NCBI RefSeq assembly: GCF_030814655.1 | Contig: NZ_JAUSVK010000001.1 | Coordinates: 6,393,001-6,457,000, forward strand | Source of the DNA: Labrys monachus | GTDB lineage: Bacteria; Pseudomonadota; Alphaproteobacteria; Rhizobiales; Labraceae | DNA: 64,000 nt | Direction of reading: 5' to 3' | Part shown: positions 1 to 64,000 of the stretch, in pieces | How the letters are laid out: the number at the start of each line of letters is the position of its first letter | How positions within the stretch are numbered: the stretch's first letter is position 1 | Position numbers and translations under genes: made by a program | Notes under the pieces: generated by a model | Database searches by the model: none | What the model was told of the DNA's origin: nothing | Seen by the model: the letters and a program-made list of their open reading frames with translations, nothing else

Positions 1-5
1 AGGAA

Positions 6-103
6 ATGCGGAGCTCCCGCCAGCGGGGCAAAGGTGCGACTGGCGCCGCGTTTCGGTCGCCGGGCTGCGAGACGCCGGCCTCTCCATCCTGCCGCGACGC
101 CGG
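6..103. repeat. degenerate direct repeat, copy A
   Basis: This 98-base segment aligns without gaps to 249-346. By hand, about 75 of 98 positions match, with a long exact block around GAGACGCCGGCCTCTCCATC. I see no convincing gene in 1-417; short open frames run through both copies but have no ribosome-binding site or family resemblance. It is probably a lineage-specific interspersed repeat. Confidence 0.6.
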
Positions 104-109
104 GGTCCC

Positions 110-132
110 CTCGCCCCGCTTTGCGGGGAGAG
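110..132. repeat. palindromic intergenic hairpin
   Basis: A CTC-CCCCGC arm pairs with GCGGGG-GAG around a short T-rich loop. The hairpin lies between the two direct-repeat copies. It resembles the short GC-rich palindromes scattered between genes in many Hyphomicrobiales genomes. Confidence 0.45.
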
Positions 133-248
133 GATAGAGGTGAGGGGCGGCACGAAGGCTGAACCATGACGAGAGGAACGGCTTGGCCGCCGTCTCCCTC
201 TTCCCGGTTGCGCCGGCCCTCATCCTCACGCGAGCATTTCTGCATGAG

Positions 249-346
249 ATGCGGAGTCCCCGCTTGTGGGGCGAAGGCTTGGCCGGCATTGCGTTTCGAT
301 CGGCGGGCCGTGAGACGCCGGCCTCTCCATCTCGTCGCGGAGCCGG
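249..346. repeat. degenerate direct repeat, copy B
   Basis: This is the second 98-base copy of the repeat at 6-103, in the same orientation and 243 bases downstream. The equal length and lack of gaps point to duplication or two insertions of one element rather than chance similarity. Confidence 0.6.
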
Positions 347-417
347 CTGCGGGCAGCATGACGCTCCCGCTACGGCTCTCGGCTTGACAACCGCTCATGC
401 GGCAATCACCGACGCAA

Positions 418-433
418 TGTTTCACATGAATCA
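418..433. promoter_or_regulatory. parS-like ParB site 1
   Basis: The 16-mer TGTTTCACATGAATCA matches the bacterial parS consensus TGTTTCACGTGAAACA at 14 of 16 positions. Its left half is perfect. With the site at 455-470 it forms a larger imperfect inverted repeat. It lies about 7 kb from parB, within the distance range usual for parS clusters. Confidence 0.6.
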
Positions 434-454
434 CGCGTCATCCGGTCGACAGCC

Positions 455-470
455 TGATTCACATGAAACA
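455..470. promoter_or_regulatory. parS-like ParB site 2
   Basis: The 16-mer TGATTCACATGAAACA matches parS at 14 of 16 positions, here with a perfect last seven bases. It lies four bases beyond the stop codon of the thioredoxin-domain gene and faces site 1 with 21 bases between them. Confidence 0.6.
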
Positions 471-473
471 TTC

Positions 474-2477
474 TCAGCGCCGCATGGCGGCGAGGGTCGC
501 TGCGAGATCGGCGGCGTTGCCAGCCGGCAGCGAGCAGCGTCCGTTGGTGCAGACGAAGGCGGCGGCACCGGGCGTGGCGGGGGCCGCCCTCACCGGATGG
601 CTGGAGGGCAGATCGGCGATTGTCCGGATCCGCAAAATGATTCGGACCGGAAATGGTTGCGCCCGGGCTTTGGCCAGCAGCGCATCGGCGCCCGGGCCTT
701 CGCCGACCACGATGACCTCCAGGCCGCCCAGCCTGAGATCCAGGGCATTCAGAAGCGAGCAATGGCCGAAGATATTGGCCGCGATCGACGGGGAAAGGCC
801 GGCAAGAACCTCGTCGGCCCGCGTCAGCCAGCGCTCGTCGCCGGTGAGCGCGGCGAGCCGGACGAGGTCATCCGCCATCATGCCGTTGGCGTTGGGCACG
901 GCGTCGTCCAGGGTCGACCGAGGCCGCACGATGAGGCCCGCCGCATCGCTTGCCGTCAGGAAATAGCCGCCGCCTTCGGAATCGCGGTAATCCCGCTCGA
1001 CGGCATCCGCCCAGCCGAGGGCCCGCATGATGAAATCGCCTTCGGCGCCCGCCTCCGCAAGAGCGAGGGCGGCCCGGATCATGGCGGCGAGATCGGTGGC
1101 GAGGCCCGGCACCAGCAGGCGGCCGTCGCGCCAGGAATGGCCGAGGCTGTCGCCATGCGCCATGGATTCGGCGACGAAACGGAAGGCGTCGCGCCCGAGC
1201 TGCAGCCAGGCCGGCTCAGCGAAGACGACGGAGGCACGGGCGAGGGCGGCGATCATCAGGCCGTTCCAGTCGGCAAGGACCTTGTCGTCGCGGCCCGGCG
1301 GCACGCGGCGCGACCGCTCGGCGAGGAGGATGGGACGAAGGCGGTGCCAGCGCGCCACCTCCGCGGGGGTGAGATCGGGCCGGTCGAGGCGGTTGGGAAT
1401 GGCGCTTCCTTCCCAATTGCCGCTCGGCGTGATGTCGTACGCCGCCAGCGCGAAGGCGGCGTCTTCGGGCGACAACGCGTCGGTGACCTGTTCGGGACGC
1501 CAGACATAGAAGCGGCCTTCATGGCCCTCGGAATCGGCGTCGAGCGAGGCGGCGAAGGCGCGGCCGTCGCCGGCCATCATCTCGCGCCGCAGCCATTCCA
1601 CCAATTCGCCGGCGGCCTGGCGGAACAGGTCGCGCCCCGTCTCGGCCCAGGCGAGGGCGAGCAATTCGAGAAGCTGGGCATTGTCGTAGAGCATCTTCTC
1701 GAAATGCGGCACCAGCCAGCGTTCATCGACGCTGTAGCGCGCGAAGCCGCCGCCGACATGGTCCCGGATGCCGCCCTGACAGATGCGCTCGAGCGTCAGC
1801 AGCATGAGCCGTCGGGCTTCGCTGCCCGGCCCGCCGCGCCACAGAAGTTCGAGATAGGAGGCATTCGGAAATTTCGGCGCACCCGTGGTGCCACCATTGA
1901 CGGGATCGGTGATCGCGGCGAGCCGTCCGATCGATTGGGCAAGGTCGCCCGCGCCGAATGCGGTGTGGCCGCGCGGCGGAATACGGGCGAGCGCCCCGCG
2001 AAGAGCGTCGCGGTTGCGCCCGATGCGGACGGGATCGTCATGATAGGCCCCGGCGATGGCGCGCAGCACGTCGGGAAAGCCGGGACGGCCATAACGCGGC
2101 TCCGGCGGGAAATAGGTCCCGCCCCAGAAGGGATCCCCGTCAGGCGTCAGAAACATCGTCATCGGCCAGCCCCCCTGCTCCCCAAGGGCATGCAGGGCCG
2201 CCATATAGATCTGATCGATATCGGGCCGTTCCTCCCGATCAACCTTGATGTTGACGAAGAGCTCGTTCATGACGGCGGCGATGGCCGGATCCTCGAAGCT
2301 TTCATGCGCCATCACATGGCACCAGTGGCAGGCGGCATAGCCGACGGACAGCAGGATGGGCTTGTTCTGCTGCCGGGCGAGCGTCAAGGCCGCCTCGCCC
2401 CAGGGCTGCCAATGCACGGGATTGGCGGCGTGCTGGATCAGATAGGGACTGGTTTCATGGGCGAGGTTGTTCTGCAA
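474..2477 (-). CDS. thioredoxin-domain protein, YyaL/DUF255 family
   Basis: This 667-residue protein has the usual size of the YyaL/spermatogenesis-associated protein 20 family: an N-terminal thioredoxin fold followed by a six-hairpin glycosidase-like alpha/alpha barrel. The N-terminus holds the ETSPYL and NPVHW signatures and a CHWC motif at Cys50 and Cys53. The biochemical role of the family is unsettled; a redox or carbohydrate-related function is only inferred from folds. I chose a TTG start at 2477 because AGGAGA lies eight bases upstream and the family begins just before this point. The open frame runs further upstream but there it overlaps mnmE antisense. It is divergent from mnmE with a gap of only 33 bases. 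Confidence 0.9.
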
Positions 2478-2510
2478 GGCGATCGATCTCCTGTCGGAAG
2501 AAGTTAGACC

Positions 2511-3848
2511 ATGAACGTGCCTTCTTTGCGATATGGCGAGAACGATACCATCTTTGCGCTGGCCTCCGGCGCAGGCCGGTCGGGTGTGGCGGTCATCCGC
2601 CTGTCGGGACCCGGCGTTCGATTCGGCCTTGAAACGATGGCCGGCGGCGTTCCCGAGCCGCGGCGGGCGGTTCTGCGGCACCTGCGGGAGCCGGCCTCCG
2701 GGGAGGTCCTCGACGAAGCCCTCGTGCTCTTTTTCGCGGGGCCGGCGAGCTTCACGGGCGAGGATGTCGGAGAGTTCCATGTGCATGGGGGGCGCGCCGT
2801 GGTCGAGGCGGTGCTGTCGGCCCTGGCCGGTCTGGCGGGTTTCCGCGTCGCGGAACGCGGCGAGTTCACCAGGCGGGCGGTCGGCAATGGCCGCATGGAT
2901 CTGACGGCTGCGGAGGGTGTGGCGGACCTTGTGGAGGCGGAGACCGGCAGCCAGCGGCGGCAGGCCCTCCGCCAGGCCGGGGGCGCCCTGGAGCGTGCGG
3001 CCGCGGACTGGCGTGCCCGCCTGGCGCGGCTGCTGGCCTGGGCGGAAGCCGAGATCGATTTTCCCGACGAAGAGGACGTGCCGGCGCTGCTGGCGTCGGT
3101 GCGGGAGAATGCCGGCACGCTCCACGGCGAGATCGAGGCCGCCCTGGCGGGTGCACGCCGCGGCGAGCGAATCCGCGAGGGTGCGGTGGTGGTGATCGCC
3201 GGCCCGCCCAATGCCGGCAAGTCCACCCTGCTGAACGCCCTGGCGCAACGCGACGTCGCGATCGTCTCGCCCATCGCCGGCACCACCCGCGACACCATCG
3301 AGGTGCATCTCGACCTCGGCGGCTATGCGGTGACGCTGGTCGATACCGCGGGCCTGCGCGAGACGACGGATGTGGTGGAGACGATGGGGGTGGAGCGGGC
3401 GCGCGCCAGTCTCGAGCGCGCCGATCTGGTGGTCTGGCTGGAATCAGCCGATGCCCGTGCCGAGCCTCCGGCGGTGGCGGCGCCGCTGCTCCGCATCCGC
3501 ACCAAGGACGATCAGCCGGGCTCGGCGGCGATCGGCGCCTTCGACGTCAGCCTGTCGGTGCATGGCGGCACCGGCATGGCGACCCTGCTGGCGCGCCTCG
3601 AAGCGATGGCGCGCGCCGCGCTGGAGGGCGGCGAGCAGGCGCTGGTGACACGGGCGCGCCATCGCCAGGAACTGGAGATTGTGGCACGGCATCTCGACAT
3701 CGTCCGCGGCGCGGATGTCGACACGCCCGTCGAATTCATCGCCGAGGATTTGCGGCTGGCGGCGCGCGCCGTCGGGCGGTTGACCGGCCGGGTCGATATC
3801 GACGAGATCTACGACCTGATCTTCCGCGAATTTTGCATCGGCAAATAG
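2511..3848 (+). CDS. mnmE: tRNA modification GTPase MnmE
   Basis: MnmE works with MnmG to add the carboxymethylaminomethyl group to the wobble uridine of certain tRNAs. The 445-residue protein has an N-terminal folate-binding domain (about 1-120), a helical region and an inserted G domain. Visible motifs are GPPNAGKS (231-238), TTRD (258-261), DTAG (278-281) and TKDD (331-334) in the NKxD position. The C-terminal FCIGK (441-445) includes the conserved Cys. mnmG follows after 123 bases, as in most Hyphomicrobiales. Cytosolic. Confidence 0.97.
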
Positions 3849-3971
3849 GCTTTCGGCTGTGCGGCCGGTCCGCAGGCCATGGAGCGTCTCTGCGCCGTCC
3901 CTTCCGGACACCGCGCCTTTGACGCTCGCGCCTCACCGGCGTAAAAGCGCCTCCGGATAGGGAATGGATGC

Positions 3972-5825
3972 ATGGATCGACAGTTCGATGTGATTGTGGT
4001 CGGCGGCGGCCACGCTGGCTGCGAAGCGGCGGCGGCGGCGGCGCGGCTTGGCGCGCGGACCGCGCTGGTGACGCATCGCGCCGCCACCATCGGCACGATG
4101 TCGTGCAATCCCGCGATCGGCGGCCTCGGCAAGGGCCACCTCGTGCGGGAGATCGATGCGCTGGACGGCCTGATGGGACGCGTCGCCGATCAGGGCGGCA
4201 TCCAGTTCAGGGTGCTCAACCGACGCAAGGGCCCGGCGGTGCGCGGGCCGCGAGCGCAGGCCGACCGGGCGCTGTATGCCCGCGCCATGCAGGCTGCGAT
4301 AGGCGAGCAGCAGGGCCTCACCGTCATCGAAGGTGAAGTTGACGACATCGAGACTCGATTCGGAGCCGTTACGGGCATTGCAATGGCCCGCGGAGATCGA
4401 TTCGGATGCGGATCGGTCGTGTTGACGACGGGGACCTTTCTCAGCGGCGTCATCCATATCGGCGAGACCCGGATCGCTGCCGGCCGGGTCGGCGAGGCGC
4501 CGGCGCTCGGTCTTTCCCGGACATTGGCACGCCTCGGCCTGCCGCTCGGGCGGTTGAAGACGGGGACGCCGGCCCGTCTCGACGGCCGCACCATCGATTG
4601 GGCGTCGCTCGAAATGCAGCCCGGAGACGAGCCGCCCGAACCGTTCTCGACCTTGACCAAGGGGCTGCCCAACCGCCAGATCGCCTGCGGTATTACCAGG
4701 ACGACCACCGAGACCCATCAGGTCATACGCGACAACATCCATCGCGCACCGATTTATTCCGGCCAGATCGAGAGCCGCGGCCCGCGTTACTGCCCCTCCA
4801 TCGAGGATAAGGTGGTGCGCTTCGGCGAACGGGACGGGCATCAGATCTTCCTGGAGCCGGAGGGCCTGGAGGATCACACAGTCTATCCGAATGGCATTTC
4901 GACCTCCCTGCCGGAGGACGTGCAGAAGGCGATGATCGCCACCATTCCCGGCCTGGAGAAGGCGCAGATGCTGCGGCCGGGCTACGCCATCGAATATGAC
5001 CATGTCGATCCCCGGGCGCTGTTCGCGACGCTCGAGGCCAAGGCGGTTCGCGGGCTTTTCCTGGCAGGACAGATCAACGGCACCACCGGCTATGAGGAGG
5101 CGGCGGGCCAGGGCCTCGCGGCGGGGCTCAATGCGGCGCGGCGCGCGGGTGGAAGCGAGGGCGTCACCTTCGGGCGAGAGACCTCCTATCTCGGCGTGAT
5201 GATCGACGATCTCGTGACGCGGGGAATCAGCGAGCCCTACCGCATGTTCACTTCGCGCGCAGAATATCGATTGACCTTGCGCGCCGACAATGCCGACCAG
5301 CGCCTGACGGAGATCGGCCTGGGGCTGGGCTTGATCGGACAGGAACGCCAGACCTCCTGGGCCGGCAAGCGGGCGGCACTGGCCGACGCGGTGGCCTGGG
5401 CCAGATCGGTGTCGGTGACCCCCAATCAGGCGGAGTCGGCCGGCATCTATATCAATCGCGACGGTGTCCGTCGCTCGGCGTTTGATCTTCTGGCCTATCC
5501 GACCGTCGGCTTTGCCGATCTCGCGCGGCTCTGGCCGGAGGCGGGCGGGATCGACGGCGCCATTCGGGAGCAGGTCGAGATCGAGGCGAAATACGCTGTT
5601 TATCTCGAACGGCAGCGCGCCGACGTCGCGGCCTTCCGGCGCGACGAGGACATCGAGATTCCCGACGATTTCGATTTCGCCGGCGTGGTCGGCTTTTCCA
5701 ACGAGACCAAGCATAAATTCTCTGCGGTGCGGCCGAGGACGGTGGGCCAGGCGGGCCGGATCGACGGCATCACGCCAGCGGCCACGACGCTGTTGTTGGC
5801 AACGCTGCGCAAGCTGCGTCGATGA
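3972..5825 (+). CDS. mnmG: tRNA uridine-5-carboxymethylaminomethyl modification enzyme MnmG
   Basis: This FAD-dependent partner of MnmE (also called GidA) forms the MnmEG complex for wobble uridine modification. The 617-residue length is normal. The dinucleotide-binding motif GGGHAG lies at residues 11-16, followed by the family block [14 protein letters not shown], and a C-terminal helical domain is present. The gene continues the mnmE-mnmG-rsmG-parA-parB series, and the 131 bases after it lead to rsmG. Confidence 0.97.
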
Positions 5826-5956
5826 GCATCGATTCGGCGCCGCATCGATTCGCTGAGGCATAACCTCAACAGGATTGCAGGACTCCCCGAAAAATAAATC
5901 CGGGATTGCCAGTGCGAGACGTTGCCCTTCGCGCTCGGCTCGGGCATTGACGATTC

Positions 5957-6597
5957 ATGCCTCTCGAAGCCGACCGCGCCCTGGCCCTGTCTCATCTGGC
6001 TGTTTCACATGAAACAGCCGTTCGGCTCGACATCTATGTCGACCTGCTTCTGCGCTGGCAGACGATCAAGAATCTGGTGGCTCCCTCGACGCTTGAGCAT
6101 GTGTGGACGCGCCATCTCGCCGACAGCGCGCAGCTGCTGCCGCTGCTCGATGGCGCTCACACCGTCGTCGACTTCGGCAGCGGTGCGGGGTTTCCGGGAC
6201 TCGTCCTCGCCATTGCGGGTGTCGACCGCCCCGGCTTCCATGTCCATCTCGTCGAGAGCAATGGACGCAAGGCCTCCTTCCTGCGCGAGGTCGCTCGCGC
6301 CACCGAAGCACCAGCGACCGTCCATGCCATGCGGATCGAGGATTTCACCGCTGCGTGGCGGGGCAACGCCGACATCGTCACGGCGAGAGCACTCGCGCCC
6401 GTGGGTGATTTGCTCGATCTCGGCGAGAAGCTGTTTCGCGCAGGCGCCCGGGGGCTGTTCCTCAAAGGCAGAGGAGCCGATCAGGAATTGACCGACGCAG
6501 GCAAATACTGGAGAATCGACGCGCAGCTGTTGCCGAGCGTGACCGACCCTACGGGGCGGATCATGGTCGTCAGCAAAGCGGCGAGGCGGTCCGGGCC

Positions 6598-6601
<4 letters not shown>
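5957..6601 (+). CDS. rsmG: 16S rRNA (guanine-N7)-methyltransferase RsmG
   Basis: RsmG (GidB) methylates G527 of 16S rRNA using S-adenosylmethionine. The 214-residue Rossmann-fold protein shows the SAM-binding loop GSGAGFPG at 74-81 after the conserved NL and RHxADS segments. The 3' end overlaps parA by four bases (ATGA), so the two are probably translationally coupled. Codons 15-20 contain a parS-like 16-mer at 6001-6016, so this piece of the gene carries both coding and DNA-site information. Confidence 0.96.
6001..6016. promoter_or_regulatory. parS-like ParB site 3, inside rsmG
   Basis: TGTTTCACATGAAACA differs from the canonical parS TGTTTCACGTGAAACA at one central base and is the best match in the window. 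It lies 1.4 kb upstream of parB, where ParB nucleation sites are often found. Confidence 0.75.
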
Positions 6602-7425
<824 letters not shown>

Positions 7426-7434
7426 GGATCGACC

Positions 7435-8313
7435 ATGACCCCTGAGGACAAGATGCGGCCGCGCCTGGGGCGTGGCCTCGCCGCCCTGATCGGCGACGCC
7501 GGCGACGAGAATTCGGCGATCGAACGGGCGCGCGGTCAGAGGCGGGTGCCGATCGGCTTCCTGAGAGCCAATCCGAAAAATCCCCGCCAACGCTTCGGAG
7601 ACGAGGATCTGGAGGAACTCGCGGCGTCTATTCGGGAGAAAGGCATCATCCAGCCGATCGTGGTGCGGCCGGTCGCCGGAAGCTTCGATGCCTATGAGAT
7701 CATCGCCGGCGAGCGGCGCTGGCGCGCCGCGCAGCGTGCGGGCCTACATGATGTTCCCGTAACGATCGTCGAAGCCTCCGACCGTGAGGCACTGGAACTC
7801 GCGATCATCGAGAACGTCCAGAGGGCGGACCTCAACGCGATCGAAGAGGCCGTGGGCTATGAGCGGCTGATCCAGGAGTTCTCCTATTCGCAGAACGATC
7901 TCGCCAAGGTCATCGGCAAGAGCCGGAGCCATGTGGCGAATACGCTCCGGCTGGTCAGGCTGCCCGACGCGGTCAAGGCTTCCGTCATCAATGGCGAGCT
8001 CACCGCCGGCCATGCCCGCGCGCTGCTTTCAGTCGCCAATCCCGAAGAGGTGGCCCAGGCCATCATCCGGCAGGGGTTGACCGTACGTGATGCCGAGAGC
8101 ATTGCCCAGGAGCATGCCGAGGACAGCGGGAGGGTGGTGCGGGCCCGGTCGCGGGTCGAGAAGGACCCTGACACCATCGCCCTGGAGCGGACCATCTCCG
8201 ACGTGCTCGGTCTCAAGGTGCTGCTCGACCACCGGGGCGACGGCGGCGAGCTGAAAATCCGCTACAACTCGCTGGAGCAGCTCGACGACCTCTGCCGCCG
8301 CCTGCGCGGCTGA
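7435..8313 (+). CDS. parB: chromosome partitioning protein ParB (Spo0J)
   Basis: ParB binds parS and spreads as a CTP-dependent sliding clamp. The 292-residue protein begins with the typical LGRGLAALIG segment. It has the CTP-binding motif GERRWRA (92-98), a helix-turn-helix near 143-168 (SQNDLAKVIGKSRSHVANTL) and a C-terminal dimerisation region. Three parS-like sites in this window (418-433, 455-470, 6001-6016) are its probable targets. Confidence 0.97.
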   Translation: MTPEDKMRPRLGRGLAALIGDAGDENSAIERARGQRRVPIGFLRANPKNPRQRFGDEDLEELAASIREKGIIQPIVVRPVAGSFDAYEIIAGERRWRAAQRAGLHDVPVTIVEASDREALELAIIENVQRADLNAIEEAVGYERLIQEFSYSQNDLAKVIGKSRSHVANTLRLVRLPDAVKASVINGELTAGHARALLSVANPEEVAQAIIRQGLTVRDAESIAQEHAEDSGRVVRARSRVEKDPDTIALERTISDVLGLKVLLDHRGDGGELKIRYNSLEQLDDLCRRLRG

Positions 8314-8474
8314 GGCGTCCCGAGATTTGCCGGCGGGCCGATTTCGCGGGGCCGCGCGGCAAGGTTCAAACAGGGTCGGCACAGGGCGCGGGTGAAGGGC
8401 TTTGTCGCCCTCTCTGCTCATCCCCGCGCGAATTCGGCGACGGCCCCGAGACCATCGCACCTCAAGGCATCTTC

Positions 8475-9296
8475 ATGAACATCGTCGTCTCGACCTGGAA
8501 CATCAACTCCGTGCGCCTGCGCATGGACCTCGTGCGCCAATTGGTGGCGGCACGCAATCCGGATGTGCTGTGCCTGCAGGAGACCAAGGTCGAGGACGGC
8601 AAGTTCCCGCTGGCGGATGTGCGCAGGCTCGGATTCGACCACATCGCCTATAACGGCCAGAAAGGCTATCACGGCGTGGCCATCTTCTCGAAGCTGCCGT
8701 TCGATCTGGTCGAGAAGCGGGAGTTCTGCGCCAAGGGCGATGCCCGCCACATCTCCGTCCGGCTCGGCGCTGCCGCCGGCTTGAGGCAGGAACTCGCCAT
8801 CCACAATTTCTACGTGCCGGCGGGAGGCGACATTCCGAACCGGGAGGTGAATCCGAAATTCGGCCACAAGCTCGATTTCCTCGCCGAAATGGACGCCTGG
8901 TTCGCCGGCGAGTTTTCCGCCTCCAGTCCGAACGCGCTGCTGGTGGGCGACCTCAACATCGCGCCGCTCGAACAGGATGTGTGGAGCCACAAGCAGCTTC
9001 TCGACGTCGTCTCGCACACGCCGGTCGAGACCGAAGCGATGAAAGCGATGATCGCCACCGGCGGCTGGGTCGACGTGATGCGTCGATTCGTGCCCGAAAC
9101 GGAGAAGCTCTACACGTGGTGGAGCTATCGGGCCGCCGATTGGCTTGCCTCGAATCGCGGCCGGCGGCTCGACCATATCTGGGCCACGCCGACGCTGGCC
9201 GATTCGGCGCTCTCGATCGACGTCCTCGTCGAAGCGCGGGGATGGACGAAGCCGTCCGACCACGTCCCGGTCACCGGCGTGTTCGCCGTGGCGTGA
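8475..9296 (+). CDS. xth: exodeoxyribonuclease III
   Basis: This endonuclease/exonuclease/phosphatase-fold enzyme would act as an AP endonuclease and 3'-5' exonuclease in base-excision repair. The 273-residue protein carries WNINSVR near the N-terminus, the metal-binding Glu36 in LQETK, GDLNIAP in the middle, RRLDHIW, and the catalytic SDHVPV near the end. The 161-base gap from parB suggests a separate promoter. It converges on the DUF3108 gene. Confidence 0.95.
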   Translation: MNIVVSTWNINSVRLRMDLVRQLVAARNPDVLCLQETKVEDGKFPLADVRRLGFDHIAYNGQKGYHGVAIFSKLPFDLVEKREFCAKGDARHISVRLGAAAGLRQELAIHNFYVPAGGDIPNREVNPKFGHKLDFLAEMDAWFAGEFSASSPNALLVGDLNIAPLEQDVWSHKQLLDVVSHTPVETEAMKAMIATGGWVDVMRRFVPETEKLYTWWSYRAADWLASNRGRRLDHIWATPTLADSALSIDVLVEARGWTKPSDHVPVTGVFAVA

Positions 9297-9570
9297 CCGG
9301 CGTTAAGCTATCAACCGGAGAGGGAACGAAGAGTGGCCGAATCAGCGGGCGATGGCGGTTCGGGGAATGTCCGCGCGGGAAACGGTGAAAAATGGAGGCG
9401 GTTCGGACTGGTCTATGCGCCGGAGGGATGCGGGCCGCTCGGCATGTCTTAATGTCCTGTCCCGCCATGAGGCACCTCCGTCATCGGCCGGAACGAAGCC
9501 GGAGGATCATCTGGTGGGAAGTCTGCAGGCGGCAGGGCGTGTGCCATATGCGGCAAGACATCGGCAGGGG

Positions 9571-9665
9571 GCCGTTTTGTCCTACCCGGGTTCCGGGTAT
9601 CCAGACTTCGTCCAGGATGACGTTGGAGGCCCGGCTGGATTGCCGGGACGAGCCCGGCAATGACA
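9571..9665. repeat. REP-like palindromic intergenic element
   Basis: The core at 9639-9661 is ATTGCCGGG-ACGAG-CCCGGCAAT, with nine-base perfect arms. It is preceded by a CGGGTTCCGGGT palindrome and a conserved-looking stretch (TATCCAGACTTCGTCC). This type of element is common between genes in Hyphomicrobiales. It occupies the junction between the convergent xth and DUF3108 genes and may act as a two-way terminator. I see no gene in the rest of 9297-9727. Confidence 0.65.
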
Positions 9666-9727
9666 AATCCTGAACCGTTGCAGGTCAGGACCCCCTATCT
9701 CAGCGCCCATGGCGCCTGCGCCTGCGA

Positions 9728-10528
9728 TCAGTCGCCGCCGCCGTATCGGATGGTGTCGATGGTGAGCCGTCCGATCTGGGTGCCGACGACGATTCGCCAG
9801 GGCGCCAGGACGTGGGTGCCGCCGATCGGTGCGAGCCAGAATTCGAGATCGCGATTGTCTTCCATGAACTTGGTCTGCGCCCGTTCCGGCCTGTGCCCGG
9901 CGATGGGAATATAGCGGGCCGAACAGACGATCACCGGTCCGTCATAGCCCTTGCCCCGCACCTGCTCGGTGCGGGAATAGGTGAGCGGAATGTCGAAGCG
10001 CTGGGCGCCATCGAAAATCGGCAGCTTGCGCCGGCAGGCGTCCGCCGACAGCACGTTGACGGAACCGGCGACCGGCACGAGCAGGGCGGACAGCGGGTCG
10101 ATCACGCCGCGCTTGTCTGCCAGGGTCACCGGCACCCGGTCGGGCCGCGGCGCGGGCTCGGGCATGATGGCCGCGGCGGTCACCGCGCCGTTGGCGAGGG
10201 CGAGCTGCACCGTCTGCGGCTTCTTTCCCGAGATCGAGTTGAGGGCATAGCTGGAGGGCTGCGGCTGGCTCGGGCCGAGGCGGCCGGCCGCGCTCGCCGA
10301 ACCGCGGCCGTCACTGAGCAGGCTCATCACGCCGCCGACCTTGGCCGCCGCGTTGATCTTGTAGGGGCCGCCATCCGCGACGTTGAAGGTCACGGTGGCG
10401 GTGCCGATCGGCAGGCCCGCCAGAGTGAGGCCGTAGCGGACGACGAGCGCGCCGGTGCTGGCGAGGGCAGGTGCCGAAGCCAGTCCGAGCAGGGCGGCGG
10501 CGGCGAAAGCGGATCTATATGTCTTCAC
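9728..10528 (-). CDS. DUF3108 domain exported protein
   Basis: The protein has a Sec signal peptide (VKTYRSAF then a hydrophobic stretch ending near ALA-ST) and a beta-rich body with the DUF3108 pattern, including the central LSALL segment. Function is unknown; DUF3108 proteins are periplasmic or envelope-associated. I chose a GTG start at 10528 because GGAGA lies about seven bases upstream and the signal peptide begins there; an in-frame ATG at 10570 is the alternative. It could be the last gene of a dapF-mtaB transcript (144-base gap). Confidence 0.8.
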   Translation of the reverse strand: MKTYRSAFAAAALLGLASAPALASTGALVVRYGLTLAGLPIGTATVTFNVADGGPYKINAAAKVGGVMSLLSDGRGSASAAGRLGPSQPQPSSYALNSISGKKPQTVQLALANGAVTAAAIMPEPAPRPDRVPVTLADKRGVIDPLSALLVPVAGSVNVLSADACRRKLPIFDGAQRFDIPLTYSRTEQVRGKGYDGPVIVCSARYIPIAGHRPERAQTKFMEDNRDLEFWLAPIGGTHVLAPWRIVVGTQIGRLTIDTIRYGGGD

Positions 10529-10671
10529 GCGGAAGTCTCCACGGCCGGAAGCGGGCCAGCGCGCCGGCATGACGCCGCCGGACGATGGCGGGTCCGGCCC
10601 TTGTGGCTATCGAGAATCATCATCGCCATCACGGCTGAACCTATGATGAATCCACGCTCCCAAGGCCGAAA

Positions 10672-11922
10672 TCAAGCTGCGACGGCAACAAGTTCCCGTC
10701 CGCTGCGGGCGGTGATGCGGACGGGAAGGATTTCCCCGGGCGCTCGCGCCTCCGTCGGCCGCACGGCGGCGAATTGGACGGTGCGGCCGATGCCGCCACG
10801 TTCGGTCAGGATCGGCAGCGCGCGGCCGATCTGGCCATCCAGGAAGCGTGCAAGCGCCTGGTCGCCCGCCTCCCGCAGGCGGGCGGCTCTCTCCCGGATC
10901 GCGGTGCCGTCGACGGGCGGCATGCGGGCGGCCGGCGTCTGCGGGCGAGGCGAGAACGGAAAGGCGTGCAGATAGACGATGCCGCATTCCTCGACGAGGT
11001 CGAGCGAGCGGCGGAACATCGCCTCGTCCTCGGTCGGAAAGCCGGCGATGATGTCGGCGCCGAAGACGACGTCGGGGCGCAGGCGACTGGCCTCGGCGCA
11101 GAAGCGCAGGGCATCCGCGCGGGAATGGCGCCGCTTCATCCGCTTCAGGACGAGATCGTCGCCCGACTGCAGCGAGAGGTGGAGGTGGGGCATCAGCCGT
11201 TCCTCCTCCGCCAGCATGCGCATGAGGTCCGCATCGGCCTCGATCGAATCGATCGAGGACAGCCGCAGCCGCGGCAGCTCGCGGATCTCCGCCAATATCT
11301 GCCGCACGAGCCGCCCAAGCGGCAGGGGGGCGGGCAGGTCGGCGCCGTAGCTCGTCAGGTCGACGCCGGTGAGGACGACCTCCTTGTAGCCGGCTTCGAC
11401 AAGGCGCCGGATCTGCGCGACGACGAGTTCCGGCGCCAGCGAGCGCGAATTGCCGCGTCCGAACGGGATGATGCAGAAGGTGCAGCGATGGTCGCAGCCG
11501 TTCTGGATCTGGACGAAACCGCGGGCGCGCGCCTCGAAGCCGCCGATCTCCGGCAGCGCGATATCGCGGGCCGCCATGATGTCGGAGGCGACCACCTTGC
11601 CCCGGCTGTCGTCGAGCGACTGCCATGTCGAAGGCGTGAGCTTCTCCGCATTGCCGACGACGAAGGAGACTTCCTCCATGGCGGCGAAGCGCTCGGTGTC
11701 GGTCTGCGCCGCGCAGCCGGTGACGACGATGCGCCGCTGCGGATCCTCGCGCTTGAGGCGCCGGATGGCCTGGCGTGCCTGGCGCGTCGCTTCGGCCGTC
11801 ACCGCGCAGCTGTTGATCACCGTGAGGTCGTCCCGGCCGCCGAGAAGCGTCTTCATCGCCTCGGATTCATGGATGTTGAGGCGGCAGCCGAAGGTGACGA
11901 CCGTGCTGGCGGCGGTGCTCAT
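10672..11922 (-). CDS. mtaB: tRNA (N6-threonylcarbamoyladenosine-C2)-methylthiotransferase MtaB
   Basis: This radical-SAM methylthiotransferase converts t6A37 to ms2t6A37 in tRNA. The 416-residue protein has the three UPF0004-domain cysteines (13, 39, 70) for the auxiliary 4Fe-4S cluster, the radical-SAM CxxxCxxC at Cys143, Cys147 and Cys150, and a C-terminal TRAM-like region. The ATG start overlaps the dapF stop by four bases, so dapF and mtaB form an operon. MiaB is less likely because the sequence begins directly with VVTFGCRLN, the MtaB form. Confidence 0.95.
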
Positions 11923-12782
11923 GCGGCGTCGGCGAACCAGGAGGGCGCGAAGCGTCCGGCATGCTCGAGCTCGACGGCGCCGGTCATCAGCACATGGTCG
12001 TCGCTCTCGCGCCAGTCGATCAGGAGATCGCCGCCCGGCAGCGAGATGCGGGTCCGGCGTGCGGTCAGGCCGAGCCGGGCCGCCGCCACGCCGGTGGCGC
12101 AGGCCGCCGAGCCGCAGGCCCGGGTCATGCCGGCGCCGCGCTCCCACACGCGCAGCACGATGTGGCCGGCATCGCGGACCTCGGCGAGCGAGACGTTCAC
12201 CCGTTCGGGAAACAGAGGATCGTGCTCGATGCTCGGCCCGATGGTGGCGAGGTCGTAGCCATAGGGGTCGTCCGGCACCCAGAAAACGGCATGCGGATTG
12301 CCCATATTGACCAGGCTCGGCCGCTCCAGCAGCGGCGCTTCGGCCGGACCGTAGCGGAAGTCGACCGCGCGGGTGTCCTCGGCCGGGCGCGAGATCGGAA
12401 TCTCCTGCCACAGGAAGCGGGGCGGGCCCATGTCCACGGTGAAGGCCTCGCCGGCCCGGCGGGCTTCGACCAGGCTCGTCGGCGTCTGCAGGACGATGGT
12501 GTCGCGGCCGTGCGCCGGCATCAGGTGCCAGGCGACGCAGCGCGTGCCGTTGCCGCAGGCGCCGGACTGCGAGCCGTCCGTGTTGAAGATGCGCATGAAG
12601 GCATCCGTGCCCGCCTGCCGGGGCGGATAGAGCACCATCAGCTGGTCGAACGGCTCATGCGCCGCAATCGCCCGCGCCTCCGCCGGCGTGACCTCGTGGC
12701 CGCCGTCGCGCAGGTCGAGCACGACGATCTCGTTGCCGATGCCGTTCATCTTCAGATAGGGGCGGTTCGCAAGGCCGGACAT
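11919..12782 (-). CDS. dapF: diaminopimelate epimerase
   Basis: DapF interconverts LL- and meso-diaminopimelate for lysine and peptidoglycan synthesis. The 287-residue protein shows the two catalytic cysteines: Cys76 in GACGNGTRC and Cys223 in [12 protein letters not shown]. The N-terminal [11 protein letters not shown] block is typical. It is the first gene of the dapF-mtaB operon and is divergent from the malic enzyme gene across a 229-base gap that should hold both promoters. Confidence 0.97.
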
Positions 12783-13011
12783 GCGGAAAGGCTCTCAATT
12801 CTGCCCCTTCATATAGGGGAAATCCGGCCGCAAACCAATGGCCGTCTCGACGCCGGCAGGCCGATCATGCAGGCCGCCGCCAGGCCGCGAACTTCTGCCG
12901 GGGAGATGCGCAAAAGCGACGTTTTCTGCTGCAGTGCAACCAGAAATCACCCTTGTTGGCCGCCAAAGCAGCGGATAGGGTCGGCGCCCCGCCACTGGAA
13001 AGCCTCCGAAA

Positions 13012-15294
<2,283 letters not shown>

Positions 15295-15332
15295 CACCAT
15301 CGGCGGGCCGGCAGGCGCGTCCGCGCGGCGCG

Positions 15333-16244
15333 TCACGCCTGCCGGGCGATGCGGCCGATGACGTTGACGAGAAGGCGCGCCGCCGTGATCGCGGAGACGC
15401 CGCCGCGATCGGACGGCGGAAAGAACTCGATCAGGTCGAATCCCGCGATCCTCGCGCGGGCGGCGACGCCCTCGATCAGGCCGATCGCCTGGCCGTAGTC
15501 GAGCCCACCCGGCGTCGGGGCGGCCACGGCGGGCATGACGGCAGGGTCGAGCGCGTCGCAATCGAAGGTGACGACGACATTCGCGCCGGCGGGAATATGC
15601 CGGAGCGCAGCCTCCGGCCCGTCGCGATGCAGCTCGCGCGCCGTGACGAAGCGGGCGCCGTAGCTCTTCGCCGCCTCGATCTCCGCGGCGCGGGCGCTGC
15701 CGAGGCCGCGCAGGCCGACCTGCACGATGCCGGCGACGTGCGGCATCTCGCTGGCGCGCCGCATCGTGCTCGAAAAGCCGAAGCGCTCGCCATAGCGCTC
15801 CTCGCGCCAGTCGATATGGGCGTCGACCTGCAGGATCCAGATCGGGCCGGCCGGCGCAAAGCCGGCGAGGAAGGGAATCGGCACCGAATCGTCGCCGCCG
15901 ATCATCACCGGCACGGCCGAGGCGGCGAGGATGGCGCGCGTCTGCCGCTCGATCAGCGCCCGGTTGCCGGCACCGTCGCCGAGCGTGGTCGGCACGTCGC
16001 CGATATCGACGCAAGCGGCGGGACCGCCGGCGAACAGCGGGCCGTCGAGATCGAAATCCCAATGCTCGGTCCAATCCGCATCTTCCTGGCTGGCGGCCCG
16101 GATCGCCGCCGGAGCCTGCGCGAACGGGGCGGCGTCGATGCCCGGATAGAGCGTGCCGTGCGGCGCGCCGAAGAGCACGGCGCGGGGCGCGACGTTGCCG
16201 GGGAGGCGATCGGGGAAACCGAGGAAGGCGGGCGATGGCGGCAT
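15333..16244 (-). CDS. arginase/agmatinase-family ureohydrolase with altered metal ligand
   Basis: The 303-residue protein has the ureohydrolase fold signatures: DAHID at 141-145 and FDCDALDP at 227-234, which supply most ligands of the dinuclear metal centre. The first ligand motif, normally GGDHS, reads GGDDS at 116-120, so Asp119 replaces the usual His. This could mean a changed metal preference or a different guanidino substrate; I would not call it agmatinase on this evidence. No polyamine or arginine gene lies beside it. The 3' end is 38 bases from the malic enzyme stop (convergent). Confidence 0.85.
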   Translation of the reverse strand: MPPSPAFLGFPDRLPGNVAPRAVLFGAPHGTLYPGIDAAPFAQAPAAIRAASQEDADWTEHWDFDLDGPLFAGGPAACVDIGDVPTTLGDGAGNRALIERQTRAILAASAVPVMIGGDDSVPIPFLAGFAPAGPIWILQVDAHIDWREERYGERFGFSSTMRRASEMPHVAGIVQVGLRGLGSARAAEIEAAKSYGARFVTARELHRDGPEAALRHIPAGANVVVTFDCDALDPAVMPAVAAPTPGGLDYGQAIGLIEGVAARARIAGFDLIEFFPPSDRGGVSAITAARLLVNVIGRIARQA

Positions 16245-16417
16245 GAGAGGTCCTCGTCTTGGCGAGAGCGGCGGGCTCGATTCCGCCCGCGGCCCGGATG
16301 CTGCGATCCTGCCTGAACCTCGATCCGAAAGCAGCCGCGCTTACATTTCATTACAAAGGCCTCTGATTCCGGAAACCCCGCGGTGCGACAATCCCTTGAG
16401 ATCGAAAGGATTCCGCC

Positions 16418-16486
16418 ATGCTGTCCGCCTTGCTCTTCGTCTCCGTTGCCGCGTTCGGGTTCTATTACGTCGCGTTCGATCTGTGA
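16418..16486 (+). CDS. candidate small membrane peptide, 22 residues
   Basis: A short frame begins with ATG eight bases after an AAAGGA-type ribosome-binding site and encodes a 22-residue peptide that is almost wholly hydrophobic (MLSALLFVSVAAF, then FYYV and AFDL). It would form one transmembrane helix. It lies in the 357-base gap between the divergent ureohydrolase start and the end of the S41-like gene. There is no homology evidence available to me, so this is a candidate only. Confidence 0.4.
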   Translation: MLSALLFVSVAAFGFYYVAFDL

Positions 16487-16601
16487 GGCTTCGCGGGACG
16501 AAGACGAGACAGGACGGCAACCGAATGGCCGTGTCGCCCCCGTCGAAGGCATCCATGAAGCGAGATCAGGCCGGATCGTGCAACAGGCCGAGCGAAGAGG
16601 C

Positions 16602-17990
16602 CTATGGCGCGCCGCGATCCGCCATGGCGAGCGCTCTCTCGAGGACGGGATCCCGGCCCGCCGCGTAATCGGAAAACGAGACGTCGACCGCGATATCGGG
16701 CGCGAGGGATATGTTCCGAGGTCCGAAGGCGATGGTGGGCCAATAGCATTGCCCGGGGTCGGAGCATCCATGTTCGTAGTCCTCGAACCGCGTGCTGTAG
16801 AAAACGGTGATTCCCGAATTCGGCAGGATCTTGGTTCCGGGCTCGGCCCAGAAATGGCCGTTGTCGCCCATCGGCTCGCCGATGAAGATCACCTTGTCCG
16901 GGCCGGCGCCCTTGAGCATGGCGGCCGTCACCAAAGCGGCCGAAAACGTCGCGCGACCGATCAGCACGAAGACCCGGCCGCCGGCGGGCATCAATTTCGG
17001 CAGGGCCTGGGCGAACAGAAGCGTGTCGAAGAAATTGCCGCCATTGTTGAGCCGCAGATCGACGATCACGGCTTGCGGCTGCTTCGGCACCACGAGGCCT
17101 TGCAGAACGCCGAAGACCCACCCCTGATAGCGCGCATCCTGGCCCTGGCTGCGCAGATAATTGCTTCTGACATACAGAACCTTGCCGGCGCTCCCCATCC
17201 ACGTCGTCGACAGGTCGGTGGGCTTGGCATAGACGGGGGAGCGGGTGTCGATCCCATCCAGCACATGGGGCCAGCGGCCCGGCATGTCCGGATCGTCCGG
17301 GATGAGCGCCGACCAGCCGCTAAAGACCGGATCATGGCCATCGCCCGGGTCCGGCGCGGTTGCCGCGCCGAGGCTGGCGCGATGGAGGCCGCCATCGGCG
17401 AGACGCAGGGTCACCGGAATCTCGGCGGCGTCGGGTACCGCGCCGATGCGGCGCAGGACGGCCGGGCTGGTCAGATAGGCGGCGCTCAGATAGCGGATGC
17501 GCTGGTCGGTGCCGGAGATGAAGGGCGCGACGGCGGCGAGCGCCTCGTCCGGCGTCATCCCGCCGAGCTTTTCGACGCGAGCGCCCAGCACATGCGGGAA
17601 TTGCGGCTGGGCGCTGACGATGTGGAGCCCGTCGGCGAACCACCAGGTCCGGATCGGCAGGCTGCCCAGCAGGCGACCGACCAGCGCGGTGGTGTGGCCG
17701 TTGCGCGGTATGGCCGCCGCTCGCATGACATACAGCGCAAAGTCCTCGACGGACAGGCTGGCGACTCTGCTCCCGGCTTCCGCGATGACGCCATCGAGGA
17801 TCTGCCGCTGCCGCTCGCTGAAGCTTCGGTCGAGGGGAGCCCACTGCGTCCGGAGATAATCGAGATCCTCCATCATCCGGCCCGGCGAAAGCCTCGAAGG
17901 CGGTGTCTCCGCCCGGGCCGAGCGCCCTGCCGTCAGAGAGGCGAGGGCCGCGGAGGCGGCCTGCATCCATTGCCGGCGGTTCAAACGCAT
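16602..17990 (-). CDS. Tat-exported S41-like peptidase-fold protein
   Basis: The 462-residue protein begins with a twin-arginine signal (RLNRRQWMQAASAAL, cleavage near ARA-ET). The C-terminal part resembles the S41 (tail-specific protease/interphotoreceptor retinoid-binding) fold: VIVDLRLNNGGN at about 308-319 and GRATFSAA with Ser350 in the nucleophile position. I see no PDZ domain. It is probably a periplasmic S41-like hydrolase, but activity and substrate cannot be read from sequence. It is monocistronic as far as I can see. Confidence 0.75.
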   Translation of the reverse strand: MRLNRRQWMQAASAALASLTAGRSARAETPPSRLSPGRMMEDLDYLRTQWAPLDRSFSERQRQILDGVIAEAGSRVASLSVEDFALYVMRAAAIPRNGHTTALVGRLLGSLPIRTWWFADGLHIVSAQPQFPHVLGARVEKLGGMTPDEALAAVAPFISGTDQRIRYLSAAYLTSPAVLRRIGAVPDAAEIPVTLRLADGGLHRASLGAATAPDPGDGHDPVFSGWSALIPDDPDMPGRWPHVLDGIDTRSPVYAKPTDLSTTWMGSAGKVLYVRSNYLRSQGQDARYQGWVFGVLQGLVVPKQPQAVIVDLRLNNGGNFFDTLLFAQALPKLMPAGGRVFVLIGRATFSAALVTAAMLKGAGPDKVIFIGEPMGDNGHFWAEPGTKILPNSGITVFYSTRFEDYEHGCSDPGQCYWPTIAFGPRNISLAPDIAVDVSFSDYAAGRDPVLERALAMADRGAP

Positions 17991-18039
17991 GAGCAGACAG
18001 CCCCGAATCGCCGACGATATTTATGCAGGGAAGGAAGGG

Positions 18040-18115
18040 TGGTGCCGCTTGCGTGACTCGAACACGCGACCCCATCATTACGAATGATGTGCTCTACCGG
18101 CTGAGCTAAAGCGGC
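18040..18115 (-). tRNA. tRNA-Thr (anticodon CGT)
   Basis: The 76-base gene folds as a full cloverleaf. The acceptor arm is GCCGCTT/AAGCGGC, followed by a D arm with TAGCTCAGCCGGTAGAGCA and an anticodon stem CATCA/TGATG. The anticodon loop is TTCGTAA (CGT at positions 34-36, reading ACG threonine codons). The T arm contains GTTCGAGTC, and the CCA end is encoded. No integrated element is visible beside it. Confidence 0.95.
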
Positions 18116-18216
18116 GCCTGGAGCGCTGTCCGGATATGCGCAGCCCGGCGGCCGATGCGGCAGCCGCGCTGATGCGTCGCCCTGATACAGGCAAGCGCGC
18201 CGGAAGGCAAGCGCTC

Positions 18217-18245
18217 TTGACGGGACAATGTCGCACGACTATAGC
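18217..18245 (+). promoter_or_regulatory. probable sigma-70 promoter of rpmB
   Basis: A -35 TTGACG (18217-18222) is followed, after 16-17 bases, by CTATAG/TATAGC as -10. The predicted start leaves a leader of roughly 105 bases before rpmB. That leader is able to form small GC-rich hairpins. Confidence 0.55.
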
Positions 18246-18357
18246 AACGCCACACAATTCAGGGTCGGAGGTTGCTGCCCCCGTTCACGGGTGGTGGTAA
18301 CGTTTGATCTTTGGCCCCGCCTGGTGCGGCGCCGTCCCGATTGAGAAGGATCGTCCC

Positions 18358-18648
18358 ATGTCCCGCCGTTGCGCGCTGACCGAGAAGGGTGTTCAGTCTG
18401 GCCACAAGGTGAGCCATTCGAACCACAAGACCAAGCGCAAGTTCCTGCCGAACCTGCACAATGTCACGCTGATTTCCGACGTGCTCGGCCGCTCCGTGCG
18501 CCTGCGCGTCTCCGCCGCCGGCCTTCGCACGGTCGAGCACAATGGCGGCCTCGACGCCTGGCTGATCAAGGCGAGCGCCACCGAGCTTTCCACGACGGCC
18601 GTCCGGCTGAAGCGTGAGATCGAGAAGAAGATGACGACTGCGCACTGA
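18358..18648 (+). CDS. rpmB: 50S ribosomal protein L28
   Basis: The 96-residue basic protein begins [10 protein letters not shown] and contains [18 protein letters not shown], the typical L28 signature in alphaproteobacteria. The ATG at 18358 has AGAAGGA about eight bases upstream; the open frame reaches further up but lacks such a site. A sigma-70 promoter lies upstream and an intrinsic terminator downstream, so it is probably transcribed alone. Confidence 0.96.
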
Positions 18649-18673
18649 CGCACTCGCACGTTGCCGCCTTCGA

Positions 18674-18699
18674 GGCCGGGGCTTTGCTCCGGCCTTTTT
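18674..18699 (+). terminator. intrinsic terminator of rpmB
   Basis: The arms GGCCGG and CCGGCC (flanked by further G-C pairs) enclose a short loop and are followed by a run of five T. It starts 26 bases after the rpmB stop. The remaining part of the 306-base gap to the TerC gene holds only a strong GGGGCC/GGCCCC hairpin near 18857. Confidence 0.8.
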
Positions 18700-18954
18700 C
18701 GTGGGCGATGCGCAATCGGCGGGCCTGCCCAGCGATTTTCGCCGCGCGTTGGCGGTTATGAGCCCGGATCGCGCCCGGCAGGGCCTCCCGCGCGCTGCCC
18801 CGAACGTGAAGTCCTTTCGGCTTGCCCTTGACGGGGCGGCCGCGATCGGCGATGGAAAGGGGCCGGTTACCGGGCCCCTCTGGCGGATGCGCTCTGCGCG
18901 CCGCGATGTCGGAGCCGGCTTCGATGGTCATTTCGAAGCAAAAGGGTCCGGCGC

Positions 18955-19992
18955 ATGCTCGATTTCCTCACCTATGACGTTGCCGGCCAGCCGAGCTGGA
19001 TGTGGCTCGGCTTCCTCGCCTTCGTGCTGCTGCTGCTCGTGTTCGATCTCAATGTCGTCAATCGCGACGACAGGGAACTCGGCGTCGCGCAGAGCCTCAA
19101 GCTCTCCGCCCTCTATATAGCCATCGCCATGGCGTTCGGCGCCGCGATCTGGTGGGGCCTCGACGACAGGCCGGACGGCAGCAATCCGGCGATCGACTAT
19201 TTCACCGGCTATTTCATCGAGAAATCGCTGTCGATCGACAATGTCTTCGTCATCGCGCTGATCTTCCGCTATTTCGGCGTGCCGGCGGCGCTGCAATACC
19301 GGGCCCTGGTCTGGGGCATCCTGGCCACCATCGTGCTGCGCGGCATCATGATCGGCGCCGGCGCCACCATCGTGCAGACCTATGGCTGGGTGCTCTACCT
19401 CTTCGCGGCCTTCCTGATCGTCACCGGGGTGCGCATGCTGTTCGTGTCGGGGGAGACGCAGGCGTTCCAGGAAAACTGGCTGGTGCGCTTCCTGCGGCGG
19501 CATATGCGCATCACGGCGGAGCTGCACGGCAGCCGCTTCCTCGTCCGCCAGGCCGATCCGACCAGCGGCCGGCCCGTCCTGTATGCGACGCCGCTGCTGG
19601 TGGCGCTGATCGTCATCAATGTCGCCGACATCGTGTTCGCGGTCGATTCGGTGCCGGCGATCCTCGCGGTCACCACCGATACCTTCATCGTCTATACCGC
19701 GAACATCATGGCGATCCTCGGCCTGCGCGCCCTCTATTTCGCGCTGGCCGCGATGATCGACCGCTTCCACTACCTCAAATATGCGCTCGCGCTGGTGCTG
19801 GTCTTCATCGGCGCCAAGATCTACTGGGCCCATCTCGTCGGCAAGGTCGACCCGGCGCTGGCGCTCGGGGTGACGCTCGCCATCATCGGCGGCGGTGTGG
19901 TCGTCTCGCTCTGGAAGACGCGGCCCGTGCAGCCGCGCGGCGTTGCGCCGGCTGTCCTGGCACCGCGGCGGACGCCGGTCGACGAATCGTGA
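18955..19992 (+). CDS. TerC/Alx-family membrane protein
   Basis: The 345-residue protein has about eight to nine hydrophobic segments and the TerC family motifs EKSLSIDNVFV (89-99) and VFAVDSVPAI (about 228-236), whose acidic residues are proposed to bind metal. Family members include Alx, linked to manganese export, and TerC, linked to tellurite resistance or to metallation of exported proteins. No ter genes are nearby, so a manganese-related role is the more likely inference. Confidence 0.88.
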   Translation: MLDFLTYDVAGQPSWMWLGFLAFVLLLLVFDLNVVNRDDRELGVAQSLKLSALYIAIAMAFGAAIWWGLDDRPDGSNPAIDYFTGYFIEKSLSIDNVFVIALIFRYFGVPAALQYRALVWGILATIVLRGIMIGAGATIVQTYGWVLYLFAAFLIVTGVRMLFVSGETQAFQENWLVRFLRRHMRITAELHGSRFLVRQADPTSGRPVLYATPLLVALIVINVADIVFAVDSVPAILAVTTDTFIVYTANIMAILGLRALYFALAAMIDRFHYLKYALALVLVFIGAKIYWAHLVGKVDPALALGVTLAIIGGGVVVSLWKTRPVQPRGVAPAVLAPRRTPVDES

Positions 19993-20163
19993 CCGGGGCC
20001 CGGATCGGGGCCGGGACGTGTCTCGCAACATGGCGGGGAAACCGCTAAGGTGCGATCGTGCCGGCGCGGACCCGCTGCCGCGGCTCTTGTCCCGGCCTCT
20101 TATCCCTCCGTCGCCGAAGCGCGCCCCGGCGCTTTCGGCCTGCTGCCCCAGGAGACCTGTCCC

Positions 20164-20772
20164 ATGCCGATACCGCGCCGTTCCCTCCTGGCCGGGCTCG
20201 CCCTCGCCGGCCTGCGGCCCGGCTTTGCGGCGGCCGCCATGCAGATCATCGAGGCGGGAACCGTGCAGGCCACGGCCGGCGAGACGACCGGCCAGCTGCG
20301 CGGCGAGAGGCGCCCCCTCGCCGTCGGCGCCTCCGTCTTCATCGACGACATGCTCGGCACGGGGGCCGGCGCCCGGCTGGCGGTCAAGCTCGGCGAGGCG
20401 ACGCGGCTCTCGCTCGGCGAGCGCACACGGGTGCGCATCGACCGGTTTCTGGTCGACCGCGGCGGCGAGCTGGTGCTGGAACGGGGCGCGATGCTGTTCG
20501 ACCGGCCCGACGGCGCGCCGTCGGGGCCGCTGTCCGTCACCACGCCGTTCGGCCTGATCGCGGCGCGCGGCACGAAATTCTTCGCCGGCCCCAGCAAGGG
20601 CGTGTTCGGCGTGTTCGTCGAGCACGGGCTCGTGACGGTGACGACGCATGGCGGGCAGGTGACGCTGACCCACGGGCTCGGCACCAATCTCACCAGCGCC
20701 AGAGCGGCTCCGACGAAGCCCGTCGCCTGGAATGCGGCCCGCATCGCCGATGCCGAGGCATCGGTGGCCTGA
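20164..20772 (+). CDS. FecR-domain exported protein
   Basis: The 202-residue protein starts with RRSLLAGLALAGL, a possible twin-arginine signal, and has a FecR-type beta domain: the GASVFIDDMLGTGAGARLAVKL and LSLGERTRVRIDRF region, then TPFGLIAARGT. Such domains occur in periplasmic sensing or scaffolding proteins. No sigma factor or TonB receptor adjoins, so this is not a classical Fec system. I chose the ATG at 20164 because CAGGAGA lies about nine bases upstream. Confidence 0.8.
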   Translation: MPIPRRSLLAGLALAGLRPGFAAAAMQIIEAGTVQATAGETTGQLRGERRPLAVGASVFIDDMLGTGAGARLAVKLGEATRLSLGERTRVRIDRFLVDRGGELVLERGAMLFDRPDGAPSGPLSVTTPFGLIAARGTKFFAGPSKGVFGVFVEHGLVTVTTHGGQVTLTHGLGTNLTSARAAPTKPVAWNAARIADAEASVA

Positions 20773-20882
20773 GGTCCGCCGGAAGTGCGGACAAGCGGGG
20801 CTTCCGGCGGGCTCTGCGTTTCCGGGCAGGGCGATCGGGTGATCGCCCCACCGGCTAGGCTGTCCGCCGCAGCGGAGGCCGT

Positions 20883-21503
20883 TCAGACCGCCAGCTCGGT
20901 GGAACCGCTGCTTTCCCGCACGATGGCGGGCTGCCAGGCCTTGAAGCTGACCCAGTCGGCACGGGAGAGGCAGAAGCGGTCGATCGGCAGGGCGCCGCCG
21001 CGCGCCGGAGCGGCGCGCAGGCCCGAATTGATATAGCGCAGGCCGCACTTCTCCATCACCCGGCGCGAGGGCTCGTTGATGACGCGGCATTCGCCGATGA
21101 CGGTCTTGATCGGCAGGGTATCGAAGCCGTGGTCGATCAGCGCCCGGGCCGCTTCCGTCGCCAGGCCGCGGCCCCAATGGCGCCGGCCGAGCCAGTAGCC
21201 GATCTCTGCCGCGTCGGGCTTGGGCAGGCGGAAGCCGATGCAGCCCAGGAAGGCCTTGCCTTCCTTGCTTTCGATGGCGAATGCCAGCTCCTTGCCTGCC
21301 CGACGCGCCTCGTCCTGATAATGGACGAAGGTGAGCGCGTCGTTTTCACCATAGGGGAAAGGCAGGCGGCCCGTCATGAGCGCGACGGCGGAGTCGTTGG
21401 CCAGGGCGGCCATCTCCGGGACGTCGGCGAAGGTCGGGGCACGCAGGATCAAGCGCGCGGTTTCGATCTCTATGGTCGGGATCGCCGAGGCTTGGGAGGA
21501 CAT
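20883..21503 (-). CDS. GNAT N-acetyltransferase, RimJ/RimL type
   Basis: The 206-residue protein has an ETARLILRAPTFADVPEM N-terminus and the acetyl-CoA loop around RHWGRGLATEAARALIDHGF, typical of the RimJ/RimL group that acetylates protein N-termini. The start at 21503 has GGAG eight bases upstream. It follows rplU and rpmA on the same strand after 134 bases, an order common in Hyphomicrobiales, although obgE, which often comes next, is absent here. The substrate is unknown. Confidence 0.85.
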   Translation of the reverse strand: MSSQASAIPTIEIETARLILRAPTFADVPEMAALANDSAVALMTGRLPFPYGENDALTFVHYQDEARRAGKELAFAIESKEGKAFLGCIGFRLPKPDAAEIGYWLGRRHWGRGLATEAARALIDHGFDTLPIKTVIGECRVINEPSRRVMEKCGLRYINSGLRAAPARGGALPIDRFCLSRADWVSFKAWQPAIVRESSGSTELAV

Positions 21504-21637
21504 GGGGCAGCTCCAGACGTGAAAAAGGGCGTTGGGATTTCTCTCCACCGCCCTTGCTTCAACCTGTGCACCCTTTAGGGCTTTTTTCAGGTCCGCCGGT
21601 CCAGTGGAGCCGGCGGAGCTGATGATATCCGCCGGGT

Positions 21638-21919
21638 TTATTCTGCTGCTACTTTCATCGCGGCATCGGCCGTGACGACATTGACGTAAATTCGGCCGTT
21701 GGCGCGGGTGCGGAAATCGACGCGGCCCTCGATGAGAGCGAAAAGGGTATGGTCTTTGCCCATGCCGACATTGATGCCGGGATGCCACTTCGTGCCGCGT
21801 TGGCGCACGATGATGTTGCCTGGGATCACGGCTTCCGAACCGAATTTCTTGACGCCGAGACGTTGGCTGTGCGAGTCGCGACCGTTGCGCGACGAACCGC
21901 CTGCTTTTTTGTGAGCCAT
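21638..21919 (-). CDS. rpmA: 50S ribosomal protein L27
   Basis: The 93-residue protein begins [15 protein letters not shown], the diagnostic L27 N-terminus, followed by RLGVKKFG and the RGTKWHPG segment. The ATG at 21919 has GAGGAG eight bases upstream. It is the second gene of a rplU-rpmA-GNAT series on the minus strand. Confidence 0.97.
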
Positions 21920-22062
21920 GGCGATAACTCCTCGAATCCATTCTACGCCGGTGCTGTGACACGGCGGTGAAACCATCAATTGGGCCGACAATGCCCGATC
22001 GTCAGGCGATTGTCGACCCCCGAAACATTTTCCGAGCGGACAGGCCGGAAGGGCCTGCCGGT

Positions 22063-22443
22063 TCAGGCCTCGGCGGCTGCCGGCTCGTCCGCCGTTCCCG
22101 CGCTCGAGCCCGTCACCGTGGGCTTGGCGCCGTCGACGAGGATCTCGGCGATGCGCACCACGGTCTGGTGCTGGCGATGGCCGCGGCGGCGCTTCGAATT
22201 CTGGCGGCGGCGCTTCTTGAAGGCGATGACCTTGTCGGCACGACCCTGCTCCACGACTTCGGCGGCGACCGATGCGCCTGACACCGTCGGCGTGCCGAAA
22301 GTCAGGCCTGCGTCGCCACCGACGGCGAGGATCTCGGGAAATACGATGATTTCCCCGACCTCTCCTTCGAGCTTCTCGACCGTTACGACGTCGTTCGGAT
22401 TGACGCGGTATTGCTTACCGCCCGTCTTGATGACCGCGAACAT
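22063..22443 (-). CDS. rplU: 50S ribosomal protein L21
   Basis: The 126-residue protein starts [14 protein letters not shown] and contains the [16 protein letters not shown] segment of L21. It has an Ala/Glu-rich C-terminal tail making it about 20 residues longer than the E. coli protein, which is usual in this group. The ATG at 22443 is preceded by GAGGAAA. A promoter about 190 bases upstream gives a long leader. Confidence 0.97.
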
Positions 22444-22595
22444 GATTTTCCTCGTTCGGACCCGGCATTCGCCCGGCGGTCGCATCCGCACGCATCGATG
22501 AAAGGGGAACATCGATCGGTGCCTGGACTGCTCGCGCGGCCGGCTTTTCCAGTCTGTTGACATAAGGCCGCCCGCCGATGGCAGAGGCGGCCACG

Positions 22596-22626
22596 AAAAA
22601 ACACGCGCGACCCCAAGGCCGCGCGT
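22596..22626 (-). terminator. attenuator-like hairpin at the start of the rplU leader
   Basis: Read on the minus strand, ACGCGCG and CGCGCGT arms enclose a GGCC-TTGGGG-type loop and run into TGTTTTTT. It has the form of an intrinsic terminator, but it lies at the very beginning of the predicted rplU transcript instead of after a gene. Confidence 0.5.
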
Positions 22627-22634
22627 TGACGGGC

Positions 22635-22662
22635 CTTATACAGCGGCGGGCGCGGGAGTCAA
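22635..22662 (-). promoter_or_regulatory. probable sigma-70 promoter of rplU-rpmA
   Basis: On the minus strand TTGACT (22662-22657) and TATAAG (22640-22635) are separated by 16 bases. This is the best promoter-like sequence upstream of rplU, and it predicts initiation near 22628. Confidence 0.6.
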
Positions 22663-22767
22663 GGAAAGGCGCGGCGGGAATGCGCGCCGGGCTGCGAATT
22701 CCGCGCCTCGGCACGAATAATATCGGCAATGGCGTGTTTTCCCGGCATCCATGCAAGGAGGATCACC

Positions 22768-23373
22768 ATGGCTCACTCTTCATCGACGTTCCGGCGCCGG
22801 CTGACGCTCGGATCATTGTCCGCCGTCCTGTTTCTGTCCGTCGGTGCCGCCTTCGCCGCGGGAGGCGGCGGTGGCGGTGGCGGGGGAAGCGGCGGCGGTG
22901 GCGGCGCCAGCGACGACAAGACCGGCAAGCCCATCACCGACATGACGACCTGCGACAAGGGCTATGTGTGGAGCGTCAAGCGGAAGAAATGCGTCAAGAT
23001 GAAAGCGGACGCCATGCCCGACGACGACATGGCCAATTACGCCTGGGTGCTCACCAAGGCGAAACGCTATGACGAGGCGCTGGAGGTGCTCGACCTGCTG
23101 CACGATCCCGCCACGCCGAAAGCCCTCAATTTCCGCGGCTACGCCACCCGCAAGCTCGGCCGTACCGACGAAGGCATCGGCTATTACCTGAAATCGGTAC
23201 AGCTCGACCCGAACTACGTCCAGGTGCGCGAATATCTCGGCGAAGCCTATGTCATCAAGGGGCGGCGCGATCTCGCCCAGCAGCAGCTCGACACCATCAA
23301 GAAGCTCTGCGGCACGTCCTGCGAGGAATTCGAGGATCTGCAGGCGGCGATGGACGGCAAGGACGAGAGCTGA
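22768..23373 (+). CDS. exported TPR-repeat protein with glycine-rich linker
   Basis: The 201-residue protein has a Sec signal (hydrophobic 14-30, ending AFA-AG), a run of glycines at about 32-46, then a Cys-containing segment (TTCDKGYVWSVKRKKCVKM) and two to three TPR-like helix pairs (ALNFRGYATRKLGRTDEGIGYYLKSVQLDPN). It is probably a periplasmic adaptor. The ATG at 22768 has AAGGAGG just upstream. Function is unknown. Confidence 0.8.
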   Translation: MAHSSSTFRRRLTLGSLSAVLFLSVGAAFAAGGGGGGGGGSGGGGGASDDKTGKPITDMTTCDKGYVWSVKRKKCVKMKADAMPDDDMANYAWVLTKAKRYDEALEVLDLLHDPATPKALNFRGYATRKLGRTDEGIGYYLKSVQLDPNYVQVREYLGEAYVIKGRRDLAQQQLDTIKKLCGTSCEEFEDLQAAMDGKDES

Positions 23374-23519
23374 CGCTTCCCCGGCTCGCCGCTTCCGGCG
23401 GCGGACCGACGCAAAGTACGGGTCCGCCCTGCTCCCGTCCCGACGGGACATGCGGGCCCGGCGGGTGAGGCCTTTCCGGTGTTCGTCGCGGTCGCCGGCG
23501 AGGCCTCACTCCCTCTGCC

Positions 23520-23768
23520 CTACGCTTCCATGCCGAGGGCCTGGAGGTAGAGCTCGAGGATCGCCTCCTCCTCGGCCCGCTCGGCGGCGGGCTTCCTGCG
23601 CAGCGAAATGATCCGGCGCAGGATGGCGACGTCGAAGCCGTTGGACTTCGCCTCGCCATAGACTTCCTTGATGTCGTCGGCGATAGCCTTCTTGTCCTCT
23701 TCGAGCCGCTCGATGCGTTCGATGATGGATTTGAGCTGGTCGGCGGCGACCGATGTTGCGTCCGTCAT
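23520..23768 (-). CDS. gapR: nucleoid-associated protein GapR (DUF2312/UPF0335)
   Basis: The 82-residue coiled-coil protein matches the DUF2312 pattern: [44 protein letters not shown]. In Caulobacter, GapR encircles overtwisted DNA ahead of polymerases and stimulates topoisomerases. The ATG has AGGAG about seven bases upstream. Its neighbours (N-formylglutamate amidohydrolase-like, DUF1036, pyruvate kinase) match a gene order I associate with Hyphomicrobiales. Confidence 0.93.
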
Positions 23769-23859
23769 GGGCTACTCCTGCGCTGTTTCGGGCGGGTGTG
23801 GGGGAAAAAAGCGAGTCGGGTCAAGGGGGCGGGGCGGCGGCAGGCAGGCGGCGGCGCGC

Positions 23860-24684
23860 TCAGGCCCGTGCCGCCGGGGGCGGGACGGCAGCCGTGCGCG
23901 ACCCGTAATGTTCGATGCGGCGGATGGTGGGATCGGCCAGGAGCGGCGACAAGGCGAGCGCGAGGCGCGCGCCCCAATCCTCGGCGCCCTCCTGCGTGCC
24001 GATCAGGTCCTGGCGGATTTCGACGAGGGCGTTCGGCAGGCCGCGCAGCGTCGCGTGCTGGTAGAGCGTGTCGCCTTCGAGTGCGCCGTCATAAGGTTCG
24101 TTGTCGCCGACGACGAGGCCGGGATCCCGGCCGAAGGCCTCGATCAGCGGGCGCGCCACCCGCGGGTCGTTGTCCCACAACAGGGTCACGTGCCAGGGTC
24201 TCGGCACGCCGCGCCAGACCGGCGTGAAGGAATGCACGGCGAACAGGATCGGCACCACGTCGCGGGCGAGCCGGTCGTTCACCAGCGCCGCCACCGCCTT
24301 GTGGTAGGGCCGGTAGAACCGCTCGATCCGGCTCAGCACCTCCTCCCGCCCGATGCGGGCATTGCCCGGAACGAGGGCGCCGTCCGACAGGCGCATCACC
24401 AGCGTGGGATCGTCGGCGCCGCGGTTGGGATCGATCAGCAGCCGGGAAAAACGCGTGAGCAGGGCCGGCGCGCGCAGCCTTCGCGCCAGGTCGCGCGTGA
24501 CGGCGGCGGCGCCGATGTCATAGCCGATATGGCGTTCGAGCTGGGAGGGCGGCAGGCCGAGCGTGCCATATTCCGGCGGCAGCGCGTTGGAGGCGTGGTC
24601 GCAGAGCAGGATCAGGCCGGATTCGGCATCCCCCTCCAGCACGTCCAGGGGAGAAAAATCGGTCGAAGCGGATTTGGGCGCCAT
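23860..24684 (-). CDS. N-formylglutamate amidohydrolase-family protein
   Basis: The 274-residue protein has the FGase-family features: CDHASNALPPEYGTLG near the N-terminus, IGYDIGAAAV, and a LLIDPNR segment, with VHSFTP in the middle. Family members release formate from N-formylglutamate in histidine degradation, but no hut genes are here, so the substrate is open. It sits between gapR and the divergent DUF1036 gene. Confidence 0.85.
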   Translation of the reverse strand: MAPKSASTDFSPLDVLEGDAESGLILLCDHASNALPPEYGTLGLPPSQLERHIGYDIGAAAVTRDLARRLRAPALLTRFSRLLIDPNRGADDPTLVMRLSDGALVPGNARIGREEVLSRIERFYRPYHKAVAALVNDRLARDVVPILFAVHSFTPVWRGVPRPWHVTLLWDNDPRVARPLIEAFGRDPGLVVGDNEPYDGALEGDTLYQHATLRGLPNALVEIRQDLIGTQEGAEDWGARLALALSPLLADPTIRRIEHYGSRTAAVPPPAARA

Positions 24685-24942
24685 CGCGGTTCAGTCCGCC
24701 CGGATGCCGCAAACCCGGCCCGGTACGGCGGTGGGCGGGACCATGAAGAAGGAGAAAGTCATGGCGCCGAGCATAGAGAGCGGGCCCGCTACAGGCTAAG
24801 AAAATCTTTCCGGGATGCTTAACGCCCGGTATCCGAGCCTTGCCGCAGGCCGGAAAGCAGACCTGCGGTTGACGAGAAAGCAGTCTTTCTTGCGCTGGAA
24901 CGAGCCTGTATCAAGGTCTCTCTCAGGATCGAATCGGTTCGA

Positions 24943-25605
24943 ATGACGCCGCGCCCCATGTACCGCTTGACGCTTCCGGCCTTGGTGATGGCCTCGCTGC
25001 CGCTGCTCGCCACTCCGGCGCGTGCCGATTTCCGCCTGTGCAACAACACGTCCAGCCGGGTGGGCGTGGCGATCGGCTATCGCGACAAGCAGGGCTGGCT
25101 CACCGAGGGCTGGTGGAACGTCTCGGCCCGCAGCTGCGAGTCCATCCTCAAGGGGCCGCTCGCGGCCCGCTATTATTACGTCTATTCGGTCGACTACGAC
25201 CAGGGCGGGGAGTGGAGCGGGCAGTCCTTCATGTGCACCCGCGACAAGGAATTCACCATTCGCGGTTTCGAGAATTGCCTCGCCCGCGGCTATGACCGCT
25301 CGGGCTTCTTCGAGATCGACACCGGCCAGCAGAAGAGCTGGACCGTGCAGCTGTCCGAACAGGCCCAGAACGGCGCGCGGCCGAAATCGGATGCCCCGCG
25401 CGCGGCGGTGCCTCCGGCCGCGCCGGCGGCGCCGACGCCGACCACCCCCGGCTCCTCGGCGCCGGCTCCGGCCGTCACGTCGCCCAACGCCCCGGCTGCG
25501 GCGACGTCTCCGGCGCAGTCGGCGAGCCCGACCGCCCCATCGGCGCCGGCTTCCGCCGTTCCCGCCCTGCCCACGCCGAAGCCCGCAATACCGCCGACGA
25601 AATAG
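24943..25605 (+). CDS. DUF1036 exported protein with Ala/Pro-rich tail
   Basis: The 220-residue protein has a signal peptide ending near ARA-DF, then the DUF1036 domain (FRLCNNTSSRVGVAIGY through FCLARGYDRSGFFEIDTG-like blocks; about 28-145). A low-complexity Ala/Pro/Thr/Ser tail of about 75 residues follows. The domain function is unknown. The gene lies directly upstream of pyruvate kinase, a linkage common in this order. The 258 bases upstream show no clear gene. Confidence 0.85.
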   Translation: MTPRPMYRLTLPALVMASLPLLATPARADFRLCNNTSSRVGVAIGYRDKQGWLTEGWWNVSARSCESILKGPLAARYYYVYSVDYDQGGEWSGQSFMCTRDKEFTIRGFENCLARGYDRSGFFEIDTGQQKSWTVQLSEQAQNGARPKSDAPRAAVPPAAPAAPTPTTPGSSAPAPAVTSPNAPAAATSPAQSASPTAPSAPASAVPALPTPKPAIPPTK

Positions 25606-25826
25606 CGCAGCGGCGTGGCATTTATGTCACGTTTCTGGCGCTAAAAACGGTTTAGACTGCCAGGCTTCAGACGCGACCCTGACCGGCCGCCTCCTTTCCC
25701 GCCATCGCGACGCAGATCGATCCTGCGAAGCGCCCGGGCGCGGGGGTGCCCGGTGAAATCGCACGGTTGAACCGCCGGGTGGTTGCGCCGAAGCGCCCGC
25801 CCGGGCGCAATGTCGAAATAGAAAGA

Positions 25827-27272
25827 ATGAGCCGCATGCGTCGCCAGCGAAAGGTGAAGATTCTCGCCACACTCGGGCCCGCTTCCTCCTCGAGGGAGAT
25901 GATCGCCAAACTGTTTTCGGCGGGAGCCGATGTATTTCGCATCAATATGAGCCACACCTCGCATGACCGCATGCGCGAGATGGTCGGCATGATCCGCGAC
26001 GTGGAGAAGGAATGCGGCCGCCCGATCGGCATCCTCGTCGATCTCCAGGGGCCGAAGCTGCGGATCGGCGAATTCGCCGAAGGGTCGGTGCAGCTCGTCA
26101 ACGGCGCCAGCTTCGTGCTCGATTCCGATCCCACGCCGGGCGACGTCGGTCGCGTCCAGCTGCCCCATCCGGAAATCCTGTCCGCCCTGCGGCCGGGCCA
26201 TACGCTCCTGCTCGACGACGGCAAGGTGCGGCTGAAGACCACCGAATGCATGGGCACCCGCGCGGTGACGGAAGTGCTGATCGGCGGCAAGATGTCGAAC
26301 CGCAAGGGCGTGTCGCTCCCCGATACCGAAATTCCGGTCTCGGCCATGACGGCCAAGGACCGCGGCGATCTCGACGCCGCGCTCGAGACCGGCGTGGACT
26401 GGATCGCGCTCTCCTTCGTGCAGCGTCCCGAGGACGTCACCGAGGCCCGCAAGATCGCCCGCGGCCGCGCGCTGATCATGTCGAAGATCGAGAAGCCGCA
26501 GGCCATCCAGCGGCTGGAGGAGATCATCGAGGTCTCCGACGCGCTGATGGTCGCCCGCGGCGACCTCGGCGTCGAACTGCCGCTCGAAAAGGTGCCCGGC
26601 CTGCAGAAGCGGATCGTGCGTGGCGCCCGCAAGCTCGGCAAGCCCGTCATCGTGGCGACGCAGATGCTCGAATCGATGATCTCGATCCCGGTGCCGACGC
26701 GCGCCGAGGTCTCGGACGTCGCCACCGCGGTCTATGAGGGCGCCGACGCCGTCATGCTCTCCGCCGAAAGCGCGTCCGGCGCCTATCCCATCGAGGCGGT
26801 GGCGACGATGAACCGCATCGCCGAAGAGGTCGAGCGCGACGCGCTCCATCGCACCATCATCAACGCCCAGCGCAACGAGCCGGAGCAGACCGGCGCCGAC
26901 GCCATCGCCGCGGCGGCGCGGACCGTGTCCGAGACGCTCGACCTCGCGGCGCTGATCGCCTGGACGGCCTCGGGCGCCACGGGCCTGCGCATCGCGCGCG
27001 AACGCGCCGAAAAGCCGCTGCTGACGCTGTCGCCCAACATCTCCACCGGCCGCCGCCTCGCCCTCGTCTGGGGCGTGCATGCGGTGCTGACGGAGGATGC
27101 GAAGGACGTCAACGACATGGTCGAGCGCGGCTGCCGTCATGCCTACAAGGATGGCTTCGCCAGGCCGGGCCAGCGCGTGCTGATCGTCGCCGGCGTGCCG
27201 TTCGGCACGCCCGGAGCGACCAACATGATGCGCATCGCCTTCGTCGGTACCGACGACATCGAAGGCGCGTAG
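25827..27272 (+). CDS. pyk: pyruvate kinase
   Basis: Pyruvate kinase makes pyruvate and ATP from phosphoenolpyruvate. From the ATG at 25827 the protein has 481 residues, normal for the family. The N-terminus has KILATLGPASS and FRINMSH, and the active-site region reads IMSKIEKPQAI, then VARGDLGVELP and the metal-site block DAVMLSAESASGAYP. An earlier in-frame ATG at 25746 would add 27 unconserved residues, so I prefer 25827. An intrinsic terminator follows. Confidence 0.95.
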   Translation: MSRMRRQRKVKILATLGPASSSREMIAKLFSAGADVFRINMSHTSHDRMREMVGMIRDVEKECGRPIGILVDLQGPKLRIGEFAEGSVQLVNGASFVLDSDPTPGDVGRVQLPHPEILSALRPGHTLLLDDGKVRLKTTECMGTRAVTEVLIGGKMSNRKGVSLPDTEIPVSAMTAKDRGDLDAALETGVDWIALSFVQRPEDVTEARKIARGRALIMSKIEKPQAIQRLEEIIEVSDALMVARGDLGVELPLEKVPGLQKRIVRGARKLGKPVIVATQMLESMISIPVPTRAEVSDVATAVYEGADAVMLSAESASGAYPIEAVATMNRIAEEVERDALHRTIINAQRNEPEQTGADAIAAAARTVSETLDLAALIAWTASGATGLRIARERAEKPLLTLSPNISTGRRLALVWGVHAVLTEDAKDVNDMVERGCRHAYKDGFARPGQRVLIVAGVPFGTPGATNMMRIAFVGTDDIEGA

Positions 27273-27293
27273 CATAATCGCACGCCATTCGGA

Positions 27294-27321
27294 GGCGCGG
27301 CGCTGTGCGTCGCGCCTTTTT
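27294..27321 (+). terminator. intrinsic terminator of pyk
   Basis: GGCGCGGCG and CGTCGCGCC arms with a five-base loop are followed by five T. It begins 22 bases after the pyk stop. The rest of the 312-base gap to the next gene contains the palindrome ATTTGCCGGCAAAT (27324-27337) and a second GCCGGCAAAT (27557-27566); I see no gene in it. Confidence 0.8.
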
Positions 27322-27584
27322 CAATTTGCCGGCAAATTATATGCCGGAGATGTCGGCGCGCCGAAACTCCGTTGCGGTGGCGGCTTTCCATCCCCGGGAA
27401 TATCGGCGATATCGCGCCGTTTTCGGCCCTTCCAGCTTACTTTCGGCGACGAGCCACGGAAGGAGGAGAGAGTGCCCGCGTGGAGCGCCGGAGCAGCCGG
27501 GCGCACAAAAGGCCCCTGCAGGCGTGAGGAAGGCCGGTATACTCGCGATATAGTAAGCCGGCAAATCAGATCCCGGCCGTCCCG

Positions 27585-28592
27585 TCAGAAGCCGCTCGCC
27601 CCGAGCGGGTGAAGCAGCGCCTCGGCCTCCGCCGCCACCCGTTCGATCTCCGCCAGCACCGCCGCCTTCGCCGTATAGTGGATCTGGTGGCCGGCGCCGG
27701 CGAGCAGGGTCAGCCGCGCATGGGGGACCATGCGGGACAGCGGCTCGGCATGAATGCCGGTGTGGACGACAGGGTCGGCGGGATCGGCGAGGATCGCCGT
27801 CGGCACGGCAATGTCGCCATAGCGTGGCGCCTGCTGCCGGAGGAAGGCCTTGAGGTCGGCGACGTCCTGGCCGTTCCAGCGGAATTCCTTCGGCCGCAGC
27901 ACCAAGGCGGCGGCGCTCTTGCGGACATAATCCGCCGGTCCGGGATGGGGAACGAACGCCTCGGCCGCCGATTTCGACAGTCCCCAGGCGCCGACGGGCG
28001 TCATCACCGTATGGACGAAGATCCGGCCGAGCACCGGCATGGCCGCCAGGCGGTAATACCAGTTGATGCCGCCGGGCCAGGGATGGGTGGCGCCGGCGAG
28101 GACGACGAGGCCGGCGACCTCCCGGGGATAGTCGAGAGCGAAATGGGCGGCGAGCGAGCCTGCCCAGGAATGGCCCACCACCACGAAGCGCCCGATGCCG
28201 TGCCGGCGCAGCGCCGCCATGATCAGCGCCGCCTGCTGCGCCGGCGAGGCATCGCCCCGCCCGCCCGGCCGGTCACTCCAGCCATGGCCGGGCCGGTCCA
28301 CCGCGATCACGCGCCGGCGCCGGGCGAGATCGGCGCCCAGCGCGTGCACCATGTCGCGCGCATTGGAGGTGGCCCCGTGGAGGAGCAGGATCGGCAGCCG
28401 GTCCGCGTCGGTGGCCCCGAGATCATACAGGTGCAGGCGCCCGCCGGGCACCTCGACGAAGACCCCCTCGGGCGGATTTTCCTCCTCGATCCGGGCGGCG
28501 ATGATCGCGGTCGCCATGATCACCGCGAGGAGATGGACGCCGACGAGGACGAAGAGGAGAAGGAGGAGAACGGTCAATCGCGGCCTGCGCAA
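27585..28592 (-). CDS. membrane-anchored alpha/beta hydrolase
   Basis: The 335-residue protein starts with one N-terminal transmembrane helix (LTVLLLLLFVLVGVHLLAVI) and then has a full alpha/beta hydrolase domain. An HGATSN oxyanion segment is followed by the nucleophile elbow GHSWAG, an acid in ADPADPVV and a histidine in GAGHQIH. The substrate cannot be deduced. It is probably downstream of, but separate from, the TPR gene on the same strand. Confidence 0.85.
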   Translation of the reverse strand: MRRPRLTVLLLLLFVLVGVHLLAVIMATAIIAARIEEENPPEGVFVEVPGGRLHLYDLGATDADRLPILLLHGATSNARDMVHALGADLARRRRVIAVDRPGHGWSDRPGGRGDASPAQQAALIMAALRRHGIGRFVVVGHSWAGSLAAHFALDYPREVAGLVVLAGATHPWPGGINWYYRLAAMPVLGRIFVHTVMTPVGAWGLSKSAAEAFVPHPGPADYVRKSAAALVLRPKEFRWNGQDVADLKAFLRQQAPRYGDIAVPTAILADPADPVVHTGIHAEPLSRMVPHARLTLLAGAGHQIHYTAKAAVLAEIERVAAEAEALLHPLGASGF

Positions 28593-28676
28593 CCAAGAGT
28601 CGGGAGAATGTCGGTGAGCGGAATTGTCCGTCGATGCCGGCTTCGGGCCGGGATCCGGACGGAGCAGGGAGGCGGG

Positions 28677-29243
28677 TCAGATATCGCGTCCCTCGACATC
28701 CGTCCTGAGCTGGTCGAAGGCCTTCCTGGCACCCGGCAGGCGCGGATTGATCGCCAGCGCCTTCTGGAACGCCTCATAGGCGTGCTTCTTGTCGCCGAGA
28801 TCGGAGAGCATGACGCCGAGCCCGCTCCAGGCACCATATTCGCGCGGGTTGCGGCTGAGGGTCTGCGCGATGTCGGCGATCGAACGGGTGTAGTCCTTCT
28901 TGAGGAAATAGGCGGTCGCCCGCTTGTTCCAGGCCTCGGCATAGCCGGGACGCAGATGGATAATGGCGCTCAGCAGCTTGATCGCCGCGTCGGGATTGGA
29001 CGCCTGCAGCGCGGTGAGGGCGCGGTCCATCAGCAGGTCGGCGGTGTCGCTGCCCGATTGCAGTTCGGCGCGCTCGATGGCGATGGCGATGTTGCGGGCC
29101 TCCTTGTCCGACTGGGCCTTGGCAAGCCGGTCGTAGAGGTGGTCCAGCGCCGGATCGGGCCCCGGCCTTCCCTGCGCCATCGTCGAGGCGGGCAGCGCGA
29201 GCAGGCCGATGAGGAACAGATGTGCAAATCTGGCAAATCGCAT
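28677..29243 (-). CDS. exported TPR-repeat protein
   Basis: The 188-residue protein has a signal peptide (RFARFAHLFLIGLLALPASTMAQ) and about three TPR repeats, the clearest being AEAWNKRATAYFLKKDYTRSI and GAWSGLGVMLSDLGDKKHAYEAFQKAL. It probably mediates protein contacts in the periplasm. I chose the ATG at 29243 because the longer frame runs into the rpmJ terminator. Confidence 0.82.
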   Translation of the reverse strand: MRFARFAHLFLIGLLALPASTMAQGRPGPDPALDHLYDRLAKAQSDKEARNIAIAIERAELQSGSDTADLLMDRALTALQASNPDAAIKLLSAIIHLRPGYAEAWNKRATAYFLKKDYTRSIADIAQTLSRNPREYGAWSGLGVMLSDLGDKKHAYEAFQKALAINPRLPGARKAFDQLRTDVEGRDI

Positions 29244-29282
29244 GCGTCGATGGTGCTCCCGGATGACGCGGGATTCAAACAC

Positions 29283-29312
29283 AAAAAACCCGGTCACGTC
29301 ACCGTGACCGGG
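29283..29312 (-). terminator. intrinsic terminator of rpmJ
   Basis: On the minus strand CCCGGTCACG-GTGA-CGTGACCGGG forms a perfect ten-base stem and is followed by six T. It begins 26 bases after the rpmJ stop and is the cleanest terminator in the window. Confidence 0.92.
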
Positions 29313-29337
29313 CTCTATCGCAGGAAAGCGGCGACAA

Positions 29338-29463
29338 TCAGCCCTGGCGGGCCTTGTAGCGCTTCTGGGTCTTGTTGATGATGTAGACGCGGCCTTTGCG
29401 GCGGACCAGCTGGTTGTCGCGATGACGCGTGCGCAGCGACTTGAGCGAATTGCGGATCTTCAT
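29338..29463 (-). CDS. rpmJ: 50S ribosomal protein L36 (YkgO type)
   Basis: This 41-residue basic protein begins [18 protein letters not shown] and contains [20 protein letters not shown]. It lacks the zinc-binding cysteines of the other L36 form, so it is the zinc-independent type usual in alphaproteobacteria. A strong terminator follows, and it appears to be transcribed alone. Confidence 0.95.
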
Positions 29464-29701
29464 GGTTCTCGTGCCTCGACCGGAGCGCGCGAAAATCCGC
29501 TACGGCTCCCAAAATTAAAAGATGGCGGTTTCTAGCGACGAGGCCGGCGGATGTCAACGCCTTCCGCCAAAGGCGGGCGAGAGACATTGGCCGCAGGCCC
29601 TGCCCGATGGGAAGGAACGAAGCGGGCGCAAAGCGCCGCCGATCGCTCTATGCCCCTCCCGCATGATTGGCTATGAGGAACGGCACAAGAGGGAGTGCGG
29701 C

Positions 29702-30337
29702 ATGGCTGACTATCGACTCTACGCCTTCGGCGAGTCCGGCAATTCCTACAAGGCGGCGCTGATGCTCGCCTTGACGGGCAGCGACTGGGAGCGGGTGCCG
29801 GTCGACTATTTCAACGGCCAGACCCGGACCGCCGGCTTCCGCGAGACGGTGAACGAGATGGGAGAGGCACCCGTCCTCCTGCACAAGGGGCGGACCCTCA
29901 CCCAGTCCGGGGTCATCCTGGACTATCTGGCCGCCGAGACCGGGCAGTTCGGGCCGCGCGACGAGGACGAAAGGCGCGAGATCCTGCGCTGGATCCTGTT
30001 CGACAACCACAAGTTCACCAGCTACTACGCGACGCTGCGCTTCCTCGTCGGCCTGCAGAAGAGCGGCGAATCGCCGGTCACGGCGTTCCTGCGCGGCCGG
30101 GCGGCCGGCGCCTTCGCCATCGTCGACAAGCATCTTGCGGGCCGCGACTTCATGGTCGGGGGGCGGCCGACCATCGCCGACATCTCGCTCGCCGGCTATA
30201 TCTTCTTCGATGAGGAAACCGGCATGGCGCTGGCGGATTATCCGCATATCCTGGCCTGGCGCGCGCGCATTGCCGCGCTGCCGGGATGGAAGCCGCCTTA
30301 TGATCTCGTCCCGCCGGCCCTGCCGGCCCGGCATTGA
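29702..30337 (+). CDS. glutathione S-transferase family protein
   Basis: The 211-residue protein has a thioredoxin-like N-terminal domain (YRLYAFGESGNSYKAALMLALTG, then EAPVLL and TQSGVILDYLA, the glutathione-binding region) and a helical C-terminal domain ending with ADISLAGYIFFDE. The ATG at 29702 has GGGAG nine bases upstream. The stop is directly at the start of the zapE frame, so the two are probably co-transcribed. The substrate is unknown. Confidence 0.9.
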   Translation: MADYRLYAFGESGNSYKAALMLALTGSDWERVPVDYFNGQTRTAGFRETVNEMGEAPVLLHKGRTLTQSGVILDYLAAETGQFGPRDEDERREILRWILFDNHKFTSYYATLRFLVGLQKSGESPVTAFLRGRAAGAFAIVDKHLAGRDFMVGGRPTIADISLAGYIFFDEETGMALADYPHILAWRARIAALPGWKPPYDLVPPALPARH

Positions 30338-31548
30338 ATCCACGCCGCCGAACCTCCCGAGTCCCGATCTTGCACGCCCCCGTTTCGCCTTCCCTTCATG
30401 AGCGCTATCTCGCTTTGGCCGCAACCGGCGCCCTGGAGCGCGATACGGCGCAGGAAACGGTGCTCGCCCGGCTGCAGATGCTGCTCGACCGGCTGGGCGA
30501 AGCCCCGTCCGCGTCGAAGCCGGGCGCGCTGGCCCGGCTCTTCGGCCGCGCCAAACCGAAGGCGCCGCCGAAGGGCCTCTATATCTGGGGCGATGTCGGT
30601 CGCGGCAAGACCATGCTGATGGACCTGTTCGGCGCCAGCGTGCCCGAGCGGATCTCGCGGCGCCGGGTGCATTTCAACGCCTTCATGAACGACGTGCACG
30701 AGCGCATCTTCCGCTACCGCAACGAGGTGAAGGCGGGGCGCCGCAAGGGCGACGACCCGATCGGCCCGGTCGCGGCGGCGCTGGCGGCGGAGGCGAGGCT
30801 GCTGTGCTTCGACGAATTCTCGGTGACCGACATCGCCGATGCGATGATCCTCGGGCGGCTGTTCGGCCACCTGTTCGGGCTCGGCGTCATCGTCGTCGCC
30901 ACCTCCAACGTCGTGCCCGCGCGGCTCTATGAAGGCGGACTGAACCGGGCGCTGTTCCTGCCGTTCATCGAGCTCCTCGAGCAGCACATGGATGTGGTGA
31001 AGCTGGAAGCGCGCACGGATTACCGGCTGGAAAAGCTGTCGGGCGGCGAGACCTATCTCCTGGGCACGGGACCCGACGTCCGCGCGCACATGGACGCCAT
31101 CTTCCTCCGCCTCACCGGCCTGCGCGAGGGCGCCAGGCAGGTGCTCGCCGTCAAGGGGCGCGAGCTGGTGGTCCCCCAGGCGGCGATGGGCCTCGCCCGC
31201 TTCTCCTTCGCCGAATTGTGCGAGCAGCCGCGGGGCCCGGCCGATTATCTCGCGCTGGCTGCGCATTTCCACACGCTGATGATCGACGACGTGCCCGTCC
31301 TGAAGCAGGCGCAGCGCGATGCCGCCAAGCGCTTCATCCTGCTGATCGACAGCCTCTACGACCGTGGCGTCAAGCTCGTGATGTCCGCCGAGGCGGAGCC
31401 CGCCGGCCTCTATCCCTATGAGGAGGGCCGGGAGGCCTTCGAGTTCCACCGGACGGTGTCGCGCCTGATCGAAATGCGCTCGGAAGCCTATCTCGCCCAG
31501 CCGCATCAGGCGCCGCCGTCGCGGAAATCGCCCCTGGTGGATACGTGA
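30334..31548 (+). CDS. zapE: cell division protein ZapE (AFG1-like ATPase)
   Basis: ZapE/AFG1 ATPases act at the inner face of the membrane, and ZapE modulates the FtsZ ring. The protein has Walker A GDVGRGKT (86-93 from the first start), HFNAFM, Walker B LLCFDEF, and the conserved TSNVVPARLYEGGLNR block. The frame opens with TTG at 30334 next to the GST stop; a second TTG at 30370 is an equally possible start and I cannot decide between them. Confidence 0.92.
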   Translation: MNPRRRTSRVPILHAPVSPSLHERYLALAATGALERDTAQETVLARLQMLLDRLGEAPSASKPGALARLFGRAKPKAPPKGLYIWGDVGRGKTMLMDLFGASVPERISRRRVHFNAFMNDVHERIFRYRNEVKAGRRKGDDPIGPVAAALAAEARLLCFDEFSVTDIADAMILGRLFGHLFGLGVIVVATSNVVPARLYEGGLNRALFLPFIELLEQHMDVVKLEARTDYRLEKLSGGETYLLGTGPDVRAHMDAIFLRLTGLREGARQVLAVKGRELVVPQAAMGLARFSFAELCEQPRGPADYLALAAHFHTLMIDDVPVLKQAQRDAAKRFILLIDSLYDRGVKLVMSAEAEPAGLYPYEEGREAFEFHRTVSRLIEMRSEAYLAQPHQAPPSRKSPLVDT

Positions 31549-32144
31549 GCAAGTCCGAGCCGACCGGCGCGCGCCTGCTCGACATCGCGACGGACCATGT
31601 GCGCAAGCACGGCCTGCAGCGCACCTCGGTGGTCGCGGTGGCGCGGGACGCGCAGCTCAGCCACGCGGCGGTCTACCGCTATTTCGCCTCCAAGGACGCG
31701 CTGATCGACGCGGTGACCGGCGAATGGCACAAGAGCGTCGAGACCCAGCTCGCCGGCGTCGCCGATGCGCCGGATCCGGCCGACGACAAGCTCGAGCGCA
31801 TGATGCTGCTCCTGGCGCGGCTCTATCGCGAGCGGCTGGACCACGAGCCCAATCTCTTCGCCGCCTGGCTCTCGGCGATCGCCGAGAATCGCGCCGTGGT
31901 GCGCCGGCACCGCCGCCGTATCCGCGGCCTGATCGAGCGCGTGGTGGAGGAGGGGCGGTCGATCGAGCATTTCCGCGCGCGGTCCAACGAGCGCCTGATC
32001 GTCTTCCTCACCGACGCCTTGCACCGCTTCATCGATCCCGTGGCGATTTCCGCCGATCGCGACGCCAACCGGACCGAGCTCGACCAGCGGCTCGCCCGGC
32101 TCCTGCGCGTCGTCATCCGGGCCATGCTGACCGGCAGCGTGTAG
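31545..32144 (+). CDS. TetR-family transcriptional regulator
   Basis: The 199-residue protein has an N-terminal helix-turn-helix (TSVVAVARDAQLSHAAVYRYFASKDALIDAV, about 27-57) and an all-helical ligand-binding domain. Its GTG start overlaps the zapE stop by four bases, so it is translationally coupled to zapE. Its effector and targets are unknown; neighbouring genes do not suggest a detoxification operon. Confidence 0.9.
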   Translation: MSKSEPTGARLLDIATDHVRKHGLQRTSVVAVARDAQLSHAAVYRYFASKDALIDAVTGEWHKSVETQLAGVADAPDPADDKLERMMLLLARLYRERLDHEPNLFAAWLSAIAENRAVVRRHRRRIRGLIERVVEEGRSIEHFRARSNERLIVFLTDALHRFIDPVAISADRDANRTELDQRLARLLRVVIRAMLTGSV

Positions 32145-32351
32145 GGCGGGGCCCGCCAGAGAGCCCGCCGCCGCATAAGCGCCTGTTAACCAGTGCACGG
32201 CATCATTCTTGCTTCCTATGCTTACAGTTCGTTTGAGACCTGTCTTCATGTGAATATCGTCATCCCCGGCAAGCTGCGTAGCGCTCGCAGGAGAGGGCGG
32301 GACAGATCTCAGACAGCCCTTACGCCCGCAACGGGCGCGGAAAGCGTAACG

Positions 32352-34022
32352 ATGTCTGACAGGACGATGCCGCCGGGCGGCATGATTGCTTCGATATCCC
32401 CGATCGATCCGCGGGCTCTCATGATCGCGCTCAACCAGGCGTGCTACGAGTGGTGCCTCGAGACGGATCATGTGTCCTGGAGCGCTGGCGCCGCCCGCGT
32501 CCTGGGCATCGCCGACCAGGCTGCCCTCGCCAGCGGCAGGGCTTTTGCGCAATTGCTCGATTTCGAAGCCCCGGGCGGACGCCACGAGGCGATCCTCCAT
32601 GGCGGAGCGGGCGCGGCCGGCAGCGGCACCGCCTATTGCCTGCGCTATGCGTGCCGGCCGGCCGGGAGCGGACGCAAGCGCTGGATCGAGGATCGCGGCC
32701 GCTGGTTCGCCGGTCCCGACGGCCGGCCGGCCCGCGCCCGCGGCCTGCTGCGGGTCGTCGCCGACTGCGCGGAGGACGAGGCCGGGCCATCCCAGCACGC
32801 CGGTCTCGGACATCGCCTCGGCCGCGTCCTGGCCAAGGCGTGCGAGACCGGTCGACGGGCCGCGCTGCTGCTGGTCGCCGTCGACGGCCTCGCTGCGATC
32901 GAGGCCGAGCATGGCGCGGTGACGGCCGATGCGGTCGCGGCGCAGGTCATGCGGAGCCTGCGCCGGGTGCTCCGTGTCGGGGACGACCTCGTCAGCGTCG
33001 CCGACGGCAGGTTCGCGCTCGTCCTCGCGGGATGCGACGCCGCCGATCTGCCGCGGGCGGCGGAACGCTTTCGCAGTTCGGTCGCCGCGGCGGCGGTGGA
33101 CGCCCCGGCAGGCACGATCCATCCCTCGATCTCGATCGGCGGCGCCGTCCTTCTTCCCACGGCCCCGGATGGCGCGGCGGCGCTGCATCGGGCCCAGCAT
33201 GCGCTCGACCGCTGCGCGAGGGAAAGCCCGGGCGGCTTCATGACACTGGCGAGCGATGCCGACGAGGGAGCGACCCCCGGCGCCGCTGGGCTGATCGCCA
33301 GCGCCCTCGAGGAGGACAGGCTCTTCCTCGCCTTCGATCCGATCATCGACCTCCGCGGCCAAGGCGGCCCGGCCGGGCCGAGCCCGTTCCGGGCGAGATC
33401 CCTCGTCCGCACGCCCGCCGGTGCCACCCCCTGGCAGCCGGCCCAGCTTTCCCGCGACGGCGATGCCGCCGTCGCCAGGCGCTTCGCGCTCCGGCTCATC
33501 GAACTCGCGGATGCCACGCTGGCACGCCACCCCGAGGTCGAGATCGTTCTTCCCTTGCCCGAAGGCGTGATCCCTCCGGCCGGCGGCGAGGACCGCCCGC
33601 GCCTGACCCTGGAACTCGACGAGGCCGTGGCGCGAGCCGATCTCGACCGGGGAGGCGCGCTTGCGCGGGCCATTCGAGCGTCCGGCGCGCGCTTGGGCGT
33701 CACCGGCTTCGGCGGCGGCCATCTGTCGTTCGAGGCGGTGAAGGCCTTGGAGGCCGACCGGATCACGCTGCATGGCGCGCTGGTGGAAACGGCGGTCCAG
33801 GTTGCCCACGGGCGCTTTGCGCTGCGCAGCCTGGTCGAGGCGGCGGTGCAGCGCTCGCTCGCCGTCGGCGCCGAATGGGTCGACGACGAGGCGACGGCGC
33901 AGCTCCTGGCAGGCTGGGGCTGCGACCGGCTGCAGGGCGCAGTCGCCGGCGCCCTCCGGCTCGACCTGCCGCGTCCGAAGGCGGGCCTGCGGCCGGAGCC
34001 GGTGATGATGACGGGAACGTGA
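32352..34022 (+). CDS. degenerate PAS-GGDEF-EAL protein
   Basis: The 556-residue protein has the layout of a cyclic-di-GMP enzyme: a PAS-like sensor (about 25-140, with DHVSWSAGAARVLG), a GGDEF-like domain (about 168-290) and an EAL-like domain (about 315-545). The active motifs are lost. GGDEF reads ADGRF at 217-221 although the later SISIGGA block remains, and the EAL motif reads ARSL at 349-351. It may therefore bind a nucleotide or protein but should not make or degrade c-di-GMP. I chose the start at 32352 since the upstream extension lacks conservation. Confidence 0.75.
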   Translation: MSDRTMPPGGMIASISPIDPRALMIALNQACYEWCLETDHVSWSAGAARVLGIADQAALASGRAFAQLLDFEAPGGRHEAILHGGAGAAGSGTAYCLRYACRPAGSGRKRWIEDRGRWFAGPDGRPARARGLLRVVADCAEDEAGPSQHAGLGHRLGRVLAKACETGRRAALLLVAVDGLAAIEAEHGAVTADAVAAQVMRSLRRVLRVGDDLVSVADGRFALVLAGCDAADLPRAAERFRSSVAAAAVDAPAGTIHPSISIGGAVLLPTAPDGAAALHRAQHALDRCARESPGGFMTLASDADEGATPGAAGLIASALEEDRLFLAFDPIIDLRGQGGPAGPSPFRARSLVRTPAGATPWQPAQLSRDGDAAVARRFALRLIELADATLARHPEVEIVLPLPEGVIPPAGGEDRPRLTLELDEAVARADLDRGGALARAIRASGARLGVTGFGGGHLSFEAVKALEADRITLHGALVETAVQVAHGRFALRSLVEAAVQRSLAVGAEWVDDEATAQLLAGWGCDRLQGAVAGALRLDLPRPKAGLRPEPVMMTGT

Positions 34023-34044
34023 GGAGATCGAGAGTCCCGCTCGG

Positions 34045-34101
34045 GCATTTTCCAGAAGAGCGGATCGAGTTCGCGATCGGGAAAACGCGTCAAACAAAAA
34101 G
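34045..34101. repeat. palindromic repeat B, copy 1
   Basis: The element starts GCATTTTCCAG and ends with GGAAAACGCGTCAAAC. It aligns without gaps to 54331-54387 (about 39 of the first 50 positions match). It lies between the convergent ends of the PAS/GGDEF/EAL gene and phaR. Confidence 0.65.
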
Positions 34102-34138
34102 CCGGAGAATTTGCTCGGGGCGGGCGAGCGCTATTTCC

Positions 34139-34747
34139 TCACTTCTTCTCGTCGCTCATGCGGTCGAGGCGCGAGCGCATCTCCGCCAGTTCCTTCTTCA
34201 GGTCGTTGAGGTCGTCACCGGCCTTGGGGGAGGGCGGGGGACTCGGCGGCTCGGCGTCGAGGCCGTTGCTCTGGGCGAAGGGGGTGAACAGGCGGAAGGC
34301 GCGCTGGAAGGCAGCCATGTTGTTGCGGGCCTGCTCCTCCAGACTGCCGAAGCCCCCATTGATCCAGGGCGCCTGGCCCCAGCCGCCGGTGAGGTGCTGC
34401 GTCATCTGCTCGCGCAGCTTCTGCTGATCGCGGGTGAGCGTGTCGATCGAGAATTCCAGGAAGCTCGGCACCAGCGCCTGCATGCTGTCGCCGTAGAAGC
34501 GGATGAGCTGGCGCAGAAAGGTGATCGGCAGCAGGTTCTGTCCCTTGCTCTCCTGCTCGAAGATGATCTGGGTCAGGACCTGGCGGGTGATGTCCTCATT
34601 GGTCTTGGCGTCGTGGACGACGAAGTCCTCGCCGGCCTTGACCATGGCGCCGAGGTCCTCGAGCGTGACATAGGTCGACGTGCCCGTATTGTAGAGGCGC
34701 CGGTTGGCGTATTTCTTGATGGTGGTCGGCTCTTTCGCTTTCGCCAT
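34139..34747 (-). CDS. phaR: polyhydroxyalkanoate synthesis repressor PhaR
   Basis: The 202-residue protein starts with the PHB accumulation DNA-binding domain (KKYANRRLYNTGTSTYVTLEDLGAMV, about 10-70), then the second PHB-accumulation domain (TQIIFEQE, FLRQLIRFYG) and a helical tail. PhaR represses phasin and PHA genes and binds PHB granules. It is divergent from phaA, with an 18-base palindrome between them. The ATG at 34747 is preceded by AAGGGC. Confidence 0.95.
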   Translation of the reverse strand: MAKAKEPTTIKKYANRRLYNTGTSTYVTLEDLGAMVKAGEDFVVHDAKTNEDITRQVLTQIIFEQESKGQNLLPITFLRQLIRFYGDSMQALVPSFLEFSIDTLTRDQQKLREQMTQHLTGGWGQAPWINGGFGSLEEQARNNMAAFQRAFRLFTPFAQSNGLDAEPPSPPPSPKAGDDLNDLKKELAEMRSRLDRMSDEKK

Positions 34748-34820
34748 GCCAGCATGCCCTTCGCGGTGGCCCGTGCCATGGGACGAGACTTCGTCCTCTC
34801 CCTTCGGGAATCCTAGGCTC

Positions 34821-34838
34821 TTTTCGCGACCGCGAAAA
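34821..34838. promoter_or_regulatory. candidate PhaR operator
   Basis: TTTTCGCGACCGCGAAAA is a perfect palindrome with eight-base arms in the 236-base gap between divergent phaR and phaA. Its position suits autoregulation of phaR and control of phaA. The match to a PhaR site is inferred from position only. Confidence 0.4.
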
Positions 34839-34884
34839 CACCTTTGTGCAGCCGCGGTAAACCCGTCATCGAGCGCGTGCATGA

Positions 34885-36156
<1,272 letters not shown>

Positions 36157-36271
36157 TCGCGGCCGGCGTCCATCGCCGCCGCATCCGCGCCATCGTTCCA
36201 TCTTCAATCCATCGCCACATGTGCATCGCCAAGTCTGCAAGAAGACGAATGGGAATCGCCAGGGAGGAAGC

Positions 36272-36997
36272 ATGACGAGAGTCGCGATCGTCACGGGGGG
36301 AACGCGCGGAATCGGCGCCGCCATTTCGAAGGCGCTGAAGGCGGCGGGCTACAAGGTCGCCGCCAATTATGCCGGCAATGACGAGGCCGCCGCCAGGTTC
36401 AGGGCCGAGACGGATATCGCCACCTACAAATGGGACGTCGGCGACTTCGACGCCTGCGCCGCCGGCGTGGCCGAGGTGGAGAAGGATCTCGGTCCGGTCG
36501 ATATCCTCGTCAACAATGCTGGCATCACCCGCGACGGCTTCCTGCACAAGATGACAAGGGACCAATGGTCCTCGGTGATCCGCACCAATCTCGACAGCCT
36601 ATTCAACATGACGCGCCCGGTGATCGGGGGCATGCGCGATCGCGGCTTCGGCCGGGTGATCGTCATCTCGTCGATCAACGGGCAGAAGGGCCAGATCGGG
36701 CAGACGAATTATGCCGCGTCCAAGGCCGGCGACATCGGCTTCGTCAAGGCGCTGGCGCTGGAGGGGGCGGCGAAGAACATCACCGCCAATGTGATCGCGC
36801 CGGGCTATGTCCTCACCGAGATGGTGGCGGCCATGGACAGCAAGGTGCTGGAAACCCGTGTCCTGCCGTTGATTCCCACCGGCCGCCTCGGCCAGCCCGA
36901 GGAAGTCGCACGGGCGGTGCTCTTCCTGGTGTCGGACGATGCCGGCTATATCACGGGTTCGACGCTCACCATCAACGGCGGCCAGCACATGGTCTGA
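36272..36997 (+). CDS. phaB: acetoacetyl-CoA reductase
   Basis: This short-chain dehydrogenase reduces acetoacetyl-CoA to (R)-3-hydroxybutyryl-CoA with NADPH, supplying the PHB monomer. The 241-residue protein shows TGGTRGIG at 8-15, NNAG at 81-84 and the catalytic Ser134, Tyr147 and Lys151. GGGAGGAAG precedes the ATG. It probably forms one unit with phaA; the synthase phaC is not in this window. Confidence 0.96.
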   Translation: MTRVAIVTGGTRGIGAAISKALKAAGYKVAANYAGNDEAAARFRAETDIATYKWDVGDFDACAAGVAEVEKDLGPVDILVNNAGITRDGFLHKMTRDQWSSVIRTNLDSLFNMTRPVIGGMRDRGFGRVIVISSINGQKGQIGQTNYAASKAGDIGFVKALALEGAAKNITANVIAPGYVLTEMVAAMDSKVLETRVLPLIPTGRLGQPEEVARAVLFLVSDDAGYITGSTLTINGGQHMV

Positions 36998-37165
36998 CGC
37001 CGGTTCCGTCCGCGCGCGGCCTGCGGGCCGCCATCGACTTTGCCTCGACAAGGCAGATCGAGTCCGGACAGCGTTCGCGCCGACATCGCGGGGCCTTCGG
37101 GACCCGCTTCGCCTCCTCTCCCATCCCGGAGGGGATCATCGCGCCTCTTCTTGGTATGACAGCCC

Positions 37166-38083
37166 ATGGACACCGATTTCCATCACCGCCTCGCCTCCGT
37201 CGCCGGCGAGATCGAAGCCATGCTGGTGACGATCTTCGACGTCGCCACCGATCCGCCGGTGCCGCCGCGGCTGATGGCGGCCATGCGCTATGCCGTGCTG
37301 GGCGGCGGCAAGCGGTTGCGCCCCTTCCTGGTCTTCGAGACGGCGCGCCTGCTCAAGGGCGAGGAGGAGACGGCGCTGCGGGCGGGAGCGGCGATCGAGC
37401 TCATCCACGCCTACAGCCTCGTCCATGACGATCTGCCGTCGATGGACGACGACGACCTGCGCCGAGGCAAGCCGACGGTGCATCGCGCCTTCGACGAGGC
37501 GACGGCGGTCCTGGTCGGCGACGCGCTGCAGACTCTGGCGTTCGAGACGCTGGCCGACCCCGCCACCAGCGGCGATGCGGCGATCCGCGCCAGGCTCATC
37601 GCCCTTCTGGCGCGGGCCGCCGGGGCGGCGGGCATGGCCGGCGGCCAGATGCTCGACCTCGAAGCCGAAGGCCGCTTCGCCGGCGGCGTGCCGGTGGATC
37701 TCGATGCCGGCGCGATCCGCCAACTGCAGGCGATGAAGACGGGCGCCCTGCTCGCCGGCGCGGTGGAGATGGGCGCCACCATCGGCCGGGCCGACGCGGA
37801 GCGCTATCAGGCTTTGCAGGCCTATGGCCGCGCCCTCGGCGCCGCCTTCCAGATCGCCGACGACATCCTCGACGTCGAAGCCTCGAGCGCCGAGCTCGGC
37901 AAGGCGACGGGCAAGGACGCGGGACGGGGCAAGGGAACGCTCGTCGGCCTGTGGGGCGTGGCGCAGGCGCGGGTGGAACTCGGCCGGCTGGTCGCCGAGG
38001 CGCTCGCGCCGCTGGCGGTGTTCGGCTCCGAGGCGGATATTTTGCGGGCGGCAGCGAGGTTTACGGCAGAACGCCGGTCATGA
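37166..38083 (+). CDS. ispA: polyprenyl synthetase, probable farnesyl diphosphate synthase
   Basis: The 305-residue protein has both aspartate-rich motifs of trans-prenyltransferases: DDLPSMDDDD (88-97) and DDILD (232-236), with GGGKRLRP upstream. Length and the residues before the first motif suit farnesyl diphosphate synthase, which feeds ubiquinone, undecaprenyl and hopanoid synthesis, but product length is inferred. The stop overlaps the next gene by four bases. A DXP synthase gene, often next in this order, is not here. Confidence 0.92.
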   Translation: MDTDFHHRLASVAGEIEAMLVTIFDVATDPPVPPRLMAAMRYAVLGGGKRLRPFLVFETARLLKGEEETALRAGAAIELIHAYSLVHDDLPSMDDDDLRRGKPTVHRAFDEATAVLVGDALQTLAFETLADPATSGDAAIRARLIALLARAAGAAGMAGGQMLDLEAEGRFAGGVPVDLDAGAIRQLQAMKTGALLAGAVEMGATIGRADAERYQALQAYGRALGAAFQIADDILDVEASSAELGKATGKDAGRGKGTLVGLWGVAQARVELGRLVAEALAPLAVFGSEADILRAAARFTAERRS

Positions 38084-38742
38084 GAGCGTTCTACCGCGCG
38101 ATCATCACTCGTCCATTCCTGGTCGCGCCGTTCGCCATCTGCTTCCTGGCTGCCTTCATCGGGCCTTTCGGCTTTCCGCTTCTCGAACGCCTCCTGGCCG
38201 GCTGGTGTCTGGCATCGGCATTCTACGTCATCTCGGTCAGCTGGTATCTCGGGCGCATGACGACGCAGGACCTGAGCCGGCGTGCCGACGATCTCGACGA
38301 GGGCGCCCTGACGATCCTGGCCTTGAGCATGCTGTCGGCCGCCGCGAGCTTTGCCGGTGTCGTGTTCGAACTCAGCGCCATGCATAGCCACGCCGGGCAA
38401 ACCGCCGTGTCGCTGCCGCTGATGGTGGTGACGATCGTCTGCTCGTGGTTCTTCATCCACACGATCTTTGCGATCCACTACGCGCATGTCTTCTACAATG
38501 ACGGCGGCCATCCCACAGCGCCGTGCCTGGATTTCGGCAACCAGGACGAAGAGCCCGACTACTGGGATTTCGTCTATTTCTCCGTGGCGATCGGCGCCTC
38601 GTCGGCAACGTCGGATACCAATATTCGCTCGCGGCTGATGCGCCGCCTCGTGGCTGCGCATGCGATCTTCTCGTTTTTCTTCAATGCGACCGTGCTGGCC
38701 TTGGCGATCAACATCGCCGCCGGTCTGCTGGGCGGGAACTGA
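38080..38742 (+). CDS. DUF1345 membrane protein
   Basis: The 220-residue protein has about five to six transmembrane segments and matches the DUF1345 pattern, with WFFIHTIFAIHYAHVFY and the DYWDFVYFSVAIGASSATSD region. The function is unknown. Its ATG overlaps the ispA stop by four bases, so the pair is translationally coupled. The gene ends before a palindromic repeat. Confidence 0.85.
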   Translation: MRAFYRAIITRPFLVAPFAICFLAAFIGPFGFPLLERLLAGWCLASAFYVISVSWYLGRMTTQDLSRRADDLDEGALTILALSMLSAAASFAGVVFELSAMHSHAGQTAVSLPLMVVTIVCSWFFIHTIFAIHYAHVFYNDGGHPTAPCLDFGNQDEEPDYWDFVYFSVAIGASSATSDTNIRSRLMRRLVAAHAIFSFFFNATVLALAINIAAGLLGGN

Positions 38743-38781
38743 AGCCCAGGGGACGTCCCATACGCGGCAGGATATGAGAAT

Positions 38782-38962
38782 TAGACGCCTTCTCCCGGTC
38801 CGGGAGAAGGTCCCGGCAGGGGGATGAGGGTCTAGAGCGTCGACGCAGATAGCTCGATAGTTGCGCTTGAATCGTTGAAGGTCAGGCCCTCATCCGGCGC
38901 TACGCGCCACCTTCTCCCATCCGGGAGAAGGAAAATCAGGCCATTTTCTGCAAACCTGGCGC
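38782..38962. repeat. composite palindromic intergenic repeat R, copy 1
   Basis: Two hairpins (38788-38810 and 38910-38931), each with CCTTCTCCC and GGGAGAAGG arms, face each other around a central GATGAGGG...CCCTCATCC inversion. A tail TTTTCTGCAAACCTGGCGC ends at 38962. Copy 2 at 45657-45836 is the same element in opposite orientation. It lies between the convergent ends of the DUF1345 gene and the GlxA-type regulator. Confidence 0.8.
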
Positions 38963-38992
38963 ATGGGCGCGGGACGGCGGCCGTCCCAGGGG

Positions 38993-39991
38993 TCAGGCGA
39001 TCGCGGTCGCTACGTTGCGTTCCACCCGCATGCCCTTGCGCTCCTCGGAGGGCGTGCGGTCGAAATGCTCCGAATAGCATTTGGAGAAATGCGAGGCGGA
39101 GACGAAGCCGCAGGCGAGGCCCACCGAGAGGATCGGCATCGAGGTCTGGCGCAGGAGCTGGCGGGCGCGGTTGAGGCGCATTTCGAGGTAATAGCGCGTC
39201 GGCGTCGTGTCGAGGTAGCGCTGGAACAGCCTTTCGAGCTGGCGTGGCGACAGGCGGACGGTGCGGGCGAGCTGGGCGCAGGAGACGGGCCGCTCGAGGC
39301 GCTTGTCCATTTCCCCGATCACCGCCAGGAGCTTGGGGTGGGAGACGCCGAGGCGCGCCCTGAGTTCCATGCGCTGGCGCTCATGCGAATCGCGCATGCG
39401 GTGGTGGATCAGTTCGTCGGTGACGAGGGCGGCGATCACCGCGCCCTTCTTGGCGGTGATCAGCGCCAGCATCATGTCGATCGAGGCGGTGCCGCCTGCG
39501 CAGGTGAAACGGTTGCGGTCGATCTCGAACAGTTCCTGGGTGGCGTCGATCTCGGGAAATTCCTCGCGGAAACTGTCGAAATTCTCCCAATGGATGGCGC
39601 AGCGATGGTCGTCGAGCAGGCCCGCCTTGGCCAGCACATAGGTGCCGGTGCACACCGCGCCGATGGAGACGCCGTAGAAGGCGAGCTTGCGCAGCTTGGC
39701 GATCAGGGCGCCATGGTCGTATTTCTGCACGTCGAGGCCGGAGCACACGATGATCTCGGGCATCGGCCCCACATCGGCATAGGCGCCGTCGACCGCGAGA
39801 GCGACGCCGTTGGACGCCTCGATCGGCTGGCCGTCGGGCGAATAGAGCCGCCAGGCGAACGCCCGGGCGCCGGTGACGTAATTCGTCAGGCGCAGGACCT
39901 CGACGGCCGCCGCGAAGGCGATCATCGAGAAATTCGGGGTCAACAGAAAGCCGACTGTATGCGTGGCGCCGATATCCGGCCGGATGTTCAT
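38993..39991 (-). CDS. GlxA-type AraC-family transcriptional regulator
   Basis: The 332-residue protein has an N-terminal DJ-1/PfpI-like domain (about 10-190, with VGFLLTPNFSMIAFAAAVEVLR and IGAVCTGTYVLAKAGLLD) and a C-terminal AraC double helix-turn-helix (about 225-320, ending LSVGLACGFVSASHFSKCYSEHFDRTPSEER). This architecture is shared with GbdR, SouR and CdhR, which sense glycine betaine, sarcosine or carnitine derivatives. It is divergent from soxBDAG, so a sarcosine-responsive activator is likely. Confidence 0.9.
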   Translation of the reverse strand: MNIRPDIGATHTVGFLLTPNFSMIAFAAAVEVLRLTNYVTGARAFAWRLYSPDGQPIEASNGVALAVDGAYADVGPMPEIIVCSGLDVQKYDHGALIAKLRKLAFYGVSIGAVCTGTYVLAKAGLLDDHRCAIHWENFDSFREEFPEIDATQELFEIDRNRFTCAGGTASIDMMLALITAKKGAVIAALVTDELIHHRMRDSHERQRMELRARLGVSHPKLLAVIGEMDKRLERPVSCAQLARTVRLSPRQLERLFQRYLDTTPTRYYLEMRLNRARQLLRQTSMPILSVGLACGFVSASHFSKCYSEHFDRTPSEERKGMRVERNVATAIA

Positions 39992-40217
39992 TCACCATTC
40001 TCCCTGGACGATGGCCGCGAGCGCCGGCCATGCTGAGCGACAAAGAGAGCGGCGACCGTTCCATGCGGCGCGGCCGCCCCTCGGGACGGGTGGCGGGCCT
40101 CTGCGGGCCCTGGGGATCGGCAGCCTGCGCTGCTTGCGCTCCCTCGCTGGCCGTTCGCCGGATGACGATGACGGGCCATTCGGATCGAACCGCTGAAAAC
40201 GACGGAGCACGGCGATC

Positions 40218-40393
40218 TTGCGACATTCATTGCAGATTTCTGACGTGCAGGCGACCGGATGTCGCAAATGATGGCGTAAATAGACAAATATCGTGCCGCC
40301 TTGCCGGGTGCAAGCGGAATGAAATGTCCTGGATGCGCCTCCTGTGCGACAGGGTCCGGTGTCGGCCCTCGGTCGATTTCTTCTGATGCGACA
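40218..40393. promoter_or_regulatory. four TGCGACA half-sites upstream of soxB
   Basis: The word TGCGACA occurs at 40219-40225, inverted at 40260-40266, then direct at 40345-40351 and 40387-40393. The first two form an inverted TTGCGACAT...ATGTCGCAA. Spacing within each pair is 41-42 bases, close to four helical turns. They lie in the 485-base gap between the regulator and soxB and are candidate sites for that regulator. I see no gene in the gap. Confidence 0.5.
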
Positions 40394-40476
40394 AAAGGCG
40401 CGTCGCTTCCGTGCTAGACGGGGTGGTGCGGGGATGCTGATAGTCCCGGCCATGATCCTCGAACGGGCGGCGAGAC

Positions 40477-41727
40477 GTGCGGTTTTCTGTCTTTTCCCTG
40501 GCGCGCAACGCGCTGAGCGGCCACCAGAACTGGCCCGAACAATGGCGCTCGCCCGAACCCAAGGCGGCCTATGACGCCGTCATCGTCGGCGCCGGCGGCC
40601 ATGGCCTCGCCACGGCCTATTACATGGCTGCCGAGCACGGCATGCGCAACATCGCGGTGATCGAGAGGGGCTGGCTCGGCGGCGGCAATACGGGCCGCAA
40701 CACCACCATCATCCGCTCCAATTATCTGTGGGAGGAGAGCGCCGCGCTCTATGACCACGCGCTGAAGCTGTGGAAGGACCTGTCGCAGGTCCTCAACTAC
40801 AACGTGATGTATTCGGCGCGCGGCGTGATGATGCTCGCCCACAATGTCCACGACGTGCAGGTGACCAAGCGCCATGTGCACGCCAACCGGCTGGCGGGCG
40901 TCGACAATGAGTGGCTCACGCCGGAGGAGGCGAAGGAATTCTGCCCGATCCTCAACATCTCCAAGGATATACGCTATCCGATCATGGGCGCCGCTCTGCA
41001 GCGGCGCGGCGGGGTCGCCCGGCACGACGCGGTCGCCTGGGGCTATGCCCGCGCCGCCGACGCGCTCGGGGTCGACATCATCCAGAACTGCGAGGTGACG
41101 GGGATCACGCGCGACGCCGCGGGCGCGGTGGCGGCGGTGGAGACCACGCGCGGCACCATCCGGACCAAGAGGATCGGCGTCGTCGCGGCGGGGCACACAT
41201 CGGTGGTGATGGGCATGGCCGGGGTACGCATGCCGCTGGAGAGCTATCCGCTGCAGGCGCTGGTGTCCGAGCCGCTGAAGCCGATCATGCCCTGCGTGGT
41301 GATGTCGAACACCGTCCACGCCTATATGTCGCAATCGGACAAGGGTGACCTCGTCATCGGCGCCGGCACCGACCAATATGTCTCCTATTCGCAGACCGGG
41401 GGGCTCCATATCGCCGCCCACACGCTCGATGCGATCTGCGAGCTCTTCCCGGTGGTGCGCCGGGTGCGCATGATGCGCAACTGGGGCGGCATCGTCGACG
41501 TCACGCCGGACCGCTCGCCGATCCTGTCGAGGACGCCGGTTCCCGGCCTGTTCGTCAATTGCGGCTGGGGCACCGGCGGCTTCAAGGCGACGCCCGGCTC
41601 CGGCCATGTCTTCGCCCACACGGTGGCGACAGGCGAGCCCCATCCCATCGCCGCGCCCTTCTCGCTCGATCGCTTCCGCACCGGGCGGCTGATCGACGAG
41701 GCCGCCGCCGCCGCCGTCGCGCATTGA
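40477..41727 (+). CDS. soxB: sarcosine oxidase, beta subunit
   Basis: This is the flavin subunit of heterotetrameric sarcosine oxidase, which oxidises sarcosine to glycine with formation of 5,10-methylene-tetrahydrofolate and hydrogen peroxide. The 416-residue protein has the FAD motif GAGGHG (38-43) and His183 in ARHDAVAWGYA, the likely covalent FMN attachment. The start is GTG at 40477. It heads the soxBDAG operon. Confidence 0.95.
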   Translation: MRFSVFSLARNALSGHQNWPEQWRSPEPKAAYDAVIVGAGGHGLATAYYMAAEHGMRNIAVIERGWLGGGNTGRNTTIIRSNYLWEESAALYDHALKLWKDLSQVLNYNVMYSARGVMMLAHNVHDVQVTKRHVHANRLAGVDNEWLTPEEAKEFCPILNISKDIRYPIMGAALQRRGGVARHDAVAWGYARAADALGVDIIQNCEVTGITRDAAGAVAAVETTRGTIRTKRIGVVAAGHTSVVMGMAGVRMPLESYPLQALVSEPLKPIMPCVVMSNTVHAYMSQSDKGDLVIGAGTDQYVSYSQTGGLHIAAHTLDAICELFPVVRRVRMMRNWGGIVDVTPDRSPILSRTPVPGLFVNCGWGTGGFKATPGSGHVFAHTVATGEPHPIAAPFSLDRFRTGRLIDEAAAAAVAH

Positions 41728-41734
41728 GGCCGCC

Positions 41735-42064
41735 ATGCTGCTGATCGCCTGTCCTTATTGCGGGGTGCGCCCCGAACTCGAGTTCCGCAACATGGGTGAA
41801 GCCCATATCGCCCGTCCCGCCTATTCGGAGGGGCCGACGGACGCGCAGTGGGAGGACTTCCTCTATCTGCGCTCCAACACCAAGGGCCTGATCGCCGAGC
41901 GCTGGCGCCATATCCATGGCTGCGCGCGCTTCTTCAACGCCGTGCGCCACACCGTGACCGACAAATTCGTGATGACCTACAAGGTGGGCGACCCCAAGCC
42001 CGATCTCGCCGCGCTGGCGGCCGAACTCGCCGGCGAGACGGCGAAGACGGAGGTCCGGTCGTGA
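41735..42064 (+). CDS. soxD: sarcosine oxidase, delta subunit
   Basis: The 109-residue protein starts MLLIACPYCGVRPELEF, with the zinc-binding CPYC knuckle, and has HIHGCARFFNAVRHT, which supplies the other ligands. This is the typical small structural subunit. It starts eight bases after soxB and its stop overlaps the soxA GTG start by four bases. Confidence 0.95.
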   Translation: MLLIACPYCGVRPELEFRNMGEAHIARPAYSEGPTDAQWEDFLYLRSNTKGLIAERWRHIHGCARFFNAVRHTVTDKFVMTYKVGDPKPDLAALAAELAGETAKTEVRS

Positions 42065-45000
42065 ACGCCCGCTTCCGTACCGGCGCCGGCGGCCGGATCG
42101 ACCGGTCCAAGCCGCTCAACTTCACCTTCGACGGCGTCGCCTATCAGGGCGTGCGCGGCGATACGCTCGCCTCCGCCTTGCTCGCCAACGGCGTGCACCT
42201 GGTCGGCCGCTCGTTCAAATATCACCGGCCGCGCGGCATCATGGCGGCGGGGTCCGAAGAAGCGAACGCGATGGTCACCGTCGTCCGCGACGCCGGACGC
42301 ACCACGCCGAACCTGCGCGCCACTCAGGTCGAACTCTATGAGGGCCTCGCCGCGACCAGCCAGAACCGCTGGCCCTCGCTGAAATTCGATGCCGGCGCGG
42401 TCAACGACCTGCTGTCGCCCTTCCTGGCGTCCGGCTTCTACTACAAGACCTTCATGTGGCCGCAGAGCTTCTGGAAGAGCGTCTACGAGCCCAAGATCCG
42501 CGCCGCCGCGGGTTTCGGCGACGCGCCGAAGCAGGCCGATCCCGACCGCTACCTCAACCGCTTCGCCCATTGCGACGTGCTGGTGGTGGGCTCCGGCCCG
42601 GCCGGCCTCGCCGCCGCCGTCGCTGCCGCCGAGACCGGCGCGCAGGTGATCCTGTGCGACGAACAGGCCGAGCTCGGCGGATCCCTGCTGTCGGAAACCA
42701 CGGCCAGCATCGAGGGCCGGCCGGCGCGCGACTGGGCCACCGACATCATCATGTCGCTCGCCTTGAACGACCGCGTCCGCCTGATGCCGCGCACCACGGC
42801 CTTCGGCTGGTATTCCGACAATTTCGTCGCCCTCGCCGAAAGGCTGACCGATCACCTCGCCGATCCCGGGCCCCGCATGCCGCGCGAGCGGATGTGGCAG
42901 GTCCGCGCCAAGCAGGTGGTGATCGCCGCCGGCGCGATCGAGCGGCCGCTGGTCTTCCCCGACAATGATCGGCCCGGCATCATGCTCGCCGATGCCGCGC
43001 GCACCTTCGTCAACCGCTACGGCGTGCGCCCGGGTTCGCGCGCGGTGGTGTTCACCGCCTGCGACAGTGCCTATCGCGCCGCCCTCGACCTCAAGGCCGC
43101 CGGCATCGAGATCGCGGTCATCGCCGACATCAGGCCCGAGGGCGGGGCGCTGGCGGAGGCGGCGAGGCAGGCCGGCATCCGCGTGGCGCCGGGTTCGACG
43201 ATCGCCGGCACCGGGGGCCGCCTGCGCGTCTCCTCGGTGCGGCTCGGCCGCATCGGCACCGACGGCGCCAGCGTGCGCGACCGGGAGACGGTGAGTTGCG
43301 ACCTCGTCCTGATGTCGGGCGGCTGGACGCCGAGCGTGCACCTGTTCTCGCAGTCGCGCGGCAAGCTCGCCTTCGATGCGGAGAACCAGGTCTTCGTGCC
43401 CGGCACTTCCCGGGATCCGGAGCGCTCGGCCGGCGCCTGCCGCGGCGTGTTCGAATTCGGCGCCGTCATTGATGACGGCTTCGCCGTCGGCCACCAGGCC
43501 GGGCGCGCCGCCGGGCGCGACAAGGGGGCGCTGAAGCGCTTCGACGTCGCGCAGGCGACGGCGCCGTCCGGCTTCCATGCCGGCGGGCTGCCGCACGAGC
43601 GCAACCCCGACCGCGTCAAGGCCTTCGTCGATTTCCAGCACGACGTCACCGCCAAGGACATCAAGCTCGCCACGCGCGAAGGCTTCCGCTCGATCGAGCA
43701 CGTCAAGCGCTACACCACCACCGGCATGGCGACGGACCAGGGCAAGACCTCGAACGTCAATACCCTCGCCATCGCCGCCGGCGCCCTCGGCAAGACGATG
43801 CCGCAGGTCGGCCTGACCACCTTCCGGCCGCCCTATACGCCGACCACCTTCGGCCTGTTCGCCGCCACCTCGCGCGGCGACCTCTTCGATCCCGTGCGCC
43901 GGACGCCGATGCACGAGGCGGAGGCCGAGGCCGGCGCGGTGTTCGAGGATGTCGGCCTGTGGAAGCGCGCCTGGTATTATCCGCGCAGCGGCGAGGGCAT
44001 GCACGAGGCCGTCAACCGCGAGACACGCACGGTGCGTGATCGCGTCGGCATGTTCGATGCAACCACGCTCGGCAAGATCGAGGTCGTCGGGCCGGATGCG
44101 GCGGAGTTCATGCACCGCATCTATGTCAATCCGTTCCTGAAGCTGGAACCCGGCCGGCTGCGCTACGGCATCATGACCCGTGACGACGGCTTCGTCTATG
44201 ATGACGGCGTGGTCGGCCGGATGGCGCCGGACCGCTTCCACGTCACCACCACCACGGGCGGCGCGCCGCGCGTGCTCGCCCATATGGAGGATTACCTCCA
44301 GACCGAATGGACCGACCTCAAGGTCTGGCTGACATCGACCACCGAGCAATGGGCGGTCATCGCCGTGCAGGGCCCGCATGCCCGCGACGTGCTCCTGCCG
44401 CTGGTCGAGGGCATCGACATCTCCAATGCCGGCATGCCGCACATGTCGGTGCGCGAAGGCCATATCTGCGGCGTGCCGGCGCGCCTGTTCCGCATGAGCT
44501 TCACCGGCGAGGCGGGCTTCGAGGTCAATGTGCCCTCGGCCTATGGCCGCGCGACGTGGGAGGCGATCCAGGCCGAGGTGGCGAAATATGAGGGCTGCCT
44601 CTACGGCACCGAGGCGATGCATGTGCTGCGCGCCGAAAAGGGCTACATCATCGTCGGCCAGGACACCGACGGCACGCTGACGCCGGACGAGGCGGGCATC
44701 GGCTGGGCCGTGGGCAAGGCCAAGGCCGACTTTGTCGGCAAGCGCGGCCTGATGCGGCCGGACCTCGCCAGGCCCGACCGCAAGCAGGTCGTCGGCCTGT
44801 TGACCGCCGATCCGACCGTGGTGCTGGAGGAGGGCGCGCAGATCACCGGCGTCGCCGAACCGGCGATCGGCGAGCATGCGCTCGGCCATGTCACCTCGGC
44901 CTATTGGAGCTCCAATCTCGGCCGCTCCATCGCCTTGTGCAATCTCGAACGGGGCCGCTCGCGCTACGGCGACGAGGTCTATGTGCCGATGCCCGGCGGT

Positions 45001-45066
45001 GCGATCGCGGTGACGGTGGTCGATCCCGTCTTCATCGACAAGGAAGGAACACGGCTCAATGGCTGA
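42061..45066 (+). CDS. soxA: sarcosine oxidase, alpha subunit
   Basis: The 1001-residue subunit contains, in order, a 2Fe-2S-like/ferredoxin-related N-terminal domain (about 15-105), an NAD-binding pyridine nucleotide-disulfide oxidoreductase domain with GSGPAGLAAAVAAAETG near 180, and C-terminal GcvT-like folate-binding domains (about 610-995). The GcvT-like half takes the methylene group to tetrahydrofolate. GTG at 42061 overlaps the soxD stop (GTGA), so translation is coupled. Confidence 0.95.
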   Translation: MNARFRTGAGGRIDRSKPLNFTFDGVAYQGVRGDTLASALLANGVHLVGRSFKYHRPRGIMAAGSEEANAMVTVVRDAGRTTPNLRATQVELYEGLAATSQNRWPSLKFDAGAVNDLLSPFLASGFYYKTFMWPQSFWKSVYEPKIRAAAGFGDAPKQADPDRYLNRFAHCDVLVVGSGPAGLAAAVAAAETGAQVILCDEQAELGGSLLSETTASIEGRPARDWATDIIMSLALNDRVRLMPRTTAFGWYSDNFVALAERLTDHLADPGPRMPRERMWQVRAKQVVIAAGAIERPLVFPDNDRPGIMLADAARTFVNRYGVRPGSRAVVFTACDSAYRAALDLKAAGIEIAVIADIRPEGGALAEAARQAGIRVAPGSTIAGTGGRLRVSSVRLGRIGTDGASVRDRETVSCDLVLMSGGWTPSVHLFSQSRGKLAFDAENQVFVPGTSRDPERSAGACRGVFEFGAVIDDGFAVGHQAGRAAGRDKGALKRFDVAQATAPSGFHAGGLPHERNPDRVKAFVDFQHDVTAKDIKLATREGFRSIEHVKRYTTTGMATDQGKTSNVNTLAIAAGALGKTMPQVGLTTFRPPYTPTTFGLFAATSRGDLFDPVRRTPMHEAEAEAGAVFEDVGLWKRAWYYPRSGEGMHEAVNRETRTVRDRVGMFDATTLGKIEVVGPDAAEFMHRIYVNPFLKLEPGRLRYGIMTRDDGFVYDDGVVGRMAPDRFHVTTTTGGAPRVLAHMEDYLQTEWTDLKVWLTSTTEQWAVIAVQGPHARDVLLPLVEGIDISNAGMPHMSVREGHICGVPARLFRMSFTGEAGFEVNVPSAYGRATWEAIQAEVAKYEGCLYGTEAMHVLRAEKGYIIVGQDTDGTLTPDEAGIGWAVGKAKADFVGKRGLMRPDLARPDRKQVVGLLTADPTVVLEEGAQITGVAEPAIGEHALGHVTSAYWSSNLGRSIALCNLERGRSRYGDEVYVPMPGGAIAVTVVDPVFIDKEGTRLNG

Positions 45067-45634
45067 TCTCCGGGCCGCCCCCCTGCTGCGCCGCGATCCT
45101 CTCGACGGCGTTCCCGCCATCACGGCGCGCAGCCGCCTCGCCATCGAGGCCGCCCCGCGCGGCGCGCGCCTCGTGCTGCGCGGCTCCGAAAGCGCGGCGA
45201 TCGCGGCCGGCCAGGCCTTCGGCCTGGCGCTGCCCCTGGCGATCAACACCGCCGCGACCGACGATGTCCGCACCGCCTTCAGGCTCGGTCCCGACGAGTG
45301 GTTGCTGCTGGCACCGCAGGACCAGGAAAAGCAGGTCTATGACGCGATCGAGGCGGCGGTGGCGGAGCCGCATTCCCTCGTCGACGCCAGCCACCGCAAT
45401 GTCGGCATCCTTGTCTCCGGATCGCTGGCGGCGGACGTGCTCGCCAACGGCGTGATGCTGGACCTCGACCCCGCCGCCTTCCCGCCCGGCATGGCGACGC
45501 GCACGCTGTACGTCAAGGCCGAGATCGTGCTGTGGCGCAAGGGCGCCCAGGACTTCCACATCGAGGTATGGCGCTCCTTCGCCGCCTATATGCATGGACT
45601 GCTGGAGGAAGCGGCGCGGGAATATGTGAAGTAG
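45059..45634 (+). CDS. soxG: sarcosine oxidase, gamma subunit
   Basis: The 191-residue protein has the gamma-subunit/GcvT-like fold, with FRLGPDEWLLLAP and SHRNVGILVSG. It overlaps the end of soxA by eight bases and closes the soxBDAG operon. The usual accompanying folate genes (purU, folD, glyA) are not seen in this window. Confidence 0.93.
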   Translation: MADLRAAPLLRRDPLDGVPAITARSRLAIEAAPRGARLVLRGSESAAIAAGQAFGLALPLAINTAATDDVRTAFRLGPDEWLLLAPQDQEKQVYDAIEAAVAEPHSLVDASHRNVGILVSGSLAADVLANGVMLDLDPAAFPPGMATRTLYVKAEIVLWRKGAQDFHIEVWRSFAAYMHGLLEEAAREYVK

Positions 45635-45656
45635 GCGGGGGCGCGGACATCCTGTC

Positions 45657-45836
45657 CATAGGTGCCGATTTACAGGAAATGGCGCAGTTTTCCTTCTCCC
45701 AGGCGGGAGAAGGTGGCGCGAAGCGCCGGATGAGGGTCTGGCGCTCGACAGTTCGAGCGAGGTCTCGCGGAGTTTTCCTCGTCGGCGTCTAGCCCCTCAT
45801 CCGCCTGCCGGCACCTTCTCCCGAATGGGAGAAGGT
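45657..45836. repeat. composite palindromic intergenic repeat R, copy 2
   Basis: Read on the minus strand, the region matches copy 1 (38782-38962): the same two CCTTCTCCC/GGGAGAAGG hairpins, the GATGAGGGGCTAGACG stretch, and the tail. It is inverted relative to copy 1, so the two bracket the regulator and sox genes. It lies between convergent soxG and argC. Confidence 0.8.
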
Positions 45837-45876
45837 CGCTTACAATGCTTGTCCCAGCGCCGAGAGTCGCGCCCGG

Positions 45877-46833
45877 TCAGCCCAGCATGAGCTGGATATT
45901 CTGCACCGCCGCGCCCGAGGCGCCCTTGCCGAGATTGTCGAGCCGGGCGACCAGCACCGCCTGGGGCAGCGAGGCATGCGCGAAGACGCGCAGCTCCAGC
46001 CGGTCGGTGTCGTTGAGCGCTTCGGGCTCAATCCGGGTCGAGCCGTCCATCGGCAGCACGCCGACGAGGTCGGCACCGGCATAATAGCGCTCCAGCGTGG
46101 CGTGGAGGTCGCCGGCCGAGGGCTTGCCGGGCAGGGTGTCCAGATGCAGCGGCACCGACACCAGCATGCCCTGGCGGAAATTGCCGACGGAGGGCACGAA
46201 GATCGGCCGGCGCGACAGGCGCGCATAGGTCTCGATCTCCGGCACGTGCTTGTGCTCGAGGCCGAGGCCATAGAGCTCGAAGGCGGGGGCGGTGCCCGCC
46301 TCATAGGCCTCGATCATCGACCTGCCGCCGCCGGAATAGCCGCTCACCGCATTGACGGCGACGGGGTGGTCCTGCGGAATCAGCCCGGCGTCGACCAGCG
46401 GCCGGAGCAGGGCGACGGCGCCGGTCGGATAGCAGCCGGGATTGGAGACATGGCTCGCCGCGGCGATGCGCTCGGCCTGCCCCGGCGCCAGTTCGGCGAA
46501 GCCGTAGGTCCAGCCCGCCGCGGTGCGGTGGGCGGTGGAGGCGTCGAGGATCTTCGGGCCGCCGCCGCCGAGACCGTCGATGAGCGCGACCGTCTCCTTC
46601 GCCGCCGCATCCGGCAGGCAAAGGACGACGAGATCGACTTCCTGCAGGAGGTCCCGCTTGGCCGCCGGATCCTTGCGCAGCTCCGGCGCGATCGAGCGCA
46701 GGCGGACGCCCGGAACGGAGGCGAGACGCTCGCGGATGCCGAGGCCGGTCGTGCCCGCCTCGCCGTCGATGAAGACGGTACGGGCGGCCGCCGCCTGGTG
46801 CGGCTTGTCGGCGAGATCGGAAAGGACGGCCAT
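45877..46833 (-). CDS. argC: N-acetyl-gamma-glutamyl-phosphate reductase (type 2)
   Basis: ArgC reduces N-acetylglutamyl phosphate in arginine synthesis. The 318-residue protein is the short type-2 form common in alphaproteobacteria. It has [23 protein letters not shown] and the catalytic Cys134 in [17 protein letters not shown] precedes the ATG. No other arg genes are adjacent; rpsI/rplM, often near argC in this order, are not here. Confidence 0.95.
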
Positions 46834-46934
46834 GGCAGGTCCTCCAGCAGGATCGGAGCGTTGAGGTCTCGGGGAAATCGAAGGGGCTATATCGGGGCCC
46901 CGCCGGGCCCTGTCAATGCGATGCCGGGTTCAAC

Positions 46935-46949
46935 ATGATGAATCATCAT
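46935..46949. promoter_or_regulatory. 7-1-7 palindrome between argC and the bufferin operon
   Basis: ATGATGAATCATCAT is a perfect 7-1-7 palindrome about 100 bases before argC and 190 before the DUF2282 gene. The symmetry is like that of Fur-family operators. I saw nothing else definite in the 304-base gap at 46834-47137. Confidence 0.35.
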
Positions 46950-47137
46950 GGTGGGATGATGACTACGTGGGGGCGAGGGCTTTCGTTACAGGGCGGGGGG
47001 ATCACAAAAACTCGCGCGTTTCGGGTGTTTTCGGCCACATGCACTTGATTTGCCGGTGATGGGGCGCATGCGCATAGTCGTCTCACGCAGGGCGCCGGGA
47101 TCGTTCCGGGCCGCTGCAGAGAGAAAAGGAACCGACC

Positions 47138-47419
47138 ATGTCCGTCTTCACCAAGGCCGCCACCACCTTCGCCCTCGCGGGTGCCGTCGCCAGCGCCGCC
47201 GCCCTGCTGTCCGCCCCCGCCCGGGCCGATGAAGCCAAGGAGAAATGCTACGGCATTTCGCTCAAGGGGCAGAACGACTGCGCGGCCGGCGCCCATTCCT
47301 GCGCCGGCGCGTCGACCATCGACTATGACGGGCAGTCGTTCAAGCTGGTCCCGAAGGGCAACTGCGTGACGATGAAGACGCCGCACGGCATGGGCTCGCT
47401 CGCGCCGATGAAGAGCTGA
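47138..47419 (+). CDS. bufA1: DUF2282 bufferin-like precursor peptide
   Basis: The 93-residue precursor has a Sec signal peptide (1-30, ending ARA-DE) and a core with four cysteines: Cys37 (EKCYGIS), Cys48 (NDCAAG), Cys55 (HSCAG) and Cys76 (GNC). This is the DUF2282 pattern, now known as bufferin-1, a periplasmic copper-binding peptide whose central cysteines are converted to thiooxazoles by the DUF692/MNIO enzyme BufB. AAAGGA precedes the start. No bufB is adjacent (see findings). Confidence 0.88.
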
Positions 47420-47430
47420 GGCTGTGGCCG

Positions 47431-47454
47431 GCGGGTATCCCACGCGGGATACCC
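47431..47454 (+). terminator. hairpin between bufA1 and bufC
   Basis: GCGGGTATCCC and GGGATACCCGC arms with a loop of four bases form an 11-base perfect stem directly after the bufA1 stop. There is no following T-run, so it is more likely an mRNA-stabilising or attenuating hairpin than a full terminator. Confidence 0.5.
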
Positions 47455-47509
47455 GCGGTGCGCCAAGCCAATAAGATAGCCGGCAAATAAAATGAAGGGT
47501 ATCGCCGAC

Positions 47510-48277
47510 ATGGCAGCCGATCTCCAGGAAGCCTTCCGCCGTGCCGTGCTCGATCCGGCCGCGGAAACGCCGGCGGGCCTGCGCGCCCATCACGGTGCGG
47601 GACATGACCGGCGCTTCGCCGTCTACCGCAACAATGTCGCGCTGGGGCTGGCAGGGGCGCTGGAAGGCCGTTTCCCCGCCGCAATGGCGCTGGTCGGGGA
47701 GGAATTCTTCCGCGCCCTGGCCATCCTCTTCGTTCGGGAGCATCCGCCGCGATCACCCCTGCTGCTCGCCTATGGCGACGACCTGCCGGACTTCGTGGAG
47801 ACGTTCGAGCCGGCGCGGGAGGTTCCCTATCTCGCCGACGTCATGCGGCTCGAAGTCGCCCGCAGCCAGGCCTATCACGCCGCCGATAATGAGCCGGCTA
47901 CATTAATCGACCTCCAGGCCCTCGATCCGGAAAGTCTCGGCGAGACGAGGGTTGTCCTCCACCCGGCCGTGCGCCTGCTGCGCTCCGCCTTTCCGGCGGC
48001 GACGATCTGGCAGATCAACGCCGGCGGCGAGGTCCGCCCGGTCGACGACTGGGCCGGCGAGGACGTGCTGGTGACGCGGCCGGCGCTCGACGTGCTGGTG
48101 CAGGTGCTGCCGCCGGGGGGATACGCCTTCCTGGCCGCTCTCGGGGCCGGCGAAACACTCGCCGCCGCGGCCGAAGCCGCCTTCGCCGCGGCGCTGGACT
48201 TCAATCTTGCCGCTGCCGTCGCCGGCCTGGTCGGCGCCGGCATCGCCCTGCGCTTCATTCCCGGGTCCAAGCTGTAA
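47510..48277 (+). CDS. bufC: DUF2063 (BufC/HvfC-like) protein
   Basis: The protein (255 residues from the ATG at 47510; an ATG at 47492 would add six) matches DUF2063, annotated as a putative DNA-binding domain but now known as the partner of the MNIO enzyme BufB. Seen are DLQEAFRRAVLD, FAVYRNNVALGLAGALEGRFPAA and the C-terminal region. It should help present the precursor to the maturation enzyme. bufB would normally lie between bufA1 and this gene. Confidence 0.88.
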   Translation: MAADLQEAFRRAVLDPAAETPAGLRAHHGAGHDRRFAVYRNNVALGLAGALEGRFPAAMALVGEEFFRALAILFVREHPPRSPLLLAYGDDLPDFVETFEPAREVPYLADVMRLEVARSQAYHAADNEPATLIDLQALDPESLGETRVVLHPAVRLLRSAFPAATIWQINAGGEVRPVDDWAGEDVLVTRPALDVLVQVLPPGGYAFLAALGAGETLAAAAEAAFAAALDFNLAAAVAGLVGAGIALRFIPGSKL

Positions 48278-48323
48278 CGTCGGCATCGGCCGTGCCGTAG
48301 AGGGCCTATCAGGAGGATTCACG

Positions 48324-48818
48324 ATGACGATGCCCGCCATGACCACATCCGCCGAGCCGGCGCGGCCGCAGGGGCTGCTCGACCGGGTTCTCTACCTCAC
48401 CACGCTGGTGCCGCACTGGCTGATCGCGCTGCTGGCGCGGGTCGCGCTGCTGCGCGTCTTCTGGTGGTCGGCGCGCACCAAGGTCGCGGACGGCACCTTG
48501 TTCACGCTGTCGGACAGCGCCGTCTACCTCTTCCAGGAGGAGTACAAGCTGCCGCTGGTCCCGCCCGAGATCGCCGCTCATCTCGCGCTCCTCGGCGAAA
48601 GCGTGTTCTCCGTCCTCGTCATTCTCGGCCTCGCCACCCGCCTCGGCGCGCTCGGCCTGTTCTTCATGACGCTGGTGATCCAGGTCTTCGTCTATCCCGA
48701 GAGCTATAACGAGCATGTCCCCTGGATGGTGTGCGCGCTCTATCTGGTGAAGTTCGGCGGCGGCTTCCTGTCGCTCGACGCCCTCATCGCCCGCCGCCTC
48801 GGCCGGACGTCGCTCTAG
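48324..48818 (+). CDS. DoxX-family membrane protein
   Basis: The 164-residue protein has four transmembrane segments in the DoxX pattern (LIALLARVALLRVFWWSARTKV, then LLGESVFSVLVILGLATRLGALGLF). DoxX proteins often accompany bufferin operons and are thought to act in redox or membrane roles. The gene is 46 bases after bufC in the same direction, with AGGAGG before its ATG. Confidence 0.85.
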   Translation: MTMPAMTTSAEPARPQGLLDRVLYLTTLVPHWLIALLARVALLRVFWWSARTKVADGTLFTLSDSAVYLFQEEYKLPLVPPEIAAHLALLGESVFSVLVILGLATRLGALGLFFMTLVIQVFVYPESYNEHVPWMVCALYLVKFGGGFLSLDALIARRLGRTSL

Positions 48819-48902
48819 GGGCGCCCGGCTGCCGGGCATCGCGACACAATGTCAGCGCCCAAAGCCTTGCGCCGCCGGTCGCCCGGCTCTACTGCAGGGC
48901 CC

Positions 48903-49970
48903 ATGAATTTCGCCAGCGACAATTGGGCGGGCGCCAGCCCCCGCATCCTCGAAGCGCTCGCCGCCGGCAATGGCGGCCTCGCGCCCGCCTACGGCCAGGA
49001 CGACCTGACGCGGGAGGCCAATGCCCGCCTCTCCGCTTTGTTCGGCCGCGACGTCGGTGTCTTCACTGCCGCCACCGGCACGGCCGCCAACTCCCTCGCC
49101 CTCGCGGCGCTCTGCCCGCCCTATGGCGCGGTCTATGCGCATGAGGACGCCCATATCATCGCCGACGAGGGCGGCGCGCCGGAATTCATCACCCAGGGCG
49201 CGCGCCTGATCGGCATCGGCGGCCTTGCCGGCAAGATCGATCCCGCCCGTTTCGAGACGGTGGCCGGCCGGGCCTCCGGGCCAGCCGGGCGCTTGCCGGT
49301 GCCGGCCGCCCTCTCGCTCACCCAGGCGACCGAATGCGGAACGGTCTATCGCCCCGAGGAGATCCTGGCGCTGACCGGGCCGGCGCGCGAGCGCGGGCTC
49401 AAGGTCCATATGGACGGCGCCCGCTTCCCCAATGCCCTCGCCTTCCTCAAGCAGCTCTCGAACGACATCGCGCCGGCCGACGTCACCTGGAAGGCCGGCA
49501 TCGACGCGCTGTCCTTCGGCTTCACCAAGACCGGCGCCCTGATGGCGGAGGCCGTGGTCCTGTTCGATGCGGAGAAGGCCGCGGAAATCGAGTGGCGGCG
49601 CAAGCGCAGCGGCCATATCGTCTCGAAGGCGCGCCTGATCGCCATCCAGATCATCGCCATGCTGGAGGACGACCACTGGCTCGATCTCGCCCGCCACGCC
49701 AACGCCATGGCGGCGCTGCTGGACAAGGGGCTTCGCGCCGCCGGCCACGAGATCGCCTTTCCCGTCGAGGCCAACGAGGTCTTCGCCGTGCTGCCGAAGG
49801 CGCTGATCGAGCGCCTGCGCCAGGCGGGCGGGCGGTTCTACGAATGGCCGCGGGGCAGCCTGGCGCCGGAGCGGCATCCCGGTCCGGACGCCGATCTCGT
49901 ACGCCTGGTGACCTCCTTCGCCACCCGGCCGGACGAGGTGGAGGCCTTCGCGCGCCTGGCGGCCGGCTGA
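48903..49970 (+). CDS. low-specificity L-threonine aldolase family
   Basis: The 355-residue PLP enzyme matches beta-eliminating lyase/threonine aldolase: NFASDNWAGASPRILEAL, the PLP-binding GTAANSLAL region, HMDGARFPNA and the PLP Lys209 in SFGFTKTGA. It probably cleaves L-threonine or allo-threonine to glycine and acetaldehyde. I chose the ATG at 48903 because the family begins there; an upstream ATG at 48849 is possible. Confidence 0.88.
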   Translation: MNFASDNWAGASPRILEALAAGNGGLAPAYGQDDLTREANARLSALFGRDVGVFTAATGTAANSLALAALCPPYGAVYAHEDAHIIADEGGAPEFITQGARLIGIGGLAGKIDPARFETVAGRASGPAGRLPVPAALSLTQATECGTVYRPEEILALTGPARERGLKVHMDGARFPNALAFLKQLSNDIAPADVTWKAGIDALSFGFTKTGALMAEAVVLFDAEKAAEIEWRRKRSGHIVSKARLIAIQIIAMLEDDHWLDLARHANAMAALLDKGLRAAGHEIAFPVEANEVFAVLPKALIERLRQAGGRFYEWPRGSLAPERHPGPDADLVRLVTSFATRPDEVEAFARLAAG

Positions 49971-50075
49971 GCGCGGCGGCACCTCGGCGGCTGTAGCCAG
50001 CCGCCCGAAATTGTGGTTTGGGTTCCGCGCATTCGCTTCCGGTCGGCATGATGCCGATGCTCCGATGAGGACCCC

Positions 50076-50606
50076 ATGTCGAAGTCCAGCCTGATCCTTG
50101 CTCTTCTCGTCCTGGCCGCCATACCCCAGGCGCGGGCGGACGACGCCGCGAAATCGTCGCTTCCGGGCGGGGCGTCCTCCCTGCAGGAGAGCTATCAGGA
50201 CTGGCGCGTCGTCTGCGGCCTGAAGGGGCAGACCAAGGTCTGCGCCATGCAGCAACAGGAAGTCGACGGCAAGTCCGGCAAGCGGGTTCTCGCCGTCGAA
50301 CTGTCGCCGACGGCCGACGGCACCACCGGCTTCCTGATGATGCCGTTCGGCCTCGCCCTCGATGCCGGCGTGAGCCTGGCGCTCGACGGCGGGCCCAGCG
50401 GCCAGCCGCTTCCCTTCAAGACCTGCCTGCCCTCGGGCTGCGTCGTGCAGCTCGTCTTCAATGCGGCGACCGTCTCGGCCCTGAAGAACGGCAAGCAGCT
50501 CAAGCTTTCGGCCAAGGCGTCCGATGGGGGCAAGGTGACTGTCTTCGCGGTCTCCCTGAAGGGATTCGGCCCCGCCTTCGACCGCACGGCCGAACTGCTC
50601 AGATAA
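50076..50606 (+). CDS. invasion-associated locus B (IalB) family exported protein
   Basis: The 176-residue protein has a signal peptide (SLILALLVLAAIPQARA) followed by the IalB domain: YQDWRVVCG, KVCAMQQQ, GFLMMPFGLALDAGVSLALD and CLPSGCVVQLVF. The four core cysteines suggest disulphides. IalB was named in Bartonella invasion of erythrocytes, but homologues are common in free-living alphaproteobacteria, so no pathogenic role should be inferred. Confidence 0.88.
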   Translation: MSKSSLILALLVLAAIPQARADDAAKSSLPGGASSLQESYQDWRVVCGLKGQTKVCAMQQQEVDGKSGKRVLAVELSPTADGTTGFLMMPFGLALDAGVSLALDGGPSGQPLPFKTCLPSGCVVQLVFNAATVSALKNGKQLKLSAKASDGGKVTVFAVSLKGFGPAFDRTAELLR

Positions 50607-50645
50607 GGCGGCTTCCGGACGCGGCGGTCCTGTGCCGCGGCGGCG

Positions 50646-51713
50646 TCAGATCCAGCCCTGCAATTCGCGGCCGACGACGTGTTCGAGCACGCGCTGCCCC
50701 TCCTCGCTGTCGTTGAGGCAGGGAAGATAGGCGAATTTCTCGCCGCCGTGATGCAGGAAGATCTCGCGGTTCTCGACCCCGAGTTCCTCGAGCGTCTCCA
50801 GGCAGTCGGCGACGAAGCCGGGCGCGACGATGGCGATGCGCTTCACGCCCGCCTTCGCCAGGCCTTCCACCGTCTCGTCGGTGTAGGGCTTGAGCCATTC
50901 CTCCTTGCCGAAGCGCGACTGGAAGGTGATCCTGAGGCGCGCCTCGTCATAGCCGAGCGCCTCCCGCAGCAGCCGGCCGGTCTTCACGGCGAAGCAGTGA
51001 TAGGGGTCGCCCGCGAGCAGATAGGTCTTGGGAACGCCGTGGAAGGAGGCGAGCACCACCTCGGGCTCGAAATCAAGCCCGGCGAGGCTCGCCCGCACCG
51101 AGGCGGCCAGCGCCTCGATATAGACGGGATCGTCATGCCATTGCGGCGCGATCCTCACCGCCGGCTGCCAGCGCAGGGTCATCAGATGCTCGAAGGCCTT
51201 GTCGCAGACGGTGGCCGTGGTGGCGGCGGCATATTGGGGATAGAGCGGCACGATCAGGATGCGGTCGCAGCCGCGGGCGCGCAGCCCGTCCAGCCGCTCG
51301 GCGATCGAGGGGCTGCCGTAGCGCATGGCGAAATCGACGACGACGCGGCCGTCGCGGCCGGCAAATGCGCGCGCCAGCTTTTCGGTCTGGCGCCGGGTGA
51401 CGACGAGGAGGGGCGAGGCGTTTTCGGCCTGGTCCCAGATCGAGGCGTATTTCGCGCCGCTCTTGCCGGGGCGGGTGGTGAGAATGATGCCGTTGAGCAG
51501 CGGCCACCACAGCAGGCGCGACACTTCGATCACGCGGCGATCGGACAGGAACTCCTTCAGATAGCGCCGCATCGGCCAGTAGGTCGGCGCGTCCGGCGTG
51601 CCGAGATTGACCAGCAGCACGCCGATGCGCCCGCTCGCCGCCGCGCCGGGATGGTCGCCCGGAAAGGGGAGGGGCTGCGCCACGCCGGTGGAAAGAGAAG
51701 GGCCAGCCGTCAT
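50646..51713 (-). CDS. hemH: ferrochelatase
   Basis: HemH inserts ferrous iron into protoporphyrin IX, the last step of haem synthesis. The 355-residue protein has GVLLVNLGTPDAP near the start, the PLYPQYAAATTA block, and the catalytic His225 in ASFHGVPK, followed by RFGKEEWLKPYTD. It is monocistronic here and convergent with the IalB gene. Confidence 0.96.
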   Translation of the reverse strand: MTAGPSLSTGVAQPLPFPGDHPGAAASGRIGVLLVNLGTPDAPTYWPMRRYLKEFLSDRRVIEVSRLLWWPLLNGIILTTRPGKSGAKYASIWDQAENASPLLVVTRRQTEKLARAFAGRDGRVVVDFAMRYGSPSIAERLDGLRARGCDRILIVPLYPQYAAATTATVCDKAFEHLMTLRWQPAVRIAPQWHDDPVYIEALAASVRASLAGLDFEPEVVLASFHGVPKTYLLAGDPYHCFAVKTGRLLREALGYDEARLRITFQSRFGKEEWLKPYTDETVEGLAKAGVKRIAIVAPGFVADCLETLEELGVENREIFLHHGGEKFAYLPCLNDSEEGQRVLEHVVGRELQGWI

Positions 51714-51939
51714 CGATGATTTCGCCTCCGCCGCAAGGCCGCGCGGCGCGCGGGCGAGCCGCCCCGCCCGTCCTGCAGCCGACGGCCCCTACGTCCTTCA
51801 ACAGGTTGGCGCCTCCGCTTGCAACAAGATTATACGGCGTCATGTCTGCCCCGCCGCGCCGGCGATGCTCGATCAAATGGCGATGAGGCCTCGCGCAAGC
51901 CTCTTGCAGGAACGGGCGAAGCCCGATTATCCTTTCGGC

Positions 51940-52452
51940 ATGAAAACCGACGCTATCGAAATCCGTCTGGCCCGTCCGGACGACGCCAGCGACATCGCGG
52001 ATGTCCACGATGCGGCGTGGCGCAACGCCTATCGCGGCCTGATTCCCGGGCGTGAACTCGAGCGCCTGGTCGAGCGGCGCGGCGCCAAATGGTGGCGCAA
52101 CGCGATCGATCGCAAGACGCGGATCGTGGTGATGGCGTTCGGCGGCGTGATCGCCGGCTACGCCACCTATGGGCGCAACCGGGCGGTCGGCCTGCCCTAT
52201 CAGGGCGAGATCTTCGAACTCTATCTGCGGCCCGAATATCAGGGCATCGGCCTCGGCAAGCGCCTCTTCAACGCGGTGCGCCGCGACCTCAACGGCCATG
52301 CCGTCAAGAGCATCCTCGTCTGGGCCCTGGCGGACAACGACCGGGCCTGCGCCTTCTACCAGCGGCTCGGCGGCCAAGCCGTGGATACGATGGTGGAACG
52401 CTTCGGCGAGATCCAGCTCCGCAAGGTCGCTTTCGGCTGGCCGGCGGGCTGA
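51940..52452 (+). CDS. GNAT N-acetyltransferase
   Basis: The 170-residue protein begins IEIRLARPDDASDIADVHDAAWRN and has the acetyl-CoA-binding YLRPEYQGIGLGKRLFNAVRR segment, a typical GNAT. The substrate is unknown. I chose the ATG at 51940 because conservation begins there. It precedes ppa in the same direction by 127 bases. Confidence 0.85.
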   Translation: MKTDAIEIRLARPDDASDIADVHDAAWRNAYRGLIPGRELERLVERRGAKWWRNAIDRKTRIVVMAFGGVIAGYATYGRNRAVGLPYQGEIFELYLRPEYQGIGLGKRLFNAVRRDLNGHAVKSILVWALADNDRACAFYQRLGGQAVDTMVERFGEIQLRKVAFGWPAG

Positions 52453-52579
52453 GGTGCGGCGCGAGGCTTCCACCCGTCATCTTCAGGTTGAATCGCATCG
52501 TCGATCCGCATAAGGCTGCGCCGATGGGAGTGCCGGGGCATCGTGTCCCGGAAGCCTGCGTAACAGGATATGAAACACG

Positions 52580-53116
52580 ATGCGTATCGAGGCCGTCTCC
52601 ACCGGGCGCAATCCGCCGCATGAGATCAACGTCGTCGTCGAGGTTCCCGTCGGCGGGGAGCCCATCAAATACGAGATGGACAAGGAATCGGGCGCGCTGG
52701 TGGTGGACCGCTTCCTCTACACGCCGATGCGCTATCCCGGCAATTACGGTTTCATGCCCCATACGCTGTCGGACGACGGCGATCCGATCGACGTGCTCAT
52801 CGCCAACCAGCGCGGCATCATCCCCGGCGCGGTGATCGCGGTGCGTCCGGTCGGCGTGCTCAAGATGCGGGACGAATCGGGCGGCGACGAGAAGATCATC
52901 GCCGTGCCGGTGCCGCGTCTCACCCGCCGCTACGAGAAGGTGCACAACTACACCGACCTGCCGGAAATCACGATCAGGCAGATCGAGCACTTCTTCGAAC
53001 ACTACAAGGACCTCGAGACCAATAAATGGGTCAAGGTCGAGGGCTGGGGCGACGCCCGCGAGGCCGAGGCCATGATCCTTGCCGCCATCGAGCGCTACAA
53101 GGCCAGCAAGGGCTGA
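52580..53116 (+). CDS. ppa: inorganic pyrophosphatase
   Basis: The family-I pyrophosphatase hydrolyses pyrophosphate, driving biosynthesis. The 178-residue protein has the metal-binding DDGDPID (65-71), with YGFMPHTL before it and the [10 protein letters not shown] segment after. A palindromic repeat follows immediately. Confidence 0.97.
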
Positions 53117-53123
53117 TCCGGCA

Positions 53124-53223
53124 GCGCGGACATCCTGCCCGCAGCTCTGGGAATCCGAGGTAACGGCTTTCTCCCGGCCTGGGCTGGGAGAAGGAGCCGC
53201 GCCGTTTTCTGCAAACTCGGCGC
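53124..53223. repeat. palindromic intergenic repeat R, copy 3 (partial)
   Basis: This copy has one TTCTCCC...GGGAGAA hairpin, the tail TTTTCTGCAAACTCGGCGC and, at its other end, GCGCGGACATCCTG, which also stands beside copy 2 (45641-45654). It lacks the second hairpin. The tail abuts the stop codon of the dehydratase gene, and the element lies between convergent ppa and dehydratase genes. Confidence 0.7.
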
Positions 53224-54156
53224 CTATGCCGCGATGCTGTCGAGGGAGACGTTGGCGCCGCAGAGCAGGACGCCGATTCTTTCTCCCGGCGCCGGCCGAT
53301 AGGCACCGGCAAGGAGCGCGGCCAGGGCGGTGGCGCCGCCCGGTTCCAGCGCCACGCGCAGCCTGTCCCATGCGCACATCTGCGCGTCGCGTATGGCCCG
53401 GTCGGGCACCGTGACGGCCGAGGCGACGAAGCGGCTGGCGACGGCGTAGACGCGCGGCCCGCAATTGCGGGCGCCGAGCGAATCGGCGGCCAGGCTTTCG
53501 ACGCCGACATCCACCGGGCCGCCGGCTTCCAGCGCCGCCTTCAGGCATTGCGAGCCCTCGGGTTCCACCGAGACGATCCTGATCCGTCCGGCGAACCAGG
53601 CGGCGATGCCGGCGATCAGGCCGCCGCCGCCGGTCGCCACCAGCAGCGTATCGAGCTCGCCGCCCGACTGCTCCTCCCATTCGAGGCCGAGCGTGCCCTG
53701 GCCCGCCATGGTCGCCCAGGAATCGAAGGGATGGACCACGAGCGCGCCGCTCGCGGCGGCATAGGCATCGCAGGCGGCCTGCGCATCCGCATAGCGTTCG
53801 CCGCCGATCTCGAGATCGGCGCCGCGGGCGCGGATCGCCGCGATCTTGGCCGGGCTCGAGATCACCGGGACGAAGATCCTCGCCTTGTGCCCGAGCGCGC
53901 GCGCCGCATGAGCGACGGCGATGCCGTGGTTGCCGCCCGAAGCCGCCGCGACGCCGGCCGCCGGCACGGCCTGGGACAGGAGATTGTTGAAGGCGCCGCG
54001 CGGCTTGAAGGAGCCTGCATGCTGCATGAACTCGAATTTGAGCTGAACCGGATGATCGAAGCCGAAAGCGCCCGCCTCGATGGTCGCCAGGGGCGTGCGG
54101 CGGATATGCGGCGCAATGCGCCGCGCGGCGGCGCGAATGTCGTCAGGCGATATCAT
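53224..54156 (-). CDS. threonine/serine dehydratase-family PLP enzyme
   Basis: The 310-residue fold-type II PLP enzyme has the PLP Lys51 in SFKPRGAFNN, ASGGNHG, and the phosphate-binding GGGGLIAG loop. The family dehydrates threonine or serine to the 2-oxo acid, or racemises them. The short length without an ACT domain points to the catabolic or racemase-like group. I chose the start at 54156; the longer frame is not conserved. Confidence 0.88.
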   Translation of the reverse strand: MISPDDIRAAARRIAPHIRRTPLATIEAGAFGFDHPVQLKFEFMQHAGSFKPRGAFNNLLSQAVPAAGVAAASGGNHGIAVAHAARALGHKARIFVPVISSPAKIAAIRARGADLEIGGERYADAQAACDAYAAASGALVVHPFDSWATMAGQGTLGLEWEEQSGGELDTLLVATGGGGLIAGIAAWFAGRIRIVSVEPEGSQCLKAALEAGGPVDVGVESLAADSLGARNCGPRVYAVASRFVASAVTVPDRAIRDAQMCAWDRLRVALEPGGATALAALLAGAYRPAPGERIGVLLCGANVSLDSIAA

Positions 54157-54330
54157 CGGAAACTCGGCATGCAGCGTGAGGGCGGAACGGCCCGGGACGT
54201 TAGCCCGGCGCCGCGTCCACCGGCAATCCATTTCGACGGTCGTCGCGGTCCGGCGCCGACATCCGGCCATGGGCCCGCGCCGAAGGCAAGCCCGGGCGGG
54301 TCGAGCTTTACGGCCGTTCCACCGCCCTGA

Positions 54331-54387
54331 GCATTTTCCAGGAAAGCTGATCGGTTTTTCGATTCGGAAAATGCGTCAAGACAACAG
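54331..54387. repeat. palindromic repeat B, copy 2
   Basis: GCATTTTCC (54331-54339) and GGAAAATGC (54366-54374) form nine-base perfect arms, followed by GTCAAGACAACAGG. It aligns without gaps with 34045-34101. Unlike most repeats here it lies between two genes in tandem, ending just before the DUF1223 stop. Confidence 0.65.
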
Positions 54388-54390
54388 GCT

Positions 54391-55104
54391 CTAAGGCCAC
54401 TTCATGGCCGCGCCGAGGATGGCTCCGGGCATGCCGCGTATGCTGGCCTGCACCAGCACGACGAAGCTGTCGGCGCCCGGCGCCCCGACATCCGCCGAGG
54501 TCAGCCTCAGCGTCGCTGCCTTGCCGTCATAGTCGGCGACCTTGCGAAAACCCCTGACCACGTTGGAATAGGTCACGGTGCGGCCGGTGTTCTCGCCCCG
54601 CTCGATCTTCACGTCGGCCTTGTGTTCGACCGGCACGACCCAGACCTCGCCCCGCGCCGTGCTGCCGCCCAGCGCAACCTCATAGTCGCCGCTCGACCCC
54701 GAAATCGATACGGGCACGGAGAGGACGCCGACCTTCCTGCCGGCAGCGTCGATGGCGCGATCGACCTCCTCGCCATTCGAGCCGACGGCGTGGAGGACGC
54801 CGTCGACGACGATCTGCGGGGTATAGACAGCCCGGTCGCCGCGGGCCTCCGCATAGGCGCGCTGGCGCTGGGAGAAGCCGTGATTGGCCAGGGTATCCTT
54901 CCAGCCGAGATAATCCCAATAGTCGACCGGCAGCGACAGGGCGATGAGGTTGGGATCGAGCACCCACCGGTTCATCATCCGGTCGGCGGGCGGGCAGGAG
55001 GAGCAGCCCTGGCTCGTGAAAAGCTCGATCACCGCGCGCGGCTGGGCGAAGGCCGGCCCTCCGAAGGCCAGCATCGTCAATGCTGCAACAACGATCCGAC
55101 GCAT
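54391..55104 (-). CDS. DUF1223 thioredoxin-fold exported protein
   Basis: The 237-residue protein has a signal peptide (RRIVVAALTMLAFGGPAFA) and a thioredoxin-like domain with Cys34 and Cys37 in TSQGCSSCPPAD. The DUF1223 domain is widespread in alphaproteobacteria and its function is unknown; a thiol-disulphide role in the periplasm is an inference. I chose the ATG at 55104, where the signal peptide starts. Confidence 0.87.
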   Translation of the reverse strand: MRRIVVAALTMLAFGGPAFAQPRAVIELFTSQGCSSCPPADRMMNRWVLDPNLIALSLPVDYWDYLGWKDTLANHGFSQRQRAYAEARGDRAVYTPQIVVDGVLHAVGSNGEEVDRAIDAAGRKVGVLSVPVSISGSSGDYEVALGGSTARGEVWVVPVEHKADVKIERGENTGRTVTYSNVVRGFRKVADYDGKAATLRLTSADVGAPGADSFVVLVQASIRGMPGAILGAAMKWP

Positions 55105-55290
55105 GGGTCTCGTCCAAAATGAGTTCGTTCGAAATTCGGCCGTGGATATGCTTTCCGGCATAGCGCGGGCGGAAGCAAGGCGCGAGTAACGCTGTGGTGA
55201 GCACGGCGTCGCGCCGGAAATTGTGAAGAGCCGTGAAGAACGGTCATCGCCCCGGCGGGATCGGCGCCCAACGGCGATGCCTGATGGGGC

Positions 55291-56028
55291 TCAGCCCCGC
55301 TCGCCCGTTCCCGGGCGGACCGGAGGGATGTCGACCTTTTCGGGACGGCCCATCACGGAGGAGGCGATGTAGATACGGGCATAGCCTTCCTTGACGGCCT
55401 CGACGATCTGGTCGAGCCGCCGGTCGATATGCTCGCCGAGAAGGGATTTCGCACGGTCCTCGTCCCGGTCCATCGCCGCCTGGAGGATGGCGCGGTGTTC
55501 AGACTGGGTGACGCTGCGCCGGCCGTTCTCCATGTCGATCCAGCGGACGAAACGGATGCGGCCGCTGATCTTCTCCAGGAGCTGCACCAATTCGTGATTG
55601 CCGCTCAGCGCGATCATGCGGTTGTGGAAGATCTCGTCGAGTTCGACGAGATCGGCAATGGTCCGGCCCGGAATGTCGGCCGAACTGGTATCGAGAAAAT
55701 CGCGGATCGCCTCCAGATCGGGTGCCTTGGCCCGCTGGATCGCCAGTCCGATACCCGACACCTCGATGCTCTTGCGAACCTCGTAGAGGTCGAAGATCTC
55801 CTGCGGGTCGAGCGCCCGCCGGAAGAAACCCTGCTGCGGGACGAAGTCGAGATAGCCGTCGGCGACGAGCCTGTTCAGGGCTTCGCGCAGCGGCGTCCGG
55901 CTCACCCCGAGCTTTTTTGCCAGGGCGACTTCGTTGATGCGTTCCGAAGGCCGCAGCTGGAAAGCGATCGCCATGGTCGTGAGCTCTCCGTAAACCCACT
56001 CCACGGTGCTTTCCTGCTCATCAGCCAT
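55291..56028 (-). CDS. GntR-family regulator, FCD (FadR) type
   Basis: The 245-residue protein has a winged helix-turn-helix (about 12-80, with INEVALAKKLGVSRTPLREALNRLVADGYLDFVPQQGFF) and an all-helical FCD ligand-binding domain with the acidic and His residues of the metal site (LDEIFHNRMIALSGN, SEHRAILQA). I chose the ATG at 56028 because GGAGG lies six bases upstream; ATGs at 56052 and 56040 are possible. It is divergent from the MFS-ThDP cluster and probably regulates it. Confidence 0.9.
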   Translation of the reverse strand: MADEQESTVEWVYGELTTMAIAFQLRPSERINEVALAKKLGVSRTPLREALNRLVADGYLDFVPQQGFFRRALDPQEIFDLYEVRKSIEVSGIGLAIQRAKAPDLEAIRDFLDTSSADIPGRTIADLVELDEIFHNRMIALSGNHELVQLLEKISGRIRFVRWIDMENGRRSVTQSEHRAILQAAMDRDEDRAKSLLGEHIDRRLDQIVEAVKEGYARIYIASSVMGRPEKVDIPPVRPGTGERG

Positions 56029-56085
56029 GCGGGCCTCCATGCTCGCAGCCATACCATAACTGCATAGCGACCTCAAAGGACACTC

Positions 56086-56107
56086 CTGAATTTTTATCTG
56101 TATTCAG
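56086..56107. promoter_or_regulatory. candidate GntR operator
   Basis: CTGAAT (56086-56091) and ATTCAG (56102-56107) form an inverted repeat around ten A/T-rich bases in the 149-base gap between the GntR gene and the MFS gene. It is assigned by position only. Confidence 0.4.
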
Positions 56108-56177
56108 CATTGCATTTCGCGGCCGTTGTCATAAAACATCCGCCGGTCGCGCTCGAGGCGCGCTGCGGGATGGAAGC

Positions 56178-57419
56178 ATGCAAGGCTGGTTCACAGACCT
56201 GACGGCAGTCGAAAGAAGGACGTTCTGGGCCTGCTTTTCCGGCTGGGCGCTGGACGCGATGGATGTCCAGATCTACGCGCTCGCCATGCCGACCCTGATT
56301 GCGGTCTGGGGGCTGACCAAGTCGCAGGGCGGCACCCTGGCGACGACGGCGCTGGTCGTCTCCTCGCTCGGCGGCATCATCGCCGGGTTCCTCGCCGACC
56401 GGATCGGCCGCAAGAAGGTCCTGCAGATCACCATCCTCTGGTTCTCGGTCTTCACGGCACTGTCGGGCTTCACCCATTCCTTCGGCGAACTGATGGTCAC
56501 CCGCAGCCTGCAGGGCCTCGGCTTCGGCGGGGAATGGGCGGCAGGCGCCGCGCTGATGAGCGAGGTGATCCGCAAGGAATATCGCGGCCGGGCCGTCGGC
56601 GCCGTGCAGAGCGGCTGGTCCGTGGGCTATGGCGCTGCGGCCATCCTGTTCGCCATCGTCTTCTCCGTCCTGCCGCGCGATATCGCCTGGCGCGCCATGT
56701 TCTGGATCGGCCTGCTCCCGGCCGTTGCGGTGCTGTTCTTCCGGCGCAACCTCGAAGAGCCGGAGGTGTTCCTGCAGACGCGCCGCCTGCAGGAAAAGAG
56801 CGGGGCACGGGTTCGCATCGGCGAGATCTTCGAAAGGCCGCTCCTCGGCCTGACAGCGGCGGCAAGCCTGCTCGCGGCGGCCTCGCTCGGCGGCAACTAC
56901 ACCATCCTCAGCTGGCTCCCGACCTATCTGGCCGAAAGCCGCCATCTCTCGGTCCTGGGCACCGGCGGCTACCTCATCGTCAACATTGCCGGGTCCTTCT
57001 GCGGCTATCTGAGCGCCGCCCACCTGAGCGACTTCCTCGGGCGCCGCAAGACCTTCGTGATCTGCGCGATCTGCGCCGCGGTGGTGGTGGCCTTCTACAT
57101 GTTCGCGCCGATCGGCGATGTCGCCACGCTCCTGCTCGGCTTTCCGCTAGGCTTCTTCCAGTCCGGCATCGTCTCCGGCATGGGCGCCGCCTTCGCCGAG
57201 ATCTATCCGACCCGCGTCCGCGCCACGGGGCAGGGCTTTTCCTACAATTTCGGACGGGGCCTCGGCTCGCTGATCCCGGCTCTCGTCGGCGTCATCGCCC
57301 TGCCCCTGGGGCTGAACAACGCCATCGGCATCTGCGCCGCCGCCGCCTACGCCGTCGCGGTGATCGCCGCCCTCATGCTTCCCGAGACCAAAGGCAAGGA
57401 GTTCACCGCCCATGACTGA
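56178..57419 (+). CDS. MFS transporter, acid:proton symporter type
   Basis: The 413-residue protein has about 12 transmembrane segments and MFS signatures (GFLADRIGRKKVL; RSLQGLGFGGEWAAGAALMSEVI; HLSDFLGRRKTFV). The pattern suits aromatic-acid or other organic-acid:proton symporters, though substrate is inferred. The 3' end overlaps the ThDP enzyme by eight bases, so uptake and metabolism are probably coupled. Confidence 0.88.
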   Translation: MQGWFTDLTAVERRTFWACFSGWALDAMDVQIYALAMPTLIAVWGLTKSQGGTLATTALVVSSLGGIIAGFLADRIGRKKVLQITILWFSVFTALSGFTHSFGELMVTRSLQGLGFGGEWAAGAALMSEVIRKEYRGRAVGAVQSGWSVGYGAAAILFAIVFSVLPRDIAWRAMFWIGLLPAVAVLFFRRNLEEPEVFLQTRRLQEKSGARVRIGEIFERPLLGLTAAASLLAAASLGGNYTILSWLPTYLAESRHLSVLGTGGYLIVNIAGSFCGYLSAAHLSDFLGRRKTFVICAICAAVVVAFYMFAPIGDVATLLLGFPLGFFQSGIVSGMGAAFAEIYPTRVRATGQGFSYNFGRGLGSLIPALVGVIALPLGLNNAIGICAAAAYAVAVIAALMLPETKGKEFTAHD

Positions 57420-59112
57420 CGCCGCCGCCGATCCTCTCCCTGACGCCGCCCGGCGCAGCAACGCCCGGACCGGCGGACAGCTGATCGTCGACGGTCTCGC
57501 CGCCAACGGGGTGGAGCGCGTCTTCTGCGTGCCCGGCGAGAGCTATCTCGACGTGCTGGACGCCCTCCATGCGACGCCGCAGATCGATGTCGTGGTCTGC
57601 CGCCACGAGGGCGCCGCCGCCAACATGGCCGAGGCCGACGGCAAGTCGACGGGCCGCCCCGGCATCTGCTTCGTGACGCGCGGGCCCGGTGCCACGCATG
57701 CCAGCATCGGGGTGCACATCGCCTTCCAGGATTCGACGCCGATGATCCTCTTCGTCGGTCAGGTCGAACGCTCGGTCCGGGGCCGCGAAGCCTTCCAGGA
57801 GATCGACTACCGGGCCATGTTCGGGCCTGTCGCGAAATGGGCGGTCGAAATCGACGATCCGGCCCGGATTCCGGAAATCCTGGCGCGGGCCTTCCGCACG
57901 TCGATGTCCGGACGCCCCGGCCCTGTCGTCGTGGCCCTGCCGGAAGACATGCTCGCCGAGGCGGCCGCCGTCGACGACATCCTCGTCCGGTCGGCCCCCT
58001 CCGCCAGCCTTTCCGCCGGGGATATCGAGCGGATCGCCGGCCTCCTCGATACGGCCCGGGCCCCCCTCCTCATCGTGGGCGGCGGCGGGTGGACGGCGCC
58101 GCAGCGAGCGGATCTGGAACGCTTCGCCGTCGCCCACGACCTTCCGGTCGCCGTTTCGTTCCGCCGCCAGGACGCGCTCGACAATCTGCATCCGACCTAT
58201 GCCGGCCATCTCGGGCTCGGCGTCTCGCCCGCCCTGGCGCAGCTGGTGAGGACGTCGGACCTCCTGATCGTGCTCGGCTCCCGGCTCGGCGACGTCACGA
58301 CGTCGGGCTATGCGCTGCTGGACGGCCCGATGGCCACGCAGACGCTCGTCCATATCCATCCCGATCCCGACGAGATCGGCCGCGTCTTCCAGGCGCTGGT
58401 CGGGATCGCGGCCCCGGCCGGCGCCTGCCTCGCCCAGCTTGCCGCCCTGCCCGGCCGGGGCGAGCGGCCGTGGCGGCGGCGGATGGAGCAGGGCCATGCC
58501 GACTATCTCGCCTTCAGCGATCCGGCGCGAGTCACGCCGCCGGTCAGCGGCGTCGATCTCGCCCGTGTCGTCGCGCTCGTCGGCGAGCAGGCTGAAAGCG
58601 GCACGGTGATCACCAACGGTGCCGGCAACTACACCGTCTGGGTGCATCGCTTCCATCGCTTCCGCCAGGCCCATTCGCAGCTCGCGCCCACCAATGGATC
58701 GATGGGCTACGGCCTTCCCGCCGCTGTCGCGGCCAAGCTCCGCAATCCCGAGAAGACCGTCGTCTGCTTTGCCGGCGACGGCTGCTTCCTGATGTACCCG
58801 CAGGAAATGGGCACCGCCCTGGCGAATGGGGCGGCCATCATCGTGATCATCGTCAACAACGGCCGCTACGGCACCATCCGCATGCATCAGGAGCGGCGCT
58901 TTCCCGGCCGGCCGATGGCGACCGACATCCGCAATCCCGACTTCCAGCTGTTGGCCCGCGCCATGGGCGCCCATGCCGAAAGGGTCGAGGCCACGGACGA
59001 TTTCCTGCCCGCCTTCCGCCGGGCGCAGCAGGCCGGGCGGCCGGCGATCATCGAGCTCGTCACCGATCCCGACCAGTTGACCCCCGACAGGCGCATCACG
59101 CCGGCAGCGTGA
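57412..59112 (+). CDS. ThDP-dependent enzyme, acetolactate synthase-like
   Basis: The 566-residue protein has all three domains of the family: the N-terminal pyrimidine-binding domain with Glu66 in CRHEGAAANMAEA, a central domain, and the PP domain with the ThDP motif GDGCFLM...NNGRYGT (about 459-487). It could be a 2-oxo acid decarboxylase (benzoylformate or phenylpyruvate type), a sulphoacetaldehyde acetyltransferase-like or an acetolactate synthase-like enzyme; no ilvN subunit is present. It overlaps the MFS gene and the next frame. Confidence 0.88.
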   Translation: MTDAAADPLPDAARRSNARTGGQLIVDGLAANGVERVFCVPGESYLDVLDALHATPQIDVVVCRHEGAAANMAEADGKSTGRPGICFVTRGPGATHASIGVHIAFQDSTPMILFVGQVERSVRGREAFQEIDYRAMFGPVAKWAVEIDDPARIPEILARAFRTSMSGRPGPVVVALPEDMLAEAAAVDDILVRSAPSASLSAGDIERIAGLLDTARAPLLIVGGGGWTAPQRADLERFAVAHDLPVAVSFRRQDALDNLHPTYAGHLGLGVSPALAQLVRTSDLLIVLGSRLGDVTTSGYALLDGPMATQTLVHIHPDPDEIGRVFQALVGIAAPAGACLAQLAALPGRGERPWRRRMEQGHADYLAFSDPARVTPPVSGVDLARVVALVGEQAESGTVITNGAGNYTVWVHRFHRFRQAHSQLAPTNGSMGYGLPAAVAAKLRNPEKTVVCFAGDGCFLMYPQEMGTALANGAAIIVIIVNNGRYGTIRMHQERRFPGRPMATDIRNPDFQLLARAMGAHAERVEATDDFLPAFRRAQQAGRPAIIELVTDPDQLTPDRRITPAA

Positions 59113-59153
59113 TGCGTTTTCCTTCGATTGACCTGAGCAGAGGCATTTCAGCC

Positions 59154-60353
59154 ATGTCCGCAGACGAGAAAACCGATCGCAAGCCAACGGGCCGCCCTCC
59201 GGCGAAGGCGGCGGCGGTGGCGGCGATGCTTGCCGCCGGCCTGCTGTCGGCGACGGCGCAGGCCGAACCGCTGATCATCTCCGCCAATGACGGGCTGAAC
59301 CAGATGGTCGATGGGGCCTATCACGTCAGGCCGGGTGCGCAGCATGGCTCGCTCGCCGGCTTCGACGCCTCGCAGTTTCCGCCGCGAAAGCTCTGGGAGA
59401 TCCCCGCCGATCATTCGGCCGTCGGTCCGCCGGCTGGCGTCGCCGTGTCCCGCGACGGCCATTTTGCCTATGTCTCGAATCCGGCCGTGCCCGACCCGCA
59501 GCATCCGGACAAGCCCGCGGCCCCGGCCGAACTCCAGATCGTCGACCTGAAGGCTGCTCCGCCTGCCGTCGTCGACAGGCCGAAGCTCGCCACCAGACCC
59601 TGGGGCATCGCCCTGAACCGAGCCGGCACGCTGCTGCTCGCGGCGAGCGGCAAGGGTGCGGTCTATGTCCTGGTTCTCGACGGAGGCAAAGTCGTCTCCT
59701 CCGGGGCGGTCGATGTCGGCACGGAGACGGCCAGGGTCATGAGCGTGGCAATCACGCCCGACGGCAGATGGGCGCTGGCGACCAAGCGTGGCGAGAACAC
59801 CGTTGCCGTCCTCAGGATCGAGGGAACGAGCGTTTCCTATACGGGACGGGACATCACCACAGGCTCCAACCCCTACAGCGTCGTGATCAGCCCGGATGGA
59901 AGCCGGGCAGCCGTCACCGATATCGGGCGCAGTTCCGGCGATGCCGATGCCGTTACCCTCGTCGACCTGGCCTCGCCGACCTTTCACGCCGCGGGCGTGG
60001 TGCCGGTGGCGGCGACACCGGAGGCCGTCACCATCTCGCCGGACGGGCGGTTCATGGCGGTGACGTCGATCAACGGCAGCAATATCGCCCATGGCAAGCC
60101 GGGATCGTCCTCGGTGTCGCTGATCCAGGTCTTCGACCTGGCGAAGCCGCTGCCGGTCCTCGCCGCCACGGCCGAGGTGAGCGCCAACGCCCAGGGCGTG
60201 CAGTTCACGCCGGATTCGCGCCATCTGCTCGTGCAGGAATTCGCCCTCGACCGGATTTCGCTGTTCGATTTCGACGGTACGCATCTGTCCAGGCTCGAGG
60301 CGGCGCTTCCCCTCGGCGGCGGCCCTTCCGCCATCGCTGCGACCTTTCCGTGA
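59154..60353 (+). CDS. exported beta-propeller protein (YncE/lactonase-like)
   Basis: From the ATG at 59154 the protein has 399 residues with a Sec signal (AAAVAAMLAAGLLSATAQA) and about six to seven propeller blades, each marked by SPDG or NRAG turns (VSRDGHFAYVSNP; ITPDGRWALATKR; ISPDGSRAAVTD; ISPDGRFMAVTS). The frame is open from a GTG at 59109 that overlaps the ThDP stop; I prefer 59154 for its upstream GAGG. Enzymatic function is unknown. Confidence 0.82.
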   Translation: MSADEKTDRKPTGRPPAKAAAVAAMLAAGLLSATAQAEPLIISANDGLNQMVDGAYHVRPGAQHGSLAGFDASQFPPRKLWEIPADHSAVGPPAGVAVSRDGHFAYVSNPAVPDPQHPDKPAAPAELQIVDLKAAPPAVVDRPKLATRPWGIALNRAGTLLLAASGKGAVYVLVLDGGKVVSSGAVDVGTETARVMSVAITPDGRWALATKRGENTVAVLRIEGTSVSYTGRDITTGSNPYSVVISPDGSRAAVTDIGRSSGDADAVTLVDLASPTFHAAGVVPVAATPEAVTISPDGRFMAVTSINGSNIAHGKPGSSSVSLIQVFDLAKPLPVLAATAEVSANAQGVQFTPDSRHLLVQEFALDRISLFDFDGTHLSRLEAALPLGGGPSAIAATFP

Positions 60354-60463
60354 CCTGCCTCCCAATCGATTGACCTGCCGGAATGCAGGATCGATCCGCC
60401 GCCCGAAATCGAGCCTGGGGCGGATGCGACAAAGATGTGGCTCGCTGTTCCAAGGAGAAGACT

Positions 60464-60862
60464 ATGAAGACAATCATCGCACATGTCGGCGCCGCCATGC
60501 TCGCGGCCGCGGGTGTGCTCGTCCTGGCCGGCTCGGCCAACGCGGCGGATCCGGTCGGCCCGGTGACGCTCGTCAGCCACGTCGACGTGATTCCCGACGC
60601 CTATGTCGCGCAGAGCGAGGAAAAGTCGTGGGGCTTCCTCCGCACCGAGATGGCGGCGACCAAGAGCGACAAGGATCTCGTCTCCTATATCGTCCTGCGC
60701 CAGACGGACGGCCCCAACCATTTCACCATCGTCGAGACCTGGGGCAGCTACGCCGCCCTTGCCGCGCATCAGGGCTCTGCCCATACGGTGAAGTTCCGTG
60801 CGGACATCCAGCCCTATCTGGGCAGCCCATTCGACGCCCGCCTCCACCAGAATTTCGAATGA
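60464..60862 (+). CDS. exported ABM-domain (antibiotic biosynthesis monooxygenase-like) protein
   Basis: The 132-residue protein has a signal peptide (AHVGAAMLAAAGVLVLAGSANA) and an ABM-type dimeric alpha/beta-barrel domain (VTLVSHVDVIPDAYV, VSYIVLRQTDGPNHFTIVETW, HTVKFRADIQPYL). The fold occurs in small monooxygenases and haem-degrading enzymes, usually cytosolic, so the export signal is unusual. AAGGAG precedes the ATG. It probably ends the GntR-regulated cluster. Confidence 0.82.
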   Translation: MKTIIAHVGAAMLAAAGVLVLAGSANAADPVGPVTLVSHVDVIPDAYVAQSEEKSWGFLRTEMAATKSDKDLVSYIVLRQTDGPNHFTIVETWGSYAALAAHQGSAHTVKFRADIQPYLGSPFDARLHQNFE

Positions 60863-61032
60863 GCCTCGCGCCCTGCGGGCCGCTCCGGCGCTCCGCAGGG
60901 GCATATTCCTGAAGCCTTGCGCGCACCGGTCGCCGAGGGGGACCGATCGAGGCGCCGGGTTCCGCCGGGGCCTCGGCTGTGCCGGCGCCTCCTGCTTGCC
61001 GTGCCCATCCGGCGATGCCATTGTCTCGGCCG

Positions 61033-61875
61033 ATGGGGCTCATCAATTTCCTCTGGCGCGTGATCCAGCGCTATGTCGCGCATGACGGCTATGCGATGGC
61101 GAGCCATATGGCGCTCTCGACCCTGACGGCCCTGTTTCCTTTCCTGATCTTCGTGACGGCGCTGGCCGGCCTCGTCGGTACCGCCGGCCTGCAGGAGGAG
61201 ATCGTGCGCCTCCTGTTCGACAGCTGGCCGCACAGCGTGGCCAGCCCGATCGCCGAGGAGGTCGTCAACGTGCTGGGCTCCTCGCACCCGGGCCTGGTGA
61301 CGCTCAGCGCCATCATCGCCGTGGTGCTCGCCACCAACGGCATCGAGGCCATCCGCATCGGTGCCAACCGGGCCTACGGCCTCGTCGAGACGCGGTCCTT
61401 CTGGCGGTGCCGGCTGCAGAGCCTCGTCTTCGTGCTCGTCGCCGCCCTCGCCCTCATCACGCTGGCCCTGTTCGTGGTGCTGTGGCCGGTGATGTGGCGC
61501 AATGCGCTCGCCTATCTGCCCTTCCTGGCGGCGTTCGCCTTCGTCATCGAACTCGCCCGCTACGGCATCACCGTCGTCGTGCTCGGCGGGGCGATCATCC
61601 TGATCCATCTCTTCCTGGTCGCAAGCCGGCCGCGCTTCTGGACGATCTGGCCGGGCTCGCTCGTGACGCTGGGGCTGTGGCTCGCCGGCGGGGAGCTCTT
61701 CAGCCTCTACATCACCAATTTCAACACCTATTCGAAGCTCTATGCCGGCCTCGGCGGCGTCTTCGCCGCGCTGTTCTTCCTGTGGCTGGTGGCTGTGGCC
61801 TTCCTGCTCGGCGCCGAAATCAACGCGCTGCTGGCCGAGGGCCGGGCGGAGCGGCGCGCGCGCCGGCGCCCCTGA
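61033..61875 (+). CDS. YihY/UPF0761-family membrane protein
   Basis: The protein has about six transmembrane segments and the YihY pattern (DGYAMASHMALSTLTALFPFLIFVTALAGLVG; FYSKLYAGLGGVFAALFFLWLVAVAFLLGAEINA-like end). The family was once named ribonuclease BN, but that activity was not confirmed; its function is unknown. The start is uncertain: ATG at 61033 is chosen by alignment, while ATG 61015 and GTG 60979 are in frame. Confidence 0.82.
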   Translation: MGLINFLWRVIQRYVAHDGYAMASHMALSTLTALFPFLIFVTALAGLVGTAGLQEEIVRLLFDSWPHSVASPIAEEVVNVLGSSHPGLVTLSAIIAVVLATNGIEAIRIGANRAYGLVETRSFWRCRLQSLVFVLVAALALITLALFVVLWPVMWRNALAYLPFLAAFAFVIELARYGITVVVLGGAIILIHLFLVASRPRFWTIWPGSLVTLGLWLAGGELFSLYITNFNTYSKLYAGLGGVFAALFFLWLVAVAFLLGAEINALLAEGRAERRARRRP

Positions 61876-61936
61876 CGGCCACCTGCCCGGGCACGGTCGG
61901 GCAACCGGCATGACGAACGGGAAGGCAGGGCCGCAA

Positions 61937-61954
61937 CTGTCATTCCCCTGTCAA
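61937..61954 (+). promoter_or_regulatory. Pho box (PhoB-binding site)
   Basis: CTGTCAT-TCCC-CTGTCAA has the two direct CTGTCAT-type repeats and 11-base period of a PhoB site, with 13 of 14 repeat positions agreeing. It lies about 165 bases upstream of the phosphate-type MFS gene and points the right way. The predicted regulator is not in the window. Confidence 0.75.
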
Positions 61955-62120
61955 GTTGAGACGTCAAAGGATTGTTCGAGGCGATGAGCCAGTCGAAACA
62001 GTCGTAACGTCGTTCAAAGCGCGATCTCAGGTTGTATCAATAAATATAAGCAATCGATGCGCGTGTATTTGCAAGCGCATGTCGATGCCTCGTCGGCCTC
62101 TTGCCAAAGGAGAACCCGCC

Positions 62121-63659
62121 ATGGTCGATCTCGCAGCGTCGCAACCGTCTGGACATGTCCGGTCGAGAACGGTCCAGGACCACATCGACGAATTGCCGAT
62201 GTGGGCGGATGGCACCCATCTGCCCGCGGCGCCGATGACCGGCATGCAATGGCTGATCTGGTCGCTCGCCGCGGCTGGCAAATTCTTCGAAGGCTTCGTC
62301 GTGTTCATGACGGGCGTGGCGCTGCCTCTCCTGTCGAACGAATTCGACATCGGCGCCGCCGAGCACGGCGTCATCGGCGCCGCGAGCCTCGCCGGCATCC
62401 TGGTCGGCGCCGTCGCCCTCGGCGGCCTGTCCGACCGCTTCGGCCGCAAGCCGATGTTCGTCGCCGAGATGGTGCTGTTCTGCGCCTTCCTCGTCGGCCT
62501 GGTGTTCTGCCCGAACTATCCGCTGCTGGTGGTCTTCCTGTTCGGCCTCGGGCTGTCGCTCGGCTGCGACTACCCGACCGCCCACATGATCATCTCCGAG
62601 AGCATTCCCTCCACCAGCCGCGGCAGGCTCGTGCTCGGCGCCTTCGCCTTCCAGGCGGTCGGCGCCCTCGGCGGCACGGTGGTCGGCTATGCCGTGCTGT
62701 CGACCCTGCCGGAGATCGGCGCCTGGCGCTGGATGTACGCCTCGGCGATCATCCCCGCGATCCTCGTGACGATCGGCCGTTTCTACATCGTGGAAAGCGC
62801 CAATTGGCTCTCGTCGCGCGGCGAGATGGCCAAGGCCGAACAGGCGGTGAGGCGCCTGCTGGTGCGCAAGCCGCAATATCCGGCGGAGATCAGGCTGGCG
62901 ACGCGGCACGGCGACGGCATGGGCCACGGCTCACCGGCCGGTCAGAGCTGGACGTCGCTGTTCAGCAAGGCCAACCGGCGCGCCACCATCCTCGCTTCCG
63001 TTCCCTGGTTCCTGCAGGATCTCGGCACCTACGGCATCGGCATCTTCACGCCGACCATCCTGGCCGTGGCGCTGGGCGCCAATTCCGATCACGCCCGCAG
63101 CGTCGCCGACCTCATCCTGAACGACATCGTGGCGGCCAAGGGCGCCGCCCTGATCACCACATTGCTGATCGTCGGCATCATCTTCGCCGTGCTGCTCGCC
63201 GATACGGTCGGCCGCATCGCGCTGCAGATCCTCGGCTTCATCGGCTGCGCTGCCGGCCTGTTCCTGGCTTCTCTCGCCTCGAGCTTTTCCGGCGGTACCT
63301 CGACCCTGCTGATCTTCGCCGGCTTCATGCTCTTCAACTTCATGACCAATCTCGGCCCGAACGCCCAGACCTACCTGCTCGCCGGCGAAGTCTTCCCGAC
63401 GGCGATCCGCGGCAAGGGTGCCGGATTCGCGGCCGCCTTCGCCAAGATCGGCGCAGTGGCGACCGCCTTCCTGTTCCCGATCCTTCTGGCGTCGATCGGC
63501 ACCACGGCCCTGCTCTACGGCCTGATCGTGGTCTCGATCCTCGGGGCGCTCGTGACCTGGCTCTACCGCATCGAGACCACGGGCGTGAACCTCGATCGCC
63601 TCGATCAGCCGTTCGAGGCCGCTTCGACGGGCGGCTCCGTGCCGGTGGCGGCCGAATAG
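62121..63659 (+). CDS. MFS transporter, phosphate:H+ symporter-like
   Basis: The 512-residue protein has about 12 transmembrane segments and a long N-terminal cytosolic part. A GLGLSLGCDYPTAHMIISES segment matches the signature of the phosphate:H+ symporter (PHS) branch, and GLSDRFGRKP fits the MFS loop. A Pho box upstream and a PstS-like gene downstream support phosphate transport. The ATG at 62121 has AAAGGAGA nine bases upstream; the longer frame is not conserved. Confidence 0.82.
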   Translation: MVDLAASQPSGHVRSRTVQDHIDELPMWADGTHLPAAPMTGMQWLIWSLAAAGKFFEGFVVFMTGVALPLLSNEFDIGAAEHGVIGAASLAGILVGAVALGGLSDRFGRKPMFVAEMVLFCAFLVGLVFCPNYPLLVVFLFGLGLSLGCDYPTAHMIISESIPSTSRGRLVLGAFAFQAVGALGGTVVGYAVLSTLPEIGAWRWMYASAIIPAILVTIGRFYIVESANWLSSRGEMAKAEQAVRRLLVRKPQYPAEIRLATRHGDGMGHGSPAGQSWTSLFSKANRRATILASVPWFLQDLGTYGIGIFTPTILAVALGANSDHARSVADLILNDIVAAKGAALITTLLIVGIIFAVLLADTVGRIALQILGFIGCAAGLFLASLASSFSGGTSTLLIFAGFMLFNFMTNLGPNAQTYLLAGEVFPTAIRGKGAGFAAAFAKIGAVATAFLFPILLASIGTTALLYGLIVVSILGALVTWLYRIETTGVNLDRLDQPFEAASTGGSVPVAAE

Positions 63660-63844
63660 GGTCGCGGACCCGCCATGGACGCCGCGGGCTCGGCGATATC
63701 GAGACTGCGACGCCGGGCTGGCCGGACCGCGATATCCCTGATTTCCAGACAGGTTCCGACGGGCATCCGTCATGCGGGAGGCGGGGGCGCCCCGGCTCCG
63801 GCGGTCCGACGATGCGCCGCGGTCTTCACCCAGGAGAAACATCC

Positions 63845-64000
63845 ATGTCCGCCGATCGCCTGAAGAAGCTGAACGCGACGCTCGCCGCCGGAGGCCTTGG
63901 CGCCCTGCTCGTGTTCGGCCAGCCCGCCGTGCCGGCCCGCGCCGCCGACGTCACCCTGGCGGAGACCGGGTCGACGCTGCTCTACCCGCTGTTCGACATC
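63845..64000 (+). CDS. PstS-like phosphate-binding protein (5' part)
   Basis: Only the first 52 codons are in the window. They show a signal peptide (NATLAAGGLGALLVFGQPAVPARA-AD) followed by VTLAETGSTLLYPLFDI, where ETGSTLLYPLF matches the start of mature PstS-type phosphate-binding proteins. CAGGAG precedes the ATG. It lies 185 bases after the phosphate-type MFS gene in the same direction. Confidence 0.8.
   Translation, partial: MSADRLKKLNATLAAGGLGALLVFGQPAVPARAADVTLAETGSTLLYPLFDI

Follow-up and report, generated by a model that had tools for sequence, protein, structure and literature searches.

A bufferin-type operon of Labrys monachus was found to contain the precursor gene bufA, the partner gene bufC and the membrane protein gene doxX, all on the + strand and in the usual order, and to be devoid of bufB, the DUF692/MNIO gene. 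The locus raises the question of which enzyme, if any, serves the precursor, and why the partner gene was kept. In our study, the window was a stretch of 64,000 nucleotides (6393001-6457000) of a genome that is assembled as a single contig of 6,920,400 bases, with 100% completeness and 3.2% contamination.

The bufferin operon of the window

The original prediction, made from the sequence of the window, described a DUF2282 precursor, a DUF2063 partner and a DoxX protein in the usual order without bufB. The Pfam scores of the three products confirmed this description (Table 1). The product of bufA contained a hydrophobic N-terminal signal, as judged from its sequence, and cysteines at positions 37, 48, 55 and 76. 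It was 86-88% identical to the bufA product present at the same site in three Labrys genomes, and the window doxX was 79-83% identical to the doxX of these congeners. An earlier in-frame ATG of bufC was found at 47492; the start that matched the homologues was at 47510, where MAADLQ was aligned with MLADTQ. Against the NCBIfam equivalog model of HvfC, which is named after the oxazolin-type HvfC, BufC scored 48.5 bits, below the cut-off of 142. The AlphaFold model of BufC had a pLDDT of 90. The sequence search of the PDB gave no match for BufC, and the only significant PDB matches of the fold search were TglHI entries, with E 4e-5 and TM 0.60-0.63 for chain 8hi7_A, which has the size of a partner subunit.

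Table 1. Features of the bufferin operon of Labrys monachus and of its surroundings, in positions of the window
Feature	Position	Strand	Remarks
argC, upstream of and divergent from bufA	45877-46833	-	
Putative sigma-F-type promoter GTAACG-N16-CGTA, toward argC	46964-46989	-	Exact match; same spot in 3 congeners
bufA, Buf1-type (DUF2282) bufferin precursor, 93 aa	47138-47419	+	Pfam DUF2282 81.7 bits, cut-off 22.4
Site of bufB in congeners	47420-47509		90 bases
Hairpin after bufA, perfect 11-bp arms, 4-base loop	47431-47456	+	Inverted repeat; fold z = -3.7
bufC, PME type 1 MNIO partner (DUF2063 + RRE-like domain), 255 aa	47510-48277	+	Pfam DUF2063 87.9 bits, cut-off 27.2
Putative sigma-F-type promoter GTAACG-N16-CGTA, before doxX	48274-48299	+	Exact match; overlaps bufC stop
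doxX, HvfX/DoxX-type membrane protein of bufferin operons	48324-48818	+	Pfam DoxX 57.7 bits, cut-off 23.6
Threonine aldolase-like gene, downstream of doxX	48849/48903-49970	+	

The gap between bufA and bufC had been described as at most 90 bases long and as holding only a hairpin, and this was borne out. It measured 72 bases to the first possible start of bufC and 90 bases to the homologous start, contained the inverted repeat, and no remnant of bufB was found in it by tblastn, the best E-value of the neighbourhood (0.11) lying outside the gap. A frame-shifted DUF692 gene in this gap had been named as one observation that would overturn the description; it was looked for, and tblastn gave no trace of a frameshifted bufB or of a pseudogene. 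The hairpin is, judged from its sequence, no classical terminator, because it is not followed by a T run. It gave a single match within the window and was rejected as a mobile or repeated element. In the congeners, and at the second locus described below, bufA is likewise followed by a strong hairpin, with weaker z-scores of -0.4 to -2.8, and the hairpin of the window therefore probably belongs to the precursor transcript.

The second locus

The original prediction had proposed a search of the genome for DUF692 proteins. The profile search found exactly one DUF692 gene (G000:C1, 2779350-2780144, - strand; 353 bits), one DUF2063 gene, which was the bufC of the window, and three DUF2282 genes, namely that of the window and two others located just upstream of the DUF692 gene. 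No second DUF692 or DUF2063 gene was present in the one-contig genome. The single DUF692 gene was located 3.66 Mb from the window operon, or 3.26 Mb in the other direction if the chromosome is circular.

At the second locus, nrsF-sigF was found in one direction and bufA-bufA-bufB was divergent from it. Neither bufC nor doxX was present at this locus, and a glutathione S-transferase gene ended on the opposite strand 55 bases after bufB. The bufferin genes of this genome were divided into bufA, bufC and doxX at 6.44 Mb and bufA, bufA and bufB at 2.78 Mb. Among the explanations first offered for the retained bufC, the supply of BufB from another locus was strongly supported, with the only DUF692 gene adjoining two DUF2282 precursors and being devoid of a DUF2063 partner. 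Of the features of a Buf1 bufferin system, the DUF2282 precursor with four cysteines, a DUF692 gene in the genome, a PME type 1 partner and DoxX were present; the arrangement of bufA-bufB-bufC in one operon was absent, bufB being missing from the window operon and bufC from the operon of bufB. The three precursors of this genome contained a common region, EKCYG[VI][AS]..., together with the four cysteines.

The operon in congeners

Three of the four congeners (G001, G002 and G003) contained a complete bufA-bufB-bufC-doxX operon between argC and the threonine aldolase gene. In each of them the stop of bufB overlapped the start of bufC (ATGA), and the DUF2282, DUF692 and DUF2063 genes were each present once per genome. 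As the operon is intact at the same site in these three congeners, the most likely event is a deletion of bufB from the window operon in the lineage of the present genome. The presence of bufB at this position in all close relatives had been named as a finding against the original prediction; it held for three of the four congeners, which points to a loss in the lineage and does not refute the absence itself. The operon of the fourth congener (G004) was complete as well but of another kind, with a relative in Bradyrhizobium. A broken DUF2282 precursor was also observed in this genome (L024:1043-1909, G004:C11), with EKCFGVALKGWNDCAAG in a long frame and the remainder out of frame, in addition to the complete operon.

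Ancestry of BufB and BufC

The window BufC was 72-73% identical to the BufC of G001-G003, and the flanking genes showed 82-83% (argC) and 68% (threonine aldolase) identity with those of the same congeners. In the BufC tree it formed a clade with the Labrys BufC with an SH-aLRT support of 100. The BufB of the second locus was 67-68% identical to the BufB of the congeners, and its identity was 82% with that of the Rhizobiales isolate AFS045263 and 81% with those of Rhizobium lusitanum and the isolate AFS036838. The BufB tree placed it in a clade of seven with these three (support 96); the careful tree of a reduced BufB set had moderate inner supports, 87/67 and 89/91. The AU test rejected a clade of the second-locus BufB with the native Labrys BufB (p-AU 0.0005). 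The possibility that the remaining bufB is the native gene relocated was ruled out by the trees and the AU test. By descent, as read from these trees, the BufC is native to Labrys and the BufB belongs to the lineage of the Rhizobium-type operons.

For 104 loci, the BufB and BufC distance matrices were correlated with r = 0.72; this comparison was not decisive, because the two proteins had nearest neighbours in common at only 49 of the 104 loci, and the supported clades carry the argument.

An nrsF-sigF pair divergent from bufA-bufA-bufB-bufC-doxX was found in Rhizobium lusitanum, R. terricola and others, and the two precursor genes of these operons correspond in type and order to those of the second locus. 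From the same divergent regulators, precursor types and order, the second locus is to be read as a Rhizobium-type operon minus bufC and doxX.

NrsF was present in a single copy in each Labrys genome. In G003, G001 and G002, orphan sigF-nrsF pairs (L150, L151 and L152) were located beside unrelated genes and were unlinked to the bufferin operon, and the orphan sigF of the three genomes belonged to the same clade as the sigF of the Rhizobium-type bufferin operons (support 98). It would fit these findings if the second operon was present early in Labrys and was later lost, except for its regulator, in G001-G003; an ancestral second operon and a separately acquired one could not be told apart by the trees.

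Conservation of the maturation proteins

All of the columns conserved in at least 95% of 104-106 relatives were kept in BufB (87 of 87) and in BufC (27 of 27), and the deviations of both proteins were at or below the median. The dN/dS of bufC against the congeners ranged between 0.19 and 0.25, and that of the neighbours between 0.16 and 0.33, these values being pairwise averages over time and blind to a recent relaxation. The BufC branch of this genome had a length of 0.23, as had the stem of the congeners (0.23). In 11 aligned precursors, the four cysteines and the signature were invariant. The conserved residues and rates support the view that neither BufB nor BufC has decayed, although conservation does not prove activity.

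Sigma-F regulation

The sigma-F consensus of Caulobacter is GTAACC-N16-CGAA (PMC3511200). In all of the operons examined, including the window-type operon of the congeners, sigma-F-type sequences preceded both sigF and bufA. The + strand site before the window bufA was degraded, whereas it was intact in the congeners. Two exact sigma-F-type matches were observed in the window (Table 1), against 0.22 expected. No sigma-F site was seen in the bufC-doxX gap of the congeners, which is about 20 bases long. The only NrsF of the genome was encoded at the bufB locus, where matching sigma-F-type promoters were present. The degraded site before the window bufA is suggestive, and only suggestive, of a loss of shared control: the sigma factor behind the expression of BufB may have ceased to control BufC, and the two operons would perhaps not be co-induced.

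Origin and possible function of the divided system

We regard it as probable that two complete operons underwent complementary losses that left one hybrid BufB-BufC enzyme acting in trans on three precursors. The native Labrys operon in the window would have lost bufB, and a second operon of different descent would have kept bufA-bufA-bufB and sigF-nrsF and be left without bufC and doxX; the order of the two losses is conjectural. The BufC of the window would pair in trans with the only BufB of the genome, giving one hybrid maturation enzyme. This enzyme may bind the recognition region shared by all three precursors and may oxidise the central cysteines of each, forming thiooxazoles, before the peptides are exported; the products would be periplasmic copper-buffering peptides. 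The original prediction had seen each of its explanations for the retained bufC as a variation of the described system, and this part stands; added here are the BufB of another lineage and a second operon that lacks exactly what the first kept. The supply of BufB from another locus, as first proposed, is supported and is sharpened here to a probable complementary loss with a hybrid enzyme. We lean, with a little less assurance than for the complementary losses, towards a BufB of the Rhizobium lineage and a native Labrys BufC that are encoded apart under different promoters, assemble in trans and are the only maturation enzyme for the three precursors of two operons.

The related enzymes of other systems bear on this pairing. 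HvfB or HvfC alone gave no product, HvfB acquired its active mixed-valent iron state only with HvfC, and the two proteins were inactive when purified apart and then mixed, the heterodimer being formed only on co-expression (PMC13419390). FonB and FonC formed a stable heterodimer (PMC12668002). As HvfB and HvfC, the best-studied pair, were inactive on mixing after separate purification, the separate synthesis of BufB and BufC could be a real handicap. If the bufferin enzymes behave like HvfB and HvfC, the strain must build its enzyme from separately transcribed subunits of different descent, and this one enzyme must serve all three precursors.

The strongest alternative, which we consider unlikely, is that both loci are the leftovers of broken operons, with an inactive hybrid enzyme and precursors that are unmodified or unused. 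The loss of bufB in the window and of bufC-doxX at the second locus would agree with such decay, as would the degraded sigma-F site before the window bufA and the suggestion that modification may be lacking in precursors without a linked MNIO gene (PMC12452194). All of the genes were, however, open and of full length, with every strongly conserved residue kept, the dN/dS was like that of the neighbours, and the BufC branch was not faster. Moreover, the genome has retained precisely one bufB and one bufC, an outcome not necessarily expected of random decay.

It is far less probable that BufB acts without BufC on the two precursors of its own operon and that the BufA and BufC of the window have another role, for example with BufC as a chaperone or carrier of unmodified BufA. 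The operons are unlinked and their promoters are apparently different, as this would require, but HvfB that lacks its partner HvfC has no activity and fails to attain the active iron state (PMC13419390). Just as improbable is an assembly error that removed bufB from the gap or deprived the second locus of bufC-doxX. The split is described from one genome and a single assembly; that assembly is, however, a single 6.92-Mb contig of 100% completeness, and both of the separate loci would need to be wrong. The gap contains its own hairpin and a bufC start spaced at 90 bases, with no truncated junction, and the second locus continues for 55 bases beyond bufB into the opposite-strand gene. The least probable alternative, a different and unrelated enzyme replacing BufB for the window precursor, found no support and is opposed by the canonical and fully conserved BufB of this genome, by the lack of any gene between bufA and bufC, and by the lack of a candidate enzyme in the window operon.

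Comparison with known systems

The Buf1 (DUF2282) operon bufABC(D) of Caulobacter, CC3254-CC3257, is located beside sigF-nrsF (PMC3511200; PMC12452194) and encodes the same four protein families as found here. The Labrys genome has the precursor signature, the cysteines, a sigF-nrsF pair and putative promoters of the GTAAC-N16-CGWA type in common with it. It differs in that the window operon is devoid of bufB, the only BufB and the only BufC are unlinked and of different ancestry, and one enzyme pair would serve three precursors. The Rhizobium-type operons (L027, L032, L034, L030 and L057) share with the second locus the divergent regulators, the types and order of the precursors and the closest BufB (82%), but the second locus lacks their bufC and doxX.

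Bufferin precursors unlinked to an MNIO gene have been reported, which were suggested either to remain unmodified or to be served by an MNIO encoded at another locus (PMC12452194). They likewise have a precursor gene without an adjacent bufB; in the present genome, by contrast, the precursor gene is still accompanied by bufC, the only one of the genome, and bufB is found at another locus, so that the split lies inside the enzyme complex. The HvfABCX/oxazolin operon of Haemophilus (PMC13419390) and FonABC (PMC12668002) encode an MNIO and DUF2063/RRE heterodimer that is needed for the 5-thiooxazole, and a DoxX-like protein. Their precursor is of the EGKCG-repeat type and not DUF2282, and their B and C proteins are co-encoded, unlike those of the present genome.

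The only BufB and the only BufC of one genome, encoded at different loci and derived from different lineages, provide a natural test of the need for co-translation, of the exchangeability of partners and of the service of several precursors in trans by one enzyme. The genome contains no other candidate enzyme, and it supports the idea that an MNIO from another locus matures precursors that lack a neighbouring MNIO. Genome mining limited to neighbourhoods would score both loci as incomplete.

Frequency of the split

An MNIO gene is almost always found next to that of its DUF2063 partner (PMC12668002). In our study, BufB was located directly upstream of BufC in all of the 80 nearest BufC loci of GTDB genomes. 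A survey of the order covered 120 genomes, each at least 95% complete, of which 70 carry DUF2063. A DUF2063 gene without an adjacent DUF692 gene was found in 2 of 88 cases, the bufC of the window and an extra copy in G050, and a DUF692 gene without an adjacent DUF2063 gene in 3 of 89 cases, that of this genome, an extra copy in the genome G018 and a divergent gene in G042. G050, G018 and G042 were examined as further splits and rejected. G050 contained one complete pair besides its extra DUF2063 gene (G050:C196:14026-14232), the extra BufB of G018 (G018:C97) was in a fragmented assembly, and the divergent MNIO of G042 showed 26% identity, in a genome devoid of DUF2063 genes. In G052, a MAG of 84% completeness in 430 contigs, bufA-bufB was followed by icd and the only DUF2063 gene was on another contig (L134, L154); this is possibly a second split system, in a MAG too fragmented to count. 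Among the 70 comparable genomes of the order, a single BufB unlinked to a single BufC was found in the present Labrys genome only.

Follow-up and report, generated by a model that had tools for sequence, protein, structure and literature searches.

The mandelate pathway combines the FMN hydroxy-acid dehydrogenase MdlB, the ThDP-dependent benzoylformate decarboxylase MdlC and the aldehyde dehydrogenase MdlD. The route that we propose for a gene cluster of Labrys monachus would follow the same order of conversions, from 2-hydroxy acid to 2-oxo acid, aldehyde and acid, and close relatives of its ThDP enzyme adjoin FMN hydroxy-acid oxidases or aldehyde dehydrogenases, whereas the cluster itself encodes a ThDP enzyme of the subfamily PRK08199 and no oxidase or dehydrogenase, and adds an ABM-domain protein and a propeller that are predicted to be exported. 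The acetolactate/acetohydroxyacid synthases are the best solved relatives of this enzyme and have the ThDP fold and motifs in common with it, but the enzyme misses their model TIGR00118 and carries other residues at the acceptor site. Excerpts of a report on the gal operon of P. putida describe GalT as an MFS gallate transporter (PMC9942251). Compared with the operon as presented in these excerpts, the MFS protein studied here is sister to transporters of gallate/4-oxalomesaconate clusters and one relative cluster (L153) contains a tannase-family esterase, but our cluster has a ThDP enzyme instead of a gallate dioxygenase or LigK-type aldolase. Literature searches on the gene combination found no description of it; the combination is new, while its individual parts are of known kinds.

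The window, by which we mean the whole 64-kb stretch of DNA analyzed (bases 6393001-6457000 of one 6.92-Mb contig), contains the following features:

55291..56076, minus strand: GntR/FCD-type transcriptional regulator, divergent from the operon (FCD, PF07729, 86.7 bits; GntR, PF00392, 50.1 bits; both above cut-off)
56077..56177, no strand: divergent intergenic region, presumed operator/promoter from its position between the divergent genes
56178..57419, plus strand: MFS protein, proposed organic-acid importer (PF07690, MFS_1, 160.8 bits)
57412..59112, plus strand: ThDP-dependent enzyme, NCBIfam subfamily PRK08199 (820.6 bits, cut-off 539)
59109..60353 (alternative start ATG 59154), plus strand: beta-propeller protein, predicted exported (PF10282, 46.2 bits, cut-off 21.7)
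60464..60862, plus strand: ABM-domain (dimeric alpha/beta-barrel) protein, predicted exported (PF03992, 29.4 bits, cut-off 23.1)

All five ORFs are real, and the ORF listing and Pfam bear out the placement given by an earlier sequence-only reading, with the GntR gene divergent from MFS-ThDP-propeller-ABM and the ABM start as the sole correction. Its spacings of 8, 41 and 110 bases are likewise right if the ABM gene is counted from ATG 60464: the MFS and ThDP genes overlap by 8 bases at the junction ATGACTGA, the propeller ATG 59154 leaves a 41-base gap (the GTG start at 59109 gives a 4-base overlap with the ThDP gene), and 110 bases separate the propeller gene from ATG 60464, which is preceded by AAGGAG. 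Translation of the ABM protein most likely begins at this ATG; a start at 60383, which would give a longer ORF, is improbable. A single transcript over the four genes was dropped as a claim, since a sigma-70-type promoter scan of both strands of 55200-61050 gave no match and terminator-like sites in this region numbered 3 versus 2.2 expected. An inverted repeat, TGAAT-N10-ATTCA, was spotted by eye between the divergent genes (window positions 56087-56106); it might be a GntR site or a product of chance. According to Pfam, the cluster is flanked by a DUF1223 protein, a BrkB family protein and a second MFS protein, none of which recurred with the cluster in the first 80 ThDP loci, and these genes were left out of later tallies.

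The ThDP enzyme belongs to the ThDP superfamily (PF02776, PF00205 and PF02775, TPP_enzyme N, M and C) and carries the catalytic Glu (E66) and the GDG...NN motif (GDG at 455-457, NN at 482-483), both conserved in the alignment with acetolactate synthases. A literature search by the accession PRK08199 found no paper, and the NCBIfam entry assigns no function. Among named candidates, sulfoacetaldehyde acetyltransferase (Xsc) was rejected (PRK07525, 246.7 bits against a cut-off of 620), as were the other named ThDP equivalogs among the listed models, which scored under their cut-offs. The enzyme might instead be a carboligase, akin to acetolactate synthase or tartronate-semialdehyde synthase, with an imported acid or aldehyde as the substrate of the condensation. 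Indeed, among solved structures it matches acetolactate synthases best (237 bits), above the 134.9 bits of 7orx, named 'probable benzoylformate decarboxylase', and HpaI-type aldolases, enzymes that make or use acids of the pyruvate type, lie near some relatives. Acetolactate synthase itself was nevertheless rejected, because TIGR00118 gave 343.4 bits against 538.35 and the alignment places V295 and H492 where acetolactate synthases carry the Arg and Trp of the acceptor site, which we take to be binders of the second substrate. Together with the aldehyde dehydrogenase found beside the ThDP gene at 4 of 23 close loci, this makes a carboligase distinctly improbable, and the condensation that the earlier reading had offered as an alternative to decarboxylation is weakened. 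Since the acetolactate-synthase model is missed and both residues are replaced, the sequence speaks, short of proof, for simple decarboxylation rather than ligation of the acetolactate type.

The MFS protein scores 217.4 bits with TIGR00895 (aromatic acid/H+ symport) and misses its cut-off of 418.55, as do its relatives from gallate clusters, which score about 200. In a tree of 66 rows, pruned of duplicates, fragments and copies of the window itself, the window is sister to a clade of ThDP-paired transporters (support 97/87), and the sister of both, with 100/97 for the whole, is a clade that contains MFS proteins of gallate/4-oxalomesaconate clusters. Neighbors in this gallate-type clade are a gallate dioxygenase at L207 (PRK13367, 791 bits, cut-off 412) and the 4-carboxy-4-hydroxy-2-oxoadipate aldolase LigK at L198 and L205 (403 and 379 bits, cut-off 304.5); such a marker is present in 7 of its 16 rows within the stretches inspected, several of which have 1.5-kb flanks only. 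Two rows of the paired clade, L169 and L206, had no ThDP gene within the inspected regions (L197 and L206). From this phylogeny we infer that the MFS protein brings an acid into the cell.

Plasmid searches retrieved adjacent MFS (55% identical) and ThDP (56-59%) genes in Paraburkholderia and Caballeronia. In 398 genomes of the family of G406, the genome of locus L049 (Caballeronia hypogeia), the MFS protein had a match at E<=1e-120 in 274. The regions inspected were 18, mostly best-scoring, of the ranked MFS loci, plus L153 and L154; the MFS gene is accompanied by a ThDP gene in L153, L154, L191-L194 and L199, and in L201 the ThDP gene is reversed relative to it, the two being separated by genes for an aldehyde dehydrogenase and a LysR regulator, while no ThDP gene was found near the MFS gene in the remaining 12 of the 18 regions. 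The 8-base overlap is kept at ten Burkholderiaceae junctions (L086, L087, L098, L153, L154, L191-L194 and L199), where the ThDP start overlaps the MFS stop within ATGTCTGA or ATGTCTAA, although these are not ten independent cases, because L086 and L098, and likewise L193 and L194, are near copies. With this overlap in ten other loci, and with propeller, ABM, MFS and ThDP genes together in L153, the cluster exceeds chance. On Burkholderia glumae plasmids (L099), a 53.5% identical MFS gene adjoins LysR and RHS-repeat genes and is interrupted by an IS5-type element in several records. The ThDP tree, whose 85 rows come from the window and 93 loci (omitting genes that the crude ORF caller missed or called at a length outside 500-700), places the window on a long branch within a 20-row set that holds all 10 pair rows present, with a support of 99 by the quick SH-aLRT method.

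Both downstream genes have signal-peptide-like starts (...GLLSATAQA/EP in the propeller, ...LVLAGSANA/AD in the ABM protein); export, here and for the relatives' exported proteins, is predicted from such starts as judged by eye. The PF03992 match covers only profile positions 32-77 of 78, the PF10282 match is split into two stretches, and a single-sequence structure model of the propeller was unusable (pLDDT 52). An ABM protein is listed in a periplasmic fraction of Novosphingobium, though without a cleaved signal, which makes it weak support (PMC3608174). A genome of the window's order encodes an exported-looking protein with two tandem ABM-like stretches (L158:3874-4683).

The earlier reading had staked its case on a linkage of the exported genes to the ThDP enzyme in other genomes, and this linkage is found in another class of Proteobacteria. 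Locus L153 (Burkholderiaceae) holds ThDP, MFS, propeller and two predicted-exported ABM genes inside about 6 kb, in the order tannase-family protein, alpha/beta hydrolase, ABM, propeller, ABM and LysR, with MFS and ThDP divergent; its propeller is 45-47% identical to that of the window, some of whose residues are shared with this homolog only, its hydrolase and tannase-family esterase are predicted to be exported, and the nearest solved relatives of the latter (PF07519, 386.8 bits) are MHET hydrolase and feruloyl esterases. ABM genes without a propeller lie beside MFS-ThDP at two further loci: on a Caballeronia grimmiae plasmid (L087), genes for a solute-binding protein, an ABM protein and an alpha/beta hydrolase related to 4f0j (425 bits) are divergent from the pair, and in L154 two ABM genes accompany a 3-keto-disaccharide-hydrolase-domain protein and a solute-binding protein. 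This linkage emerged only from the ABM-based and MFS-based searches; the 80 ThDP loci closest by identity showed no propeller, no ABM and no close MFS gene (best MFS match 27% identity).

A different explanation would be that propeller and ABM protein are hitch-hiking envelope proteins whose only tie to an independent MFS-ThDP operon is a common promoter. They are present at a minority of the 12 pair loci (the window, ten pairs and L201; L199 stops at a contig edge), with ABM at 4 and the propeller at 2, so the exported genes are not needed for the core. L150-L152 keep a trio of alpha/beta hydrolase, exported-type ABM protein and lone family-3 solute-binding protein with no ThDP gene nearby, which also speaks for hitch-hiking. 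Against it stands the linkage in the window and in L087, L153 and L154. Given at least 8 pair loci and 12 ABM matches among the 398 genomes, chance would by a rough calculation bring both together within 20 kb at 0.0007 loci of the Burkholderiaceae sample, versus 2 seen, and L087 and the window are further linkages outside it. We regard hitch-hiking as very improbable, and the exported proteins of the earlier reading may be an optional part of the route.

ABM matches occurred in 4 of 397 genomes of the window's order, the window itself among them, and a two-sequence ABM profile matched 9 of the 398 genomes of the G406 family. No close syntenic copy of the cluster is apparent in the genus, since three of four other genomes gave propeller matches of at most 34% identity and the ABM search in these four gave none. 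Five plasmid homologs of the propeller (29-36% identical) were examined, all in other surroundings. One of the five, from Caballeronia insecticola, nevertheless represents a second propeller-ThDP neighborhood (L081:6944-15086), since genes for a D-glycerate dehydrogenase, an MFS protein, an aldehyde dehydrogenase and a distantly related ThDP enzyme lie near it. An alpha/beta hydrolase homolog (44%) in the window's own genome adjoins neither ABM nor ThDP genes. The kinds of gallate-pathway and tannase-type protein queried gave no match in the 64-kb window apart from one weak 71-residue hydrolase match (28098-28313), and a tannase search of the whole genome gave none, its control being equally silent.

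The neighbors of close ThDP relatives bear on the type of reaction. We set 23 loci of the ThDP group that contains the window (L002, L013, L062 and L199, which have no usable tree row, were placed there by 58-62% identity) against the 70 other ThDP loci. As a description of the two groups and not a blind test, because the queries were chosen from these loci after inspection, and with counts that are lower bounds because the loci differ in length but are inflated by near copies, FMN 2-hydroxy-acid oxidase was found at 4/23 versus 0/70 loci, an Ldh_2-type dehydrogenase (name read by eye) at 3/23 versus 0/70, HpaI-type aldolase at 5/23 versus 0/70, and the aldehyde dehydrogenase that adjoins the ThDP gene in L098 at 4/23 versus 0/70, whereas a second, general aldehyde dehydrogenase query gave 2/23 versus 15/70, DadA (name read by eye) 0/23 versus 8/70 and aminotransferase AT1 0/23 versus 9/70. 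The identities of FMN oxidase, aldolase, aminotransferase and aldehyde dehydrogenase come from scans or annotation. A D-2-hydroxyacid dehydrogenase query matched at none of the 23 close loci, and hydroxy-acid oxidase and L098-type aldehyde dehydrogenase never occurred together at one of the 93 ThDP loci. These neighbors suggest that the ThDP enzyme decarboxylates a 2-oxo acid to an aldehyde.

GntR genes 53-54% identical to that of the window were found at 6 of the 80 ThDP loci. Moreover, among the plasmid homologs (10 examined of the 15 best, 42-51% identity), 7 of 10 lie beside a divergent ThDP enzyme of another subfamily, as against none of five remote controls (of 20 listed, 27-32%), the ThDP queries including proteins from three of the ten examined loci; three such enzymes that were compared are about 27% identical to that of the window. 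For two of the ten no ThDP neighbor was found, and the homolog at L212 adjoins an indolepyruvate ferredoxin oxidoreductase gene. In Bradyrhizobium, a GntR orthologue is followed by an ORF that by eye resembles the alpha part of a phosphonopyruvate/sulfopyruvate-type ThDP decarboxylase (L011:11761-13293), so that one regulator is flanked by two ThDP enzymes. In Ruegeria (L209, L214 and L215), a GntR relative lies beside a different ThDP enzyme and an aspartate/glutamate racemase, in L209 also near pta and a sulfate exporter. Because GntR homologs adjoin ThDP enzymes and the Burkholderiaceae pair loci mostly carry LysR instead, the cluster in the window seems to have changed its regulator but retained its type of enzyme.

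The neighbors at GntR-sharing loci indicate amino-acid-derived 2-oxo acids, not phenolics, so that the same architecture might serve an aliphatic or amino-acid-derived 2-oxo acid. Orthologs with 53-54% identity occur with PRK08199-type ThDP genes near a DadA-like oxidase, an aminotransferase, a racemase and an amino-acid ABC transporter (several named by eye), and L194 carries HpaI-type aldolases and a BhcA-like aminotransferase (330 bits, cut-off 650). These GntR-sharing loci nevertheless fall in other ThDP clades, the DadA, AT1 and D-2-hydroxyacid dehydrogenase queries match none of the 23 close loci, and the MFS protein is sister to gallate-cluster transporters, which leaves such a substrate possible but rather unlikely.

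Our preferred reading, to which we give a tentative probability of about 45%, is that these genes form a mobile cluster with mandelate-like logic for the catabolism of an organic acid (most likely a hydroxy or oxo acid, phenolic or otherwise). Beyond the inner membrane, exported proteins would release or alter a compound; here these would be the propeller and the ABM protein, to which relatives add an alpha/beta hydrolase, a tannase-family esterase, a solute-binding protein of family 3 and a protein with a 3-keto-disaccharide-hydrolase domain. The resulting acid would be imported by the MFS protein, as its phylogeny suggests, and, being a 2-oxo acid or oxidized to one, would be decarboxylated by the ThDP enzyme to an aldehyde, for which the neighbor genes argue. 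An aldehyde dehydrogenase annotated as NADP-dependent may finish the route in some relatives; the kinds of hydroxy-acid oxidase and aldehyde dehydrogenase queried gave no match in the 64-kb window, and oxidation of the aldehyde and of any hydroxy acid would here rely on genes elsewhere. The divergent GntR/FCD regulator would sense the acid or an intermediate. The earlier proposal of a compound altered outside, imported and decarboxylated fits the tannase-family protein, the alpha/beta hydrolase, the gallate-cluster sister transporters, the hydroxy-acid oxidases and the aldehyde dehydrogenase. In a more specific version, which we consider doubtful, a phenolic ester or lactone would be processed redox-wise or hydrolytically in the periplasm by an exported ABM family with a propeller or hydrolase partner, and the product would pass to a dedicated MFS-ThDP pair that travels between alpha- and betaproteobacteria with a change of regulator, LysR in the latter and GntR here.

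If the preferred reading is true, it would provide a function and a substrate class for PRK08199, a large ThDP subfamily lacking an assignment, as well as a case for ABM-domain enzymes acting outside the cytoplasm and a catabolic cassette apparently passing between bacterial classes. Even if the cluster turns out to be ordinary, a regulator, an importer and a decarboxylase would still be assigned to one pathway.
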